DNA from: Limnohabitans sp. Bal53 | GTDB lineage: Bacteria > Pseudomonadota > Gammaproteobacteria > Burkholderiales > Burkholderiaceae_C | NCBI RefSeq assembly: GCF_003063355.1 | Contig: NZ_NESH01000001.1 | Span: forward strand, 806,001 to 870,000 | Length of the DNA stretch: 64,000 nucleotides | Direction: 5' to 3' | Shown: piece by piece, positions 1 through 64,000 of the stretch | Position numbering within the stretch: the stretch's first letter is position 1 | Layout of the letters: each line of letters opens with the position of its first letter | Notes under the pieces: model-generated | What the model saw: only the letters and a program-made list of their open reading frames with translations | The model's database searches: none | What the model was told of the DNA's origin: nothing | Program-made: the position numbers and the translations under genes

Positions 1-367
1 CAGCGGCAATGTTGCGAATGGCTTTGATGAAGATGCGGTCATTGTCTTCATCGGCTTCGCAGTTGGGGTCGCAGCTGTGGTTGATCCAGCGCGAAGAGTT
101 ACCGCCGTACAAGGCGTCGATCACCCGGTCTTCGTTCACATGAAAGTAAAACGTGTGGTTCGGATCTTCCGGGTCGTGCGGGTGGCGGTCTTGCGCCTCG
201 TCCCAGCTGATGACCTCACCCACGTATTCGATCAGGGTCTCGCCTTCGGCGATGTCCTGCAGCGCAAACACACCCTTGCCGTGCACGCCAGAGCGGCGCA
301 CCTGAATGCGTTTACCGGATGCGCTGGGTTTGGCGCGGCTGGGGGATGAAACTGGTGTTTTGGCCAC
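1..367 (-). CDS. SET-domain protein-lysine methyltransferase-like protein (partial, runs off left edge)
   Basis: The visible 122 residues read from a GTG start; an in-frame stop lies seven codons upstream and there is no ATG between, so GTG is the only reasonable start. After a basic Ser/Pro-rich tail (1-20) comes a SET core: GVHGKGVFA near 28-36, YVGEVI at 48-53, and the diagnostic N96-H-S-C-D-P-N, which in this family forms the pseudoknot that binds S-adenosylmethionine. SET proteins of this short type are scattered through bacteria; the substrate is unknown. The gene is divergent from topB with about 95 bp between them. The C-terminal part, including any post-SET cysteines, lies outside the window. 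Confidence 0.8.
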   Translation of the reverse strand, partial: MAKTPVSSPSRAKPSASGKRIQVRRSGVHGKGVFALQDIAEGETLIEYVGEVISWDEAQDRHPHDPEDPNHTFYFHVNEDRVIDALYGGNSSRWINHSCDPNCEADEDNDRIFIKAIRNIAA

Positions 368-462
368 GGCGTTAAAAATTTGTTATGGTGAATTCATGTG
401 GGCGTGCGCGTGAGCGTGTGCCCGGGCGCGTGCGCACACGCGAGACAACGGATTGTAATGAC

Positions 463-3387
463 ATGAAAACCTTGGTAATTGCAGAGAAGCCTTCAGTGGC
501 TCAAGACATCGTCAAAGCCTTGACCCCGACCTCGGGAAAGTTCGAAAAACACGACGACCATTTTGAAAACGACAAATACGTGGTGACCAGCGCGGTGGGC
601 CACCTGGTGGAGATCCAGGCCCCCGAGCAATACGACGTGAAACGCGGCAAGTGGAGCTTTGCCAACCTGCCCGTGATCCCGCCGCACTTTGACTTGAAGC
701 CCGTGGACAAAACCAAGAGCCGCTTGACGGCCGTGGTCAGGCAAGCCAAGCGCAAGGACGTGAACGCCCTCATCAACGCCTGTGACGCGGGCCGCGAGGG
801 GGAATTGATCTTCCGCCTGATCGAGCAGTACGCCGGTGGCACCAAGTCGCTGGACAAACCCGTGCAGCGCTTGTGGCTGCAGTCCATGACGCCGCAAGCC
901 ATTCGCGATGGCTTTGACAACCTGCGCACCAACACCCAGATGCAGGGCCTGGCCGACGCGGCCCGCAGCCGATCCGAGGCCGATTGGCTGGTGGGCATCA
1001 ACGGCACGCGCGCCATGACCGCCTTCAACTCACGCGATGGGGGCTTCTTCTTGACCACCGTGGGTCGGGTGCAAACCCCCACGCTGGCCGTGGTGGTGGA
1101 GCGCGAAGAGCAGATTCGCAAGTTCATCAGCCGCGATTACTGGGAAATCCACGCCGAGTTCGGCGCTGCTGCCGGCACCTACCCCGGCAAATGGTTCGAC
1201 CCCGCCTGGAAAAAAGAAGAAGACGCCGAAAAGAAAGCCGACCGCAAATGGACCGCTGCCGAAGCCCAAGCCATCGTCGACGCGGTGCGTGGAAAAACGG
1301 CCAGCGTGACCGAAGAAGCCACGCCCACCACGCAAGCGAGCCCCGGCCTGTTTGACTTGACCAGCCTGCAGCGCGAAGCCAACGGCAAGTTCGGCTTTTC
1401 GGCCAAAACCACGCTGGCCCTGGCCCAAAGCCTGTACGAGCGACACAAGGCCCTGACCTACCCGCGTACCGATTCGCGCCACCTGCCCGAAGACTATGTG
1501 CCTGTGGCCAAGCAGACCTTTGAAATGCTGGCCGACAGCGGCATGCGCCACCTGGCCCCGCACGCGCTCACGGCCTTGAACAACAACTACGTGCGCAAGA
1601 TCCCGCGCGTGTTCGACAACAAAAAAGTGTCGGACCACTTCGCCATCATCCCCACGCTGCAAGCGCCCAGCGGCTTGTCCGAGGCCGAGCAAAAGCTGTA
1701 CGACTTGGTGGTGCGCCGCTTCATGGCGGTGTTCTTCCCCAGCGCCGAATACCAAGTGACCACCCGCATCAGCGTGGCCGCAGGCCACAGTTTCAAGACC
1801 GTAGGCAAAGTCTTGGTCAAACCCGGTTGGTTGGCGATTTATGGCAAAGAAGCAGCCAATGAGGTGGAAGACGCCAAAGACGGCGACAAGGGCCAGAACC
1901 TGGTGCCGGTGCAGCCAGGCGAGATGGTTGGCGTGGAGTCGGTCGAGGCCAAGGGCCTGAAAACCCGCCCGCCCGCCCGCTATTCAGAAGCCACATTGCT
2001 GGGCGCCATGGAAGGCGCAGGCAAATTGGTGGACGACGACGAGCTGCGCGAAGCGATGCAGGAAAAAGGTCTGGGCACACCTGCCACCCGCGCGGCCATC
2101 ATCGAAGGTCTGCTGAACGAAAAATACATGCTGCGCGAAGGCCGCGAGATCATCCCCACGGCCAAGGCTTTCCAGCTCATGACGCTGCTGCGCGGCTTGC
2201 AGGTGGAAGAACTCTCTCGCCCCGAACTCACGGGCGAATGGGAATACAAGCTCGCGCAAATGGAACAAGGCAAACTGAGCCGCGCCACCTTCATGGCCGA
2301 GATCGCGGCCATGACAGAGCACATCGTCAAAAAAGCCAAAGAGTACGACCGCGACACCGTGCCGGGCGACTACGCCACGCTCAGCACCCCCTGCCCCAAT
2401 TGCGGCGGCGTCGTGAAAGAAAACTACCGCCGCTACACCTGCGCGGGCGCTGACGGCGCCAGCGACGGCTGTGGCTTCTCGTTTGGCAAGTCTCCTGCGG
2501 GCCGCACCTTTGAACAAGCCGAGGTCGAGCAGTTCATGCGTGACAAAAAAATTGGCCCGCTGGAAGGCTTCCGCTCCAAGGCCGGTTGGCCCTTCGTGGC
2601 CGAGATGGCGCTCAAGTACAACGAAGAAGAAAAGAACTGGAAGCTCGAGTTCGACTTCGGTGACGAAAAAAAGAACGAAGAAAGTGGCGAGATCGTCGAG
2701 TTCAGCGACGAGGCCTTGGGCGCTTGCCCCAAGTGCGGCAGCCCGGTGCACGAGCATGGCAGCAACTACGTCTGTAGCAAAGCCGTACCGACGAACGAAC
2801 AACCCACACCGAGTTGCGACTTCAAGACCGGCAAACTCATCTTGCAGCAACCGGTGGAGCGTGAGCAGGTCGTCAAACTGTTGACCAGCGGCAAAACCGA
2901 TGTACTCGACAAGTTCGTCAGCAACCGCACCCGCCGCAGCTTCAAGGCCATGCTGGCCTGGAACCCTGAAGAGGGCAAGGTGACGTTCGAGTTCGAACCC
3001 CGTGAAGGCGGCAAGAAATACCCGCCGCGCAAGACAGCGGCCACCAAGACGCCGTTTGGCAAAGCGGCCGCCAAAAAGACCACGGCCAAAACAGCCAAAG
3101 CGCCTGCCGCCAAAAAAGCGGCCAAACCTGCAGCAGAAAAAGCCCCGCGCAAAGCTGCCGTGGGCACCCTCAAACCCAGCCCGGCCTTGATGGCTGTGAT
3201 TGGCGATGGCACGTATGCCCGCACCGAGGTCGTGAAAAAAATCTGGGACTACATCAAGGCCAATAACCTGCAAGACCAGGCAGACAAACGCTCCATCAAG
3301 GCCGACGGCAAACTGCAAGCGGTGTTTGGCAAGGACAGCGCCACCATGTTCGAGCTGGCCGGCATCATCGGCAAGCACTTGAGCTGA
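463..3387 (+). CDS. topB: DNA topoisomerase III with C-terminal SWIB domain
   Basis: Type IA topoisomerase, 974 residues, starting at the ATG that opens MKTLVIAEKPS. An upstream in-frame ATG would add 26 residues that do not look like the family. TOPRIM domain at about 1-150, with E8 of the first acidic motif and D108-A-G-R-E-G-E. The active-site tyrosine is Y333 in LTYPRTDS. Two zinc-ribbon-like Cys clusters follow (C644/C647 and C755/C758 with downstream partners). A Lys/Ala/Pro-rich linker of about 45 residues leads to a SWIB/MDM2 domain filling the last 73 residues (about 902-974). It should relax or decatenate single-stranded-DNA-containing intermediates. SWIB-tailed topoisomerases are known in betaproteobacteria and chlamydiae; the role of the tail is not settled. 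Confidence 0.95.
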   Translation: MKTLVIAEKPSVAQDIVKALTPTSGKFEKHDDHFENDKYVVTSAVGHLVEIQAPEQYDVKRGKWSFANLPVIPPHFDLKPVDKTKSRLTAVVRQAKRKDVNALINACDAGREGELIFRLIEQYAGGTKSLDKPVQRLWLQSMTPQAIRDGFDNLRTNTQMQGLADAARSRSEADWLVGINGTRAMTAFNSRDGGFFLTTVGRVQTPTLAVVVEREEQIRKFISRDYWEIHAEFGAAAGTYPGKWFDPAWKKEEDAEKKADRKWTAAEAQAIVDAVRGKTASVTEEATPTTQASPGLFDLTSLQREANGKFGFSAKTTLALAQSLYERHKALTYPRTDSRHLPEDYVPVAKQTFEMLADSGMRHLAPHALTALNNNYVRKIPRVFDNKKVSDHFAIIPTLQAPSGLSEAEQKLYDLVVRRFMAVFFPSAEYQVTTRISVAAGHSFKTVGKVLVKPGWLAIYGKEAANEVEDAKDGDKGQNLVPVQPGEMVGVESVEAKGLKTRPPARYSEATLLGAMEGAGKLVDDDELREAMQEKGLGTPATRAAIIEGLLNEKYMLREGREIIPTAKAFQLMTLLRGLQVEELSRPELTGEWEYKLAQMEQGKLSRATFMAEIAAMTEHIVKKAKEYDRDTVPGDYATLSTPCPNCGGVVKENYRRYTCAGADGASDGCGFSFGKSPAGRTFEQAEVEQFMRDKKIGPLEGFRSKAGWPFVAEMALKYNEEEKNWKLEFDFGDEKKNEESGEIVEFSDEALGACPKCGSPVHEHGSNYVCSKAVPTNEQPTPSCDFKTGKLILQQPVEREQVVKLLTSGKTDVLDKFVSNRTRRSFKAMLAWNPEEGKVTFEFEPREGGKKYPPRKTAATKTPFGKAAAKKTTAKTAKAPAAKKAAKPAAEKAPRKAAVGTLKPSPALMAVIGDGTYARTEVVKKIWDYIKANNLQDQADKRSIKADGKLQAVFGKDSATMFELAGIIGKHLS

Positions 3388-3402
3388 GACTGCAACCACG
3401 AA

Positions 3403-3439
3403 CACAAAAAACGCCACGCCATTCGTGGCGTTTTTTGTG
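3403..3439. terminator. Bidirectional intrinsic terminator
   Basis: Perfect 16-bp inverted repeat (3403-3418 with 3424-3439, loop 5 nt). The GC core CGCCACG is flanked by six A on one side and six T on the other, so it can end topB on the plus strand and the convergent acyl-CoA synthetase gene on the minus strand. Confidence 0.9.
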
Positions 3440-3464
3440 GGCCATGCGCAGGCCGCTCAAACCC

Positions 3465-5360
<1,896 letters not shown>

Positions 5361-5468
5361 GCACCATGTTAGCCAGGGTTTGCAGGTCTCAAGGCTGCTC
5401 AGGCGACACCATGGTCTGGCCATTTCTTCCAAAATAGGCTTTTCTTTCACCACACCGCAGAGACTCAC

Positions 5469-6362
5469 ATGCAACACATCGGATTTATCGGCGCTTCGGG
5501 TTTGATGGGCCATGGCATGGCCAAGAACCTCCGGGCCAAGGGTTTTGACTTGTCGATTTCGGTGCACCAGCGCACCGCGCCCGTGCAGGACCTGCTCGCT
5601 GCTGGAGCGCGACAAGTCAGCGCCTACGCCGACCTGGCGGCCTGCGATGCGGTGATCATTTGCGTGACCGGCTCGCCCCAGGTCGAGGCGGTGGTGGCTG
5701 GACCAGGCGGTTTGCTGTCCAAGGCACGCGCGGGCCTGATCGTCATCGACACCTCCACCAGCGAGCCCGAATCCACCCGACGCCTGGCCGCGCTGTGTGC
5801 CGCGCAGGGCGTGATTTATGTGGACGCGCCGCTCACACGCACGCCCATCGAGGCCGAGGCGGGCAAGCTCAACTCCATGGTGGGGGCGTCACCCGAGGTG
5901 TTCGCGCGCATCGAGCCTGTGATTCGCGCTTACAGCGAAAACGTGTTCCATGTGGGCGAGATGGGCTCGGGCCACGTCGTCAAGCTGCTCAACAACTTTG
6001 TGGCACAAGCCATTTGCACCGCCACAGCAGAGGCCTTTGCGGTGGGGGCCAAGGCGGGCGTGGACCTGGACAAAGTGGTGCAGGTCATCTCGGCCGGCGG
6101 GGTCAACTCAGGGCTGTTCCAGCTGATGAGCAAAACCCTGCAGGGCGACTATGGCGCGATGAAATTCGAGTTGAACAACGCGGCCAAGGATTTGCGCTAC
6201 TACTCGCACCTGACCGAGAGCATGAAGGTGCCCTCCATCATTGGCACCAGCGTGCACCAAGCCCTGAACACCGCCGTGGCTTTGGGCTATGGCAGCGAAA
6301 TGGTGCCTTCGCTGGTCAAGGCGCAGGCCCAGCTCAACCAGGTCACGATCGTCAAGGCTTGA
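5469..6362 (+). CDS. NAD(P)-dependent beta-hydroxyacid dehydrogenase (3-hydroxyisobutyrate dehydrogenase family)
   Basis: 297 residues, the standard size for the family. The N-terminal Rossmann motif is GFIGASGLMGHGMAKNL, with an extra Ser in the usual GxGxMG, so the cofactor loop is slightly unusual. The substrate region DAPLTRTPIEAEAGKL stands where most members have DAPVSGG. The catalytic lysine is K172 in GSGHVVKLLNN. It should oxidise a 3-hydroxy acid to the semialdehyde or oxo acid in the cytosol; the changed substrate loop makes the exact substrate uncertain. Divergent from the acyl-CoA synthetase; its last 11 bp overlap the convergent LRR-kinase gene. Confidence 0.85.
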   Translation: MQHIGFIGASGLMGHGMAKNLRAKGFDLSISVHQRTAPVQDLLAAGARQVSAYADLAACDAVIICVTGSPQVEAVVAGPGGLLSKARAGLIVIDTSTSEPESTRRLAALCAAQGVIYVDAPLTRTPIEAEAGKLNSMVGASPEVFARIEPVIRAYSENVFHVGEMGSGHVVKLLNNFVAQAICTATAEAFAVGAKAGVDLDKVVQVISAGGVNSGLFQLMSKTLQGDYGAMKFELNNAAKDLRYYSHLTESMKVPSIIGTSVHQALNTAVALGYGSEMVPSLVKAQAQLNQVTIVKA

Positions 6363-7659
6363 GGGTTTGAAGGGCTTGGGCCACTTCGGCTGCTATGGGC
6401 CGCTGACGCGGCTGCTCTGACAAGCAGTCAAGGGCCAGTGCTTGCATGGCCTGGACTGCTGGGTGTTGTGCATGTGCCGGCACCGCAGCGCCCAACTCTT
6501 GCAGCAAACAGCCCAAGGCCCGCACCTCCAGCGCCAGCAGGCTTTGGCGAAGTTCGGGCTGGGCAGTCGGCAGCCGCGTGGCCGCGCCAAAGTCACCCAA
6601 GCGGGTCAGGCCATGCACAGGGTCGATCAAGATGTTGTGTGCGTACAGGTCGCCGTGCATCACGCCCCGCTGGTGCAGGTGTGCCACGGCACCGGCCACA
6701 TCACTGGCGATGCCCAAGGCCAAAGTGACTGAGAGCTGAAAGTCCGGCGGGTACACGTCCCGGGTGCAGCTCTCTAAGCTGGGCGGCCCTGCCAGATTGA
6801 TGTGCGCCGCAGGAATCAGCGGCATGAGCAAACCCTGAGCTTGCGCGGGGTGACCTGTGAGTCGCGCCACAGGCGTGGTGAGCACCGGGTGCTGCCCGGC
6901 TGCCAAGCAAGCGGCCAGTTCGTCTTCGGGCAGGCCGTCGCTGGTCACCTCGCCTTTGAATAATTTGAGTGCCAAAGGCTGCGGCCAATCTTTGGCGTGC
7001 ACTTGGTAAATGTGGCCCGAAGCGCCTTCACCCAGCAATGGGCCGTACGTCAAATCGTGCCAAGCCATACCCGGCAGCTCGGAAACAGCCGGACCAACCC
7101 AGCCCATGGCATTACCCGCCAGCGCCAGCCAGGACAGGCGCGGCAGTTCCGTGAGCCAAGCGGGCACCGTGGTCAAGCGGTTGGCCGAAACGCGCAGCAA
7201 TTCCAGACGGTGCGCGCGCTGCAGGCTTTCTGGCAAGGCCTGCAGCCGGTTGCCTGCCAGCATCAGCTTTTGCAAAGCCGGGCGTTGGCCCAGTTCAGAG
7301 GGCAAGCGGTGGATCGCGTTGTTGGTGAGCGTGAGCCAGCGCAAAACGTGCGGCAGCGCGGCGGCGGGCACTTCTGCAATTCGGTTGGCTTTGAAGCCGA
7401 CCATTTGCAAAGCCGGGCAGTCGCCCAGCACTTCGGGCAGCACCTCAAAGTCGTTGTCTGAGGCAAACAAGACCTGCAGCTTGTGCAGGCGTGTCAGCTG
7501 GTGCGGCAATTCTCGCAAGCGGTTGCCACTGAGGTTGAGCACCTCCAGCGTGTCGGCCAACTCAAAAATCTCTTGCGGCAGTTCGGTCAGGCCACAAGAC
7601 AGATCGAGGCGGCGCGTGCCCGCCAGAGCGCCGCTGCGCAATTGTTCCAGGGTGTGCAT
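6352..7659 (-). CDS. Leucine-rich-repeat protein kinase fusion
   Basis: 435 residues. Residues 14-200 hold about eight short LRRs of the xLPxxLxxLxxLxxLxLxxNxL type. A Ser/Thr-kinase-like domain fills 202-435: Gly loop G210-E-G-A-S-G, likely VAIK lysine K232 (ALKLF), candidate alpha-C Glu E247, catalytic loop H335-G-D337 with N342, and D356-F-G. The catalytic loop has HGD instead of HRD, so it is a non-RD type kinase, but all phosphotransfer residues are present. No signal peptide or membrane segment is visible, so it is probably cytosolic. Related bacterial LRR-kinase fusions exist but substrates are unknown. It lies downstream of gap1 behind a hairpin and overlaps the convergent dehydrogenase by 11 bp. 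Confidence 0.85.
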   Translation of the reverse strand: MHTLEQLRSGALAGTRRLDLSCGLTELPQEIFELADTLEVLNLSGNRLRELPHQLTRLHKLQVLFASDNDFEVLPEVLGDCPALQMVGFKANRIAEVPAAALPHVLRWLTLTNNAIHRLPSELGQRPALQKLMLAGNRLQALPESLQRAHRLELLRVSANRLTTVPAWLTELPRLSWLALAGNAMGWVGPAVSELPGMAWHDLTYGPLLGEGASGHIYQVHAKDWPQPLALKLFKGEVTSDGLPEDELAACLAAGQHPVLTTPVARLTGHPAQAQGLLMPLIPAAHINLAGPPSLESCTRDVYPPDFQLSVTLALGIASDVAGAVAHLHQRGVMHGDLYAHNILIDPVHGLTRLGDFGAATRLPTAQPELRQSLLALEVRALGCLLQELGAAVPAHAQHPAVQAMQALALDCLSEQPRQRPIAAEVAQALQTLKP

Positions 7660-7677
7660 GGTTATCCATCAGCCAAT

Positions 7678-7708
7678 GAAAACGCCCATGAAAAGCATGG
7701 GCGTTTTC
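7678..7708 (-). terminator. Intrinsic terminator-like hairpin after gap1
   Basis: A 13-bp perfect stem (7678-7690 with 7696-7708) around a 5-nt loop, GC core CGCCCATG with A/T ends. It lies between gap1 and the LRR-kinase gene, both on the minus strand, so it probably limits read-through from gap1. The T-tract is only four bases. Confidence 0.65.
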
Positions 7709-7769
7709 TGTCGATTGTCGGTCATGGCGCAGTGACTTGACCCACGCCCTTGCACACGAACGGGTGGGC

Positions 7770-8771
7770 TTATGCCTGGCCCACCACCCGTGCCATCTCG
7801 AGGCACTTGTTTGAGTAGCCCCACTCGTTGTCGTACCAGGCCATTACCTTGATGAAGGTGCTGTCCAGCGCCATGCCCGCTTCGGCATCGAACACACTCG
7901 TGCACACCTCGCCACGGAAATCGGTCGACACCACCTTGGCTTCGGTGTAACCCAACACGCCCTTGAGTGCCCCTTGGCTTTGCGCCTTCATCTCGGCGCA
8001 GATTTCGGCATAGGTGGCCGGGTGGTTGAGCTCGGCCGTCAAATCAACCAAGGACACATCGCTGGTGGGCACACGCACCGCCACACCCGTCAATCGGCCT
8101 TTGATTTCAGGAATCACCACGCCCACGGCTTTGGCCGCGCCGGTGCTGCTGGGGATGATGTTTTCCAGAATGCCACGTCCGCCGCGCCAGTCCTTGTTGC
8201 TCGGGCCGTCCACGGTTTTTTGGGTGGCGGTGGTGGCGTGCACGGTGGTCATCAGGCCACGCTTGATGCCCCATTTGTCGTTCAGCACTTTGGTGATGGG
8301 GGCCAGCGCGTTGGTGGTGCAGCTGGCGTTGCTGATGATCGCTTGTCCGGCATAGGACGCGTGGTTCACGCCGTACACAAACATGGGTGTGTCGTCTTTC
8401 GACGGCGCAGACATCACGACTTTTTTGGTACCGGCTGCCAGGTGTTTGCCTGCACTGTCCTTGTCCAGAAACAAGCCGGTGGCTTCGATCACCACGTCCG
8501 CGCCCACCTCGTTCCACTTGAGGTTGGCCGGGTCGCGCTCTTGCGTGAGGCGGATGCGTTGGCCGTTCACGATCAAGGTGCTGCCCTCGACCGACAAGGT
8601 GCCCTGAAAACGGCCATGCACGCTGTCGTACTCCAGCATGTAGGCCAGGTACTCGGGCTCGAGCAAGTCGTTGATGCCGACAATCTGGACATCCTTGAAG
8701 TTCTGGACTGCAGCACGCAGCACCATGCGGCCGATGCGGCCAAATCCGTTGATGCCGATTTTGAGGGTCAT
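7770..8771 (-). CDS. gap: Glyceraldehyde-3-phosphate dehydrogenase (first copy)
   Basis: 333 residues, usual for GAPDH. NAD-binding [10 protein letters not shown] at 6-15, acidic D35 in VGIND, catalytic cysteine C151 in SNASCTTN and a partner histidine in the conserved [10 protein letters not shown] segment. The start is the ATG before TLKIGING; longer reading adds 20 unrelated residues. It converts glyceraldehyde 3-phosphate to 1,3-bisphosphoglycerate (or the reverse) in the cytosol. A second gap gene lies behind tkt; the two proteins differ at many positions, so they are old paralogues. Three GTAAC/GTTAC pentamers lie in the upstream leader, a feature shared with gap2, fba and pyk. Confidence 0.97.
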
Positions 8772-8831
8772 GGGGGTCTCACTTTCATTGGGTTTATGGG
8801 CGGCAGCTTCCTGAAATGGGCAGCCCTGCAT

Positions 8832-8907
8832 GTAACCATGCTACGCGAAATCATGAAACTTTGTTACAAAATCTGTCTGGCGTGTTGGATTGTTTTGGTT
8901 TTGTAAC
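8832..8907. promoter_or_regulatory. Candidate regulatory region of gap1: three GTAAC/GTTAC pentamers
   Basis: GTAAC at 8832-8836 and 8903-8907, and GTTAC at 8863-8867 (inside the palindromic TTGTTACAA), 61 to about 135 bp upstream of the gap1 start. The same pentamer occurs upstream of gap2, fba and pyk. The protein that might bind is not known. Confidence 0.35.
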
Positions 8908-8948
8908 CTCGGTCAGCATGAAGAAGATGGGTTTTCAGACAGGCGTAA

Positions 8949-8972
8949 AAAAACCCCTCAAGAGGGGTTTTT
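8949..8972 (-). terminator. Intrinsic terminator of the small secreted-protein gene
   Basis: Stem AAAAACCCCTC/GAGGGGTTTTT with a 2-nt nominal loop, just downstream of the 50-codon gene on the minus strand. It separates that gene from the gap1 promoter. Confidence 0.8.
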
Positions 8973-8990
8973 GCACAGAGCCAAGAAAAA

Positions 8991-9143
8991 TTACTTCTTG
9001 ACGCAAGCTGGGTTTTTCTCGTTTTCTTTTTTCGAGCAGTCGACTTTTTTGTCGTCCATTTTGCCGCCGCCATGGCTACCTGCGAAGGCGGGCGCGGACA
9101 TCAGCATCACTGCGGAAACGAGGGCAGTCATCACGGTTTTCAT
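8991..9143 (-). CDS. Small secreted protein, 50 residues, function unknown
   Basis: The reading frame MKTVMTALVSAVMLMSAPAF opens a clear Sec signal peptide that should be cut after AFA (about residue 21). This leaves a mature peptide of about 29 residues that is Lys/Asp/Glu-rich with two cysteines, C36 and C47, which could form one disulfide. AGAAGG lies at Shine-Dalgarno distance before the ATG, and an intrinsic terminator follows the stop, so it is a complete single-gene unit. I do not recognise the family. It is shorter than many gene-calling cut-offs and easy to miss. Confidence 0.7.
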   Translation of the reverse strand: MKTVMTALVSAVMLMSAPAFAGSHGGGKMDDKKVDCSKKENEKNPACVKK

Positions 9144-9248
9144 AGAAACACCTTCTGGGAATGAGGTTGTCGAAAAGATTCAGAATCGAGTGCCTGCGGT
9201 TTCGGGCACATCATCATCCTAGTCACTTTCCTTGAAAGGCCCTCCAAG

Positions 9249-10517
9249 ATGGCCAAAACCCCTTTACTTGGGTCGCCTTTTAAAGCTGCAAGGCTTTCAA
9301 CCCACTGGCGCAGCGTCGCACTGGCGCTTGGATGGGTGCTGACAAGCCAAAGCACACTCGCCCAGGAGCGCTTTTTGCCCCAGGCTTCGGCGGTCGTTCT
9401 GGCCGCTTCGGTGCACACGGCGGGGGGCCGCCCCAGTGCACTGCGTGCCCTGGACCAAGCTTGGCGAGCCCAACCTCAAGACTCACCAGCCGCACTGGCC
9501 TATGCCCGAGCGGTGTTCACTTTGGGTTTCAACGAAGGCGATTTGCGCTGGTTTGGTTCGGCCAAAGCGGCTTTGATGCCTTGGTGGCAGGCGACTGATT
9601 TGCCCGCCGATGGCTATTTCATGCGGGGTTTGGTCAAACAGGGCTTTCACGACTTCGATGGCGGCTTGCAAGACATCCACCAAGCCATCACTTTGAACCC
9701 CGAGCGTGCGGAGTTCTGGTCGTGGCGCTTTGCCCTGCATTTGCTCCAGGCCAATATGGGCGCTGCCCGGCAAGATGCCGAAGAAATTGCGCGGCGCTTT
9801 GGCCCACAAGAAGGCGACATTTACAGCGCCGTGTTGGCGTACCGAACGGGCCAAGCCTTGACGGCCGTGCAAAAGCTGAACGCGTCGATGCGCTTGCCCG
9901 ACTACCAAGATGCCGCCTCGCAAGTCTGGATCGGCTTTCATCTGGGCGAGGCACACCGTGTGGCCCAGCAGCCCGAGCAGGCCATCGCCCTTTGGCAGCG
10001 GTTGCTGCAGGCCCATCCCCAATCGCATTTACTCAGGCTGTCTCTCGCCGATTTGCTCAACCAGCAAGGGGGATTCCGTCAGGCCAAGGCCGTGGCCACC
10101 GCACAAGCGACCCCATCCAACAGCAACTTGACCGACGCTTTGCTGATGCAGGCCCTGCTGGCCAGTCGCGGCCTGAAAGCGCCAAATGAAGCTGCCTTGG
10201 CCCAGCAGATGGCCGCGCGTCTGCAGTCGCAAGCGCTGCGCCAGGAGTCGCTGATTGAGCGGCCCAAACTGATTTACCAGATTGCTTATGGGCAGGATCT
10301 GGCGGCAGGCTTGGCCCTGTCCATCGAGAACTGGCAACAACAAAAAGAGCCGCCTGATGCGGTGCTCTTTGCACAGGCCGCGCTCGCGCTCAACCAGGCA
10401 CGCGCGGCCGAACCGGTGGTCCAGTGGGCCCAAACCACGGGCTACACCGACCCGCAATTGGCCCCACTCCTCTTACAACTGAAGGCTCACCCGAGCTGGT
10501 CCAAGGAGCGCCCATGA
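9249..10517 (+). CDS. Secreted TPR-like protein, function unknown
   Basis: 422 residues. The N-terminus (SVALALGWVLTSQSTLAQ) looks like a signal peptide after a basic stretch, with likely cleavage near residue 38, so it is periplasmic or exported. The rest is helical with tetratricopeptide-like spacing: one run around 112-180 (YFMRGLVKQGFHDFDGGLQDIHQAITLNP is TPR-like) and another around 225-280 (AIALWQRLLQAHPQS). No catalytic motif is visible. Its stop overlaps the start of the HupE-like gene (ATGA), so the two are translationally coupled and probably act together, perhaps as a periplasmic scaffold for the membrane protein; that role is inference. Confidence 0.7.
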   Translation: MAKTPLLGSPFKAARLSTHWRSVALALGWVLTSQSTLAQERFLPQASAVVLAASVHTAGGRPSALRALDQAWRAQPQDSPAALAYARAVFTLGFNEGDLRWFGSAKAALMPWWQATDLPADGYFMRGLVKQGFHDFDGGLQDIHQAITLNPERAEFWSWRFALHLLQANMGAARQDAEEIARRFGPQEGDIYSAVLAYRTGQALTAVQKLNASMRLPDYQDAASQVWIGFHLGEAHRVAQQPEQAIALWQRLLQAHPQSHLLRLSLADLLNQQGGFRQAKAVATAQATPSNSNLTDALLMQALLASRGLKAPNEAALAQQMAARLQSQALRQESLIERPKLIYQIAYGQDLAAGLALSIENWQQQKEPPDAVLFAQAALALNQARAAEPVVQWAQTTGYTDPQLAPLLLQLKAHPSWSKERP

Positions 10518-11683
10518 GCTGCCCAACCATGCGCCAGCACTGGCACGCCTGGCTCGGTGTATTGACCTTCGTCGCTGCTTTGTTGGGGTCTGGCGCAGCC
10601 TTGGCGCATTCCAGCAGCAACAGTTACCTGACGCTCAGCGCGCCAGATGGGCGCTTGACTTTGCGTGCCGACCTTCATTTGCGCGATGTGGACCTGATCT
10701 TCGATCTGGATGCCGACCGCGACGGCCAAGTCAATTGGGGCGAAACCCACATGCGCAGGGCTGAACTGAGCAGTTGGCTCGATCAGGGTTTGCAGCTGAG
10801 TGCGTCCGGGCAAAAGTGCCTGCTGGGTGTGCCCGATCTGCAGGCCAGCGAACACGCCGACGGGACTTATTTGAGTGCGCTGTGGACACCCGATTGCCCC
10901 GGCGTCTCCGATCTTTCGAATGTCAGTTTGGCCTTGCGCTATGGCCTGATGTTTGATCAAGACAGCCTGCACCGTGGTCTGTTGAAGGTGGATTTGCCGG
11001 GCTTTCAGAGCAGCGCCTTGCTCAGCCCCGAGCGCCCCGAGGCGCAGCTGAGCCAGGCCGACAGCAGCGCCTGGCGGGTGTTCGGCCGCTACATCGTTGA
11101 AGGGGTGTGGCACATCTGGATCGGCGTTGACCACATCGTGTTTTTGCTCAGCTTGTTGGTGCTGGCGCCTTTGTTGCCTTCGCGCCAAAGGATCACACAG
11201 TGGCCTGCGGCGCAGCAGGCCAGGCCTGTGCTGATCGATGTGCTGGCCGTGGTCACGGCTTTCACGGTGGCGCACTCCATCACGCTGGGCTTGACCATCA
11301 TGGAATGGCTCACGCCCCCACCCGATCTGGTGGAGCCCGCCATTGCACTGTCGGTGGTGCTGGCCGCTTTGAACAATTTGCTGGGCATCAATTCGCTCAA
11401 GCGCTGGCGCTTGGCTTTTGTGTTTGGCCTGGTGCACGGTTTTGGATTTGCCAGCGTGCTGCTGGACTTGGGCTTGCCTGCCAGTGCCTTGGTCGCAGCC
11501 TTGGGCGGCTTCAATGTGGGTGTGGAACTGGGCCAGCTGGCCATCGTGGGGGTGTTCTTGCCCATTGCCTGGCTCTTGCGCCACACCCGCTTTTACCGCT
11601 GGGTCATCGTCGCGGGGGGCTCGGCCGCCATTGTGGTGTTGGGCCTTTTCTGGACACTGGACCGCATTGGTTGGCTGGCTTGA
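10514..11683 (+). CDS. HupE/UreJ-type membrane protein with EF-hand loop
   Basis: 389 residues from the ATG that overlaps the previous stop. A signal peptide ends near ALA-HS. The extracytoplasmic domain contains a canonical 12-residue EF-hand loop, D-A-D-R-D-G-Q-V-N-W-G-E, with Asp at 1, 3 and 5, Gly at 6 and Glu at 12, so calcium binding is predicted. The C-terminal half has about six or seven membrane segments, with the family motif HIWIGVDHIVFLLSLL and a second histidine-rich segment (VHGFGFAS). Members of the HupE/UreJ group are implicated in metal (nickel or cobalt) transport; the transported species here is unknown. Convergent with gnd. Confidence 0.75.
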   Translation: MSCPTMRQHWHAWLGVLTFVAALLGSGAALAHSSSNSYLTLSAPDGRLTLRADLHLRDVDLIFDLDADRDGQVNWGETHMRRAELSSWLDQGLQLSASGQKCLLGVPDLQASEHADGTYLSALWTPDCPGVSDLSNVSLALRYGLMFDQDSLHRGLLKVDLPGFQSSALLSPERPEAQLSQADSSAWRVFGRYIVEGVWHIWIGVDHIVFLLSLLVLAPLLPSRQRITQWPAAQQARPVLIDVLAVVTAFTVAHSITLGLTIMEWLTPPPDLVEPAIALSVVLAALNNLLGINSLKRWRLAFVFGLVHGFGFASVLLDLGLPASALVAALGGFNVGVELGQLAIVGVFLPIAWLLRHTRFYRWVIVAGGSAAIVVLGLFWTLDRIGWLA

Positions 11684-11701
11684 GGGGCCAGCCGCCTTGT
11701 T

Positions 11702-13108
11702 TCAATCCATCCAGCGTGTGTGGAACTTGCCCGCACGGTCCGTGCGCTGATAAGTGTGGGCCCCAAAAAAATCGCGCTGGGCTTGCAGCAAGTTGGCGGG
11801 CAAACGCGCTGAGCGGTAGGCGTCGTAATAACTCAGGGCGCTCATGAAAGCGGGCATGGGCACACCGTGCAACGCGGCTTGGGCCACCACTTCGCGCAGG
11901 TCTTGCTGGTTGTCGGCCATGACGCGGGCGAAGTGCGAGTCCACCAACAAATTGGGCAAATCAGCCTGGCCGCTGTAGGCGCGTCGAATGTCTTCGAGCA
12001 AGTGGGCGCGGATGATGCACCCGGCCCGCCAAACCTGGGCCACTTGGGCCATGGGCAGCTGCCACTGCTGCTCGCGGTCGGCGGCCCGCATCAGGGCAAA
12101 ACCCTGGGCATAGGCGCAGACCTTGGCGGCCATCAGTGCACCACGCAGCTGGGCCAACACGGCAGCGCGCTCGGGCCAAGGTGTGGTTTCAGGACCGTGC
12201 AAAACCTGAGCCGCTGCCACGCGCTCGGTCTTGATGGCGCTCAAGGTTCGGGCGAACACCGCCTCTGCAATGGTGGGCGCGGGCACGCCCAAATCGAGCG
12301 CCACCTGGCTGGCCCATTTGCCTGTGCCTTTTTGTTCGGCGGTGTCCAAAATCATGTCCACCAAAGGCGCGCCGGTCTCGGGGTCGGTGCGTTGAAGGAT
12401 GTGCGCGGTGATGTCGATCAGGTAACTGCCCAGCTCGCCCTCGTTCCAGGTGGCAAACACCTCACCCATTTCTGTGGCCGACAAACCCAACTTTTGCATG
12501 AAGGCGTAGGCCTCACAAATCATCTGCATGTCGGCGTATTCGATGGCGTTGTGCACCATCTTCACAAAATGGCCCGCACCGCCCGGCCCCATCCACTCGC
12601 AGCAGGGCTGACCGTCTTCGGCTTTGGCAGCAATCGCCTGCAGCAGGGGCTTGACCAAAGGCCAGGCCTCGGGCGATCCACCGGGCATGAGGGCCGGGCC
12701 CCGCAAAGCGCCCTCCTCGCCGCCACTCACGCCCGAGCCCACATACAAGATGCCCGATGCACGCAGGGCGTCGATGCGCCGCTCGGTGTCGGTGAACAGC
12801 GTGTTGCCGCCGTCAATCAGCACATCACCGGGCGACATAAGGGGGGTGAGCTGCGCCAGCACCTGGTCAACGGCCGCACCAGCGGGCACCATCAACCAAA
12901 CGCGCCGGGGTACCGACAGGCTGCCCACCAGTTCGGCCAAACTCTCGCTGGCCTGAGCTTTCAGGCCTTGGGTGCGTTGTGCAAAGTTGTCGCGCTTGTG
13001 GGCATCGAGGTCAAAGCCCGATACCGAAAAGCCGTTGCGCTCCAGGTTCAGGGCGAGGTTTTCCCCCATCACGCCCAGGCCCACGAGGCCGATGTCCATG
13101 GCTTGCAT
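11702..13108 (-). CDS. gnd: 6-phosphogluconate dehydrogenase, decarboxylating
   Basis: 468 residues, the full long-chain size. GLVGLGVMGENLALN is the NADP-binding motif, VSGGEEGALRGPALMPGG the substrate loop, and GAGHFVKMVHNAIEYADMQ carries the catalytic lysine and the conserved His/Asn. It oxidises and decarboxylates 6-phosphogluconate to ribulose 5-phosphate in the pentose phosphate pathway. The start may be this ATG or one three codons later (MDIGLVG); GAAGG stands upstream of both. No other pentose-phosphate gene is adjacent; tkt is 8 kb away. Confidence 0.95.
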   Translation of the reverse strand: MQAMDIGLVGLGVMGENLALNLERNGFSVSGFDLDAHKRDNFAQRTQGLKAQASESLAELVGSLSVPRRVWLMVPAGAAVDQVLAQLTPLMSPGDVLIDGGNTLFTDTERRIDALRASGILYVGSGVSGGEEGALRGPALMPGGSPEAWPLVKPLLQAIAAKAEDGQPCCEWMGPGGAGHFVKMVHNAIEYADMQMICEAYAFMQKLGLSATEMGEVFATWNEGELGSYLIDITAHILQRTDPETGAPLVDMILDTAEQKGTGKWASQVALDLGVPAPTIAEAVFARTLSAIKTERVAAAQVLHGPETTPWPERAAVLAQLRGALMAAKVCAYAQGFALMRAADREQQWQLPMAQVAQVWRAGCIIRAHLLEDIRRAYSGQADLPNLLVDSHFARVMADNQQDLREVVAQAALHGVPMPAFMSALSYYDAYRSARLPANLLQAQRDFFGAHTYQRTDRAGKFHTRWMD

Positions 13109-13278
13109 CTTGTTCTATCCTTCGTTCTAGCCTGTTCAAGCGGGTGTATTGTCATAGCAACCATTGAGAGTTCCTGTCACCTCTCTGTCTGCTTGAGCAC
13201 CCCTGCTTTTAACCCCTCAACACTTCTAGGCATCAGGCCCTTCTTCTCGACGCATACTTCGTGACAGAGGCCAGACAA

Positions 13279-14100
13279 ATGAGCATGACGTTTCAAACCA
13301 CCGAACCCCCGTTCCGCTTTCGCCAAGGCACACGCCCGTTATTGATCTCGATGCCGCATGTGGGCACACATGTGCCGCCCGAATTGGCCGCACGCCTGAC
13401 CGATGAAGCCCAGCGCGTGCCCGACACCGACTGGCACCTGGAACGCCTGTACGACTTTGCCGATGAATTTGGTGCCTCGGTGCTGGTGGCCACACATTCG
13501 CGTTTTGTGATCGACCTGAACCGCCCGCCGGATGGGAGCAGCTTGTACCCGGGACAAAGCGTCACGGGCCTGTGCCCAGTGGACTTGTTTGACGACCAAC
13601 CGCTGTACCGCGACCCGGAAGACCTGCCGAATGAGGCCGAGATTGCCGAGCGGCGCGAAGCCATTTGGCAGCCTTACCACGCGCAGTTGGCGCAGGAGCT
13701 GGCGCGGCTACGCGAGGTACATGGCGTGGCGGCTTTGTGGGACGCGCATTCCATCCGCTCTGTGGTGCCTCGCTTTTTTGACGGCCAACTGCCCGACCTG
13801 AACCTGGGCACGGCCAACGGGGCCAGCTGCAGCCCGGCGCTGGCTGTGCAACTCCTGGCCATTGGCAAGCAAGCCAACGGCTACACAGCGGTCCTCAACG
13901 GCCGCTTCAAAGGCGGGCACATCACCCGGCAATACGGCAACCCGGCGCAAGGCGTGCACGCGGTACAGCTGGAAATGACGCAATGCAGCTACATGCAAGA
14001 AAGCTGGCCGTTCGACTATTTGCCCGACGTGGCAGCAGGCGTGCAGCCGCATGTGCGCAAGATGCTGGAGGCCGTCTTGGCGTTTGTCGAATCTCATTGA
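13279..14100 (+). CDS. hutG: N-formylglutamate deformylase
   Basis: About 273 residues. Family motifs: LLISMPHVGTHVP near the N-terminus, THSRFVIDLNRPPDG, LWDAHSI, and NGRFKGGHITRQYGNP followed by LEMTQ. These histidines and acidic residues form the zinc site of N-formylglutamate amidohydrolases, which split N-formyl-L-glutamate into formate and glutamate in the five-step histidine degradation route. No other hut gene lies nearby, so the rest of that pathway must be elsewhere or the enzyme serves another formyl substrate. The start was placed at ATG (MSMTFQ) behind GAGG; a GTG six codons upstream is possible. Confidence 0.88.
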   Translation: MSMTFQTTEPPFRFRQGTRPLLISMPHVGTHVPPELAARLTDEAQRVPDTDWHLERLYDFADEFGASVLVATHSRFVIDLNRPPDGSSLYPGQSVTGLCPVDLFDDQPLYRDPEDLPNEAEIAERREAIWQPYHAQLAQELARLREVHGVAALWDAHSIRSVVPRFFDGQLPDLNLGTANGASCSPALAVQLLAIGKQANGYTAVLNGRFKGGHITRQYGNPAQGVHAVQLEMTQCSYMQESWPFDYLPDVAAGVQPHVRKMLEAVLAFVESH

Positions 14101-14158
14101 TCTGGCCTGATCAATTTTGAATGGCTTGTGTTTTTTAGGCCATGCGGCTATTTTTGTC

Positions 14159-14238
14159 TTTGTAGGAGGCCACCCCGTAGGCGATGGTTTTGAGGGCCTG
14201 CTCCACGCCCATCGCCCACGGGGTGGGCTCCTACAAAA
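14159..14238. repeat. REP-like long palindrome
   Basis: Two imperfect inverted arms (about 14159-14187 and 14209-14238), sharing GTAGGAG, CACCCCG and GCGATGG blocks, around a 21-nt centre. It lies between the 3' ends of hutG and the alkB-like gene. The layout is that of a repetitive extragenic palindrome; it could also act as a bidirectional terminator, as the right arm ends in six A. Confidence 0.7.
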
Positions 14239-14284
14239 AAACCATCTCTTGAATGTTTTTACAGTCTTCAAGTGTGCAGATCAT

Positions 14285-15436
14285 TCAGGCCCAGCGCCTC
14301 ATGAGTTTTTGCCGAACTGATGGCTGGACATTGGCCAGGTTCAAATTTCCGCCATAGTGCGCCATCACGCGGCGGTCCATCCACGCAAACCACAGAGGCG
14401 GGCAGTAAGCCACTGAGATCATGGTGGCGTAGCCCGCGGGCAGTTGCGGCGCGGACTCGAAGTGCCGCAACGCCTGGTAGCGCCGGCTGGGGTGGGCGTG
14501 GTGGTCGGAATGCCTTTGCAGTTGGTAGAGCAAGAGGTTGCCCACCAAGTGGTTGCTGTTCCAAGAATGCTCAGGCTCGCAGCGCACATAGCGGCCGCTC
14601 GCGTCTTTTTGCCTCAGCAAACCGTAGTGCTCCACGTAGTTCACCACCTCCAGCATCGAGGCGGCGTACACGGCCTGCAGCACCAAAAACGGCAACGCCA
14701 CCCAGCCCAGCCACACCACCAACGCACCATACAAGAGCAAGGTCATGCTCCAAGCCTGCAGGTTGTGGTTTTGCAGGTGCCACACGTTCATGCCTTGTTT
14801 GTTCAAGCGCTCTTGCTCCAGCGCCCAAGCCGATTGCCAGCTGCCCCACACCGAGCGTGACAAAAAGGCCCAAAAGCTTTCGCCCATGCGGGCGCTGGCC
14901 GGGTCTTCCGGGGTGGCCACACGTTTGTGGTGGCCGCGGTTGTGCTCCACAAAAAAGTGACCGTAAGCGCTGGGCGCCAAAGCGATCTTGGACAGCCACC
15001 GGTCCAAGGTTTCTTTCTTGTGGCCCAACTCGTGCGCGGTGCCAATGCCAATGCCATTGATGGCCCCCACCGTCAGCAACAAGGCGACATGGCCCCACCA
15101 GGGCAACGACTGGGTGACTGCGATCCAGGCGCCCAAGACCGTGCCAATCAGTTGCAGGGGCACATAGGCCCACACCAAGGCCCGGTAAAACACATCGGCA
15201 TCGAGTTGCCCCACCGCAGATTCGGGTGGGTTGCTGAAGTCTTCGCCAAACACCCGGTCGAGCATGGGCAACAAGACATGGATGACCATGGGGGCCAAGA
15301 ACATGCACCACACATGAGCGCTCCACAAAAAAGCCACCAAGGAGCCCGTGAACACCAGAGGGATGGCGGGGCTGAGCAGCCACCACCAGCGCTTGTCTTG
15401 CCAAGCCTCATCGAGTGGGATGCTTGGGCTTTTCAT
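14285..15436 (-). CDS. alkB: Alkane 1-monooxygenase-like membrane hydroxylase
   Basis: About 383 residues from MKSPSIPL (an ATG seven codons upstream is possible). All histidine boxes of the AlkB group are present: HELGHKK, EHNRGHH, NYVEHYGL and LQRHSDHHAHPSRRYQ; these bind the di-iron centre. About six membrane segments are spread over the first two thirds. The enzyme should insert oxygen at a terminal methyl group of an alkane or fatty chain, using rubredoxin as electron donor; no rubredoxin gene is in the window. Divergent from an AlkJ-like alcohol dehydrogenase, which would take the alcohol product onward. Substrate range cannot be deduced. Confidence 0.88.
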   Translation of the reverse strand: MKSPSIPLDEAWQDKRWWWLLSPAIPLVFTGSLVAFLWSAHVWCMFLAPMVIHVLLPMLDRVFGEDFSNPPESAVGQLDADVFYRALVWAYVPLQLIGTVLGAWIAVTQSLPWWGHVALLLTVGAINGIGIGTAHELGHKKETLDRWLSKIALAPSAYGHFFVEHNRGHHKRVATPEDPASARMGESFWAFLSRSVWGSWQSAWALEQERLNKQGMNVWHLQNHNLQAWSMTLLLYGALVVWLGWVALPFLVLQAVYAASMLEVVNYVEHYGLLRQKDASGRYVRCEPEHSWNSNHLVGNLLLYQLQRHSDHHAHPSRRYQALRHFESAPQLPAGYATMISVAYCPPLWFAWMDRRVMAHYGGNLNLANVQPSVRQKLMRRWA

Positions 15437-15649
15437 GAAAGAGGCCTGCCTAAGCATTTTGGGCCCACAAACTCAACGACGGTCCGCATAACTTGTCTCC
15501 AAATGTGGCTTCATTGTGAGGGGTGTTTGGACCCAAGAGATGCTGCCAAGACGAGGGGTTTACCGGGAAAAACCCTGATGCACACAAGACAGGCCAAGGC
15601 ACGCTGGAGCCCTTACATTGGCGTCACAAAGTATTTTGCGAGGTATTTC

Positions 15650-17242
15650 ATGGAATTTGATTACGTGATCGTGGGCGGCGGTTCGGCCGGTTGTGTGCTG
15701 GCCAGCCGGCTGAGCGAAGACCCCAACGTGCAGGTGGCCCTGCTCGAGGCCGGGCCACCCGACTCCAGCGCGCTGATCCATTGCCCGGCCGGTATCGCGC
15801 TCATGGCCCGCACCGAAATCGTGTCGCAAGGCCTGAACACCGTACCGCAACCCGGCTTGAACGGCCGCATCGGTTTTCAGCCGCGTGGGCGCACGCTGGG
15901 CGGCTCCAGCTCGACCAATGCCATGGCCTACATCCGAGGCCAAGCTGTGGATTACGACACCTGGGTCCAGATGGGTTGCACAGGCTGGTCCTGGGCCGAG
16001 GTCTTCCCCTACTTCCTGAAGGCCGAGCACAACGAGCGCATCCATAACGAGTGGCATGCCCAAAACGGCCCTTTGAACGTGGCCGATTTGCAAAGCCCCA
16101 ATGCGTTTTCCAAACGCTTTGTCGAGGCCGGCGTGCAAGCGGGTTTGGCGCACACCACCGACTTCAACGGCCCCACGCAAGAAGGCGTGGGCTTGTACCA
16201 AGTCACGCAAAAGGCAGGCGAGCGCTTCAGCGCGGCCAAGGCCTACCTCACGCCCCATCGGGGTCGGCCCAACCTGCACGTCATGACCGGCGTCACGGTG
16301 GACCGGATCGGCCTGGTGGACGGCGTGGCGCGGCAGGTGCACACCCTGCAGGGTGGCAAGGCACAGACCTTGACCGCCCGACGCGAAATCATTTTGAGCG
16401 CGGGCGCTTTCCAGTCACCCGCCATCCTCATGCGCTCAGGCATTGGGCCTGCTGCGCATTTGCAAAGCTTGGGCATTGAGGTGCTGCACGACCTGCCCGG
16501 CGTGGGTGAAAACCTGCACGACCACCCTGACGCGGTGCTGGTGGCCGATGCGCCGGGACAGACCGATTTGATCGGCTTGTCAGCCCAAGGTGTGTGGCAC
16601 ACCTTGCAGGCCCTGTGGGCCTGGCAGAAACACCGAAAGGGACGCCTGACCACCAACTTTGCCGAGGGCGGTGCGTTTTACAAAAGCCGACCCGAGGAAG
16701 CGCACCCGGACATTCAACTGCACTTTGTGGTGGCCAAATTGGTCGACCATGGACGCCAACTGACCATGGGCCACGGCTACTCTTTGCATGTGTGTTTGTT
16801 GCAACCGGACAGCCGAGGCCGTGTGCAACTGGCCGACCGCAACCCCAACAGCGCACCGCTGATCGACCCCCAGTTTTTGAGCGACCCGCGTGACCTGCAG
16901 CGCTTGCGAGATGGCGTGCGACAAGCCCAACGCATCCTGGCCCAGCCCGCTTTGGCCGCGTATGGCAAAGAGTGGGCAGCATCCGCCGATGCCCGCACCG
17001 ACGAACAACTGGACCACTGGATTCGCCAAAACGCCGACACGGTTTACCACCCGGTGGGCACCTGCCGCATGGGCCAGGACAACATGGCCGTTGTGGACGC
17101 GCAGTTGCGCGTGCACGGCGTGCCGGGCCTGCGCGTGGTCGACGCCTCGGTCATGCCGCGCATCGTGAGCGGCAACACCAATGCGCCAACCATCATGATT
17201 GCGGAGAAGGCGGCGGACTGGATCAAAGCCCTGCACAAATGA
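15650..17242 (+). CDS. GMC-family FAD alcohol dehydrogenase (AlkJ/choline dehydrogenase type)
   Basis: 530 residues, starting at [15 protein letters not shown], the ADP-binding fold of FAD. The second signature is [18 protein letters not shown], and the C-terminal active site has HPVGTCRMG with H467 and the downstream [15 protein letters not shown] segment. By memory it resembles AlkJ of alkane-degrading pseudomonads closely through the first 200 residues, so oxidation of a medium-chain alcohol to an aldehyde at the membrane is the best guess; choline dehydrogenase is the main alternative. Divergence from the alkB-like gene supports the alcohol reading. The last 108 bp recur as a fragment near 20 kb. 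Confidence 0.85.
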
Positions 17243-17260
17243 TCTATGGGCCGATGTATT

Positions 17261-17848
17261 TCAGTTTGTGAGAGCGCTGGTTGACGTGATTGAGACCGAT
17301 CGTTTGGAACCCATCCACAACACCAGCAAGCTCAAACTCATACCGATGTGCAACACATCACCAGGCAACAACGGCGGCGCATTCAGTTTCAAAGCAAATG
17401 CCGTTAATGTCATCAGCAACAGCAGGCCGCCCAACGCGGTGAGTTTCTTTTGATTTTTGACGCCCAAGACCACAATGCTCAGTGCAGAAAGCAGCGCACA
17501 AACTGCCGTCCAGGCTTTGATCTGGGCCACCATGACCAGAAAAATGCAGGCAGTCGCTGCAACGATGGCATAAATCCACGCAAATCGGCGTTGCGTCGCC
17601 ACCGCACTGTCAGGCTGAATGACGGCCATGGCCAGCAGTGGCAAGCCCACTCCAGCGCCCAGCATGGAGAAGAATTGGTGGAGTGAAGGCATGGGCAACA
17701 GTTGCGAAAAACGCAAAGCCCCCAAAATGGCCGCAGCAGCCAAAAGCAATTGACTCAGTCGCCATGCAGGTCGGGCCTTGCTGGCATCAAAGGCCAACGC
17801 CAAACACACCACCGCCAAGACAGCATCAAAAAGTGCTTGCAGGTTCAT
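17261..17848 (-). CDS. Integral membrane protein, function unknown
   Basis: 195 residues, [14 protein letters not shown] at the start, whose ATG overlaps the stop of the desaturase-family gene (ATGA), giving tight coupling. Six or seven hydrophobic segments cover nearly the whole chain (for example around 3-20, 33-48, 60-78, 90-110, 115-135, 140-160 and 170-185), with short charged loops. No motif is recognised. Because it is co-translated with a membrane hydroxylase, it may be an accessory subunit or act on the same lipid; that is inference only. Confidence 0.7.
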
Positions 17849-19080
17849 GCGACTTCCAATGTGTTCGACAGTTTGGCCGCGGTGCTTTCCTGTTGCAGTG
17901 AGCGCAAAAGCGTCAATGAAATCAACAGGAGCGCTAAGGCGAGACCGCGCACAACAAGCGGGACCGGATAGAACCATAACCCTGCGATCAGAGGACTTAG
18001 CGTTATAAGACAGCGTAGGGCTTCGAGCTTGGCAGCACGCATGCGGCTTTCAAAAACGCGACTGAGAAAAGCCGTACTGATCACGATCATCAAGGTGAAG
18101 GCTGCCCGGTCGGCCCAGCTCAAATGAGAAGACACCCGCAAAAGCTCAATGACCATGGCCAACACAACACCCGAGGCGATCCAGCCGTAAACCATCTGCG
18201 TGCGGGTGACGGGCGTCTCAAATCGTTTTGAAGTCTGCGCCGTTGAGAGAGGTTCAGTCTTGCCACCCACCATCCCAGGTGGTGCAAACATGACATGGAG
18301 TTTTTTGCGCAAGCCTGTGACGTTGCGCATGTCACGCCAAAGTGTGGTGTAGTTTTTGAAATTTCCCCAAACAGGATTCCAGCTGTTCAATGGCGTCAAG
18401 GTGCCGTAGACCACAGGTTCGTCGTCGCGCTCTTCGGTGTAGGTGCCGAAAATTCGATCCCAGATGATCAGTGTGCCGCCATAATTTTTGTCGATGCAAT
18501 AGTCGTTGCGCCCATGGTGGCAGCGGTGATTGGAGGGGGTCACGAAAATACGATCCACCCAACCGAGTTTGCCGACCAATCGGGTGTGGCTCCAAAATTG
18601 ATACAAAGCACTGACCAATGCCGTGATCACAAAGACCTTGACGGGGATGCCCACAATGGCCATCGGCAGATAAAAAATCCAGTAAAAAACCTGGTTTGTC
18701 CAAGATTGCCGAAGAGCCGTAGACAGGTTGAATTCTTCACTGGAGTGATGGACCACGTGAGATGCCCACAGCAAGTTCACCTCGTGGCCGCTTCGGTGGG
18801 CCCAGTAGTAAAAAAAATCATACATAAAGAACGCCACGATCCAAACGGCCGGATGTCCGATGTCCCATTCAAAAGCAGCAACTTGGTCCACCACCATGGC
18901 GTAGACAAAGATGGACATCAGTTTCAAGACGGAGCGTATCGTCTCGCTGACAAAGCCAATGTTCAGGCTGGTCACCGTATCGTGAAAACGATAAACCTGT
19001 ACAGCCCTCCTTTTGGACACGAAGTATTCAAGGGCAATGAACCCCAGAAAAAATGGAATGGCGTAAAGAATAAGACCCAT
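17845..19080 (-). CDS. Sterol desaturase / fatty acid hydroxylase family protein
   Basis: 411 residues from the ATG behind AAGGA; a GTG 66 bp upstream is less likely. The N-terminal half has four membrane segments and the eight-histidine di-iron pattern of the superfamily: YYWAHRSGHE, ASHVVHHSSEEFN and NHRCHHGRNDYCIDKNYGG. A second, shorter hydrophobic block closes the protein, which is longer than minimal desaturases and resembles alkylglycerol-monooxygenase-like members. It should hydroxylate or desaturate a membrane lipid or terpenoid; the substrate is not known. It is first in a two-gene unit, divergent from a Crp-type regulator that may control it. Confidence 0.82.
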   Translation of the reverse strand: MGLILYAIPFFLGFIALEYFVSKRRAVQVYRFHDTVTSLNIGFVSETIRSVLKLMSIFVYAMVVDQVAAFEWDIGHPAVWIVAFFMYDFFYYWAHRSGHEVNLLWASHVVHHSSEEFNLSTALRQSWTNQVFYWIFYLPMAIVGIPVKVFVITALVSALYQFWSHTRLVGKLGWVDRIFVTPSNHRCHHGRNDYCIDKNYGGTLIIWDRIFGTYTEERDDEPVVYGTLTPLNSWNPVWGNFKNYTTLWRDMRNVTGLRKKLHVMFAPPGMVGGKTEPLSTAQTSKRFETPVTRTQMVYGWIASGVVLAMVIELLRVSSHLSWADRAAFTLMIVISTAFLSRVFESRMRAAKLEALRCLITLSPLIAGLWFYPVPLVVRGLALALLLISLTLLRSLQQESTAAKLSNTLEVA

Positions 19081-19174
19081 GAGCGCAAAGTTCCTTGTTG
19101 ATTTTTCTACCAGCGCCTGTGTCAAACTGTGCGCATGGCCTCTCACGAGTCTGAAAGATTAGTCGCCCGATGAA

Positions 19175-19190
19175 TGTCGGCCAGCCGACA
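19175..19190. promoter_or_regulatory. Perfect 16-bp palindrome between divergent genes (candidate operator)
   Basis: TGTCGGC-CA-GCCGACA, with no mismatch, lies 19 bp before the Crp/Fnr-type gene and 95 bp before the divergent hydroxylase gene. It does not fit the Crp or Fnr consensus half-site. Position and symmetry suit an autoregulatory operator for the adjacent regulator. Confidence 0.4.
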
Positions 19191-19209
19191 AATAGAGAAC
19201 AGAGTCACT

Positions 19210-19917
19210 ATGACAAACCCTATATCTGGGGCGAATGTGCGTGAAATATTGGCCCAGACTGTCTTCGCCGCCGTGGGTGCAGAAGCCATGGAAGACTTGG
19301 TCCGCGTGGCCCGCATTGAACACTTCAAGCTGCCGACTTTGCTGAGTGCTGCGGGGGAGTCACCAACGCATTTGCGTTTGGTCATTTCTGGGCATGTTGA
19401 ATTTGTGACACGCCATATTTCGGGTTCGGAAATTGTTGTGGGCCACATCGCCGCAGGGGGGTGGGTCACATGGTTGGCCGTATTCATGACCCAGGCGCCC
19501 ACGCATGATTTTTACATCAGCGCATCTTCAAGTTGCTTGGCTTTGCCCGTCAAAGATGTCCAGACGTTTTGCATCCAGCACCCCGAGATTTACCCTGTGG
19601 TTATCCGCATGATTGGCCATCGCATGCGATTGCTCATTGAATGGACCGGTCAATCCGTCTTGGCCACGCCAGTGCAACGGATGGCCAAATTGTTGAGTGT
19701 TTTGGCGCAGGAGCAAAACAGGCAAACCGAGCAAAACGGTGTGACTTTGCGTGTGACACAAGCCCGATTGGCCAGCCAAGCGCGGTGTTCACGGCAAACG
19801 GCCAATCAGTTGCTACAGCAACTAGAGCAAGAGGGATTGATTGTTCCGGGATACGGTCAATTCATGATCCCAGATTGGGCTCGTCTGAGCCATTTTGCGG
19901 AAGGTCATTTGGAGTAA
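19210..19917 (+). CDS. Crp/Fnr family transcriptional regulator
   Basis: About 235 residues. Residues 20-120 form a cyclic-nucleotide-binding-like beta roll (LRLVISGHVEFVTRHISGSEIVVGHIAAGGW), followed by a dimer helix and a C-terminal winged helix (LRVTQARLASQARCSRQTANQLLQQLEQEGLI). The Fnr-type N-terminal cysteine cluster is absent, and the cAMP-binding RxS motif is not seen, so the effector is unknown. The start was placed at MTNPISG; a longer start 36 bp upstream would run through the palindrome. It probably regulates the divergent hydroxylase operon. Confidence 0.82.
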   Translation: MTNPISGANVREILAQTVFAAVGAEAMEDLVRVARIEHFKLPTLLSAAGESPTHLRLVISGHVEFVTRHISGSEIVVGHIAAGGWVTWLAVFMTQAPTHDFYISASSSCLALPVKDVQTFCIQHPEIYPVVIRMIGHRMRLLIEWTGQSVLATPVQRMAKLLSVLAQEQNRQTEQNGVTLRVTQARLASQARCSRQTANQLLQQLEQEGLIVPGYGQFMIPDWARLSHFAEGHLE

Positions 19918-19953
19918 CCGAGCCCATTCACGGGTAGCTTTGGCGACTCTTTG

Positions 19954-20061
19954 GTGATCGATACATCGGTCATGCCGCGCATCGTGAGCGCCAACACCAA
20001 TGCGCCAACCAACATGATTGCGGATAAGGAGGTGGACTGGATACGCGCCAGTCGGCCATGA
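19954..20061 (+). pseudogene. Duplicated 3' end of a GMC oxidoreductase gene (remnant)
   Basis: 108 bp align without gaps to the last 108 bp of the GMC gene (17135-17242), both ending in TGA. By hand count 88 of 108 bases match (about 81%); the central 26 codons match 72 of 78. The translation keeps [15 protein letters not shown] and loses similarity after DWI. There is no start codon or upstream catalytic part; the frame is stopped by the TAA of the preceding regulator. It is a remnant of a second GMC gene or of a local duplication, not a working gene. Confidence 0.8.
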
Positions 20062-20099
20062 AAAAAGGGCCCGAAGGCGCTTTGAATGTAAACACCATG

Positions 20100-20178
20100 A
20101 CTCAGATGCCGTTGCCCCGCCGGGGCGATGTGGCAAAGCGAAGCCCCTCTGAGCCCTGCGGGGCATCGGCATCTGAGT
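20100..20178. repeat. Long inverted repeat element
   Basis: 21-bp arms (20100-20120 and 20158-20178) match with one mismatch and enclose 37 bp that can pair further (GGGGC blocks and AAGCGAAGCCCC). It lies just after the GMC remnant and 35 bp beyond the gap2 stop. It may be a REP-type element and could also stop transcription of gap2, though there is no T-tract. Confidence 0.7.
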
Positions 20179-20213
20179 CTGCCGCATGCACCTGCGACCG
20201 ACTCAGCCAAAAC

Positions 20214-21263
<1,050 letters not shown>

Positions 21264-21309
21264 GGATTTGAAACCAAAACCCTTTCAGGATCCTGATCCC
21301 CGAACGTGG

Positions 21310-21334
21310 CTTCAGCGCCTTGTGGGCGCTGAAG
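21310..21334. other. Hairpin between tkt and gap2
   Basis: Perfect 10-bp stem CTTCAGCGCC/GGCGCTGAAG with a 5-nt loop, without T-tract, 24 bp after the tkt stop. It probably tunes the relative expression of tkt and gap2 rather than fully terminating. Confidence 0.5.
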
Positions 21335-21358
21335 AGGTCCGGCCGGTCAGCGGCCTTT

Positions 21359-23389
21359 TCAGGCCTTGAGCAGTGCGGCGTGGACGGTGTCGGCCACGTT
21401 TTCGGCGGTGAAGCCGAAGTGTTTGAACAGCACAGGAGCAGGTGCAGATTCGCCGTAGGTGTCGATGCCGACCACGGCAGCGCAGCCGTATTTCCACCAG
21501 CCGTCGGTGGAGCCCATCTCGACCGCCACGCGGGGGATGCCTGCGGGCAGCACGCTTTGCTTGTATTCGGTGTCTTGGCGGTCAAACACGTTGGTGCTGG
21601 GCATGGAGACCACGCGCACACCGATCTTGCGTTCGGCCAGCAGCTTTTGCGCGGCCAGGGCCAGTTGCACTTCGGAGCCGGTGGCGATGATCACGCCGTG
21701 GGTCTTCTTGATGCCAACGTGCTCAGGCTCGGACAGCACATACGCGCCACGGCTGATGTCGCCCAGATCGCTCTTGGGCGAGTAAGCCAGGTTTTGGCGG
21801 CTGAGCAGCAGAGCCGATGGACGGTTCGCATTTTGCAGCGCCACGGCCCAGGCCACGGTGGTTTCGGCCGTGTCGGCGGGGCGCCACACGTCCAAGCCCG
21901 GGATCAGGCGCAGGCTGGCAGCGTGCTCGATCGACTGGTGGGTCGGGCCGTCTTCGCCCAGACCGATGGAGTCGTGGGTGAACACATGCACCACGCGCTG
22001 CTTCATCAGCGCGGCCATGCGGATGGCGTTGCGCGAGTAGTCAGAGAACGTGAGGAAGGTGCCGCCGTAGGGGATGTACCCGCCGTGCAGGGCCACGCCG
22101 TTCATGATGGCGGCCATGCCGAATTCGCGCACGCCGTAGTTGATGTGGCGACCGATTTTTCCGTCTTCGGTTTTGACCACGTCACCGGCCAGGTCCACGC
22201 GGAAGGCGGGCGTGCTCTTGGTGTTGGTCAGGTTGGAGCCGGTCAGGTCGGCCGAGCCACCCAGCATTTCGGGCAGTGCCGCGGTGAAGGCTTCCAGCGC
22301 CAGCTGGCTGGCCTTGCGGCTGGCGACGGTCTCGCCCTTGGTGTGGGCGGCGACCACGGCGTCAAACGCCACCTGGTTGAAGTTCTTGGGCAAGTCGCCC
22401 TTCATGCGGCGCACAAACTCTTTGGCTTGTGCAGGAAAGGCGGCTTTGTAAGCGGCAAAGGCGGTGTTCCACTCGGCTTCGCGGGCTTTGCCGGCGGCCT
22501 TGGCGTCCCAATCGGCATAAACCTCTTTGGGGATCTTGAAGGGCTCGGCGGTCCAGCCTAGGGCTTCGCGGGTGAGTTTGATTTCCTCAGCGCCCAAAGG
22601 CTCGCCGTGGGCTTTGGAAGTGCCTGCGCGGTTGGGCGAGCCCTTGCCGATGGCGGTTTTACAGACGATCAGGGTGGGCTTGTCGGCGCTGTGTTTGGCG
22701 CTGGCAATGGCGGCCGACACGGCCGCAGCGTCGTGGCCGTCCACGGCGTCGATCACGTTCCAGCCGCAGGCGGCAAAGCGCTGAGGTGTGTTGTCGATGA
22801 ACCAAGGGGCGACTTGGCCGTCAATCGAGATGCCGTTGTCGTCGTACAGGGCAATCAGTTTGTTCAGCTTCCAGGCACCGGCCAAGGCCACGGCTTCGTG
22901 GCTGATGCCTTCCATCAGGCAGCCGTCACCCAAGAACACGTAGGTGTGGTGGTTGACGATTTTGTGGCCTTCTTGGTTGAACTCAGCGGCCAGCATCTTC
23001 TCGGCCAGGGCCATGCCCACGGCGTTGGTGATGCCTTGGCCCAGCGGGCCGGTGGTGGTTTCCACACCGGGGGTCACGCCCACTTCAGGGTGGCCTGCGG
23101 TTTTGCTGTGCAGCTGGCGGAAGTTCTTCAGCTCGTCAATCGGCAGCTTGTAGCCGGTCAGGTGCAGCACCGAATAAATCAGCATGGAGCCGTGGCCGTT
23201 GGACAGCACAAAACGGTCGCGGTTGGCCCAGTGTGGGTTGGTGGGGTTGTGCTGCAGGTGATCGCCCCACAGTGCAACGGCCATGTCGGCCATGCCCATG
23301 GGGGCGCCGGGGTGACCGGAGTTGGCTTGTTGAACGGCGTCCATTGCGAGGGCGCGGATGGCGTTCGCCATTTGTGCTTGATTGGCCAT
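21359..23389 (-). CDS. tkt: Transketolase
   Basis: 676 residues. The start is the ATG of [20 protein letters not shown], behind a GGAG Shine-Dalgarno. The thiamine-diphosphate motif [13 protein letters not shown] with its downstream Asn (the GDG...N pattern) and the [12 protein letters not shown] segment identify it. It moves two-carbon units between sugar phosphates in the pentose phosphate and Calvin routes, needing thiamine diphosphate and a divalent metal. No Calvin-cycle genes are adjacent, so the pentose phosphate role is the safe one. First of a probable tkt-gap2 unit. Confidence 0.97.
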
Positions 23390-23569
23390 GTGGGGCAACT
23401 CCGGGGAAGTATTCTGGTAAACCCGAGATTTTAGCGGTTGTCGGGCAAGCACCCGCCGCAGCATGATGCCCGTTGCCACGGCCCCAAGCGTGCATGGCGC
23501 AAGTTACCCGACCTGCCGAAGGCCACGCCATTGCACACCCGCCCAGCCACTGCTCGGGCAAAGCCGTGG

Positions 23570-24514
23570 TCAGCCTTGGGTCACCGACAAAGCCAACACC
23601 AAATCGGCCCAGGCCTTGGCCTTGTCGGCCGGGGTTCGCAACAAGCTCGACGGGGGGTAAGTCACCACCACCGGCACGCCCTGAAAGTTGTGCAAACGAC
23701 CGCGCAGTTTGCCCATGGGCTCGGTACTGCCGAGCAGGGTCTGGATGGCAAAACGGCCCATGGCCAAAATCACCCGGGGCTGCGCCAGTGCGACCTGGCG
23801 CGACAAATAGCCCGCGCATGTGGACAACTCGGTGGTCTCGGGGTTGCGCCCGTTCAGGGGGCGGCATTTGACGGCGTGGGTCAGGCAGGCCTCGGGCGTG
23901 TCATCTCCGGCGTCTGCTGTGCCAGATAAGCCTTGGCGGCGCACACCCACAGCCTTGAGCATGTTGTCGAGCAGCACACCTTCCGGCCCGGTAAAGGGTT
24001 GGCCCTGCTGGGCATCGGTGTCCAAAGGCAAATCGCCCACCACCATCCAGCGGGCGGTGCCCTGGCCCGACCCCAAAACTGGCGTTTGGCGTGCAGCACA
24101 CAGACCGCACGACTGGCAAGTTTGCACGGCCGTTTGCAGCTCGGCCCAGCCCATGCTGGACAGGCCCTCAGGCAAGGGCGCAAACACTTGGCCCTGGGCC
24201 TGCACCGGCGCAGGGGCAGGGGCAGGTGCCACAGGCTGACGGATGGTGGAGCGGGTCGCTGGCGCTTGCACAGGCACTGACAGATCGGGCCTCGCAAGCG
24301 GTGCAGAAGGCACAGGGCTTGCAGCCTCTGCAGAGCCTGCAGCACCCATCCCACCCGTCGCTGGCGCCACGCTCACGTTCGTCATGGTGGGTGCATCCCC
24401 CGCCACCAATGGGGGCGCGGCATCGCTGCGTTGGGGCCACCACACGCGCACGCCCATCTCGGCCAGCATGGCGCGTTGGCGGTCGTCCAGGTCGAATCGG
24501 GTGGGGTCGCTCAT
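23570..24514 (-). CDS. Uracil-DNA glycosylase family 4-like protein with altered motifs
   Basis: About 314 residues (ATG at MSDPTRF; a GTG four codons earlier overlaps the rimI stop). After a low-complexity Ala/Pro/Val-rich region (about 45-110) comes a family 4/5 uracil-DNA-glycosylase fold with the Fe-S cysteine pattern CQSCGLC, then HAVKCRPLNGRNP and a fourth Cys in CAGYL. The first catalytic motif, usually GEAPG, reads GDLPLDTDAQQGQPFTG, and the last, usually with HPS, reads YPPSSLLR. The fold and cluster ligands look kept but both catalytic motifs are changed, so uracil excision is doubtful. Third gene of the tsaB-rimI-UDG unit. Confidence 0.75.
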   Translation of the reverse strand: MSDPTRFDLDDRQRAMLAEMGVRVWWPQRSDAAPPLVAGDAPTMTNVSVAPATGGMGAAGSAEAASPVPSAPLARPDLSVPVQAPATRSTIRQPVAPAPAPAPVQAQGQVFAPLPEGLSSMGWAELQTAVQTCQSCGLCAARQTPVLGSGQGTARWMVVGDLPLDTDAQQGQPFTGPEGVLLDNMLKAVGVRRQGLSGTADAGDDTPEACLTHAVKCRPLNGRNPETTELSTCAGYLSRQVALAQPRVILAMGRFAIQTLLGSTEPMGKLRGRLHNFQGVPVVVTYPPSSLLRTPADKAKAWADLVLALSVTQG

Positions 24515-24522
24515 GTTCAGGC

Positions 24523-25032
24523 TCACAGTTTCAAACTCATCACCACCGCATGCTCACGCTGCTGGCGGCCTGCGGGATAGTAATCTTTGCGGATGCTGAC
24601 CTGCTTGAAGCCGTAGCGCTCGTAAACCTTCAGAGCCCGCACATTGCTTTGCCGCACCTCCAGCCACAGCCATTGCGCCCCAGCATGGCGCGACATGAGC
24701 GACAAGGCGTCCAACATCATGTGGCCCCAACCTTGACCTTGCCGGCCAGGGGCGACGGTGATGTTGAGCAGGTGCATTTCTTCCACACCGTGCATGGCCA
24801 AAAAGTACCCCAGCAATTCGCCATCCAGCCACAGGCATTGGGCGTCAAAAAGGGGGTTGAGCGAGTCACGAAAATTGCCCCGCGTCCAAGGGTGGCTGTA
24901 GGCGGTTTGCTCGATGGCGATCACCGCGTCCAGGTCGTCCTGCGTCATGGGGCGCAGCGTGACGCGGTTGCGCGTGGCCTCTGTCGGCTGGGCGCCTTCG
25001 TCAGATGAAGCAGGATTCATGGACAGACTCAT
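24523..25032 (-). CDS. rimI: Ribosomal protein S18-alanine N-acetyltransferase (GNAT family)
   Basis: 169 residues. GNAT fold with the acetyl-CoA loop VAPGRQGQGWGHMML and the typical RimI ending ALKVYERYGFKQVSIRKDYY; a conserved EQTAYSHPWT lies near the N-terminus. It should acetylate the N-terminal alanine of ribosomal protein S18. The ATG overlaps the stop of tsaB (ATGA), and tsaB-rimI neighbourhood is common in proteobacteria, which supports the name over other GNAT enzymes. The first 20 residues look variable, so a later start (MNPASSDE) is possible. Confidence 0.88.
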   Translation of the reverse strand: MSLSMNPASSDEGAQPTEATRNRVTLRPMTQDDLDAVIAIEQTAYSHPWTRGNFRDSLNPLFDAQCLWLDGELLGYFLAMHGVEEMHLLNITVAPGRQGQGWGHMMLDALSLMSRHAGAQWLWLEVRQSNVRALKVYERYGFKQVSIRKDYYPAGRQQREHAVVMSLKL

Positions 25033-25814
25033 GGCTGCGCTGCGGCTTTGTCCAAGGCGGTCTGGGCCTTCATGGCCTCGCGCTCGGCGGTGGTGTTGGC
25101 CACTTTGTCGCGGATGTAGAGCGGCATGGCCTGCTCGGCCGGTACGGCCAGGCCTTGCGCCCACAAGGCCGGGGCCAAGCGCAGCAAAGCGGCGGCCGTG
25201 GGCAGGGCCTCGCAGCGTAAGCCACCAGGGGCCACAGAGGGCAAGCGCTCGCCATACGCGGCAAACGCGTTGCCCGCTTGCAGCATCGGACGGTCATCGT
25301 GCAGGTGCAATTTTTCGGGCGCACCCACTGTCAATGGTGCCGCTTCTTGCCAGCGTCCGTGTTGAGACCCCAACACAGGCTCCCAACGGTAAACGGCGCT
25401 GTACACCTCGTCCATGCGGGCGTCCAACAGCGCCAGCACGGTCAACCCGGCATCGTGCGCAATAGCCCCGGCTTGCACTTGTGTCCAGCGGGCCTCTTCG
25501 GCCACGGCCAGCAAAGTATCGACGGGCAGCACCGGCACATCGGCCCCAAAAGCCAGGCCCTGGGCCACGGCGCAGGCGGTGCGCAAGCCCGTGAACGAGC
25601 CCGGCCCCCGACCGAACACGATGGCGTCGAGCGAAGCCAGCGGCATGTCGGCCTCGGCCAGCAGCGCCAGCACCGCCGGGATCAATCCACTGGAGGCTTG
25701 TGCGCCTCCGGGCAGGGTTTGGGTCCAGACCTGCTCGCCGCGTGCCACGGCCAAAAACAGCACATCGGTACTGGTGTCAAAGGCCAGCCAGCGGCGCTCG
25801 GAGTTGGTGCTCAT
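25029..25814 (-). CDS. tsaB: tRNA threonylcarbamoyladenosine biosynthesis protein TsaB
   Basis: 261 residues of the ASKHA fold: LAFDTSTDVLFLAV at the N-terminus and the family signature FGRGPGSFTGLRTACAVAQGLAFG in the middle. TsaB is the scaffold partner of TsaD and TsaE in making t6A37 of ANN-decoding tRNAs. The first enzyme of that route, the threonylcarbamoyl-AMP synthase, is also in this window (sua5-type gene near 31-32 kb). The start overlaps the stop of the EamA transporter gene by ATGA. Confidence 0.93.
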   Translation of the reverse strand: MSTNSERRWLAFDTSTDVLFLAVARGEQVWTQTLPGGAQASSGLIPAVLALLAEADMPLASLDAIVFGRGPGSFTGLRTACAVAQGLAFGADVPVLPVDTLLAVAEEARWTQVQAGAIAHDAGLTVLALLDARMDEVYSAVYRWEPVLGSQHGRWQEAAPLTVGAPEKLHLHDDRPMLQAGNAFAAYGERLPSVAPGGLRCEALPTAAALLRLAPALWAQGLAVPAEQAMPLYIRDKVANTTAEREAMKAQTALDKAAAQP

Positions 25815-26818
25815 GGCTGACCTCCGGGCGAAGAAGTGGCAGCGGAAGGCGTGGCGGCGGCCACAGGTTTTTTGGCTTGCCGCACCCCAAACAAAATGCC
25901 ACTGGTCACCAGCGCCAGCCCAGCCAGCAAATTCCAGTGCATGGGCTCACCCAAAAACCACACCGCCCCCAGCGCCGACAAGCCCGGCACCAAGGCTGTG
26001 ATCATGGTTGAGCGCACGGGGCCATAGTGGCGCACCATCTGGGTGAAGGTAATACCCGAGATGACCACCGAGCCCATGCCTTGGAACACGGCTTGAAACA
26101 AGATCTCGGTCCAGGGCACCTGCATCAGATGGGTGGGTAACAGCCCCACGCCAATCAAGGTCAGGTACACGGGCACAAAAGTAACAAAGGCAAACGCGGT
26201 GATGGCCATGGTCGCTCGCACAGCATCCAGACCATGCCGGCGCACCGTGATGCTGTAACCCGCCCAGCAGCAAGCGGCCGTCATGAACAGCAAATCGCCT
26301 TTCCAGACCTCGCCACCGTCAAAAGCCATCAGCAAGCTGGCACCGCCCACCAGCACATCGCCCAGCACAATGAAGCCCAGCCCCAAGGCACGGGCCGATG
26401 AGACTTGCTCACGCAAGACAAGCCAGGCCAGCAAGGTGGTCCACAAAGGCAAGCTGCCAGGCAACAGCACCGATGCATGTGAGGCCGGCGCAAAAAAGAA
26501 ACCCGTGTAAGCCAACACGGCGTAAAGCAAGCCACCCAACAAGCCGGCCTGCACAGTCGGGGCCAAAGGCAAAGGCGACAGTCCCCCCAAGGAGCCCACT
26601 TTTTGTCCAGCCTGGCGTGCGGAGCGCATCAACCACCAAGCCCAAGGCAGCAAGATGCTGCTGGCGCCCAAAATGCGGGCCAGCGCAATGTCCAAAGGCA
26701 ACAGCCCCCGAGACGCCGAGGCCCGCGCAATGACAATGAAACCCGTCCAAATGAGGACCGTGATGACCGCCGAAGCCAGCCCCACCGTTTTTGAAGAAAA
26801 TCGCATGGCCTGAATCAT
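25811..26818 (-). CDS. EamA/DMT-family transporter
   Basis: 335 residues with ten hydrophobic segments arranged as two EamA repeats (about 10-150 and 170-315). Conserved features of the family are present, such as the WTGFIVIARAS opening and the final repeat ending in FLGEPMHWNLLAGLALVTSGI. It probably exports a small metabolite or amino acid. It is the first gene of a four-gene unit with tsaB, rimI and the UDG-like gene, joined by ATGA overlaps, but nothing links its function to them. A start four codons later (MRFSSK) is possible. Confidence 0.88.
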   Translation of the reverse strand: MIQAMRFSSKTVGLASAVITVLIWTGFIVIARASASRGLLPLDIALARILGASSILLPWAWWLMRSARQAGQKVGSLGGLSPLPLAPTVQAGLLGGLLYAVLAYTGFFFAPASHASVLLPGSLPLWTTLLAWLVLREQVSSARALGLGFIVLGDVLVGGASLLMAFDGGEVWKGDLLFMTAACCWAGYSITVRRHGLDAVRATMAITAFAFVTFVPVYLTLIGVGLLPTHLMQVPWTEILFQAVFQGMGSVVISGITFTQMVRHYGPVRSTMITALVPGLSALGAVWFLGEPMHWNLLAGLALVTSGILFGVRQAKKPVAAATPSAATSSPGGQP

Positions 26819-26919
26819 ACGGGGCCGCCAACCCAGCGCGGGCTTGGCTGCCTATTGGCGACCTATTGACTGCCCAAGGCAGCACCCTGCCCAACCTGTG
26901 TGACCGTTAGACTCACCCG

Positions 26920-28506
26920 ATGAATCGCTCCCGCGTCCCGCGCCCACTTTTGTTCACCATGGCCTACGCCGCCTGTGCCGCCTTCGCGCTGGGTGCCGCC
27001 TTGGCCAATCCTGCCCTCGCCCAGAGCAGCGCTGAGTCGATGACCCGTCAGCCCAATCCTGGCCACACCCACACCCCGCTGCCCCGCCATATCCTGCAGA
27101 CCCTGCACCAAGCCCAAGTTCCCCCTTCGGCCCTGAGCGTGCTCATCGCTCCCCTCCCCCATGGACCTGCAGCCAGCAGCGCCCAGCCACGGCACTTATC
27201 GCACCACGCGCAAGCCAGCGTCAACCCGGCCTCGGTCATGAAGCTGTTCACCACCTATGCCGGTTTGAGCCTGCTGGGGCCAGACCACGTCTGGCGCAAC
27301 CGGGTGTACACCGACGGCCCCGTGCGCGACGGCGTGCTGCAGGGCAACCTGGTCGTGCGCGGCAGTGGCGACCCCAAGCTGGTGGTCGAGCGCTTGCAAG
27401 ATCTGATGGTGCAAATTCGGGCGGCGGGTGTGCGCGAAGTGCGCGGAGACATCGTGCTCGACCGCAGCGTATTCGACGTTCGCGAACGCAGCGAACCCTT
27501 TGACGACGAACCCCTGCGGCCCTACAACGTGGGCCCTGACGGGCTGCTGCTCAACTTCAAGGCGGTGGTCTACACATTCACGCCCGACGCCGCCAGCGGC
27601 CAGGTGCAGGTGCGCTTTGAGCCGCCCTTGGCCGGGTTCTCGGCCCCCACGCAGCTGCCGCTGAGCCAGGCCCCCTGCAGCGACTGGCGACGCCAGCTGC
27701 AGGCCGATTTCAGCCAAGCCCAGCAAGTGCGTTTTTCTGGCCGCTACCCCACCAGCTGCGGCGAACGCGAATGGCCTGTGGCCTACCCCGAGCCCGAAGC
27801 CTATGCGCCCCGCGTCATGCAAGCCCTGTGGCAAGGTTCGGGCGGGCAACTCACGGGACAAGTTCGCTACGGCTCGCGCCCAGCATCGGCCAAGCTGCTG
27901 CTGGAAGCGCCCTCCCTGCCCTTGTCCGAGATCATTCAGGACATCAACAAATTCTCGAACAACGTGATGGCGCAGCAGCTGTACCTGACGCTGTCGAGCG
28001 AGCTGGGCGCTCCCGGGCGCTTTGAGGCCTCGCGCCTGCGCCTGTCGCAGTGGTGGCGAAAAGGCTTTGCCGGGCACGCCGAGCCGGTACTGGACAACGG
28101 CTCAGGCCTGTCCCGCACCGAGCGCAGCACTGCGCAAGCTCTCACAGCCTTGCTGCAGGCCGCACACGCCAGCCCGCATGCCCGGCATTTTGTCGACTCG
28201 TTGTCCATCGCCGGGGTGGACGGCACCGCTGCCCGCCTCAAAGACCGCAGCCCGCAGTCGCCCGTGATCGGCAACGCATGGCTCAAAACCGGCTCGCTGC
28301 GCGATGTGGCCTCTGTGGCCGGTTACGTGCAGGGGCAAAGCGGCCAGCGCTACACCTTGGTGGCCGTGTTGCACCACCCCAACGCGCACCAGGCCCGCGC
28401 CGCGCTCGACCAATTGCTGGAGTGGACGGTGCGTGACGCCGCTGGCCCCTCGCAGGCAGCAACCCGAAACCGTCAAAACCATGGATCGCTTCGCTCCTCG
28501 CGATGA
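26920..28506 (+). CDS. dacB: D-alanyl-D-alanine carboxypeptidase/endopeptidase (PBP4)
   Basis: 528 residues. A signal peptide ends near ALA-Q35. The three penicillin-binding motifs are SVMK (in NPASVMKLFTTYAGL), S-N-N in KFSNNVMAQQ, and KTGS in WLKTGSLRDVA; a PBP4-type insertion lies between the first two. It trims or cleaves peptide cross-links of peptidoglycan in the periplasm. The last nine or so residues and the stop codon are encoded inside a repeat copy (28479-28509), so the natural C-terminus has been rewritten by the repeat. Confidence 0.93.
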   Translation: MNRSRVPRPLLFTMAYAACAAFALGAALANPALAQSSAESMTRQPNPGHTHTPLPRHILQTLHQAQVPPSALSVLIAPLPHGPAASSAQPRHLSHHAQASVNPASVMKLFTTYAGLSLLGPDHVWRNRVYTDGPVRDGVLQGNLVVRGSGDPKLVVERLQDLMVQIRAAGVREVRGDIVLDRSVFDVRERSEPFDDEPLRPYNVGPDGLLLNFKAVVYTFTPDAASGQVQVRFEPPLAGFSAPTQLPLSQAPCSDWRRQLQADFSQAQQVRFSGRYPTSCGEREWPVAYPEPEAYAPRVMQALWQGSGGQLTGQVRYGSRPASAKLLLEAPSLPLSEIIQDINKFSNNVMAQQLYLTLSSELGAPGRFEASRLRLSQWWRKGFAGHAEPVLDNGSGLSRTERSTAQALTALLQAAHASPHARHFVDSLSIAGVDGTAARLKDRSPQSPVIGNAWLKTGSLRDVASVAGYVQGQSGQRYTLVAVLHHPNAHQARAALDQLLEWTVRDAAGPSQAATRNRQNHGSLRSSR

Positions 28507-28509
28507 CAA
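28479..28509. repeat. Half-copy of the dispersed palindromic repeat at the dacB 3' end
   Basis: These 31 bases match the reverse complement of the half-unit in the 54.6-54.9 kb array with two mismatches (CCATGGATCGCTTCG, then CTCGCGATGACAA). The copy contains the dacB stop codon and ends 13 bp before the next start. Confidence 0.75.
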
Positions 28510-28522
28510 AATCCCGGCACCT

Positions 28523-28777
28523 ATGAACCTCATCGACTGGATCGGCTCCGTGGCCGCCTTCCTGACCACCGCCAGCTTCATTCCGCAAGCCTGGCAAACC
28601 TTCCGCACCCGCAACGTGAGCGGCATCTCGCTGGGCATGTACAGCCTGTTCACCGTGGGCGTGGCCCTGTGGCTGGTGTATGGCATTTTGCTGGTGGCCT
28701 GGCCCATCATCATCGCCAATGCCATCACCACCAGCTTGGCGCTGATGATTTTGGTGATGAAGTTGCGCTACCGCTGA
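28523..28777 (+). CDS. SemiSWEET-type sugar transporter (PQ-loop)
   Basis: 84 residues with three membrane helices, the size of a bacterial SemiSWEET half-transporter. The PQ motif is P21-Q22 in ASFIPQAWQTFRTRN, followed by SGISLGMYSLFTVGVALW, a typical second-helix pattern. Such proteins work as homodimers and move sugars down a gradient. It starts 16 bp after the dacB stop, probably co-transcribed, with a repeat copy between. Confidence 0.85.
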   Translation: MNLIDWIGSVAAFLTTASFIPQAWQTFRTRNVSGISLGMYSLFTVGVALWLVYGILLVAWPIIIANAITTSLALMILVMKLRYR

Positions 28778-28850
28778 CGGTCTGCAAAGACCTTCGAAAA
28801 ATCGGTATATACCCCATGGTTTGAATCCCAGCGCCCATATACATTGACTT

Positions 28851-28870
28851 AAAAGAACACTCGTTCTTTT
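28851..28870 (+). other. A/T-rich hairpin in the leader of the GDSL lipase gene
   Basis: AAAAGAAC/GTTCTTTT, a perfect 8-bp stem with a 4-nt loop and a T-run, 19 bp before the ATG. It may terminate the upstream SemiSWEET transcript or act in the leader of the lipase; the stem is weak in GC. Confidence 0.4.
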
Positions 28871-28889
28871 TCAATCTTGGAGACGACAA

Positions 28890-30263
28890 ATGCGGCAAAA
28901 AAACAAATGGGTGCTGACGACAAGCTTGATAGCTTCGCTGGTACTCGGCCTGACAGGGTGTGGCGGTCAAGATGAGGCCCGTCAAACACCCAAGGTCGCC
29001 TACGCCTCGGTCGTATCATTTGGCGACAGTCTGAGCGACCCCGGCGCTTACCAAGTCGGACCGGTCGCACAGTTGGGAGGGGGGCTTTTCACGGTCAATG
29101 GCATCGCAGGCAAAGCAGGCTCTGAGCCCGTTCCCAGCTACTCATGGGCCCAACTGGTTTCCGCAGCCGCCATCGGACAAGTCTCTTGCGCCGCCAGAAC
29201 CGGCGGTTTTGGGGTGGCTGTGAGCGACATCGCAGCTTGTACCAACTATGCTCAAGGTGGCTCGCGTGTGACCAATCCGATCGGAACTGGCCATGCGGCC
29301 GATGGCAGTGCCGCGCTGACGGAGCCCATCGTGACCCAAGTGGCCAATTACCTGAGTCGCAACAACGGCGTGTTCACAGGCTATGAACTGGTCACGGTGC
29401 AAGGCGGGGCCAATGAACTTTTCGCCCAAGCCGGCATCTTGAATGCGGCGGCAACCAACGCTGGAACATCGGCTTTTAGCACCAAACTGGTCGAATTGCT
29501 TGTCGCTGACGCCACCGACCCCCAGACTGCAGCTCTGGCCATTGCTACGGCTATGGCCACGGAATCCAACAGAACTGGAAACACCCCAAACACCGTTGTG
29601 TTCGCCGCCGTGACAGCAGCTGCCTCGCAACCAGGTAATGCTGCTGTAGGGCAATCTGTTGTTTACGAACCAATAGTGGCTGCAGCCACGGATGCAGGCA
29701 ATTTGGCAGCCGCACAATTCATCGCTAACACCGGTGCGCCCAACGCCATAGCCGCAATGGTCACGGCAGCAGCGCAATTGAGCGACAGCGTCAACAACAT
29801 GATCAACAAAGGCGCCAAACGGGTGGTGGTGACGAATTTGCCCGACGTTAGCTTGACGCCCTATGCGCTTGGCACCATCAAGGGCTCAGACAACTCCACA
29901 CAGCAGCTCGTACTGGCGATGACTAGGGCCTTCAATGAACGTTTGCAAGTAGGTTTGACAGGCCTGCCCAATGTACTGTTTGTAGATGTATTCACCGAAA
30001 ACCAAAGGCAAATCGCCAATCCAGCGCAGTTTGGTTTGAGCAATGTCACCGGCATGGCTTGTAATTTGAATTACCCGAACAACGCTTTTGCCACCGATGG
30101 GGTGCCTTCCAGTGGCAGCTCCCTGGTTTGCAACACCAACAACCTGATTGCTGGCGATACTTCTCGCTTCTTGTTTGCGGACAGTGTGCACCCCACCCCC
30201 TATGGACACAAACTGCTGGCCCAACTGGTCACCAAAGAGTTGATTTTGGCTGGTTGGCTCTGA
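28890..30263 (+). CDS. SGNH/GDSL-family lipase or esterase, predicted lipoprotein
   Basis: 457 residues. The N-terminal signal ends in the lipobox LTGC, so Cys24 should be lipidated. The SGNH blocks are VVSFGDSLSDPG (nucleophile Ser), GGANE (Asn), and DSVHPTPYGHKLL (Asp and His of the triad). The region around 195-290 is rich in Ala/Thr/Asn repeats and looks like an insertion. It should hydrolyse an ester at the cell surface or in the periplasm, and related proteins act as polyester or lipid esterases. Followed 26 bp later by an OmpW-like gene. Confidence 0.85.
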   Translation: MRQKNKWVLTTSLIASLVLGLTGCGGQDEARQTPKVAYASVVSFGDSLSDPGAYQVGPVAQLGGGLFTVNGIAGKAGSEPVPSYSWAQLVSAAAIGQVSCAARTGGFGVAVSDIAACTNYAQGGSRVTNPIGTGHAADGSAALTEPIVTQVANYLSRNNGVFTGYELVTVQGGANELFAQAGILNAAATNAGTSAFSTKLVELLVADATDPQTAALAIATAMATESNRTGNTPNTVVFAAVTAAASQPGNAAVGQSVVYEPIVAAATDAGNLAAAQFIANTGAPNAIAAMVTAAAQLSDSVNNMINKGAKRVVVTNLPDVSLTPYALGTIKGSDNSTQQLVLAMTRAFNERLQVGLTGLPNVLFVDVFTENQRQIANPAQFGLSNVTGMACNLNYPNNAFATDGVPSSGSSLVCNTNNLIAGDTSRFLFADSVHPTPYGHKLLAQLVTKELILAGWL

Positions 30264-30289
30264 CCCCTGAACCGCACGGAGAACCCATC

Positions 30290-30958
30290 ATGAAAACAAG
30301 TTTGAAAATCATTGCTGCGGCAGTCTTGGTTGTGACGCATTGGCAAGTCCATGCGCAAACTGCTGGCACCCGATTGATTCGTTTCGGAGCCACCCAGATT
30401 TCCCCCCAGGTAACCAGTGGTGACATGACAGCCCCCAGTTTTGCGAACACCCAAACGGATGTTGGCAAAGACACTCAGTTCAGTGGTGGCATCACTTACA
30501 TGTATACCGACAACCTGTCCTTCGATATTCCAGTGGCTCTGCCATTCACCCACAAACTCTATGGGGCGGGTGCCTTGGCGGGATCTGGTCAATTGGGCAG
30601 TGTCAAAGCCTTACCTTTCACGATCTTTGGTCAATACCGGTTCAACCAGGCCACCTCCACATTCAGGCCCTATCTGGGCTTGGGCATCACCTACGCGTAT
30701 TTTTTCGATGAACAAGGCTCCAGCGCTTTGACCGCCACCACCAACCCGGGGGGTACGCCCACATCCTTGCGCGTGGAGTCCAAATTTGCGCTGACCCCTC
30801 AATTGGGCTTCACCTTTGTCCTGAATGAAAAATGGGTGCTCGATACGTCGTTCAGCAAAACCTTGTTGAAGAACCGCACTTCATTTTCTACAGGACAAAC
30901 CATTGATACAACCCTTGACCCTATTTCATTCAGCTTGAGTTTAGGCACACGTTTCTGA
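30290..30958 (+). CDS. OmpW-family outer membrane protein
   Basis: 222 residues after a GGAG Shine-Dalgarno. A signal peptide (to about VHAQ) leads into alternating beta strands ending in the terminal phenylalanine of an outer-membrane beta barrel (SFSLSLGTRF). Motifs such as ITYMYTDNLSFDIPVALPFTHKL and YRPYLGLGITYAYFF-like strands fit OmpW, an eight-stranded barrel for hydrophobic compounds. Behind the lipase gene, it may carry lipid products; that link is inference. Confidence 0.85.
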   Translation: MKTSLKIIAAAVLVVTHWQVHAQTAGTRLIRFGATQISPQVTSGDMTAPSFANTQTDVGKDTQFSGGITYMYTDNLSFDIPVALPFTHKLYGAGALAGSGQLGSVKALPFTIFGQYRFNQATSTFRPYLGLGITYAYFFDEQGSSALTATTNPGGTPTSLRVESKFALTPQLGFTFVLNEKWVLDTSFSKTLLKNRTSFSTGQTIDTTLDPISFSLSLGTRF

Positions 30959-31012
30959 TCACTGCGGCCATCGGCCAAACACCTGCAACTGCGGGCATTT
31001 GGCGCTACAGCG

Positions 31013-32017
31013 TTAAGCCGCAGCCCGCTGCAGCCTGTCCCTCACGCCTTCCCACTCGGGTGTATCAGGGGGCAGCTGGACCCAGATTTGCGTGACGCCC
31101 CGGGCGTCCAGGTCGCGCAAGACACTGAACAAGTCGTGCGCGGCTTGCTCTGCCGTGGTGGCTTGCTCAAGCCATAGCACCCCTGACCCGAAGCCTTCGT
31201 CGGTTGCAGGCCGCTTGGCCGACCACAGACCCAGGTTGTTGGCGTGTGGCCCCAGGGCTTGCAATTTGGAGGCGATGTCGGCCGCCGACATCAGGCGCAC
31301 CTTCGCGCGGGGTGCGTAATGCGATTCGAGCGTGCCCGAGGCGCGGGGCGCAGGCTGGCCCAGCGCCGCTTGGGGGGCATCCTTGTCCAGCACGGTGCGG
31401 CCACATGCCGCTTCGATTTGCGCCCGCGTGATGTGTCCAGGGCGCAGCAACACGGGCTCCCCACGGGTGCAGTCGATGATGGTGGACTCGATGCCCACAT
31501 CACATTCGCCGCCATCCAAAATGAGTAAATCGGGCCCCAGCTCGGACTGCACATGCGCAGCACTGGTGGGGCTCACGCGGCCAAAGCGGTTGGCGCTGGG
31601 GGCGGACACGCCCAGCACACCCAGGTCCGCACAGGCTTGCAAAAGCTGTTGGGCCACCGGGTGCGAAGGACACCGCAAACCGATTGAGTCTTGCCCCCCG
31701 GCCGAGGCCTTGGCCACACCGCTTTGGCGCGGCAAGATCAAGGTCAACGGGCCGGGCCAAAAGGCATTGATCAGCGCTTGCGCAAAGTCAGGCACTTGCG
31801 CGGCAAACACGGGTACTTGCGCGGCGCTGGCCACATGCACGATCAGCGGGTGGTCGGCCGGGCGGCCCTTGGCCACAAAGATTTTTGCGACCGCCCCGTC
31901 GTCGCTCGCGTTGGCCGCCAAGCCGTACACGGTCTCGGTCGGCAGTCCGACCAACTGGCCGTCAAACAAAGCTTGTGCAGCCTGCGCGATGGCCGCTTCG
32001 TTGGCACGGAGGATCAT
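31013..32017 (-). CDS. tsaC: L-threonylcarbamoyladenylate synthase (Sua5/YwlC type)
   Basis: 334 residues: an N-terminal YrdC domain (LVGLPTETVYGLAANA, KGRPADHPLIVH, SAPSANRFGRVSPT) plus a C-terminal Sua5 domain after about residue 210, making it the long form rather than the short TsaC. It makes threonylcarbamoyl-AMP from threonine, bicarbonate and ATP for t6A in tRNA. The start is the ATG of MILRANEA, behind AAGG; a TTG two codons earlier is not needed. It lies 8 bp behind purK and is probably co-transcribed with purE-purK. Confidence 0.92.
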   Translation of the reverse strand: MILRANEAAIAQAAQALFDGQLVGLPTETVYGLAANASDDGAVAKIFVAKGRPADHPLIVHVASAAQVPVFAAQVPDFAQALINAFWPGPLTLILPRQSGVAKASAGGQDSIGLRCPSHPVAQQLLQACADLGVLGVSAPSANRFGRVSPTSAAHVQSELGPDLLILDGGECDVGIESTIIDCTRGEPVLLRPGHITRAQIEAACGRTVLDKDAPQAALGQPAPRASGTLESHYAPRAKVRLMSAADIASKLQALGPHANNLGLWSAKRPATDEGFGSGVLWLEQATTAEQAAHDLFSVLRDLDARGVTQIWVQLPPDTPEWEGVRDRLQRAAA

Positions 32018-32025
32018 GCCCAACC

Positions 32026-33216
32026 TTAAAAGGCTTCGATGCCAAGCAAAGCGGCCGCTTGCAAGGCCGTAGCCCGCACAGCCTCAGGCGTCTCAGCCGT
32101 GATGTTCAGGTGACCCATCTTGCGACCGGGCCGGGCCGACAACTTGCCGTACAGATGCAAGTGCGTGCCAGGCAGCGCCAGCACCTGTGCCCAAGCGGGG
32201 CTGGTTGGGCCTTTGCCTGTGGGTGTGACTTCGGGCCACAGATCGCCCAGCAGGTTGAGCATGATGGCGCTCGAATGCTGGCGCGGCTGGGTGAGCGGCA
32301 AACCCGCCAAGGTGCGCACCTGCAGCTCAAACTGCGACTGGTCACAAGCGTTCATGGTGTAGTGGCCGCTGTTGTGCGGGCGCGGGGCCATTTCGTTCAC
32401 GACCAGCTGGCCGCCTTCGAGCAGGAAAAATTCCACGCACAGCACGCCCACGTAATTCAAACCCTCGGCAATGGCGCGGGTCGCAGCCACGGCTTGGGCG
32501 GCGACATCGGTCGGCACGGCACCTTCGTACACGCTGGTCACGGCCAAAATGCCCTCGCGGTGCAGGTTCAGTTGCACCGGAAAATTCACCATCTGCCCAT
32601 CGGCCCCACGCGCCACGATGACCGAACACTCGGCCTGCAGCGGCAGCATCTTTTCGAGCACGCAGGGCACGCCCTTCAACTCGGCCCAAGCCGCTGCCAA
32701 TTCTTCACGCGCCTTGACGCGGATCTGGCCTTTGCCGTCGTAGCCCATGCGCGAGGTTTTCAAGATGCCAGGCAGCAAATCCTCGCCCACCACCGCCAAC
32801 TGCTCCGCCGTCTCGATGACGGCATGCGGCGCAACCGGCACGCCGCAGCGCACAAAGTGGGCCTTCTCGGCGGCGCGGTCTTGTGCAATGGCGACCGAGT
32901 CTGAGGCAGGCGCTACCGGGCGGTGTGCGCCCAAGGTCATCAGCGCAGGCGCGGGCACGTTTTCAAATTCGGTGGTGATGGCAGCGCAGCGCTGCATCAA
33001 TTGAGCCAAGCCCTGCTCGTCCAAATAATCGGTTTGGATGTGGTGGTGGCTCACCAGTCCGGCGGGGCTGGCCGCATCGGGGTCAAGCACCGCGGTGAAG
33101 TAACCCATGGCCTGCGCAGCGTGCACAAACATGCGGCCCAACTGGCCGCCCCCCATCACGCCCAAAGTGGCCATCTGGCCATTGACCATGGAGCCCGGCA
33201 AAATGGCGCGGCTCAT
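32026..33216 (-). CDS. purK: N5-carboxyaminoimidazole ribonucleotide synthase
   Basis: 396 residues of the ATP-grasp fold: [13 protein letters not shown] at the N-terminus, then ATP-grasp segments with [16 protein letters not shown] and the metal site [13 protein letters not shown]. It carboxylates AIR with ATP and bicarbonate in de novo purine synthesis, giving the substrate of PurE. The ATG overlaps the purE stop, so the pair is coupled. A shorter start nine codons later ([10 protein letters not shown]) is possible. Confidence 0.95.
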
Positions 33217-33713
33217 GCGGCACCTCCGGTTGGGAGTGTCATGGCGCGGGCCATGGCGGTTTGCTCGGCCCGAAAAGCTTCAAGCTTTTGACGCAAAGCC
33301 GGGTCGTTGTTGGCCAACATGGCCACCGCAAACAGGGCCGCGTTGGCCGCACCCGCTGCGCCAATTGCAAAAGTGGCCACGGGCACGCCCTTGGGCATTT
33401 GCACAATGCTGTGCAGCGAATCCACCCCCGACAGCGCCTTGGTCTGCACCGGCACACCCAGCACCGGCACCACGGTTTTGGCCGCGATCATGCCAGGCAA
33501 ATGCGCCGCGCCGCCTGCGCCCGCGATGATGGCTTGCAGGCCGCGCTCGGCCGCGCTCTGTGCATAGGCAAACATATCGTCCGGCATTCTGTGGGCCGAA
33601 ACCACGCGGGCGTCGTGAGGGATGCCAAACTGTTGGAGAATCTGGACTGCGTGCTGCATGGTGTCCCAGTCAGAGCTGGAACCCATGACGACGCCGATGA
33701 GCGCTTGAGTCAT
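33213..33713 (-). CDS. purE: N5-carboxyaminoimidazole ribonucleotide mutase
   Basis: 166 residues. [16 protein letters not shown], then [10 protein letters not shown] with the conserved His, and [14 protein letters not shown], the class I PurE signature. It moves the carboxyl group of N5-CAIR to give CAIR. First gene of the purE-purK-sua5 unit, divergent from cnoX with 81 bp between. Confidence 0.96.
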
Positions 33714-33794
33714 TGGGTGCTTTTCGTGATCAATCTTGAATTTTAAGGTTTCGCTTCGCTCGGAGCCGAAACACAACCCGGAACACTGCCCGCC

Positions 33795-34748
33795 ATGATG
33801 GACGTCACGATACAAAACTTTGAAGCCGAGGTGATTGAAGCCTCCATGACCACGCCCGTGCTGGTGGACTTTTGGGCCCCTTGGTGCGGCCCCTGCAAAT
33901 CGCTGGGCCCCGTCCTCGAAAAAGTGGAAACCGCCTACGAAGGCCGCTTCAAGCTGGTCAAGATCAACTCCGACCAAGAGCAGCAACTGGCCCAGGCCTT
34001 TGGCATCAAAAGCATCCCCACCTGTGTGCTGCTGATGAACGGCCAGCCGGTCGACGGCTTCATGGGCGCTTTGCCCGAAGGCCAAGTCAAGCAGTTCTTG
34101 GACAAACACCTGCCCGCCGAAGGCGAGCTGCAAGCACAAGCAGCCGCCCAAGAAGCCGAAGAACACCTGCAAGCGGGTGACGCAGACAGCGCTCGCGCCG
34201 CCTTAGAACAGGCTCTGGCCACCGACCCCGGTAACGACGATGCGCGTTTTGACCTGGTCAAGCTGCTGATTGGCTTGGGTGAATTGGCCGAAGCCTCCGC
34301 TTTGTTGGCCCCGGCCATGGCCCGCATCCCGGTGCCACTGCGCTTTGAGGCGCAAACCCAGTGGCTCAACGCTTTGGAATTCATCACCACAGATCCCCGC
34401 GGCGAATGGGACCTTGACCAGTTTGACGCCTTGATTGCCCAAAATAAACGCGACTTTGAGGCCCGTTTTGCCAAAAGCCGCTTGCTGATCGCCATTGGCC
34501 AATGGGAAGCGGCCATGGACGAATTGCTCGAAATCATCATGCGCGACAAGAAGTGGGACAACGAAGCCCCGCGCAGAACCTTTGTGGCTTTGCTGGAACT
34601 GATGACACCGCCCAAGCCCAAAACCCAAGACGCCACGGGCAAATCAGCGGGCGGTATTGAGTTGATGGGCAAAGCGGCCCTACAAGAAGACCCGCTCTTG
34701 GCCATGATCTCCAGCTACCGCCGCAAGCTGAGCATGGCGCTCAACTGA
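33795..34748 (+). CDS. cnoX: Thioredoxin-TPR fusion (CnoX/YbbN-like)
   Basis: 317 residues. N-terminal thioredoxin fold (about 1-110) with the full redox motif W30-C-G-P-C34 and the cis-proline IPT, then about 200 helical residues of TPR type. E. coli CnoX works with the GroEL chaperonin as a redox-linked holdase; here the active-site cysteines are both kept, so it may also be a working thiol oxidoreductase. No signal peptide. Ends in a clear terminator. Confidence 0.9.
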
Positions 34749-34770
34749 ACACAACCGCCCCCCAACCCGT

Positions 34771-34812
34771 AGCCCGGTTCAGCTGCAGCGATGCAAACTG
34801 ACCGGGCTTTTT
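34771..34812 (+). terminator. Intrinsic terminator of cnoX
   Basis: Stem AGCCCGGT...ACCGGGCT, extended by CAG/CTG after a one-base bulge, loop about 15 nt, then five T. It lies 22 bp after the stop. Confidence 0.75.
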
Positions 34813-35022
34813 CACGGCTGCGCCGCCAAGCCTCACTGCGCGGCTCAGCCACCACGGGCTGGTGAGTGCCCTCATGCACCCACTTTGGCGATCCACCCCC
34901 AATGTAATACTTGTCGTTACAGACATTTACCGGTTTCAGCCCATCAACCGGGGCATGGCCGCGCTTTTGCAAGTTGTTGCAACCTAAAATTTAACCATCA
35001 CTTTTGAACTCATTTTGAAACC
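34813..35022. other. Intergenic region with TGTAA-N9-TTACA inverted repeat
   Basis: No credible gene. A possible minus-strand frame of 85 codons overlaps the cnoX end and has no family features. At about 34905-34923 there is TGTAA-N9-TTACA, an inverted repeat that may be an operator for the small membrane-protein gene at 35023. Confidence 0.4.
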
Positions 35023-35388
35023 ATGCCACGCGCTGAGCCCCTGATCACCCCTGAAGAGCTGCAATCCCTGCTCGGTGGTGTCCCTTTGCGTTCAAACATG
35101 GCCAAGCGCTCACTTGCGGCACAACTGCCGACCCTGCATTGGGGCGCTGCACTCTGGCTGGTCAAAGGCATTTTCCTGTATGCCGTGCTGATGAGCCCCG
35201 ATGCAGCCAAGCTGGTCGACAGCAGCCGCTACCTGTGGATGCGCGGCAGCCTGGAAATGGTTTGCCTGGCCGCATTCTGGGGCGCATCCCTGCACCCACG
35301 CGGCCAAACTCTAACTTGGGCCAGCTTGCTGGTGGCCAGCACCACCTTGCTGCTCGATGCCATGACACTGCTGGCGTTCACCGGCTGA
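35023..35388 (+). CDS. Small membrane protein with FliM-like N-terminal motif, function unknown
   Basis: 121 residues. The first 30 are soluble and contain ITPEELQSLLGGV, which looks like the short N-terminal peptide of FliM (LSQDEIDALLxGV type). The rest has three or four hydrophobic segments (about 38-57, 70-85, 95-118). An intrinsic terminator follows the stop and a possible operator precedes it, so it looks like a real single gene, though the Shine-Dalgarno is weak. The FliM likeness is short and may be chance. Confidence 0.6.
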   Translation: MPRAEPLITPEELQSLLGGVPLRSNMAKRSLAAQLPTLHWGAALWLVKGIFLYAVLMSPDAAKLVDSSRYLWMRGSLEMVCLAAFWGASLHPRGQTLTWASLLVASTTLLLDAMTLLAFTG

Positions 35389-35405
35389 TTTCTGAATCTC
35401 CAAGC

Positions 35406-35434
35406 AAAAGGCGCTGCCATGCAGCGCCTTTTTT
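35406..35434. terminator. Bidirectional intrinsic terminator
   Basis: AAAAGGCGCTGC/GCAGCGCCTTTT, a perfect 12-bp stem with a 3-nt loop and six T on the plus side. It ends the small membrane-protein gene and, in reverse, purC. Confidence 0.9.
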
Positions 35435-35455
35435 GTGCCCAACCTGCGGTGGGGT

Positions 35456-36364
35456 TCAGGCCATCAACTTCTTCATGGCTTCTTCGTATTTGGCGGCGGT
35501 GTTCTCGATCACTTCGCGCGGCAAGCGGGGCGCAGGCGGGGTCTTGTCCCAAGGCTTGCCATTGACCGTGGCGGTCTCCAGCCAGTCGCGCAAGAACTGC
35601 TTGTCGTAGCTGGGCGGGTTGGCGCCTTCCACGTAGCTGTCGGCAGGCCAATAACGGGATGAATCGGGCGTCAACACCTCGTCCATCAACACCAGCGTGC
35701 CATCGGCATCCAGGCCAAACTCGAACTTGGTGTCGGCAATGATGATGCCCTTGGTGGCCGCGATGTCGCGGGCGGCTTTGTAGAGCTGGATGCTGATGTC
35801 GCGAATGCGGGTGGCCAGATCGGTGCCGATCATGGCCACGGTTTGCTCAAAAGTGATGTTTTCGTCGTGCTCACCCACTGCCGCTTTGGCTGCGGGCGTG
35901 TAGATGGGCTCGGGCAAACGGCTTGCGTTTTTCAGGCCTGCGGGCAGTGGCACGCCACACACGGCCTGGTTGTCCTGGTATTCCTTCCAACCACTGCCAG
36001 CCAAATAGCCGCGCACCACAGCCTCAACCGGGATGGGTTGAAGGCGCTTGACCAGCATGGAGCGGCCCGTGACCTGCGGCACCTCTTCGGCGCTCACCAC
36101 GCTCTCGGGCCCTTCGCCTGTCAAATGGATCGGACAAATGTTCAGGCCCTTGGGTCCGAGTTGGTCAAACCAAAACAGCGCCATTTGCGTGAGCAGCACG
36201 CCCTTGCCGGGAATCGGCTCGCCCATGATCACGTCAAACGCGCTGATGCGGTCCGAAGCCACCATCAAGATGCGGCCCTCGCCCACCGCGTAGTTGTCGC
36301 GCACTTTGCCACGCGCCAGCAGGGGCAAGGAGGTCAGGGCCGAGGTATGGAGTGCAGAGGTCAT
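35456..36364 (-). CDS. purC: Phosphoribosylaminoimidazole-succinocarboxamide synthase
   Basis: 302 residues, the longer SAICAR synthetase form. [13 protein letters not shown] near the N-terminus, [19 protein letters not shown], and the ADP-binding [17 protein letters not shown]. It joins CAIR and aspartate with ATP in purine synthesis. The start at MTSALHTS is fixed by similarity to the family opening. It stands only 22 bp behind the T-tract of an intrinsic terminator, leaves no room for a normal promoter, and has no clear Shine-Dalgarno, so it probably depends on read-through from fba. Confidence 0.95.
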
Positions 36365-36386
36365 GGCAAAACAATCAGGCAACAGC

Positions 36387-36422
36387 AAAAAAGAAAAAGG
36401 CCCGTTGAACAGTCAACGGGCC
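36387..36422 (-). terminator. Intrinsic terminator between fba and purC
   Basis: On the minus strand GGCCCGTTGA/TCAACGGGCC, a perfect 10-bp stem with a 4-nt loop (36399-36422), then TTTTTCTTTTTT. It would stop fba transcripts just before purC. Confidence 0.88.
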
Positions 36423-36444
36423 ATTCGGGTCAATTATCGCAGGC

Positions 36445-37509
36445 TCAGTTCACCACTTGCGCCAATTCACCCCGCGCATAACGGGCGGCCACCACCTGCA
36501 GGTTGTCGCCCTTGATCTTGGGGGCCTGGCCTTCGCAACCGAACTCCAGGTAGCGCTGTTTGCAGATTTGTTTGGCCGCTTCGCGGGCGGGCTTGAGCCA
36601 TTCGCGGGCGTCGAACTTGTCTGGGTTTTCAAACAAAAACTTGCGGCAAGCGGCGGTCATCGCCAGACGGATGTCGGTGTCGATGTTGATCTTGCGCACG
36701 CCGTGCTTGATGGCTTCCTGGATTTCCTCGACCGGCACGCCGTAGGTTTCCTTCATCTGGCCGCCGTACTGGTTGATCATGGCCAGCAGCTCTTGCGGCA
36801 CGCTGGACGAACCGTGCATCACCAAGTGGGTGTTGGGGATGCGCTGGTGAATTTCTTTGACGCGGCTGATGGCCAAAATGTCGCCCGTGGGCTTGCGGCT
36901 GAACTTGTAAGCGCCATGGCTGGTGCCAATGGCAATGGCCAAAGCGTCCAGTCCTGTGGCTTTCACAAACTGAGCGGCTTCTTCGGGGTCGGTCAGCATC
37001 TGGCTGTGGTCGAGTTTGCCTTCGGCGCCAATGCCGTCTTCTTCACCGGCTTCACCGGTTTCCAAATTGCCCAAGCAGCCCAATTCGCCTTCCACCGACA
37101 CACCCAACAAATGTGCCATGTCCACCACGCGGCGGGTCACGTCGACGTTGTAGGCAAAGTCAGCCGGGGTCTTGCCGTCTTCCAGCAAAGAGCCATCCAT
37201 CATCACCGACGAGAAACCAAGGTTGATCGCGCCTTGGCATACCGCTGGGCTTTGCCCGTGGTCTTGGTGCATGACCAGCGGAATGTGCGGCCACTGCTCG
37301 GTGGCGGCCTGGATCAGGTGTTTGATGAAGGGCTCACCCGCGTATTTGCGGGCACCCGCGCTGGCCTGCAAGATGACAGGCGCACCGACCTCGTCGGCGG
37401 CCATCATGACGGCCTGGACTTGCTCCAAGTTGTTGACGTTGAAAGCTGGAATGCCGTAGCGGTTGACGGCCGCATGGTCCAGCAGCTCGCGCATAGAAAC
37501 GAGTGCCAT
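36445..37509 (-). CDS. fba: Fructose-bisphosphate aldolase, class II
   Basis: 354 residues. Class II signatures: [17 protein letters not shown], the zinc site VMHQDHGQS, and [10 protein letters not shown]; a second zinc His lies in the GTSHGAYK segment. It splits fructose 1,6-bisphosphate to the two triose phosphates, or reverses it, in glycolysis and gluconeogenesis. It is of the CbbA-like type found in many betaproteobacteria. It follows pyk on the same strand with 151 bp between, and has paired GTAAC boxes upstream. Confidence 0.96.
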
Positions 37510-37554
37510 GGTGGTGATTTCCCGGGGAAGTTAAAAATTCGGCGGCGCCGGGCT

Positions 37555-37570
37555 GTAACCGGCTTGTAAC
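37555..37570 (-). promoter_or_regulatory. GTAAC direct repeat (11-bp period) upstream of fba
   Basis: GTAAC at 37555-37559 and 37566-37570, spaced 11 bp apart and 46-61 bp before the fba start. The gap2 leader has the same spacing. Confidence 0.45.
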
Positions 37571-37626
37571 TGGCCTGATTTTATAGGTTTTGGTCCACCA
37601 CCCGGCAGCAAACTCTGGCCAACAGC

Positions 37627-37648
37627 CCCACCACGCTGACGTGGTGGG
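37627..37648. other. Hairpin after pyk
   Basis: CCCACCACG/CGTGGTGGG, a perfect 9-bp stem with a 4-nt loop, 13 bp after the pyk stop. There is no T-tract, so it is a weak or Rho-assisted terminator or an RNA stability element. Confidence 0.5.
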
Positions 37649-37660
37649 ATGGCCTCATGA

Positions 37661-39091
37661 TCAATCTGCCCGGCAAATTTTGAGCGTGTTGGTGCCGCCA
37701 GGCGTGCCCATGGGCTCACCCACGGTGATGGCGTACACATCGCCCGAGTGCACAATGCCGCGCTTTTTCAGGTGCGCTTCGGCATCGGCCAAGGCCGTGT
37801 CGCGGTCAGCGCTGGTGTCCATCAGCAAGGGGCTGACGTTGCGCATCAGGGCCATCTTGCGCTGGGTCGCAACCTTGGGCGTGAGGGCATAAATGGGCAT
37901 GCGCACGCTGTGGCGGCTCATCCACAGCGCGGTTGAACCTGAATCGGTCAAGGCCACAATCGCCTTGGCTTTGAGGTGGTGCGCCGTGAACAGGGCGCCC
38001 ATGGCGATGGCATGGTCGATGCGGTCAAAGTGCGCCCCCACAAAGTCATCTTCCAGTGGGTCGTGGTCGGTTTTTTCGGCCTCAAGACAAATGGCAGCCA
38101 TCATTTCGACAGTCTCCAGCGGGTACTTGCCTGCAGCGGTTTCGGCACTGAGCATCACTGCGTCGGTGCCGTCCAGCACGGCGTTGGCCACATCCGACAC
38201 TTCGGCGCGGGTGGGCACCGGGTTGACGATCATGCTCTCCATCATCTGGGTGGCGGTGATGACCAGCTTGTCCAGTTCGCGGGCGCGTTTGATCATGTGT
38301 TTTTGCAGGCCTGGCACGGCGGCATTGCCCACCTCCACCGCCAAATCACCGCGTGCGACCATGATGCCGTCCGTCACCTGGAGGATGCGGTCCAGCTCGG
38401 GGATCGCTTCAGCGCGTTCGATCTTGGCGATCAGGCCGGGCTTGTGGCCACTGCTGCAAGCCACATTGCACAGCTGGCGCGCCATTTCCATGTCGGTCGC
38501 GTTTTTGGGGAAGCTCACCGCCACATAGTCGGCATTGAAGCTCATGGCCGTTTTGATGTCTTCCATGTCCTTGGCCGTCAGGGCCGGGGCTGTCAGGCCG
38601 CCGCCCTGTTTGTTGATGCCCTTGTTATTGGACAACTCACCGCCCAACTTGACTGTGGTGTGGACCTGCTCGCCCTTGACGGCGTTCACCGTGAGCTCGA
38701 TCAGGCCATCGTTGAGCAAGAGCACATCGCCTGCTTTCACGTCACGTGGCAGCTCTTTGTAGTCGAGACCCACGCCTTCGATGTCGCCCAGCTCGGCGCG
38801 CGAGGCGTCCAGCACAAAGGGAGCACCGGGCTCCAACATCACTTTGCCTTCGGCAAACTTGCCCACCCGGATCTTGGGGCCTTGGAGGTCGGCCATGATG
38901 GCCACCTCGCGGCCTGCACGCTGCGAGGCTTCGCGCACCAAGCGGGCGCGGTCGACATGGTCTTGGGCCTTGCCGTGGCTGAAGTTCAGGCGAACCACAT
39001 TGACGCCTGCTCGGATCATGGCTTCAAGCATTGCGGGATCGCTGGAAGCAGGGCCTAAAGTGGCAACAATCTTGGTGGCGCGACGGGGCAT
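37661..39091 (-). CDS. pyk: Pyruvate kinase
   Basis: 476 residues, start at MPRRATKIVATLGPASS behind GGAG. Further motifs: VVRLNFSHGK, MVARGDLAVEVG, and PTRAEVSDVANAVLDGTD, which includes the conserved metal and substrate residues. It makes pyruvate and ATP from phosphoenolpyruvate. A GTAAC pentamer stands 47-51 bp upstream. Its place just before fba makes a small glycolysis cluster on this strand, with pgk 1.5 kb upstream. Confidence 0.97.
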   Translation of the reverse strand: MPRRATKIVATLGPASSDPAMLEAMIRAGVNVVRLNFSHGKAQDHVDRARLVREASQRAGREVAIMADLQGPKIRVGKFAEGKVMLEPGAPFVLDASRAELGDIEGVGLDYKELPRDVKAGDVLLLNDGLIELTVNAVKGEQVHTTVKLGGELSNNKGINKQGGGLTAPALTAKDMEDIKTAMSFNADYVAVSFPKNATDMEMARQLCNVACSSGHKPGLIAKIERAEAIPELDRILQVTDGIMVARGDLAVEVGNAAVPGLQKHMIKRARELDKLVITATQMMESMIVNPVPTRAEVSDVANAVLDGTDAVMLSAETAAGKYPLETVEMMAAICLEAEKTDHDPLEDDFVGAHFDRIDHAIAMGALFTAHHLKAKAIVALTDSGSTALWMSRHSVRMPIYALTPKVATQRKMALMRNVSPLLMDTSADRDTALADAEAHLKKRGIVHSGDVYAITVGEPMGTPGGTNTLKICRAD

Positions 39092-39137
39092 CAGGAAATC
39101 TCCAATGTAATTTGGTTTCAATTCTCACACGAAATCG

Positions 39138-39142
39138 GTTAC
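39138..39142 (-). promoter_or_regulatory. GTAAC pentamer upstream of pyk
   Basis: GTTAC on the plus strand, GTAAC on the pyk strand, within ATCGGTTACATGA. Only one copy, without the 11-bp partner. Part of the shared-pentamer observation across glycolytic genes. Confidence 0.3.
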
Positions 39143-39355
39143 ATGACGGGATCTTTCGAGGGCATTCTTGCGATCAATAACCGTCAATCCCTGTCGGAAA
39201 GACCCGTCAATTTCTGACTTTTAACGACAAGTTGCTGCCAGATCAGTCCCGTTACCGCCGGTTTCCCTTACCAATCCCCTTGAATTGATCTTTGTCAGCC
39301 CAGTGAAACGCCAAGCCGACTAAACTCCATCCTGAGCGATTTACATTCAAGCGTC

Positions 39356-40471
39356 ATGACTGCCTTACACACCCCCAACGCCGATCAGCCCATCTCCTTG
39401 GACCAAGCCCTGCCCCACCGCAAGACTTTGCGTGAGTGGCTGATCCCTTTGTCAGAGCGCAGCACAGCGCGCGCTTTTGTGTTGCTCGCTTTTGACTACG
39501 CCTTGTTCTTTGCCCTGATCACAGCCACCGTGATGCTCGAAGCCGTGTGGGCCAAGTTGCTGTGCGCCATGGTGGCGGGTTTTGTCATCGGCCGCCTGTT
39601 TGTGATCGGTCACGACGCTTGTCACCAAAGTCTCACGCCCCACCGCGAACTCAACAAAGTGCTGGGTCGCATCGCGTTTTTGCCCTCGCTCACGCCTTAC
39701 AGCCTTTGGGACACTGGCCACAACGTGGTGCACCACGGCTACACCAACCTCAAAGGCGTGGACTTTGTCTGGACCCCCCTGACGGCCGAAGAATTTGCCG
39801 CCTTGAGCCCCATGCAACGCTTGCTGCAACGCGCCTACCGCAGCGGCTGGGCCCCTGGCCTGTACTACATGATCGAAATTTGGTGGAAGCGCGAGTTCTT
39901 CCCCAACAAAACCCACATGCCCACGCGCCGCCCGATCTTCTTCAAGGACAGCCTGCTGGCCAGTGCTTTTGGCGTGCTGTGGATCGCCGCCATCGCCGCT
40001 GCGGCTGTCTACACCGGGCAGTCGGTCTGGCTGTCCTTGCTGATGGGCGTGCTGATCCCCTTCTTCTTCTGGAACACCATGATCGGCTTTGTGGTCTATG
40101 TGCACCACACCCACGTCAAGGTCTCCTGGCACGACAACAAAGCCGCCTGGACCAAGGCCGCGCCCTTTGTCTCGACCACGGTGCACCTGACCTTCCCGTT
40201 CAACATCGGCGGCATGATGCACCACATCATGGAGCACACCGCCCACCATGTGGACATGAGCATTCCGCTGTACCGCCTTAAGCAAGCGCAGGCCAAACTC
40301 GAAGAAATGCTGCCCGGCCGCATCATCGTGCAGCCCTTCTCATGGAAGTGGTATTTCGAGACCGCCAAAAACTGCAAGATGTACGACTTCACCCGTGAGT
40401 GCTGGACCGACTTCAAAGGCAACATGACCAGCCCGGTGCGTGGCAACCTGCCGCCTGCTGCACAGGCCTGA
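39356..40471 (+). CDS. Membrane fatty acid desaturase
   Basis: 371 residues. Three histidine boxes of the acyl-lipid desaturase family: GHDACHQS, DTGHNVVHHGYTN and HHIMEHTAHHVDMSIP, with four membrane segments between them. It resembles delta-12/omega-6-type (DesA) desaturases and should place a cis double bond in membrane fatty acids; the position cannot be read from sequence. Divergent from pyk; a clean terminator follows. Confidence 0.88.
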   Translation: MTALHTPNADQPISLDQALPHRKTLREWLIPLSERSTARAFVLLAFDYALFFALITATVMLEAVWAKLLCAMVAGFVIGRLFVIGHDACHQSLTPHRELNKVLGRIAFLPSLTPYSLWDTGHNVVHHGYTNLKGVDFVWTPLTAEEFAALSPMQRLLQRAYRSGWAPGLYYMIEIWWKREFFPNKTHMPTRRPIFFKDSLLASAFGVLWIAAIAAAAVYTGQSVWLSLLMGVLIPFFFWNTMIGFVVYVHHTHVKVSWHDNKAAWTKAAPFVSTTVHLTFPFNIGGMMHHIMEHTAHHVDMSIPLYRLKQAQAKLEEMLPGRIIVQPFSWKWYFETAKNCKMYDFTRECWTDFKGNMTSPVRGNLPPAAQA

Positions 40472-40489
40472 TCTGAGGCCATCGCCGAC

Positions 40490-40522
40490 CACAAAAAACC
40501 CCGCAATGCGGGGTTTTTTGTG
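40490..40522. terminator. Bidirectional intrinsic terminator
   Basis: CACAAAAAACCCCGC/GCGGGGTTTTTTGTG, a perfect 15-bp stem, loop 3 nt, with six A and six T flanks. It serves the desaturase gene and the convergent pgk. Confidence 0.92.
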
Positions 40523-40608
40523 AAGTGGGTTCTGAAAATTCATGTCGTGGCCAAAGCCTATCGACCTGCCTGAGAAACTGCAGCTCGCCCCTCAGGTTCG
40601 ACAGGCCC

Positions 40609-41802
40609 TCAGGCCGCAGCCCGTTTGGCCAAAATCTCGAAAGCGGGCAAGGTCTTTCCTTCCAGGATTTCCAGGAACGCACCACCGCCGGTCGAAATGT
40701 AGCCCACTTGCGCTTCGATGCCGTATTTGGCAATCGCCGCCAGCGTGTCGCCACCGCCCGCGATGCTGAAGGCGCTGGACTCGGCAATCGCTTGCGCAAT
40801 GACTTTTGTGCCGTTTTCAAAAGCCGCAAACTCGAACACGCCCACCGGGCCGTTCCACACAATGGTGCCCGCCTGCTTGAGCTGCGCGGCCAGCTTGGCA
40901 GCCGTCTCAGGGCCAATGTCCAAAATCATGTCGTCGTCGGCCACCTCGGTAGCTTTCTTCACCGTGGCCACGGCGTCGGCGGCAAAGGTCTTGGCGGTCA
41001 CCACATCAGTTGGGATCGGCACTTCTGCGCCCCTGGCCTTCATGGCTTCAATCACGGCTTTGGCCTCATCCACCAAATCGGCTTCGGCCAGGCTCTTGCC
41101 GATCTTCAGACCCGCCGCCAGCATGAAGGTGTTGGCAATGCCGCCGCCCACGATCAACTGGTCCACGTTTTGCGACAGGCTCTTCAAGATGGTCAGTTTG
41201 GTGCTGACCTTGCTGCCCGCCACGATGGCGGCCAATGGGCGCTTCGGCGCAGCCAGCGCCTTGCCAATCGCGTCGATCTCGGCGGCCAGCAAAGGACCTG
41301 CACAGGCGATGGGGGCGAACTGGGCGATGCCGTAGGTCGTGCCTTCGGCGCGGTGGGCCGTGCCAAAAGCATCGTTCACATAGATGTCGCACAACTGGGC
41401 CATCTTGCGGGCCAAGTCTTCGTTGTTTTTCTTCTCGCCCTTGTTGACACGGCAGTTCTCGAGCAAGACCACCTGGCCGGGCTGCACGTCCACACCGCCG
41501 ACCCAGTTGGCCACCAGCGGTACATCGCGGCCGAGCAACTCGCCCAAGCGCTTGGCCACGGGAGCCAGCGAGTCTTCGGGCTTGAACTCGCCCTCGGTGG
41601 GGCGGCCCAAGTGCGAGGTCACCATCACAGCAGCGCCTGCATCCAAAGCCATCTGGATGCAGGGCACGCTGGCGCGGATGCGGGTGTCTTCGGTGATGCG
41701 GCCGTCATCGGCTTGTGGCACGTTCAGGTCGGCGCGAATGAAGACGCGCTGACCAGCGGCTTGGCCTTTGGCACAAAGATCGGAAAAGCGGATGACGTTC
41801 AT
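40609..41802 (-). CDS. pgk: Phosphoglycerate kinase
   Basis: 397 residues from [10 protein letters not shown]. Motifs: [11 protein letters not shown], the substrate-binding HLGRPTEGE, and [14 protein letters not shown], and the closing GGGDTLAA loop that holds ATP. It catalyses the 1,3-bisphosphoglycerate/ADP step of glycolysis. Unlike gap, fba and pyk it shows no GTAAC box within 100 bp upstream. Confidence 0.97.
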
Positions 41803-41910
41803 GGTGTGAAGAAGAGTGAAGGGAAGAATTCCCACCGATTTTAAAAGCCAGGTCTGACAACGGCTGACATGCGGGGCAGATACGAAACCCGAACAATGCC
41901 CCAACGAGAC

Positions 41911-42246
41911 TTACCAACCCAGTCCAAGGCGCAAAGGCAGGTAAACCGCCATGCCAACCAGGATCGTAGTCAACACACCGCGCCGCCAAAAGTAAGCGGC
42001 CACACCCGCAGCAGCCGCGTACAAACGGGCGTCTTGCCAGGTGTTAATCAAATCACCCTGCACCGTGATGATTTCGGGAATGACCACGGCCGACAGCGCT
42101 GCAATGGGCGCGTACTGCAAACCGCGCTGCGCCCAGCCGGGCAACTGCCAGGACTGGCTGGAGATGAAAAAGAAACTTCGGGCCACCACCGTGACCACGG
42201 CCAGGCCCACGATGACGGCCAGCGTCCACAGATCGGTTTCGTTCAT
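41911..42246 (-). CDS. azlD: AzlD-family branched-chain amino acid exporter subunit
   Basis: 111 residues with four hydrophobic segments and the family opening MNETDLWTLAVIVGLAVVTV. AzlD is the small partner of AzlC in branched-chain amino acid (or analogue) efflux. Its start overlaps the azlC stop by ATGA. Confidence 0.85.
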   Translation of the reverse strand: MNETDLWTLAVIVGLAVVTVVARSFFFISSQSWQLPGWAQRGLQYAPIAALSAVVIPEIITVQGDLINTWQDARLYAAAAGVAAYFWRRGVLTTILVGMAVYLPLRLGLGW

Positions 42247-42974
42247 GCCGCCGCCTTCGGTGCAGGCCGGATTTTTTCAACCGTCAGACACAGGATCACC
42301 GCCACGGCAATCGCCACCACGATGTTGAGTTTGAGCGGCAGGTTGTAAGCGGCCACTGCTGCTGCACCCGCCACAGCGGCTGAAAGGATACGCATGCGCG
42401 AGCTGGCCAGCGAGCACTGGATACCCAGCAAACACAAGATGCCCGCGAAGCCCAAGCCCCATTCCGGTGGGATCAGATTGGCCAAGCCCACGCCCAGCAG
42501 ACTGGCCACGATCCAGCTGCCCCAGTTCAGGAAATAATTGCCCGCCAGATAAGCCTCTTGCCCCGTGCGCTCGGTGTCGGTGCTGCCTGGCTGAGGGTAG
42601 TGCCGGGTGAACAGCACATAGGTGATGTCGGCAGTGAAGTAGCCGTGGCACATGCGCTGCCAACGCGGCAGGTGCATCAGATACGGCCGCAGGTGCAAGC
42701 TGAACACCACAAAGCGCAGGTTCACGCAAAACCCGGTCGCCAAAATCACCCAAGCCGGGGCCCCCGCCACCAAAAGTGGAATGGCCGCCAACTGCGAGCT
42801 GCCGGCGAACACCAGCATGGTCATGGCCACAGCCTCGAACACACTCATACCCGACTTGACCATGGCCACCCCGGTCATCAAGCCCCAAGCCGCCACACCG
42901 GGCGCTTGCGGGGCCAAGTCACGCAGGCCTTGCCAGAACTCGGCACGGCGGTAGAGCGTGGGCCGAAAAAACAT
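42243..42974 (-). CDS. azlC: AzlC-family branched-chain amino acid exporter subunit
   Basis: 243 residues. The ATG overlaps the fmt stop (TGATG), so it is coupled. Family motifs: LAPQAPGVAAWGLMTGVAM and VFAGSSQLAAIPLLVAGAP, NLRFVVFSLHLRPY. Six or more membrane segments. With AzlD it should form an exporter of branched-chain amino acids. The fmt-azlC coupling is unusual, since fmt usually sits with def or rsmB. Confidence 0.87.
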   Translation of the reverse strand: MFFRPTLYRRAEFWQGLRDLAPQAPGVAAWGLMTGVAMVKSGMSVFEAVAMTMLVFAGSSQLAAIPLLVAGAPAWVILATGFCVNLRFVVFSLHLRPYLMHLPRWQRMCHGYFTADITYVLFTRHYPQPGSTDTERTGQEAYLAGNYFLNWGSWIVASLLGVGLANLIPPEWGLGFAGILCLLGIQCSLASSRMRILSAAVAGAAAVAAYNLPLKLNIVVAIAVAVILCLTVEKIRPAPKAAA

Positions 42975-43936
42975 CAGGCCACCAAGCGCTGGCCAGGTTG
43001 CAAGGGGCAACCGCGCAAAAAGTCGGCAGCACCCAGGCGCTTGCCACCGGGACGCTGCAACTGGGTCAGGCACAACTGGCCCTCACCACAGGCCACCCGC
43101 ACGCCAGACGCATCGGCGCTGAGCACGGTGCCCGGCTGAGCCATCTCTTCGGCCGCTTCGGCCTCCGCTTGCCAAAGCTTGAGGGTTTCCACACCGGAGG
43201 CGGTGGCCAGCGGCACGGTCATGCCCGGAAACGGGTCAAAGGCGCGGATGCGCCGCGCCAGCACCTCGGCGCTCAGGGCCCAGTCGAGTGCGGCTTCGGC
43301 TTTGTCGATCTTGTGCGCGTAGTTCACACCCGCCAAGGGCTGAGGCTGGCGAGACAGGTCGCTCAAGTGGGTCAGAGCCTGCACGATGGCTTGTCCGCCC
43401 AACTCGGCCAAGCGGTCGTGCAGCACGGCGGTGGTGTCGGTGGGCGCCAGGGCGCAAGGCAAGACCAGCAGCATGTCGCCCGTGTCCAAGCCCGCGTCCA
43501 TCTGCATGATGGTGATGCCGGTTTGTGTGTCGCCCGCCTCGATGGCGCGGTGAATCGGCGCCGCACCGCGCCAGCGTGGCAACAAAGAAGCGTGGATGTT
43601 CAGGCAACCCTTGGGCGGCAAGTCCAGCACCCACTGCGGCAAGATCAAGCCATAAGCGGCCACGATCATGGCGTCGGCCTTGGCGTCCAGCAGCGTCTGG
43701 CGGGCAGCGGCAGCGTCTTCGGGGTATTTGCCATCGAGCCGCAGGCTGCGCGGCTGGGCCACAGGCACCGCATGGTCCAAGGCCCATTGCTTGACGGGCG
43801 AAGGCTGCAGCTTCATGCCGCGCCCTGCGGGCCGGTCAGGTTGGGTCAGCACCAGCACGATCTCGTGACCTGCCGCATGCAAGGCGGCCAGCGCCACTTG
43901 GGCAAATTCGGGCGTGCCCGCGAAAATCAAACGCAT
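42974..43936 (-). CDS. fmt: Methionyl-tRNA formyltransferase
   Basis: 320 residues. [18 protein letters not shown] at the N-terminus and the catalytic block [20 protein letters not shown], with the conserved Asn, His and the downstream Asp in GLDTGDML. It formylates Met-tRNA(fMet) with 10-formyl-THF for initiation. It is 20 bp after def, the usual pairing. Confidence 0.96.
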
Positions 43937-43956
43937 GAAAGGTTCTTTAAAAGGAA

Positions 43957-44463
43957 TCAGCGCCCGGCTTTTTGGGCTTTGACCATCTTGGTCTTGATGC
44001 GGCCTTGCTTGAGTGGCGAGAGGTACTCCACAAACACCTTGCCCAACAGGTGGTCGAGCTCATGCTGGATGCAAATGGCCAGCATGCCATCGGCCTCGAT
44101 CGTGCGGCTTTGGCCATCGCGGTCCAAGGCCGTGACCTTGACTTGGGTGGCACGTTCCACGCCGTCGTAAATGCCGGGCACCGACAGGCAGCCCTCTTCA
44201 CCCTTGACGCGCTCGTCGTTCATCCAGCTGATTTCGGGGTTGATCAGCACCATGGGCTGGTTGCGCTCTTCAGACGTGTCGATCACCACCAAGCGCTCGT
44301 GCACATCGATCTGCGAGGCGGCCAGGCCAATACCACCGGCGTCGTACATGGTCTCCAGCATGTCGTCGATGAGGGCGTGGATGCGGGCGTCCACCGCTTG
44401 CACAGGTTTAGCCACCTTGTGCAAGCGAGGGTCGGGGTAGCAAAGGATGGGGAGCAGGGCCAT
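43957..44463 (-). CDS. def: Peptide deformylase
   Basis: 168 residues. The three zinc/iron motifs are [16 protein letters not shown] and QHELDHLLG; Cys and two His bind the metal and Glu is the base. The first motif has Ser where Thr is usual. It removes the N-formyl group from nascent proteins, reversing what Fmt adds. Confidence 0.96.
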
Positions 44464-44527
44464 AACGTCTAAAAATCAAATGTGAATAGGCTTATTTTCG
44501 ATCATTTCGGCCCGGGGCCACCCAGCA

Positions 44528-45283
44528 TCAAGCCGAGAGACCGTATTGCACGAAACGGATCATGAAACGCGCCAGCGCCAAACCGTCATGTGGGTCTGAA
44601 AGACTTTCGATACTTTGCTCATAAAGCGGCTCCCCCAGCATGACCCGTCGCTTGTTCAGCAAAAAGGCCGACACCTCGGGCGTGAACTCCGGGTGAGGCT
44701 GGATGCAAAACACCTGGTCACCCAGCGCATAGGCCGCCACCGGGCAATCGGGCTGCGTGGCGAGCAAGGTGGCCCCAGGCGGCAAGGCCAGCACCTGATC
44801 CTGGTGGCTGGCCAACAAGGCCATTTGGGGCGATGGGTCGGGTGCCAGCCCCAGGTGTTCGGGCGCGCCCAGCCAGTCATACGCCTGCCGCCCGACCCGC
44901 CACCCCCGGGGTGCCCGCTGCACAGGCGCTCCCAGGCAATGCGCGATCAGCTGGTGGCCAAAACACACGCCGAGCAACTTGTGCTGGTCATGCAGCAAAC
45001 GCGTCACCCGCTCGCGCAAGGCCACCACCCAGGGCTCGTCCGAAAACGAATCGGCGCGGCTGCCGGTCAAAAGCACCGCGTCGTAGGCCTCAAAACTATC
45101 TGGATAGTGCCCATGCCGCGCACTGAAGGTGTCGATGCGACCTTGGTAACCCGCTTGCGCAAACAACTGCTCAAACATCGCCGCCACCCGGGTGTAACGC
45201 GGCACCAAGGGCGGGTCCAGATCGTCGTTTTCGAGGATGCACAGGCGCAGGTGCGCGGTCGTGGATGGGGTGGGATTCTGCAT
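44528..45283 (-). CDS. Class I glutamine amidotransferase-like protein
   Basis: 251 residues. The nucleophile elbow is GVCFGHQLIAHCLG with Cys, and the second motif is CIQPHPEF with the catalytic His. No synthase domain is fused, so it belongs to the free-standing group (GuaA-N-like, often annotated as GMP synthase-related or gamma-glutamyl hydrolases of amines). The substrate is unknown. It sits between def and dprA, where most relatives have no gene, so it is probably an insertion in the conserved order. Confidence 0.8.
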   Translation of the reverse strand: MQNPTPSTTAHLRLCILENDDLDPPLVPRYTRVAAMFEQLFAQAGYQGRIDTFSARHGHYPDSFEAYDAVLLTGSRADSFSDEPWVVALRERVTRLLHDQHKLLGVCFGHQLIAHCLGAPVQRAPRGWRVGRQAYDWLGAPEHLGLAPDPSPQMALLASHQDQVLALPPGATLLATQPDCPVAAYALGDQVFCIQPHPEFTPEVSAFLLNKRRVMLGEPLYEQSIESLSDPHDGLALARFMIRFVQYGLSA

Positions 45284-45380
45284 GGCGTGATTTTATGGAC
45301 TTGGCGCAAACCGGGCTTTGAACCACAATGCTTGGCACAACATGCATTCGACAGCCATCAGGCTGCACAGGGAGACAAAG

Positions 45381-46538
45381 ATGGTCAACACCCCCGAAGA
45401 ACTGGGCGCGTGGTTGCGGCTGGTGCTCACGCCCGGCGTGGGCCCCGAAAGCGCCAGGCGGCTGCTGGCGGCCTTTGGCGAGCCCCAAGCCCTCTTTGCG
45501 CAAACCGAAACCGCCTTGTGCCAAGTGGTCAACGCCAAACAGGCGCAGGCGCTGCGCATCATGCCCGATGGCTGCGTGGACCTCATCCAAAATACCCTCG
45601 ACTGGCTGCAGACCGCCAACGGACCGGGCCGCTGCGTGATCACCCTGGGCGATGCCGACTACCCTGCCCCCTTGCTCGACATTCCCGACCCACCGCTGAT
45701 GCTCTATGCCTTGGGCCAGACGGCGCAGCTGGCAACTTTGCGGGCCGAGCAAGCGTTGGCCATGGTGGGCAGCCGCAACCCCACGCCCCAAGGTGCCGAG
45801 AACGCCCGCGCCTTTGCCTTCGGCTTGGCCGCCAGTGGGCTGACCGTGGTCTCGGGCCTGGCGCTCGGGGTGGACGGTGCGGCCCATGAAGGCGCACTGC
45901 AGGGCGCCACAAAAGGACAACTGGCCACCATCGCCGTGGTGGGCACTGGGCTGGACCGGGTGTACCCGCGCCAGCACCGCGAACTGGCGCACCGCATTGC
46001 ACAAAATGGGCTGATCCTGAGCGAATACCCACTGGGCACCCCGCCGCTGTCGCCCAACTTTCCGCGCCGCAACCGCCTGATCTCGGGCTTGTCGCAGGCC
46101 ACGCTGGTGGTCGAAGCTGCTGTGCAATCGGGCTCGCTCATCACCGCCAAACAAGCCTTGGAACAAGGCCGCGACGTGTTGGCCATCCCCGGCTCCATCC
46201 ATTCAGCCCAATCCAAAGGTTGCCACGCGCTGATCAAACAGGGCGCCAAACTGGTGGAGACGGTGCAAGATGTGCTGGAAGAGCTGCAGCTGCCCACACC
46301 CGACGTGCAGCAGGCGCTGGACCTGCCAGCGCCACCGCCAGAGGATGAGCCGTCAGGCCACGATCCCGAACGCGCCCTGCTGCGTGCCATGGGCCACGAC
46401 CCCGTGGGACTGGACGCCCTGCAAGTGCGCTGCGGTTGGCCCACGGCGCAACTGCAGGCTCAGCTTTTGGAGCTGGAGTTGATGGGCCAAGTCGGGCGGC
46501 TGCCGGGTGGGCTGTTTCAGCGCATGGGGTCGGCTTGA
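45381..46538 (+). CDS. dprA: DNA-processing protein DprA
   Basis: 385 residues, start at MVNTPEELGAWLRL behind GGGAG. A SAM/HhH-like N-terminal part (LTPGVGPESARRLL), then the Rossmann-like DprA core (MVGSRNPTPQG, VVSGLALGVDGAAHEGAL, SEYPLGTPPLSPNFPRRNRLISGLS), and a C-terminal winged-helix piece. It brings incoming single-stranded DNA to RecA in natural transformation. Divergent from the amidotransferase gene. Confidence 0.94.
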   Translation: MVNTPEELGAWLRLVLTPGVGPESARRLLAAFGEPQALFAQTETALCQVVNAKQAQALRIMPDGCVDLIQNTLDWLQTANGPGRCVITLGDADYPAPLLDIPDPPLMLYALGQTAQLATLRAEQALAMVGSRNPTPQGAENARAFAFGLAASGLTVVSGLALGVDGAAHEGALQGATKGQLATIAVVGTGLDRVYPRQHRELAHRIAQNGLILSEYPLGTPPLSPNFPRRNRLISGLSQATLVVEAAVQSGSLITAKQALEQGRDVLAIPGSIHSAQSKGCHALIKQGAKLVETVQDVLEELQLPTPDVQQALDLPAPPPEDEPSGHDPERALLRAMGHDPVGLDALQVRCGWPTAQLQAQLLELELMGQVGRLPGGLFQRMGSA

Positions 46539-46564
46539 GGGTCCAAACGACACGCCTCCAGCAT

Positions 46565-48193
46565 TTAACCCGCAGACCCCAAGGCCAAGCCCGCGTGCTC
46601 ACGCAGCGGGTGGAAGTGAATCTTGGGAAAGCGCTCTTGGGCCAGCCGCACGTCGTAAGGGCTGGTGCACAAATAGGCCAAGGTGCCTGCCGCGTCGAGT
46701 GACATGCGCTGCGGGTAGGCGTTGGTGAATTCGCGCAGCTCGGCAGGGGTGTCGGCGGTGATCCAGCGGGCGCCGGTGTACTGGCAGCCTTCCAGGCGCA
46801 CGTCGCAGTCGTATTCGGCTTTGAGGCGGTGTTGCACCACTTCAAACTGCAGCTGGCCCACCGCGCCCAGCAGCATGGGGCCGCCGATTTCGGGTTTGAA
46901 GACCTGGATCGCGCCTTCTTCGCCCAGTTGGTCGAGGCCGGTTTGCAGCTGCTTGGTGCGCAGCGGGTTCTTCAGGATTACGGTCATGAAGAGTTCGGGC
47001 GCAAAGAAGGGCAGGCCGGTGAATTGCAAATTCGCGCCGTCGGTGATGGTGTCGCCCAGCTGCACGCCGCCATGGGTGGTGAAGCCAATGATGTCGCCCG
47101 CGTAGGCTTCGTCCACCGCTTCGCGGCGTTGGCTCAAAAAGGTCACCACGCTGGTGGGGCGCAGTTCCTTGGCAGTGCGCTGCACTTTGAGCTTCATGCC
47201 AGGGGTGTATTTGCCAGACGCCATGCGCACGAAGGCGATGCGGTCGCGGTGGTTGGCGTCCATGTTGGCTTGCACCTTGAACACCACGCCCGAGAACGCG
47301 CTGTCTTCCGGCTGGATCTCTTTGACCACGGGCTGCTTGTTGACCAGCAGATTGCTGGTGCGGGGCTTGGGTGCGGGGGCCAAGTCGACCAAGGCGTCGA
47401 GCACTTCCATCACACCGAAGTTGTTCACACCGGAGCCGAAGAACACGGGGGTTTGCTTGCCTGCCAAAAACGCAGCCATGTCAAATGCAGGCGATGCGCC
47501 GGTGGCCAGCTCCATGCTGTCCATGGCGGTCTGCCACTCCAGGCCAAAGCGCTCGGCCAGTTGGGCTTGCTCGGTGAGCGGGATGGTTTCGAAGTCTTGT
47601 GGCAGGCGTTCGCTGCCGGAGTCGAACACCGTCATGGCCTGCGTGCGCAAGTTGATGATGCCGCCAAAGCTCTTGCCCTGGCCTACAGGCCAGGTCATGG
47701 GCACGCAAGGCATGCCCAGCTCGCGTTCGACTTCGTCGAGGATGTCTAGGGGGTCCCGCACTTCGCGGTCCATCTTGTTGACGAAGGTGATGATGGGCGT
47801 GTCGCGCTGACGGCAGACTTCGATCAGTCGGCGGGTCTGGGCTTCCACACCGTTGGCCGCGTCAATGACCATGAGCGCCGAGTCCACGGCGGTGAGCACG
47901 CGGTAGGTGTCTTCGGAGAAGTCTTTGTGGCCGGGCGTGTCGAGCAGGTTGATGACGTGCTCGCGGTAGAGCATCTGCATGACGGACGAAGCCACCGAGA
48001 TACCACGTTGCTTTTCGATTTCCATCCAGTCGGATGTGGCGTGGCGCGAAGCCTTGCGGGCCTTGACCGAGCCGGCAATCTGGATCGCGCCCGAAAACAG
48101 CAAGAGCTTTTCGGTCAGTGTGGTTTTACCCGCGTCGGGGTGCGAAATGATGGCAAAAGTCCGGCGGCGCCGGGTTTCGTGGGCGTAGGTCAC
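46565..48193 (-). CDS. prfC: Peptide chain release factor 3
   Basis: 542 residues from a GTG start behind AGGA; upstream ATGs give an unrelated extension. G motifs: SHPDAGKTTLTEKL (P-loop), DTPGHKDF and NKMDREVRD. The C-terminal EF-G-like domains follow. RF3 frees RF1/RF2 from the ribosome after termination. The stop is convergent with dprA, 26 bp away. Confidence 0.94.
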   Translation of the reverse strand: MTYAHETRRRRTFAIISHPDAGKTTLTEKLLLFSGAIQIAGSVKARKASRHATSDWMEIEKQRGISVASSVMQMLYREHVINLLDTPGHKDFSEDTYRVLTAVDSALMVIDAANGVEAQTRRLIEVCRQRDTPIITFVNKMDREVRDPLDILDEVERELGMPCVPMTWPVGQGKSFGGIINLRTQAMTVFDSGSERLPQDFETIPLTEQAQLAERFGLEWQTAMDSMELATGASPAFDMAAFLAGKQTPVFFGSGVNNFGVMEVLDALVDLAPAPKPRTSNLLVNKQPVVKEIQPEDSAFSGVVFKVQANMDANHRDRIAFVRMASGKYTPGMKLKVQRTAKELRPTSVVTFLSQRREAVDEAYAGDIIGFTTHGGVQLGDTITDGANLQFTGLPFFAPELFMTVILKNPLRTKQLQTGLDQLGEEGAIQVFKPEIGGPMLLGAVGQLQFEVVQHRLKAEYDCDVRLEGCQYTGARWITADTPAELREFTNAYPQRMSLDAAGTLAYLCTSPYDVRLAQERFPKIHFHPLREHAGLALGSAG

Positions 48194-48342
48194 AAGGGGT
48201 CCTGAAGATCGTGTGGACCGCCAAGGGGGTCCAATGCTGGCCGAGCCCGTGCGGGCTGGCGAAAGCGGTGATTTTACCGGGCGATGGGCATCAGTCGCCA
48301 AAGCGCGGACCCGCCGTGTAGGCCGGGGATACACTGCAGGGT

Positions 48343-49521
48343 ATGAATCCGAACCTCATTCTCCTCACGCTCTGCCAAGGGCTGTTCTTCACCAACAACG
48401 TCACCTTCATCGCCATCAACGGGCTGGTGGGTTTGTCCATGGCGCCGCTGGGCTGGATGGCGACGTTGCCCGTCATGGGTTATGTGGTGGGCGGAGCACT
48501 GTCGACCGGGCTGGTGGCCAAGAGCCAGTCGCGCTGGGGGCGCAAGGTGTCGTTCCAGTTGGGGCTGGTGGTGGCTTTGTTTTCGGCGCTGTTGGCCGCG
48601 TATGCCGCCTGGAGCCACAACTTCTGGTTGCTGGTGGCGGCCACGGTGATTGCGGGTTATTACAGTGCCAATGGCCAGTTGTACCGTTTTGCAGCCGCTG
48701 AATTGGCGGCGGACGGTTTCAAGGAAAAAGCGGTTTCGCTGGTCTTGGCGGGTGGTTTGATTGGCGCCATCGTCGGCCCTAACCTGGCTTCTCGCACCCG
48801 CACTTTGTACGAGGTGCCTTTTTTGGGCGCTTACCTGGCGCTGGGCATCGTCGCCATTTTGGCCATGGTGTGCATGAGCTTCATCCGCTTCCCGGCTGTG
48901 CCCGCCAAAAAACCGGGCGACAGCGCGGGCCGCCCTTTGCGCGAGATCATGCGCCAGCCGGTGTTCATTGTGGCGGCGGCCGCAGCGGCCTTGAGTTATG
49001 GCGTCATGAACTTGCTGATGGCGGCCACCCCGCTGGCCATGCAGGTGTGTGGCTTCAGTTTTGACGATGCGGCGCTGGTGCTGGAGTGGCATGTGATCGG
49101 CATGTTCGCGCCAGGCTTTTTCACGGGCCACTTGATCAAGAAATTCGGCACACTGCAGATCATGGGCGTTGGCGTGGTGATCAACTTTGTGTGCATCGCG
49201 ATTGCCCTGTCGGGCGTGGAGTTGCACCAGTTCCTGATCTCGCTGTTCTTGCTGGGACTGGGTTGGAACTTCCTGTTCACAGGCAGCACCACACTGGCCA
49301 TGAAGGCCTGGACCCCCGCCGAAAAAGACCGGGGTCAGGCGGCTATCAACTTCTTTGTGTTCGCCACCATGGCCGTGACTTCCTTCGCTTCAGGCGCACT
49401 GGTCACCACCCAGGGCTGGATGTGGCTGAACATCGGCTCGCTGTTCCCAGTGGCTCTGACCGGGCTGGCACTGATGTGGATGGTGCTCAAGCAAAAAAGC
49501 GTGCAAGCAACCAGCGCTTGA
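48343..49521 (+). CDS. MFS transporter
   Basis: 392 residues with twelve hydrophobic segments in two six-helix bundles. The inter-helix motif AKSQSRWGRKVSF (2-3 loop type G-x-x-x-D-R-x-G-R relative) and the AGGLIGAIVGPNL segment fit the major facilitator superfamily. The substrate is unknown. Divergent from prfC. Its last 35 bp overlap the convergent hydrolase gene. Confidence 0.85.
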   Translation: MNPNLILLTLCQGLFFTNNVTFIAINGLVGLSMAPLGWMATLPVMGYVVGGALSTGLVAKSQSRWGRKVSFQLGLVVALFSALLAAYAAWSHNFWLLVAATVIAGYYSANGQLYRFAAAELAADGFKEKAVSLVLAGGLIGAIVGPNLASRTRTLYEVPFLGAYLALGIVAILAMVCMSFIRFPAVPAKKPGDSAGRPLREIMRQPVFIVAAAAAALSYGVMNLLMAATPLAMQVCGFSFDDAALVLEWHVIGMFAPGFFTGHLIKKFGTLQIMGVGVVINFVCIAIALSGVELHQFLISLFLLGLGWNFLFTGSTTLAMKAWTPAEKDRGQAAINFFVFATMAVTSFASGALVTTQGWMWLNIGSLFPVALTGLALMWMVLKQKSVQATSA

Positions 49522-50353
49522 GCGCGGCAAACACCTGGGCGCGGTCCGGGTCGTTGAAGATCTCGTGGTACATGGCCTCGAAGCATTGGGCCTGCACCAC
49601 GGCCTGAGGTGCAGCGTGCACAAAGTCGGCGGTGGCCTGCGCGTTCACCAGTTTGTCTTGTCCTGCGTACATCAGCAAAGTAGGCACGGCCCACTCCGAA
49701 GCGTCGTGCAAAGTCTTCTCGCCGTTGTCCAAAATCCATGCAGCCAGGCCCGTTGAAATGCGCCGGTGCACCAGCGCATCGGCTTTGTAGGCCTTCACCA
49801 CATCGGGGTCGCGTGACACAAAATCGGCTTGCAAGCCGTTGTCCACGCACAAGTGCGGCGCCACGCGGGGCAAAGTGGCCAACAGCATTTTTTGCAAGAA
49901 ATTGGGAAATGCCCCCAAAGCCGGAGACGACAACACGGCCGCATCGACCGCGCCCAAACCTTCGGCCAGCGTGCGGGCCACCACCAGGCCACCCATGCTG
50001 TGGCCCAGCAAAATGAGGGGCGCGTCCTTCAAAGCCGGTCGCTGGCGCGTGTCTTCGATCACGCGGCACACATCAGCCTGCAAGCTGCCGGGGCGCAGCA
50101 TGTCACCACGCGGGCCTTCGGACTGGCCGTGGCCATGCTGGTCGTAAGCCCGCACCGCAAAGCCCCACTGGCGCAAGTGCGCCGCCACCTCAGCGTAGCG
50201 CCCGGCATGTTCACCCAGGCCGTGCACCAAAAGCACCGTGCCCAGGGGCTGGTTGGCGGGCATGGCCCAGTCGTAGACCGCCAACTGCCCGGCCTCGCCC
50301 GGCAAAGCCGAAAGGCTTGGGTGAGCGATCGAGGGGCGCGCACTGATGGTCAT
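49487..50353 (-). CDS. Alpha/beta hydrolase, monoacylglycerol lipase-like
   Basis: 288 residues. The oxyanion region is LLVHGLGEHAGRY, the nucleophile elbow GHSMGG, the acid in YAGQDKLV, and the His in CFEAMYHEIFND; this is the lysophospholipase/monoacylglycerol lipase layout (Hydrolase_4). It should hydrolyse a glycerol ester. Its ATG overlaps the stop of the upstream peptidase gene (TGATG). The end overlaps the convergent MFS gene by 35 bp. Confidence 0.88.
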   Translation of the reverse strand: MTISARPSIAHPSLSALPGEAGQLAVYDWAMPANQPLGTVLLVHGLGEHAGRYAEVAAHLRQWGFAVRAYDQHGHGQSEGPRGDMLRPGSLQADVCRVIEDTRQRPALKDAPLILLGHSMGGLVVARTLAEGLGAVDAAVLSSPALGAFPNFLQKMLLATLPRVAPHLCVDNGLQADFVSRDPDVVKAYKADALVHRRISTGLAAWILDNGEKTLHDASEWAVPTLLMYAGQDKLVNAQATADFVHAAPQAVVQAQCFEAMYHEIFNDPDRAQVFAALKRWLLARFFA

Positions 50354-51834
50354 CAAGGCATCCGCGCCATCACTTCGGCCACCGCCGCCGTGAGTTTTTT
50401 GGCATAAGGCACATGCAAAAACTCGTTCGGTCCGTGTGCGTTGCTCTTGGGGCCGAGCACGCCGCAGACCATCATTTGCGCTTTGGGGAAACCGGCGCTC
50501 AGCATGTTCATGAGTGGGATGGTGCCGCCTTGGCCGATGTAGCCTACGCCTGCACCAAAGTGCGCTTGGCTGGAGCTGTTGAGCGCCTGCTCGAACCAAG
50601 GCAAGGTGTCGGGGGCATTCCAGCCGGTGGCGCCGCCGCCTGACTCAAACGTGACTTTGGCCTGGTAGGGCGCGTTGTCTTCCAGCAAGGCCTTCATCTC
50701 GGCCACGGCTTGCGCCGCGTCCACCAGCGGGGGCAGGCGCAGGCTGAGCTTGAAGGCGGTGTAGGGGCGCAGCACATTGCCCGCGTCTTTCAGCGCCGGA
50801 AAACCTTCCGCTCCGGTCACGCTCAGCGTCGGTGTCCAAGTGCGGTTGAGCAGGGCTTGTGTCGGGTCGGTGGTGGTGGGCAGGGCAAAGCTGGTCGAGC
50901 CGCCGCAGTCGTAGTGGGCCCAGGGGAACCGCTTGTAGACCTCGTCGCCAAGGATGGCGGCTGTGGCTTGCGCTTGCGCCAAACGCTCGGCAGGCACTTC
51001 GCAATGGAAGCTGGCGGGCAGCAATCGGCCCGTGGCGCTGTCTTCGAGGCGGTCGAGCACCTGGCGCATGATGCGAAAGCTCGACGGCACCAGGCCCGAG
51101 GCGTCGCCCGAGTGGATGCCTTCGGTCAGCACCTGCACCTTGAGCGTGCCGCTGGCCATGCCGCGCAGGCTGGTGGTGAGCCACAACTGGTCGTAGTTGC
51201 CCGCGCCGCTGTCCAGGCAGATCACCAGGCCCACATCGCCCATGCGGGTGCGCAGCGCGTCTACATAGGGCAGCAGGTCATACGAGCCAGACTCTTCGCA
51301 AGTCTCGATCAGGCCAACGATGCGCGGGTGGGGCGTCTTCTGGGCTTTGAGGGCCTGCACGGCGGCAATGCTGGCGTAAACCGCATAACCGTCGTCTGCG
51401 CCGCCCCGGCCATAGAGCTTGCCGTCTTCGTACACCGGGGTCCATGGGCCGAGGTCATTGCGCCAGCCGTTGAACTCCGGCTGCTTGTCCAAGTGCCCGT
51501 ACATCAGCACGGTCTGGCCCGAGCCCTCGCTGGCGGCGCGGGTGGCGGCCACTTCAAAAAACATGACCGGTGTGCGACCGGGCAGCTGGATGATTTCGAG
51601 CACAAGGCCCTCGACCTTTTGCGCCTCGACCCATTGGGCGGCGCGGCGCAACACCGACTCGATGTGGCCGTGCGCGGCCCAGTCGGCATCAAAAGCGGGC
51701 GACTTGGCCGGGATCTCGATGTAATTTTTCAGCTCGGGCACGATGGTGCTGTCCCAGGCTTGGGTGACATCGCTCAAGGCGCGGGCGCTGTCCAGCAGGC
51801 CATCGGGCATTTCGCGGTGCAAGGGGGCGTTCAT
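50353..51834 (-). CDS. M20-family metallopeptidase (dipeptidase)
   Basis: 493 residues. MYGHLDKQPEFNGW holds the first zinc ligands, YGRGGADDGYAVYASI the bridging Asp, and ETCEESGSYDLLPYV the Glu pair. A lid/dimer domain is inserted around 215-370. It resembles the CPG2/CNDP-type dipeptidases and should cut dipeptides or N-acyl amino acids in the cytosol. Coupled to the downstream hydrolase gene. Confidence 0.88.
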   Translation of the reverse strand: MNAPLHREMPDGLLDSARALSDVTQAWDSTIVPELKNYIEIPAKSPAFDADWAAHGHIESVLRRAAQWVEAQKVEGLVLEIIQLPGRTPVMFFEVAATRAASEGSGQTVLMYGHLDKQPEFNGWRNDLGPWTPVYEDGKLYGRGGADDGYAVYASIAAVQALKAQKTPHPRIVGLIETCEESGSYDLLPYVDALRTRMGDVGLVICLDSGAGNYDQLWLTTSLRGMASGTLKVQVLTEGIHSGDASGLVPSSFRIMRQVLDRLEDSATGRLLPASFHCEVPAERLAQAQATAAILGDEVYKRFPWAHYDCGGSTSFALPTTTDPTQALLNRTWTPTLSVTGAEGFPALKDAGNVLRPYTAFKLSLRLPPLVDAAQAVAEMKALLEDNAPYQAKVTFESGGGATGWNAPDTLPWFEQALNSSSQAHFGAGVGYIGQGGTIPLMNMLSAGFPKAQMMVCGVLGPKSNAHGPNEFLHVPYAKKLTAAVAEVMARMP

Positions 51835-51957
51835 GGTGGGGGCTCCTCGGGGCGACACAAAAGAAAAACACTGTAGCGCGTTTGGAACTGACTGACCACG
51901 GCGGGCATTCACAGAGGTGACGCCAAAGCGGCAGCACTGGCGCAGGACCTCGGCACA

Positions 51958-52671
51958 ATGGCCGATCCACCACCCACACGGAGCGCCCGATTGAACGTGA
52001 CAACCTTGGTTCAGCCCACCACAGAGCCTGCCCTGCGCGTGGGCGGGTTGGTGCTGGCCGCGGGCGCGGGCAGCCGCATGGGGAACCGCCCCAAATGCCT
52101 GTTGCAGCTGAACGGAATGAGCCTGCTGGAGCGGCAATTGCAGGCCTTGTCGCTGGCGGGCGTAAGGCCCGTGGGGGTGGTGCTGGGGCACCACGGCGAG
52201 CGCATCTTGCAAGAAGGGATTTTGACCCGCTGGGCAGCCCAACAGGTACGTAACCTGCGGCCCGATGACGGCCATGTCAGCTCCTTGCGTATCGGCTTGA
52301 AGGACTTGCCCACAGGGCTGGACGCGGTGGTGGTGGCACTGGCTGACCAACCCTTGATCGATGTGCAGGCGGTGAAAGCGCTGCTGGCAGCCTTTGCGCA
52401 GCGCCCTGCTGGCACGCAGATGCTGCAACCGAGTGTGAAAGGCTTGCCCGGCAACCCGGTGGTGTTCTCTGGCGAGGTGATGGCGCAAATTTTGGCGGGC
52501 GAAGAACACATAGGCGCACGCCAATGGCAGCAGGCCCACCCCGAAGCCGTGTTCCGCTGGGAAACACCCCATAGTCTTTACCGACTGGATGTGGACAATG
52601 AAGCTGACCGGCAAGCCGTTGAGGCGTCGACTGGGCGCAGCCTCCATTGGCCGCCCGATTTGGTGCTTTAA
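51958..52671 (+). CDS. MocA-like nucleotidyltransferase (molybdenum cofactor type)
   Basis: 237 residues. GGLVLAAGAGSRMGNRPK is the nucleotide-binding opening of the MobA-like NTP transferase fold, and ALADQPLID holds the metal Asp. It resembles MocA/YgfJ-like enzymes that add CMP to molybdopterin for xanthine-dehydrogenase-type enzymes. Next to an XdhC-like gene 14 bp away. No molybdoenzyme subunit is in the window. Confidence 0.82.
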   Translation: MADPPPTRSARLNVTTLVQPTTEPALRVGGLVLAAGAGSRMGNRPKCLLQLNGMSLLERQLQALSLAGVRPVGVVLGHHGERILQEGILTRWAAQQVRNLRPDDGHVSSLRIGLKDLPTGLDAVVVALADQPLIDVQAVKALLAAFAQRPAGTQMLQPSVKGLPGNPVVFSGEVMAQILAGEEHIGARQWQQAHPEAVFRWETPHSLYRLDVDNEADRQAVEASTGRSLHWPPDLVL

Positions 52672-52685
52672 ACAGAGAGCCCCCC

Positions 52686-53690
52686 ATGAACAGCATCGAC
52701 ATTGACGTCATCCGCACCGCACTTGACTGGCAAAGCAGGGGCCACCGCGTAGTCATGGGCACGGTCGTGCGCACCTGGGGTTCGGCACCACGCCCCCCTG
52801 GCTCGCTCATGATCATCCGTGACGACGGCCAAGTGGCCGGTTCGGTCTCGGGCGGTTGCATCGAAGACGATTTGATCCGCCGCGTGGCCGCAGGCGAGCT
52901 GGCCCTGCGCCTGCCCGACACCACCACCTACGGCCAGACCGCCGAAGAGGTGCGCCGCTTTGGCCTGCCCTGCGGCGGCTCGGTGCAGGTGGTGCTGGAG
53001 CCTTTGAGCGCCCAATCGCAGCTGCGCGAATTGCTGGTGCTGATCGAGCAACACCAACGTGTAGAGCGCTGCATGGACATGGCCACGGGCTTGGTGCGCA
53101 TGGCTGCAGCCACCGAGGGCGACAAGCTGCAGTTTGACGGCCAAAGCTTGACCACGGTGCATGGCCCGCGCCTGCGCTTGCTCATCATTGGTGGCGGTCA
53201 ACTGTCGCGCTATCTGGCCAATATGGCGGTCATGCTCGACTACCAGGTCACGGTGTGCGAGCCGCGTGTGGAATACCACGAAGGCTGGGAAGCCATGAGC
53301 GGTGTGACCTTGTCCAAAGAGATGCCCGACGACCTGGTGCTGGCCATGCGGCTGGACCACAACAGCGCCGTGGTGGCCGTGACACACGACCCCAAACTGG
53401 ACGACCTGGCGCTGATGGAAGCACTGCGCACCCCCGCTTTTTATGTGGGCGCATTGGGCTCGCTGCATAACAACGCACAGCGCCGCAAACGCTTGCTCGA
53501 CTTTGACGTGAGCGAAGCCGAAGTGCGCCAACTGCACGGCCCTGTGGGCCTGAACATTGGCGCTCTGACGCCACCCGAAATCGCGCTGAGCATCGTGGCC
53601 GAAATGACCGCCATGCGCCGGGGCACAGATTTGAGACAGGCGCTCAGCAATTGGCAAGGCTCCAAGACGGTGTGTGGTGTCAGCGCCTGA
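52686..53690 (+). CDS. XdhC/CoxI-family protein
   Basis: 334 residues, start at MNSIDIDVIR. The N-terminal XdhC/CoxI domain (GTVVRTWGSAPRPPGS, VSGGCIED) is followed by a Rossmann domain (LLIIGGGQLSRYLA, FYVGALGS). XdhC proteins insert or sulfurate molybdenum cofactor for xanthine dehydrogenase-type enzymes. The MocA partner next door supports that. It ends 4 bp from the convergent otnI. Confidence 0.88.
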   Translation: MNSIDIDVIRTALDWQSRGHRVVMGTVVRTWGSAPRPPGSLMIIRDDGQVAGSVSGGCIEDDLIRRVAAGELALRLPDTTTYGQTAEEVRRFGLPCGGSVQVVLEPLSAQSQLRELLVLIEQHQRVERCMDMATGLVRMAAATEGDKLQFDGQSLTTVHGPRLRLLIIGGGQLSRYLANMAVMLDYQVTVCEPRVEYHEGWEAMSGVTLSKEMPDDLVLAMRLDHNSAVVAVTHDPKLDDLALMEALRTPAFYVGALGSLHNNAQRRKRLLDFDVSEAEVRQLHGPVGLNIGALTPPEIALSIVAEMTAMRRGTDLRQALSNWQGSKTVCGVSA

Positions 53691-53694
53691 GGCC

Positions 53695-54528
53695 TCAAAG
53701 GTAAGGCCGCGCCCAACTCAAGCCGCGTGAAGTGCCACCCGCAGACGCATCGGCTGGGTTGTACTCGCAACCAATCCAGCCCTCCCAGCCGCATTCGGAC
53801 GACACCTTGTCAATGACCTGGAAGATGTGTGTCCAGTTGACTTCGCCTGTGCCCGGCTCGTGGCGGTGCGGCACTTCGGCAATCTGAAAATGCCCCACCC
53901 GGCCCGTCGGAAGGTATTGGGCAATCTTGGCGCTCAAATCACCTTCCACAATCTGGCAGTGAAACAGGTCCATTTGCACCTTGACATTGGCAGCGCCCAC
54001 AGCCTGCACGATGCGGTGCGCGTGGTCTTGGCGGTTCAGGTGAAAGCCCGGCACGCTGCGGGTGTTGATGGGCTCGACCAGCACGTCGCGTCCAGCCTTG
54101 GCGGCTTCGACGGCGGCCCATTGCAAGTTGCCGATCAGCGTGGCATCAGCCGCTTCTGGGCTGGCACCTTCGGCCCGCAAGCCCACCATGGCGTGGATGC
54201 GCGGGCAGTTCAGCGCCTCGGCATACACCAGGGCTTGGGCAAAACCGGCGCGAAACTCGGCTTCGCGCCCGGGCACGCTGGCCGTGCCGCGTTGGCCCGT
54301 CTCCCAAGCCTTTGCAAAGCTGTCGGTATCGGTGCCGCCAGGCGGGGCGTTGAACAGCACCTGCTGCAAGCCGTTGGCTTTCAAGCGGGCAGCCAACTCT
54401 GGCGCTGGAAAGGCATAAGGAAACAAATACTCCACGGCCTTGAAACCGTCTTTGGCCGCCGCTTCAAAACGGTCTAAAAACGGCATATCGGGGTACATCA
54501 TGGAGAGGTTGGCGGCAAAACGAGGCAT
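53695..54528 (-). CDS. otnI: 2-oxo-tetronate isomerase
   Basis: 277 residues of the hydroxypyruvate-isomerase-like TIM barrel. FAANLSMMYPDMPFLDRF at the N-terminus and metal/base residues in VLVEPINTR, QMDLFHCQIVEGD and GWIGCEYNP. In the four-carbon acid pathway OtnI interconverts 2-oxo- and 3-oxo-tetronate. Its place with ltnD, otnK and otnC supports this over glyoxylate-route hydroxypyruvate isomerase. It is parted from otnC by a repeat array, so it may be less expressed than the rest. Confidence 0.85.
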   Translation of the reverse strand: MPRFAANLSMMYPDMPFLDRFEAAAKDGFKAVEYLFPYAFPAPELAARLKANGLQQVLFNAPPGGTDTDSFAKAWETGQRGTASVPGREAEFRAGFAQALVYAEALNCPRIHAMVGLRAEGASPEAADATLIGNLQWAAVEAAKAGRDVLVEPINTRSVPGFHLNRQDHAHRIVQAVGAANVKVQMDLFHCQIVEGDLSAKIAQYLPTGRVGHFQIAEVPHRHEPGTGEVNWTHIFQVIDKVSSECGWEGWIGCEYNPADASAGGTSRGLSWARPYL

Positions 54529-54568
54529 GGTTTTCTTTCAGTCAGTAAAGAAGGACTTGGGCTGCAAG

Positions 54569-54895
54569 CATGGATGGCCGCGCTTCGCTCGCCATGACAA
54601 ATGGGAGGTCAACACCCTACGCATTGTCATCGCGAGGCACGAAGCAGCCATGGAGTTCTGCGCTTCGCTCGCCATGACCAGTGGGACATCAACGCCCAGA
54701 CCGTTGTCATCGCGAGGCACGAAGCGATCCATGGAGTTCTGCGCTTCGATCGCCATGACCAGTGGGGCGTCAATGCCCAGACCGTTGTCATCGCAAGGCA
54801 CGAAGCAGCCATGGAGTTCTGCGCTTCGCTCGCCATGATCAGTGGGGCATCAACGCCCAGACCGTTGTCATCGCGAGGCACGAAGCGATCCATGG
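54569..54895. repeat. Tandem array of ~80-bp near-palindromic repeats between otnC and otnI
   Basis: Four blocks starting TTGTCATCGC at 54624, 54704, 54785 and 54865 (spacing 80, 81, 80) and four blocks of CGCTTCGCTCGCCATGA type at 54581, 54661, 54742 and 54822. The two block types are near reverse complements, so each unit is an imperfect palindrome of about 55 bp with a 20-25 bp spacer. This is the only stretch over 300 bp without a gene. A half-copy lies at the end of dacB. Frames through the array shift at each unit, so ORFs there are not genes. Confidence 0.9.
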
Positions 54896-54901
54896 GTGGG
54901 C

Positions 54902-55567
54902 TCACCATCTCGCGCCAAAGACTTGGCGCAGATCGTCCAAATCCTTGGGGTGCAGGGGTGGCGTGTTGGGTTGCAAGAGCATCAAACGCGCCGTTTCTTC
55001 CAGCTCTTCGAGCGTGGCCATGGCGGCGGCTGGCGTGTCGTGCCAGACGTTGGGCCCCAGGCGCGTGAGCATCACGGCGCGGATCGGCGCCCCCTGCGCA
55101 GCATGGTGGCGGATCAGCGCAGCCACTTCTTGCGCGGCATCGGGGCTGCCGGGTCGGTGGTAAGTCACCAGCGGTACATGGCCCACTTTCATCACGAAAT
55201 AAGGCGTGATGGGGGGCAGCAATTCAGGACCGCCGGCGTTCAAGCTGAGCGCCACGCAGTGCGTGCTGTGGGTGTGGATCACGCAGCGGGTGTGGGCATC
55301 CGTCTCACAAGCCGCAGCGTAAATTTGGCGGTGCAAGGCGATGGTTTTGCTGCCCTTGTCGCCACTGACTTGTTGGCCTTGCAGATCGAGCTTGGCCAAG
55401 CGTGCCGGGTCCAGAAAACCCAAACACGCATCGGTGGGGGTGATGAGGAAGCCATCGTCCAAACGCACGCTGATGTTGCCCGCCGTGGCGTGCACATAAC
55501 CGCGCTCAAAAAGGCTGCGGCCCACGCGGCAGATCTCTTCACGGGCTTGGGATTCGGTCAGGTTCAT
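54902..55567 (-). CDS. otnC: OtnC-like 3-oxo-tetronate 4-phosphate decarboxylase, class II aldolase family, with altered active site
   Basis: 221 residues aligning through the whole length to the class II aldolase/OtnC group (HATAGNISVRL, LITPTDACLG, VIHTHSTHCVALS, PYFVMKVGHVPLVTYHRPG, LEELEETARLML). The two zinc His in HTHSTH remain. The third zinc ligand, normally His of NHGPVV, lies in RLGPNVWH, so the His is a Leu; the Glu of PSKE is replaced (GSKT). It overlaps otnK (ATGA). It should decarboxylate 3-oxo-tetronate 4-phosphate to dihydroxyacetone phosphate, but with two key residues missing this step is uncertain. Confidence 0.8.
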   Translation of the reverse strand: MNLTESQAREEICRVGRSLFERGYVHATAGNISVRLDDGFLITPTDACLGFLDPARLAKLDLQGQQVSGDKGSKTIALHRQIYAAACETDAHTRCVIHTHSTHCVALSLNAGGPELLPPITPYFVMKVGHVPLVTYHRPGSPDAAQEVAALIRHHAAQGAPIRAVMLTRLGPNVWHDTPAAAMATLEELEETARLMLLQPNTPPLHPKDLDDLRQVFGARW

Positions 55568-56841
55568 GCCAAGACTGTAAAAGCTTTGCTGAAGAAATCT
55601 TCGGTGCCGAAGTTGCCCGATTTGAGCGTGATGTGCACGCCGCCGTTTTCAGAAGGCGCATGACACCACGGCACGCCCGGATCAATCTGCGGGCCAATTT
55701 GCAACTGGGCAATGCCCAACGCCTGCACACAAGCGCCCGAGGTTTCGCCACCGGCCACCACCAGTTGCTTCACACCCAAATCCACCAGGCCACGCGCCAC
55801 AGCGGCCAGTGCGTGCTCCACCAAAGCACCTGCCTCGGCCACGCCCAGTTGGGCTTGCACGGCTTTCACGGCATCGGGCTCGGCGGTGGAGTACACCAGG
55901 ACCGGGCCATCTTTCAAGAGCGGCGCGGCCCAAGCCAGCACCTGCTGCACCACGGCATCGCTTTGCCCGTGCATCAGCGCCGCAGGGTTGATCACCATCG
56001 CGGGGCGGCCTGTCGTTTTGAAGTGCGCCACTTGTGCGTTGGTGGCCAAAGAGCAGCTGCCCGACACCACGGCTTGCAAGCCAGTGGCTGCAGGCAACTG
56101 GCTGGCTTGCAGCGAAGGCTTGAGACCAAAATTGGCGGGCAGGCCAATCGCCACGCCCGAGCCCGCAGTGACCAGCGGCATGTCCTTCAAGGCAGGTCCA
56201 AGCAAGTGCAGGTCATCGTTGCTGGTCGCGTCGACAACGGCCACGCCCACGCCTTCGGCACGTAAAGCAGCGATGCGTGCACGGATCGCGGTTTCACCTT
56301 GCGTCACGGTTTTGTAGTCGATCAAGCCCACCTTGCGCTTCGTTTGCGCTTGCATGACGCGCACCAAATTCGCATCGGTCATGGGCGTGAGCGGGTGGTT
56401 TTGCATGCCCGATTCATTGAGCAACACGTTGCCCGCGAACAGGTAGCCCTTGAACACAGTGCGGCCGTTGTCAGGAAAGGCGGGCGTGGCGATGGTGAAG
56501 TCGGTGCCCAGCGCGTCCATCAGCGCCTCGGTCACCGGGCCGATGTTGCCTTCAGGTGTGCTGTCAAAGGTGGAGCAGTATTTGAAATAAATCTGCGGTG
56601 ATTGACCATTGTGGCCTTGCGCCTGCAACCACTTCAAGGCGTCGAGCGACTGGGCAATGGCTTCAGCGGCCGGAATGGTGCGCGACTTGAGCGCGACCAC
56701 CACGGCATGAACATCAGCAGCCAGCGGCCCTGCGGGCACACCGATGGTCTGCACCACCCGCATGCCCGAGCGCACCAGGTTGTTGGCCAGGTCGGTGGCG
56801 CCGGTGAAGTCGTCGGCAATACAACCGAGTTGGATCTTCAT
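55564..56841 (-). CDS. otnK: 3-oxo-tetronate kinase
   Basis: 425 residues of the DUF1537 kinase family. The N-terminal substrate domain has GCIADDFTGATDLANNLV and the C-terminal nucleotide domain has GGETSGACVQALG and LKSGNFG. It phosphorylates 3-oxo-tetronate at carbon 4. Coupled by ATGA to both ltnD before and otnC after. Confidence 0.9.
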   Translation of the reverse strand: MKIQLGCIADDFTGATDLANNLVRSGMRVVQTIGVPAGPLAADVHAVVVALKSRTIPAAEAIAQSLDALKWLQAQGHNGQSPQIYFKYCSTFDSTPEGNIGPVTEALMDALGTDFTIATPAFPDNGRTVFKGYLFAGNVLLNESGMQNHPLTPMTDANLVRVMQAQTKRKVGLIDYKTVTQGETAIRARIAALRAEGVGVAVVDATSNDDLHLLGPALKDMPLVTAGSGVAIGLPANFGLKPSLQASQLPAATGLQAVVSGSCSLATNAQVAHFKTTGRPAMVINPAALMHGQSDAVVQQVLAWAAPLLKDGPVLVYSTAEPDAVKAVQAQLGVAEAGALVEHALAAVARGLVDLGVKQLVVAGGETSGACVQALGIAQLQIGPQIDPGVPWCHAPSENGGVHITLKSGNFGTEDFFSKAFTVLA

Positions 56842-57737
56842 GCTTTGCCTTTCGGCAGTTCAATGCCCGGGAAAATCTTGATGACGGCGCTGTCGTCTTC
56901 CTTGGCAAAGCCCGCTGTGCTCGCCTGCATGAACATCTGGTGCGCGGTGGAAGACAGCGGCAGCGGGAACTTGCTGGCACGGGCCATGTCGAGCACGATG
57001 CCCAAATCCTTCACAAAAATGTCGACGGCCGACAGCGGTGTGTAGTCGGCCGCCAGCACATGGGCCATGCGGTTTTCAAACATCCAGCTGTTGCCTGCGC
57101 TGTTGGTGATGACTTCGTACAACGCCGCTGGGTCCACGCCCTCGCGCAGGCCCAGCGCCATGGCTTCAGCCGCAGCGGCAATGTGCACGCCCGCCAGCAA
57201 CTGGTTGATGATCTTGACCTTGCTGCCCGCGCCGGCGCTGTCGCCCAGCTTGTAAACCTTGGCGGCCATGGCATTCAAAAACGGCTCTGCCACGGCATAA
57301 GCCTCGGGCTTGCCTGCGGTCATCATGGTCATCTGGCCGCTGGCCGCTTTGGCTGCTCCGCCAGAGATGGGCGCATCCACATAACGCAGGCCCAAGGCCT
57401 CCAGTCGCGCTTCCAGGGCCACCGACCAATTGGGGTCGACAGTGGAGCACATCACAAACACACTGCCGGGCTTCATGCTGGCCGCACACCCGGGCGTGGT
57501 GCCATCGCCAAACAACACGGCTTCGGTTTGCGCAGCATTGACCACCACCGACACGACCACATCACACGCCGCGCCCAAAGAGGCCAGTGTGTCGTGTGCG
57601 GTGCCACCGGCATTCGTGAAAGCCTCGGCCACCTCGCGGCGCACGTCAACCACCTGCACGCTGTGCCCGGCGCGGCGCAGCGATGCGGCCATGCCCGAGC
57701 CCATGGCGCCCAAACCAATCAATCCGACTGTGGTCAT
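56838..57737 (-). CDS. ltnD: L-threonate dehydrogenase
   Basis: 299 residues from MTTVGLIGLGAMGSGMAASL, the NAD-binding motif; APISGGAAKAASGQ is the substrate loop and GAGSKVKIINQLLAGVH holds the catalytic Lys. By family it could be any beta-hydroxyacid dehydrogenase; the neighbours otnK, otnC and otnI point to L-threonate (2-dehydrogenation to 2-oxo-tetronate). It starts 10 bp behind the receptor gene. Confidence 0.87.
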   Translation of the reverse strand: MTTVGLIGLGAMGSGMAASLRRAGHSVQVVDVRREVAEAFTNAGGTAHDTLASLGAACDVVVSVVVNAAQTEAVLFGDGTTPGCAASMKPGSVFVMCSTVDPNWSVALEARLEALGLRYVDAPISGGAAKAASGQMTMMTAGKPEAYAVAEPFLNAMAAKVYKLGDSAGAGSKVKIINQLLAGVHIAAAAEAMALGLREGVDPAALYEVITNSAGNSWMFENRMAHVLAADYTPLSAVDIFVKDLGIVLDMARASKFPLPLSSTAHQMFMQASTAGFAKEDDSAVIKIFPGIELPKGKA

Positions 57738-57747
57738 GGCTGTGCTC

Positions 57748-58722
57748 TCAATCCAATTTGATGTTGGCGAACGCCGCCACATTTTTCCATTTGGCGGTAT
57801 CGGCTTGCATGAAGCTGGCCAGGCCTTGGCTGTTGGCCCATGCGGGCTCTGCGCCCGACTTGAGCATGGCGGCCTTCACTTCGGGCATTTTGGCCACGCG
57901 CTCCAGCGCTTGCTCCAGCTTTTGCAGTATGGGGGCTGGCAAGCCCGCAGGTGCGGCCACACCAAACCAAGAGAACACCTGGAAGCCCTTCATGCCAGCT
58001 TCCTCCATGGTGGGCACATCGGGCAAGGCGCTGCTGCGCATGGGGGTGGTCACCGCTAAAGCTTTCAACTTGCCCCCCTTGATCAGGCCCAGTGCCGAGG
58101 GCAGGTTGTCAAACATCATATTCACTTCGGTCGCCATCAGGCCGGTTTGCGCGGCAGCGGCGCCACGGTAAGGGATGTGGGTGACAAACGCACCCGACTG
58201 GCTCTTGTACAACTCAGCGCTCAGGTGCAGCGAGGTGCCCTGCCCGTTGGACGCGTAGTTGAGCTGGCCGGGCTTGGATTTGGCCAACGCCGTGAGTTCG
58301 GCGACCGAGTTGATGCCTGAACTCGGGTGGACCATCAGCACATTGGGCACACGGCCCAGCAGGGCCACTGGGGCAATTTGCTCGGGCTTGTAGGGCAGTT
58401 TGCTGTAAAGCGCCGGGCTGATGGTGAGCGGTGGCGAAGCCATCAGCAAGGTGTAGCCATCGGCGGCAGCACGCGCCGCCTCGGCAGCACCCAAGTTGCC
58501 ACCGGCACCGGGCTTGTTGTCGATCACGATGGGCTGCCCCAACTCCAGCGCCAGCTTGGGCGCGACCAAGCGGGCCATGTTGTCGATCAGGCCGCCGGGC
58601 GGAAAGGGCACCACCAGTTTGATGGGCCGGGTTGGCCAGGCTTGCGCCAAAGCGGTAGTGGCCATTAATGGGGTGATGGCGAGCAGGGCAGCGGCTGCTG
58701 CGATCCAATTTCTGCGTTGCAT
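57748..58722 (-). CDS. Tripartite tricarboxylate transporter substrate-binding protein (Bug/TctC family)
   Basis: 324 residues. Signal peptide ends near ALA-Q27. WPTRPIKLVVPFPPGGLIDNMAR is the family's binding-loop signature, followed by NKPGAGGNLGA. It captures a carboxylate in the periplasm. No TctA/TctB membrane genes are near, as is common in Bug-rich betaproteobacteria. First gene of the otn operon with an AGGAG Shine-Dalgarno, so threonate or a similar acid is the likely ligand. Confidence 0.9.
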   Translation of the reverse strand: MQRRNWIAAAAALLAITPLMATTALAQAWPTRPIKLVVPFPPGGLIDNMARLVAPKLALELGQPIVIDNKPGAGGNLGAAEAARAAADGYTLLMASPPLTISPALYSKLPYKPEQIAPVALLGRVPNVLMVHPSSGINSVAELTALAKSKPGQLNYASNGQGTSLHLSAELYKSQSGAFVTHIPYRGAAAAQTGLMATEVNMMFDNLPSALGLIKGGKLKALAVTTPMRSSALPDVPTMEEAGMKGFQVFSWFGVAAPAGLPAPILQKLEQALERVAKMPEVKAAMLKSGAEPAWANSQGLASFMQADTAKWKNVAAFANIKLD

Positions 58723-58922
58723 GGGGAGTCTCCTGGTGTTAATTAGTCAGGTCATCATACAAATTTTGAATCGCCTTGGCATCAGGGTGATCACTGGGAA
58801 ACACCTCAACATCATGCGTGGGCATGCAGTCGCCATGCGACGGCCATCCTTCATGCGAAGGTGACAGCGCCACCGCGCATGCAGCCTGTAAGCTGACCCA
58901 TCGACCCCTCACTGGCTTGCCT
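58723..58922. promoter_or_regulatory. Divergent promoter region between the otn operon and the reductive dehalogenase gene
   Basis: 200 bp with no gene. Near 58746-58762 a sequence TCAGGTCATCATACAAA resembles half-sites seen for GntR-type regulators, and GGTGATCACT near 58787-58796 is a short palindrome. I see no cobalamin riboswitch fold here. No dedicated regulator gene is adjacent. Confidence 0.3.
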
Positions 58923-61900
58923 ATGCGCTTATTTTCTTACCGCGACCGTCCCGTTCACTTGGGGCCCTACCCGCTGGAGCGCCTGCGCCGAACCACCGCC
59001 AACCCCGAGGACAGCGCCGTGCCACCCATGCAGGCGCTGCGTTTTGAGCACGATGACCCCGAGTCGATGGCCCACGCCATGGCGCGTTACATGGCCATGT
59101 TTGATCTGGTGCGCGACGGGGCCGTGAACCCGCAAATGGGGGAGATTCCGGCCGAGCCCGACGAACGCGCCCGGCACTTGAAGGCTGCGGGTTATTACTT
59201 TGATGCGTCGATGATGGGCATTTGCGCCCTGCCCGCCAACGCCTGGCTGGCCGAGCCGATCCGCAACCCCGCTGTGCCCGCCCTGGGCGAAGAGCTGGCG
59301 AAGAGCCAACCGGCCAGTTTTGCGGCGGGCATGGACATGATCTTGGCCGATGTGCTGGAGTCGGCCCGCACGGTGCACGGGCCGATTGGACACCACAGCC
59401 ACGCCATCGTGATCCTGGTGGAGTTTGCGCGGGACCCCAAACCCGGTGAGCCCGGCTGCGACTGGCTGGGGGGCACACAAGAACCCCGCGCTGCTGTGCT
59501 GGCCGCGCAAACGGCCGTGCTGCTGTCGAGTTATTTGCGCATGTTGGGCCACGAGGCCCGCGCCCACAGCGCCAGCTGCAGCGATGTGAATTTGGCCCGC
59601 CTGGCCCTGGCCGCAGGCCTGACCCTGCCCGATGGCGGCAACCCCTATGTGGGTCAGCGCTATGCCTTGGCCGCCGTCAGCACCACCTTGGCGCTGACCC
59701 CTGATCAAGCCTTGGCACCGCAACAAAACCGCTGGCAAAGCCACGGCCCGGCGTGGTGGCTTGGCCAAGGCACATTCAAAGGCGCATTTCACCGCGACGC
59801 TTATGCCCGGCGCGAGTTTCGCCAAGGGGCGCACCCGTTTGAAACGCTCAAGCGCCAAGACACGCCCACCACCTTCATCGACCACGACCGCGTGCCTCGA
59901 TTCCCGAAGCGGGCCGACTTTTTTGCGCGCGCTTTGTTTGGCGACCTGGGCAAGTCTGTGCAAGACGACGCCAAGAACGCGCACTACGTGATTAAAAGCC
60001 CCATCGGCGCTTGTGCGCGTCGGGCGCTGGGCGCTTTGCTGCTCTTGCAGTTTGGCCAGGCGCGTGGGCCAGTGGCCGCCAGCACACAAGACCCGCAGCG
60101 CAACGCCGACAACCTGAAAGCCGCTTCTTACTATTTGGGGGTGGACGCGGTGGGCCTGTGCGCCGTGCCCGAGTGGGCCTATTACTCGCACGACGCGGGG
60201 GGCAACCCCATGCCGGCTTACCACGCCAATGCGCTGAACCTGCTGATCGACCAAGGCCACGAAACCATGGAGGGCGCCAGCGGCGACGATTGGATTTCGG
60301 TGGCGCAGAGCATGCGGGCTTATTTGCGCTTTTCGCTGATGGGCGGCATTTTGGCCGAGCAGATTCGGCGCCTGGGTTATTCGGCCCGGGTGCATTCGGT
60401 GCTCGACGGCGACGTGCTGCAACCGCCTTTGTTGCTGCTCTCGGGCCTGGGCGAAGTCAGCCGCATCGGCGAGGTGATCCTCAACCCGTTTTTGGGCCCG
60501 CGCCTGAAAAGCGGCAGCGTCACCACCGACATGCCCATGGCCCCCGACCGGCCCATCGACTTTGGCCTGCAAAGCTTTTGCGAAAGCTGCAACAAGTGCG
60601 CCCGCGAATGTCCGTCTGGAGCCATCACTGCGGGCCCCAAGCTGATGTACAACGGCTACGAAATCTGGAAAAGCGACGCCGAAAAGTGCGCCCGCTACCG
60701 CATCACCAACGCGGCAGGCGGCATGTGCGGGCGCTGCATGAAAACCTGCCCCTGGAACCTCGAAGGCCTGCTGGCCGACAGCCTGTGGCGGCAAGTGGCC
60801 ATGAAGCTGCCTGCTGCTGCACCAGCGCTGGCGCGGCTCGATGACCTGCTCGATCGCGGCAGCATCAACCCGGTCAAAAAATGGTGGTGGGACATCGAGC
60901 TGGACAAGCGCACGGGCCGCTATGTACGGGCCGCACAAACCCACCAACGCACCCTGCAAAAAGACCTGGACCTGCGCTACGAAGACCAGACCCTGGCCGT
61001 GTACCCGGCCGACAAAATGCCGCAGCCCTACCCGGTCACTTACCCGGTCAACCGCGAAGAAGGGATTGCCCGCTACCAGGCCTTGCTCACGCCCGCGCAA
61101 TACCAGGCGCGTCTGGCGGCAGGCCAGACCGAGGGTCTGGCCCCGGGACCGCAGCCTTTGCCTGCCGAGCCGCCGGTGTTTCCGGTGGTGCTGCACAAAC
61201 GTGAAGAGATGGCCGAGGGCCTGGCGCGTTACGAGTTCAAAGCGCCCGATGGCCGCGAGTTGCCACCCTTCACCGCAGGCGGGCACATTGACGTGGTGAT
61301 CGCACCCGAATACCAGCGCCCCTACAGCCTGGCAGGCGACCCGGCCGACCGCAGCCGTTATGTACTGGGCGTGCTGCGTGAGCCGCCCGAGTCTGGCGGA
61401 CGCGGCGGCTCGGCGCTCATGCACCGGGCCTTTCGCGAAGGACGCAGGGTGTTTGTGTCACGCCCGGTCAACCACTTTGCACTGCACGAAGAGGCCACGC
61501 ACAGCTGGCTGATGGCCGGGGGCATTGGCGTGACACCCATGATCGCCATGGCGCACCGCCTGCACGCTTTGGGCAAGCCTTTTGACTTTCACTACAGCGC
61601 GGCCAGCCGAAAGACAGCGGGCTTTTTGAAAGACCTGGCCGAGGTGCCTTGGGGCCATCGGGTGCAATACCACTTCAAAGACGAAGGCCAGCGGGCTGAT
61701 TTGTTGCAGCTCTTGCCCAACTACACGCCAGGCCAGCATGTCTACACCTGCGGTGCACCGCGCTTCATGGACGGTGTGTTTGAAGCGGCTGCTGCCCACG
61801 GCTGGCCACAAGACGCGCTGCACCGCGAATACTTCAGCGTGCCCGAAGCCGACGCTTGGGTGAATCAGCCGTTTGAACTGGTGCTGCAAAAATCTGGCCG

Positions 61901-62141
61901 CCGCTTGCAAGTGCCCGCGGAGCGCAACGCCACCGAGGTGCTGGCCGAGGCAGGGCTGGGCATCAGCGTGAAGTGCAGCGATGGCCTGTGTGGCGTATGC
62001 GCCTTGCCTTACGATGCGCAAGCCTCCGATGCAGTGGAGCACCGCGACTTTGTGCTGAGTCAAAAAGAGAGACGGCACAAGGTCATTTTGTGTTGCTCAC
62101 GCGCCAAAGACGCCGGGGGCGTGATCGCGCTCGATTTTTAA
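58923..62141 (+). CDS. Self-sufficient cobalamin-type reductive dehalogenase (RdhA-ferredoxin-reductase fusion)
   Basis: 1072 residues, start at MRLFSYRDRPVHLG, no Tat signal, so cytosolic. Order: duplicated RdhA-like region (repeat 1 about 87-225, repeat 2 about 399-500), two 4Fe-4S motifs (C553-E-S-C-N-K-C-A-R-E-C-P; C589 and C602-G-R-C-M-K-T-C-P), an FMN/NAD(P)H reductase (R799-P-Y-S; G866-G-I-G-V-T-P), and a plant-type 2Fe-2S ferredoxin (C1018, C1023, C1026, C1057). Candidate catalytic residues Y467, K529 and R593 sit at +41 from those I recall for NpRdhA (Y426, K488, R552). This is the catabolic, aerobic-type dehalogenase layout known from BhbA and NpRdhA, which remove halogen from halogenated phenols using NAD(P)H. 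Substrate unknown. Confidence 0.9.
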   Translation: MRLFSYRDRPVHLGPYPLERLRRTTANPEDSAVPPMQALRFEHDDPESMAHAMARYMAMFDLVRDGAVNPQMGEIPAEPDERARHLKAAGYYFDASMMGICALPANAWLAEPIRNPAVPALGEELAKSQPASFAAGMDMILADVLESARTVHGPIGHHSHAIVILVEFARDPKPGEPGCDWLGGTQEPRAAVLAAQTAVLLSSYLRMLGHEARAHSASCSDVNLARLALAAGLTLPDGGNPYVGQRYALAAVSTTLALTPDQALAPQQNRWQSHGPAWWLGQGTFKGAFHRDAYARREFRQGAHPFETLKRQDTPTTFIDHDRVPRFPKRADFFARALFGDLGKSVQDDAKNAHYVIKSPIGACARRALGALLLLQFGQARGPVAASTQDPQRNADNLKAASYYLGVDAVGLCAVPEWAYYSHDAGGNPMPAYHANALNLLIDQGHETMEGASGDDWISVAQSMRAYLRFSLMGGILAEQIRRLGYSARVHSVLDGDVLQPPLLLLSGLGEVSRIGEVILNPFLGPRLKSGSVTTDMPMAPDRPIDFGLQSFCESCNKCARECPSGAITAGPKLMYNGYEIWKSDAEKCARYRITNAAGGMCGRCMKTCPWNLEGLLADSLWRQVAMKLPAAAPALARLDDLLDRGSINPVKKWWWDIELDKRTGRYVRAAQTHQRTLQKDLDLRYEDQTLAVYPADKMPQPYPVTYPVNREEGIARYQALLTPAQYQARLAAGQTEGLAPGPQPLPAEPPVFPVVLHKREEMAEGLARYEFKAPDGRELPPFTAGGHIDVVIAPEYQRPYSLAGDPADRSRYVLGVLREPPESGGRGGSALMHRAFREGRRVFVSRPVNHFALHEEATHSWLMAGGIGVTPMIAMAHRLHALGKPFDFHYSAASRKTAGFLKDLAEVPWGHRVQYHFKDEGQRADLLQLLPNYTPGQHVYTCGAPRFMDGVFEAAAAHGWPQDALHREYFSVPEADAWVNQPFELVLQKSGRRLQVPAERNATEVLAEAGLGISVKCSDGLCGVCALPYDAQASDAVEHRDFVLSQKERRHKVILCCSRAKDAGGVIALDF

Positions 62142-62163
62142 AAACCCTGAGGGAGAGACTGTC

Positions 62164-62883
62164 ATGGATACTGAGCGAAAAGTCTTCGTCACCGGCGGCA
62201 CCAGCGGCATAGGCGCCGCCATTGCGCGCGCATTCGCGGCCACAGGCGCCAGTGTGACCGCGACTGGCGCCACATCCGCCGAAGTGGAGGCTGCACAAGC
62301 CCTGCCGGCCAACCGCTTGGTGGCTTTTCATGTTCTGGATGTGCGCCAGGATGCCCACGTTCGCGCCCACATAGGGCAATTCACGCAACTGGATGTGCTG
62401 GTCAATTGCGCAGGCGTGATCCAAAGGCAAGCTGAATTGGACCCCGAGGTTTTTGCTCAAACGGTGGACATCAACCTCAACGGCACCATGCGGTCTTGCG
62501 CAGCAGCGCGCGAAGGACTCAAAGCACGCCAAGGTTGCATCATCAACACCGCCTCAATGCTGAGCTTTTTTGGCGGCGGCCTGGTGCCCGGGTACAGCGC
62601 CAGCAAAGGGGGTGTGGCGCAACTGACCAAATCGCTGGCCATTGCCTATGCGGCCGATGGCATCCGGGTGAATGCGGTCGCACCGGGTTGGATTGCCACG
62701 CCTTTGACACAGGCCTTGCAAGACGATGCTGAAAGATCGGCTCAGATATTGGGCCGAACGCCTTTGGGACGCTGGGGTCAGCCCGAAGACGTGGCCGACC
62801 CGGTGCTATTTCTGGCCAGTCCAGCCGCGCGCTTCATCACGGGCGTGGTTTTACCTGTGGATGGCGGTTACCTGATCCAATGA
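62164..62883 (+). CDS. SDR-family oxidoreductase
   Basis: 239 residues, the classical short-chain dehydrogenase size. Cofactor loop TGGTSGIGAAIA, NCAG, catalytic Ser-Tyr-Lys in NTASMLSF and YSASKGG, and VNAVAPGWIATPL. It resembles 3-oxoacyl-ACP or 2-keto-3-deoxy acid reductases; the substrate is unknown. It starts 22 bp after the reductive dehalogenase, so it is probably co-transcribed and may act on the dehalogenated product or on the same ring route; this link is inference. Confidence 0.85.
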   Translation: MDTERKVFVTGGTSGIGAAIARAFAATGASVTATGATSAEVEAAQALPANRLVAFHVLDVRQDAHVRAHIGQFTQLDVLVNCAGVIQRQAELDPEVFAQTVDINLNGTMRSCAAAREGLKARQGCIINTASMLSFFGGGLVPGYSASKGGVAQLTKSLAIAYAADGIRVNAVAPGWIATPLTQALQDDAERSAQILGRTPLGRWGQPEDVADPVLFLASPAARFITGVVLPVDGGYLIQ

Positions 62884-62926
62884 AGCCCAAGGGAGGGGCC
62901 CTGCGCAATGCCCCTCTGGCGCCTGC

Positions 62927-63244
62927 TCAGGGCTGAGGGCCCCAAGGTGCGGACAGCATGAGCTTGTTGTTTTGCTCGCGCATCAGCGGGCGGATCTTGG
63001 CGGCAAAGGCCATGAATTCCGGATCGGCAAACACCCCTGCCCAAAAGGCGCGGCGGTCGGCGTCGTCGTCAAACTTCCAGACATGGATCAGCTCGTTGAT
63101 CGCGCCCACATCGCCCGTGAAGTAGCCCACCAGTTTTTGCGGGTGCTTGGCCAGCGCAGGCCAGCCCTCGTTTTTGTAGTGCGAGATAACTTCGGACATT
63201 TTTCCGACGATCACGGAATAGGTGCGCAGCTCATAAATGGCCAT
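62927..63244 (-). CDS. NIPSNAP-family protein
   Basis: 105 residues of a ferredoxin-like alpha-beta fold, with MAIYELRTYSVIVGKMSEVI and VWKFDDDADRRAFW, typical of NIPSNAP proteins. Bacterial members often lie near catabolic gene sets, though their function is not known. Convergent with the SDR gene. Confidence 0.85.
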   Translation of the reverse strand: MAIYELRTYSVIVGKMSEVISHYKNEGWPALAKHPQKLVGYFTGDVGAINELIHVWKFDDDADRRAFWAGVFADPEFMAFAAKIRPLMREQNNKLMLSAPWGPQP

Positions 63245-63345
63245 GGTTTCCTCAAGGGGTGAAGTTTTGACACCTCACTCTAGCCTGAGAGGCATAAAGT
63301 CCTGTCAGGCGCGTGACTCGGGCACCCATAGCGCCCTCTTCGCGC

Positions 63346-63786
63346 TCAATCCCCTCGCACCACCAGCACCGGCACAGGGCTCAGCCGAATCACCTGTTCG
63401 GCCCCGCTGCCCAAGAGCATGCGGCCCAAGCCCCTGCGGCCGTGTGTGCCCAGCACCACCAAGTCCGCACCCCAAACGGCTGCCTCGTCGGCCACCGACT
63501 CACCCAAACGCTGGCGCGGCTTGTCCACCACATGCGATTCGGCGTTCACGCCCATGGCCGAGGCCGCGTCCATGGCCTTTTGCAGCAATTGCTTGGCGTT
63601 GTCATGCGCGTAGGTGCGCAAATCGGCCGAAAACTCATAACTTGTCAGGTGCCGGTCGTCATCGATCACATGCACAAAGCGCACGGTGCCCAGGGCTTCA
63701 CGGGCCATGTCCAGCGCCGTGCGCATGGCTTTATCGCTGGTGTCGCTGCCATCGATGGGCACCAAGATTTTTCTGAACAGGGGCAT
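63346..63786 (-). CDS. Universal stress protein (UspA family)
   Basis: 146 residues. KILVPIDGSDTSDKAM at the N-terminus and the ATP-binding pattern GTHGRRGLGRMLLGSGAEQVI (G-2x-G-9x-G-S form) show an ATP-binding type Usp. It is likely an energy- or stress-linked regulator in the cytosol. Confidence 0.92.
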   Translation of the reverse strand: MPLFRKILVPIDGSDTSDKAMRTALDMAREALGTVRFVHVIDDDRHLTSYEFSADLRTYAHDNAKQLLQKAMDAASAMGVNAESHVVDKPRQRLGESVADEAAVWGADLVVLGTHGRRGLGRMLLGSGAEQVIRLSPVPVLVVRGD

Positions 63787-64000
63787 TCAGGTCTCCAAGT
63801 GAGCGTGGACACGGTGCGTGAGGGTCTGCGTCAAAGGAGCTGACTGGTCCATGGTCGATGCTGTGGCCAGATGCATGTGCCCCTCTGTGCTAAACCCACG
63901 AACACCATGGGGGGTGGCTGAGGCTTCATGCTAGGCCGGCCTGCGCCGTCGCGCCATCTATCGAACGGTCTGTTTTGGGATGGCTGATGCCGAGATCTCG
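63787..64000. other. Right-edge stretch without a recognised gene
   Basis: No frame of useful length with family features is visible. It may be the upstream region of the Usp gene or the edge of a gene that runs off the window. Confidence 0.3.

Follow-up and report, generated by a model that had tools for sequence, protein, structure and literature searches.

A chromosomal gene of Limnohabitans sp. Bal53 probably encodes a self-sufficient reductive dehalogenase of the RdhA-PDOR subfamily

The rdhA gene and its surroundings

The window analyzed here, a stretch of 64,000 nucleotides from Limnohabitans sp. Bal53, contains an rdhA-PDOR fusion gene with a frame open from the ATG at 58923 to the stop at 62141, which translates into 1072 residues (Table 1). 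A second in-frame start, a GTG at 58818, gives a longer ORF, and in the alignment the ATG matches residue 1 of NpRdhA as well as the starts of full-length relatives. As near-whole-length matches with 55-96% identity occur at at least 80 loci and dN/dS against close relatives is about 0.06, the ORF is far beyond chance. A first-pass annotation had assigned the gene to a betaproteobacterial chromosome, and indeed it is located in Limnohabitans on a contig of 1,023,144 bases. A scan of 58600-63400 for promoters and terminators revealed no excess over shuffled sequence, and an Rfam search of 50000-64000 gave zero matches.

Table 1. Features of the rdhA region, in window coordinates. Domain boundaries at residues 1-300 and 301-657 are approximate. 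Row counts refer to a 112-row alignment that takes in the window protein and NpRdhA and in which several Limnohabitans genomes are present twice.
Feature	Position	Strand	Evidence or remark
Four-carbon sugar-acid operon headed by a TctC-family binding protein	53695-58722	-	upstream of rdhA, divergent
rdhA-PDOR fusion gene, 1072 aa, probable self-sufficient catabolic reductive dehalogenase	58923..62141	+	ORF, phmmer, NCBIfam, GTDB loci, predicted model, fold match
Residues 1-300, matching the duplicate domain of NpRdhA that is vestigial and does not bind B12	58923..59822	+	phmmer, fold match
Residues 105-156, stretch without NpRdhA counterpart	59235..59390	+	phmmer alignment
Residues 301-657, cobalamin-type catalytic core including both 4Fe-4S motifs	59823..60893	+	phmmer, NCBIfam, fold match, dN/dS
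Ser463, Met464, Tyr467 (NpRdhA Ser422, Met423, Tyr426)	within 60309..60323	+	each identical in 112/112 rows
Lys529 (NpRdhA Lys488)	60507..60509	+	112/112 rows
First 4Fe-4S motif, Cys553/556/559/563	60579..60611	+	identical in 112/112 rows
Second 4Fe-4S motif, Cys589/602/605/609	60687..60749	+	identical in 112/112 rows
Arg593 (NpRdhA Arg552)	60699..60701	+	112/112 rows
Residues 748-975, flavin and NAD(P)H domains of the phthalate-dioxygenase-reductase (PDOR) module	61164..61847	+	phmmer, fold match
Residues 976-1072, 2Fe-2S ferredoxin domain, Cys1018/1023/1026/1057	61848..62138	+	Pfam; 99/99 rows having the module
Short-chain dehydrogenase (SDR)	62164..62883	+	22 bases downstream of rdhA

Within the sugar-acid operon, L-threonate dehydrogenase, 3-oxo-tetronate kinase, and 2-oxo-tetronate isomerase score above their cut-offs and an OtnC-like gene just below. 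On the other side, rdhA is followed by the genes for the SDR, a NIPSNAP protein, and a universal stress protein, in this order, and the SDR gene is possibly co-transcribed with rdhA. A 239-aa SDR begins at most 90 bases past the end of rdhA in all ten loci L003-L012. However, the SDR persists beside rdhA remnants (L129 and L130), and by tblastn none adjoins rdhA in L013 or L014; a functional coupling of rdhA and the SDR is therefore not claimed. In L130, which has the same operon border as the window, the TctC gene is lost together with the larger part of rdhA, and the SDR is retained. Directly beside the window rdhA there is no aromatic-degradation gene, and none of the neighbors identified is an anchor gene; as far as these neighbors go, this is in line with the absence of RdhB stated in the first-pass annotation.

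At other rdhA loci the surroundings vary, and neighbor counts are approximate, as the gene caller worked with ad hoc weights and sometimes preferred an antisense ORF over rdhA (for instance in L018, L025, L027, and L038). In L032, the gene for a Rieske/VanA-type oxygenase stops 5 bases short of rdhA and a phenol 2-monooxygenase is encoded on the opposite side; genes of a similar Rieske/VanA kind also occur in L058, at a distance of 100 bases from rdhA, and in L081, at about 3 kb. A trio of the xanthine-dehydrogenase family follows rdhA in approximately eight loci, seven of them titled Ruegeria, and in the only trio scanned (L082) the large subunit is nearest to 4-hydroxybenzoyl-CoA reductase, below the cut-off. 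In L058, CobT and a CobS-like gene (below cut-off) are encoded within 5 kb upstream of rdhA. Many other rdhA loci offer no aromatic or B12 clue in their neighborhood.

Further genes were noted at greater distance. An FAD monooxygenase of the PRK08132 family and a VOC protein are encoded about 15 kb downstream of the window rdhA (L116), and a related monooxygenase/VOC pair together with a fumarylacetoacetase is found beside rdhA in L013. A phenol-hydroxylase cassette was set aside as a candidate; in the stretches of the window genome that were searched, the only match above 35% identity to the L013 monooxygenase is on another contig (L119, 67%). A gene for a LigB-superfamily dioxygenase (PF02900, 118 bits) is located about 6.3 kb past rdhA (L116:6409-7254, minus strand), and similar genes occur near rdhA in L004, L010, and L012. 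Type II haloacid dehalogenase-like genes are present near short rdhA genes in 4 of 15 Limnohabitans loci (L127:4178-6297, L125:3950-5344, L132:8088-8774, and L141:1236-1810), several of the other flanks being short. The two that were scanned match TIGR01428 above cut-off, the gene of L141 matches in two pieces, and two of the four loci also contain glutathione-transferase-like genes.

Domain architecture and active site

The first-pass annotation had described a single chain joining an RdhA core, two 4Fe-4S motifs, an FMN/NAD(P)H reductase, and a 2Fe-2S ferredoxin, and this architecture is borne out by phmmer, TIGR02486, and Pfam. Residues 1-104 and 157-733 align with NpRdhA (4ras; E 6.3e-168), residues 754-1067 with phthalate dioxygenase reductase (2pia; E 1e-52), TIGR02486 "reductive dehalogenase" (NCBIfam) scores 181.5 bits against a cut-off of 160.35, and Fer4_7, Fer4_16, and Fer2 of Pfam are matched above cut-off. 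The core contains the duplicated B12-type domain, vestigial plus active, and the role of the vestigial domain in RdhAs is treated in the excerpted text of PMC10463259. Residues 105-156 may represent the RdhA-PDOR-specific insert described for JtRdhA in the same excerpts. The C-terminal PDOR module with its 2Fe-2S domain is present, and Arg799 and Ser802 of the reductase are identical in 99/99 rows having the module; the protein thus differs from the short catabolic NpRdhA type, which has no reductase. In a predicted model, the fold match, which is also the level at which the B12 pocket was assessed, supports the RdhA, vestigial-domain, and PDOR assignments, with modest confidence near the active site (block means of 60-73 at residues 441-460 and 511-530) and at the Fe-S motifs (66-78 at residues 551-600).

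The fused PDOR module, the conserved residues, and the lack of a Tat signal uphold the assignment to the self-sufficient catabolic, non-respiratory class. Upon inspection, no hydrophobic stretch comes after the two arginines at 22-23, and the N-terminus aligns collinearly with that of NpRdhA. A respiratory RdhA of the PceA type was rejected because the Tat signal is absent by inspection, and the epoxyqueuosine reductase QueG because TIGR00276 scores 27.4 bits against a cut-off of 200 bits.

Tyr467, Lys529, and Arg593, which the first-pass annotation had named as candidate catalytic residues, fall on the catalytic positions Y426, K488, and R552 of NpRdhA. The constant offset of 41 on which it had relied is valid as a net figure but is not uniform, as residues 105-156 face ten NpRdhA residues (+42) and small gaps exist elsewhere. 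In NpRdhA, the replacements K488Q and R552L lead to loss of activity. Judged from its sequence, the enzyme looks active. Of 12 pocket positions checked, five differ from NpRdhA (K307N, F310Y, P311V, A419V, and N452V), K307N being less certain than the others as it adjoins an alignment gap; substrates may therefore differ from those of NpRdhA. In NpRdhA, the A419M replacement moved the relative preference towards mono-halogenated substrates (PMC7565698), and by analogy Val460 may favor such substrates likewise.

One might ask whether the natural reaction involves a halogen at all, since the relative QueG acts otherwise; that it works on a leaving group other than a halogen or reduces some other substrate, with halophenol activity being incidental, seems improbable to us. 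RdhAs and QueG constitute one B12 enzyme class (PMC10463259, in excerpt) and the QueG model does match weakly; neighborhoods vary and mostly lack a halide clue, and an alcohol or a ketone might be hinted at by the linked SDR. In contrast, the QueG score is far under its cut-off, the phenol-binding residues and the catalytic Tyr are identical in every row of the alignment, and every catabolic RdhA characterized by 2023 acts on ortho-halogenated phenols, according to the excerpts of PMC10463259. Removal of halogen from phenol-like compounds by a chromosomal one-protein enzyme of the B12 type is very probably what this gene provides for.

Distribution, phylogeny, and selection

The class had been called rare, a description that finds no support: the GTDB scan yields at least 80 loci. 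In each of the 80 listed, 1060 or more of the 1072 residues are matched, and 30 of these have betaproteobacterial titles; of 454 pattern matches, 448 code for a relative of some kind. The closest relatives among the matches listed are 95-96% identical over the full length and mostly titled Limnohabitans. Within this genus, a full-length rdhA-PDOR is found in 15 of 90 genomes and a short NpRdhA-like rdhA, in some cases incomplete, in another 15, both counts being among the matches listed. On the same basis the two types never occur together in the 90 genomes (hypergeometric 0.0498, kinship ignored), and nothing is claimed from this non-overlap because the value is not corrected for relatedness. 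In a 56-row tree, the window protein belongs to a clade of 23 rows (SH-aLRT 99), of which 21 count as betaproteobacterial from their titles or, in the case of the window, from its relatives, the other two being titled Pseudomonadota and Ca. Fonsibacter. The MAG contigs L028 and L032, titled Bordetella parapertussis and Ca. Fonsibacter lacus, carry rdhA-PDOR genes within a clade of Burkholderiales genes, and these records are probably misnamed or misbinned.

The gene is under purifying selection, with dN/dS values of 0.056-0.082 against the seven closest loci and of 0.092-0.153 against four more distant ones. Over five segments the maximum is 0.125, and the B12 core has values of 0.033 with L003 and 0.031 with L010. 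A pseudogene was rejected on these values. That the gene might be a relic on its way out, without a present role, is suggested by its occurrence in no more than 15 of the genus genomes among the matches listed, by the absence from the downstream flank of the window of the ArgE-like and TctC genes that lie downstream in relatives, and by damaged copies elsewhere in the genus: residues 562-623 and 763-1072 are left in G003 (L129), the last 84 residues in G069 (L130), and in G028 (L131) a 3-kb contig holds two overlapping pieces whose frames differ, the last part being on another contig. Against this, the frame of 1072 codons is intact and selection extends over all five segments, and we regard a relic as very unlikely.

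Proposed function and relation to known dehalogenases

Genes that could serve such an enzyme are present in the host. Away from the window rdhA, PobA scores 684.5 bits against a cut-off of 538.7 and LigA and LigB are encoded adjacently, so that 4-hydroxybenzoate could be used. A cobalamin riboswitch immediately precedes a BtuB-like receptor gene (337.5 bits, below the curated cut-off of 599.7), MetH is present in two pieces, the larger above cut-off, and CobS, seen in 10 of 14 control genomes, was not found in the window genome. On these grounds, B12 is probably salvaged by the host.

In our judgment, the window gene most likely encodes a catabolic reductive dehalogenase of the self-sufficient RdhA-PDOR subfamily, which would be located in the cytosol, probably tolerate oxygen, and act on phenols. 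By analogy with JtRdhA and NpRdhA, from which we infer cofactors, electron path, chemistry, phenolic substrate, and oxygen tolerance, FMN in the C-terminal module would be reduced by NAD(P)H, and single electrons would travel via the 2Fe-2S domain and then both 4Fe-4S clusters until they reach cobalamin obtained by salvage. Once reduced, the cobalt would take the halogen ortho to the phenol hydroxyl, the phenol oxygen being held by Ser463, Lys529, and Arg593, with Tyr467, tuned by Lys529, as presumed proton donor. Gene content suggests that the likely role in Limnohabitans is to free hydroxybenzoate-type compounds of bromine or iodine, and possibly of chlorine, so that the products would enter the PobA reaction and ring cleavage by LigAB.

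A variant of this proposal holds that in nature the enzyme acts on chlorinated phenolics, such as humic or lignin fragments of lake water that carry chlorine, whereas JtRdhA is confined to brominated and iodinated compounds. Bromide is low in lakes and the host is a freshwater bacterium. The pocket differs from that of NpRdhA at positions 307, 310, 311, 419, and 452, and NpRdhA itself does reduce chlorinated substrates (PMC7565698; PMC10463259, in excerpt). However, JtRdhA, the sole purified RdhA-PDOR that we found in the literature, is only inhibited by chlorinated compounds and does not turn them over (PMC10463259, in excerpt), and we consider this variant possible though somewhat doubtful. 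The more specific notion that Limnohabitans performs B12-dependent reductive dehalogenation in aerated lake water with an altered pocket (Val460, Val493, and Tyr355-Val356) accepting chlorinated natural phenolics is speculative and rather unlikely; if true, the enzyme would be a self-sufficient RdhA active on chlorine, which JtRdhA is not, and would connect the turnover of organochlorines in lakes with the supply of B12. The Limnohabitans setting is of some interest because the limitation of RdhA-PDORs to brominated compounds is unsettled in print, and a freshwater, chromosomal, and strongly conserved branch with a pocket other than that of NpRdhA constitutes a natural test of their halogen range. 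If the phenol-dehalogenating enzyme proposed here is active, aerobic reductive dehalogenation would take place in a lake genus that apparently lacks at least one late step of B12 synthesis, as CobS was not found.

The RdhA-PDOR subfamily is already known, BhbA having been the first member and JtRdhA having been purified and kinetically characterized in 2023. In the open-licence papers searched, including the excerpts of PMC13350131, no report on a Limnohabitans RdhA was found. The reductive dehalogenase tree of the JtRdhA paper includes RdhAs from Ottowia, Noviherbaspirillum, and Burkholderiales JOSHI_001 (PMC10463259, in excerpt), and a Roseobacter debrominase was expressed in a 2026 paper (PMC13101508, in excerpt). 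The first-pass annotation had compared the protein with BhbA and NpRdhA; the former comparison stands, and the latter enzyme belongs to the short subfamily without reductase, the proper pair being BhbA and JtRdhA (PMC10463259, in excerpt).

JtRdhA from Jhaorihella thermophila (WP_104007082), likened here by its description, resembles the window protein in consisting of RdhA and PDOR, in its Y/K/R residues, and in lacking a Tat signal, and it catalyzes NADPH-driven debromination and deiodination in air without dechlorination (all from excerpts of PMC10463259). It was expressed in E. coli together with BtuCEDFB and with an MBP tag. It differs in its host, which comes from a marine hot spring, and in acting on Br and I only (same excerpts). 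BhbA from plasmid pBHB of Comamonas sp. 7D-2 (L112) has the same architecture, with 51.9% identity over 1062 columns, and likewise an adjoining TctC-family gene. However, its gene sits beside those for protocatechuate 4,5-dioxygenase on a plasmid that is conjugative, its partner in the tree is a plasmid protein of Nitratireductor, the pair being separate from the window protein (SH-aLRT 100), and the pocket strings of BhbA and the window protein read FFDSVSSMYAKR against FFNYVVSMYVKR. NpRdhA from Nitratireductor pacificus (4ras, 6zxu, and 6zy1) has no reductase module and nothing that corresponds to residues 105-156, in addition to the five differing pocket positions. Self-sufficient P450s (6laa, CYP116B46, and 6kbh) likewise have a PDOR-like reductase fused to the catalytic domain; as that domain is a P450, the analogy is one of design only.
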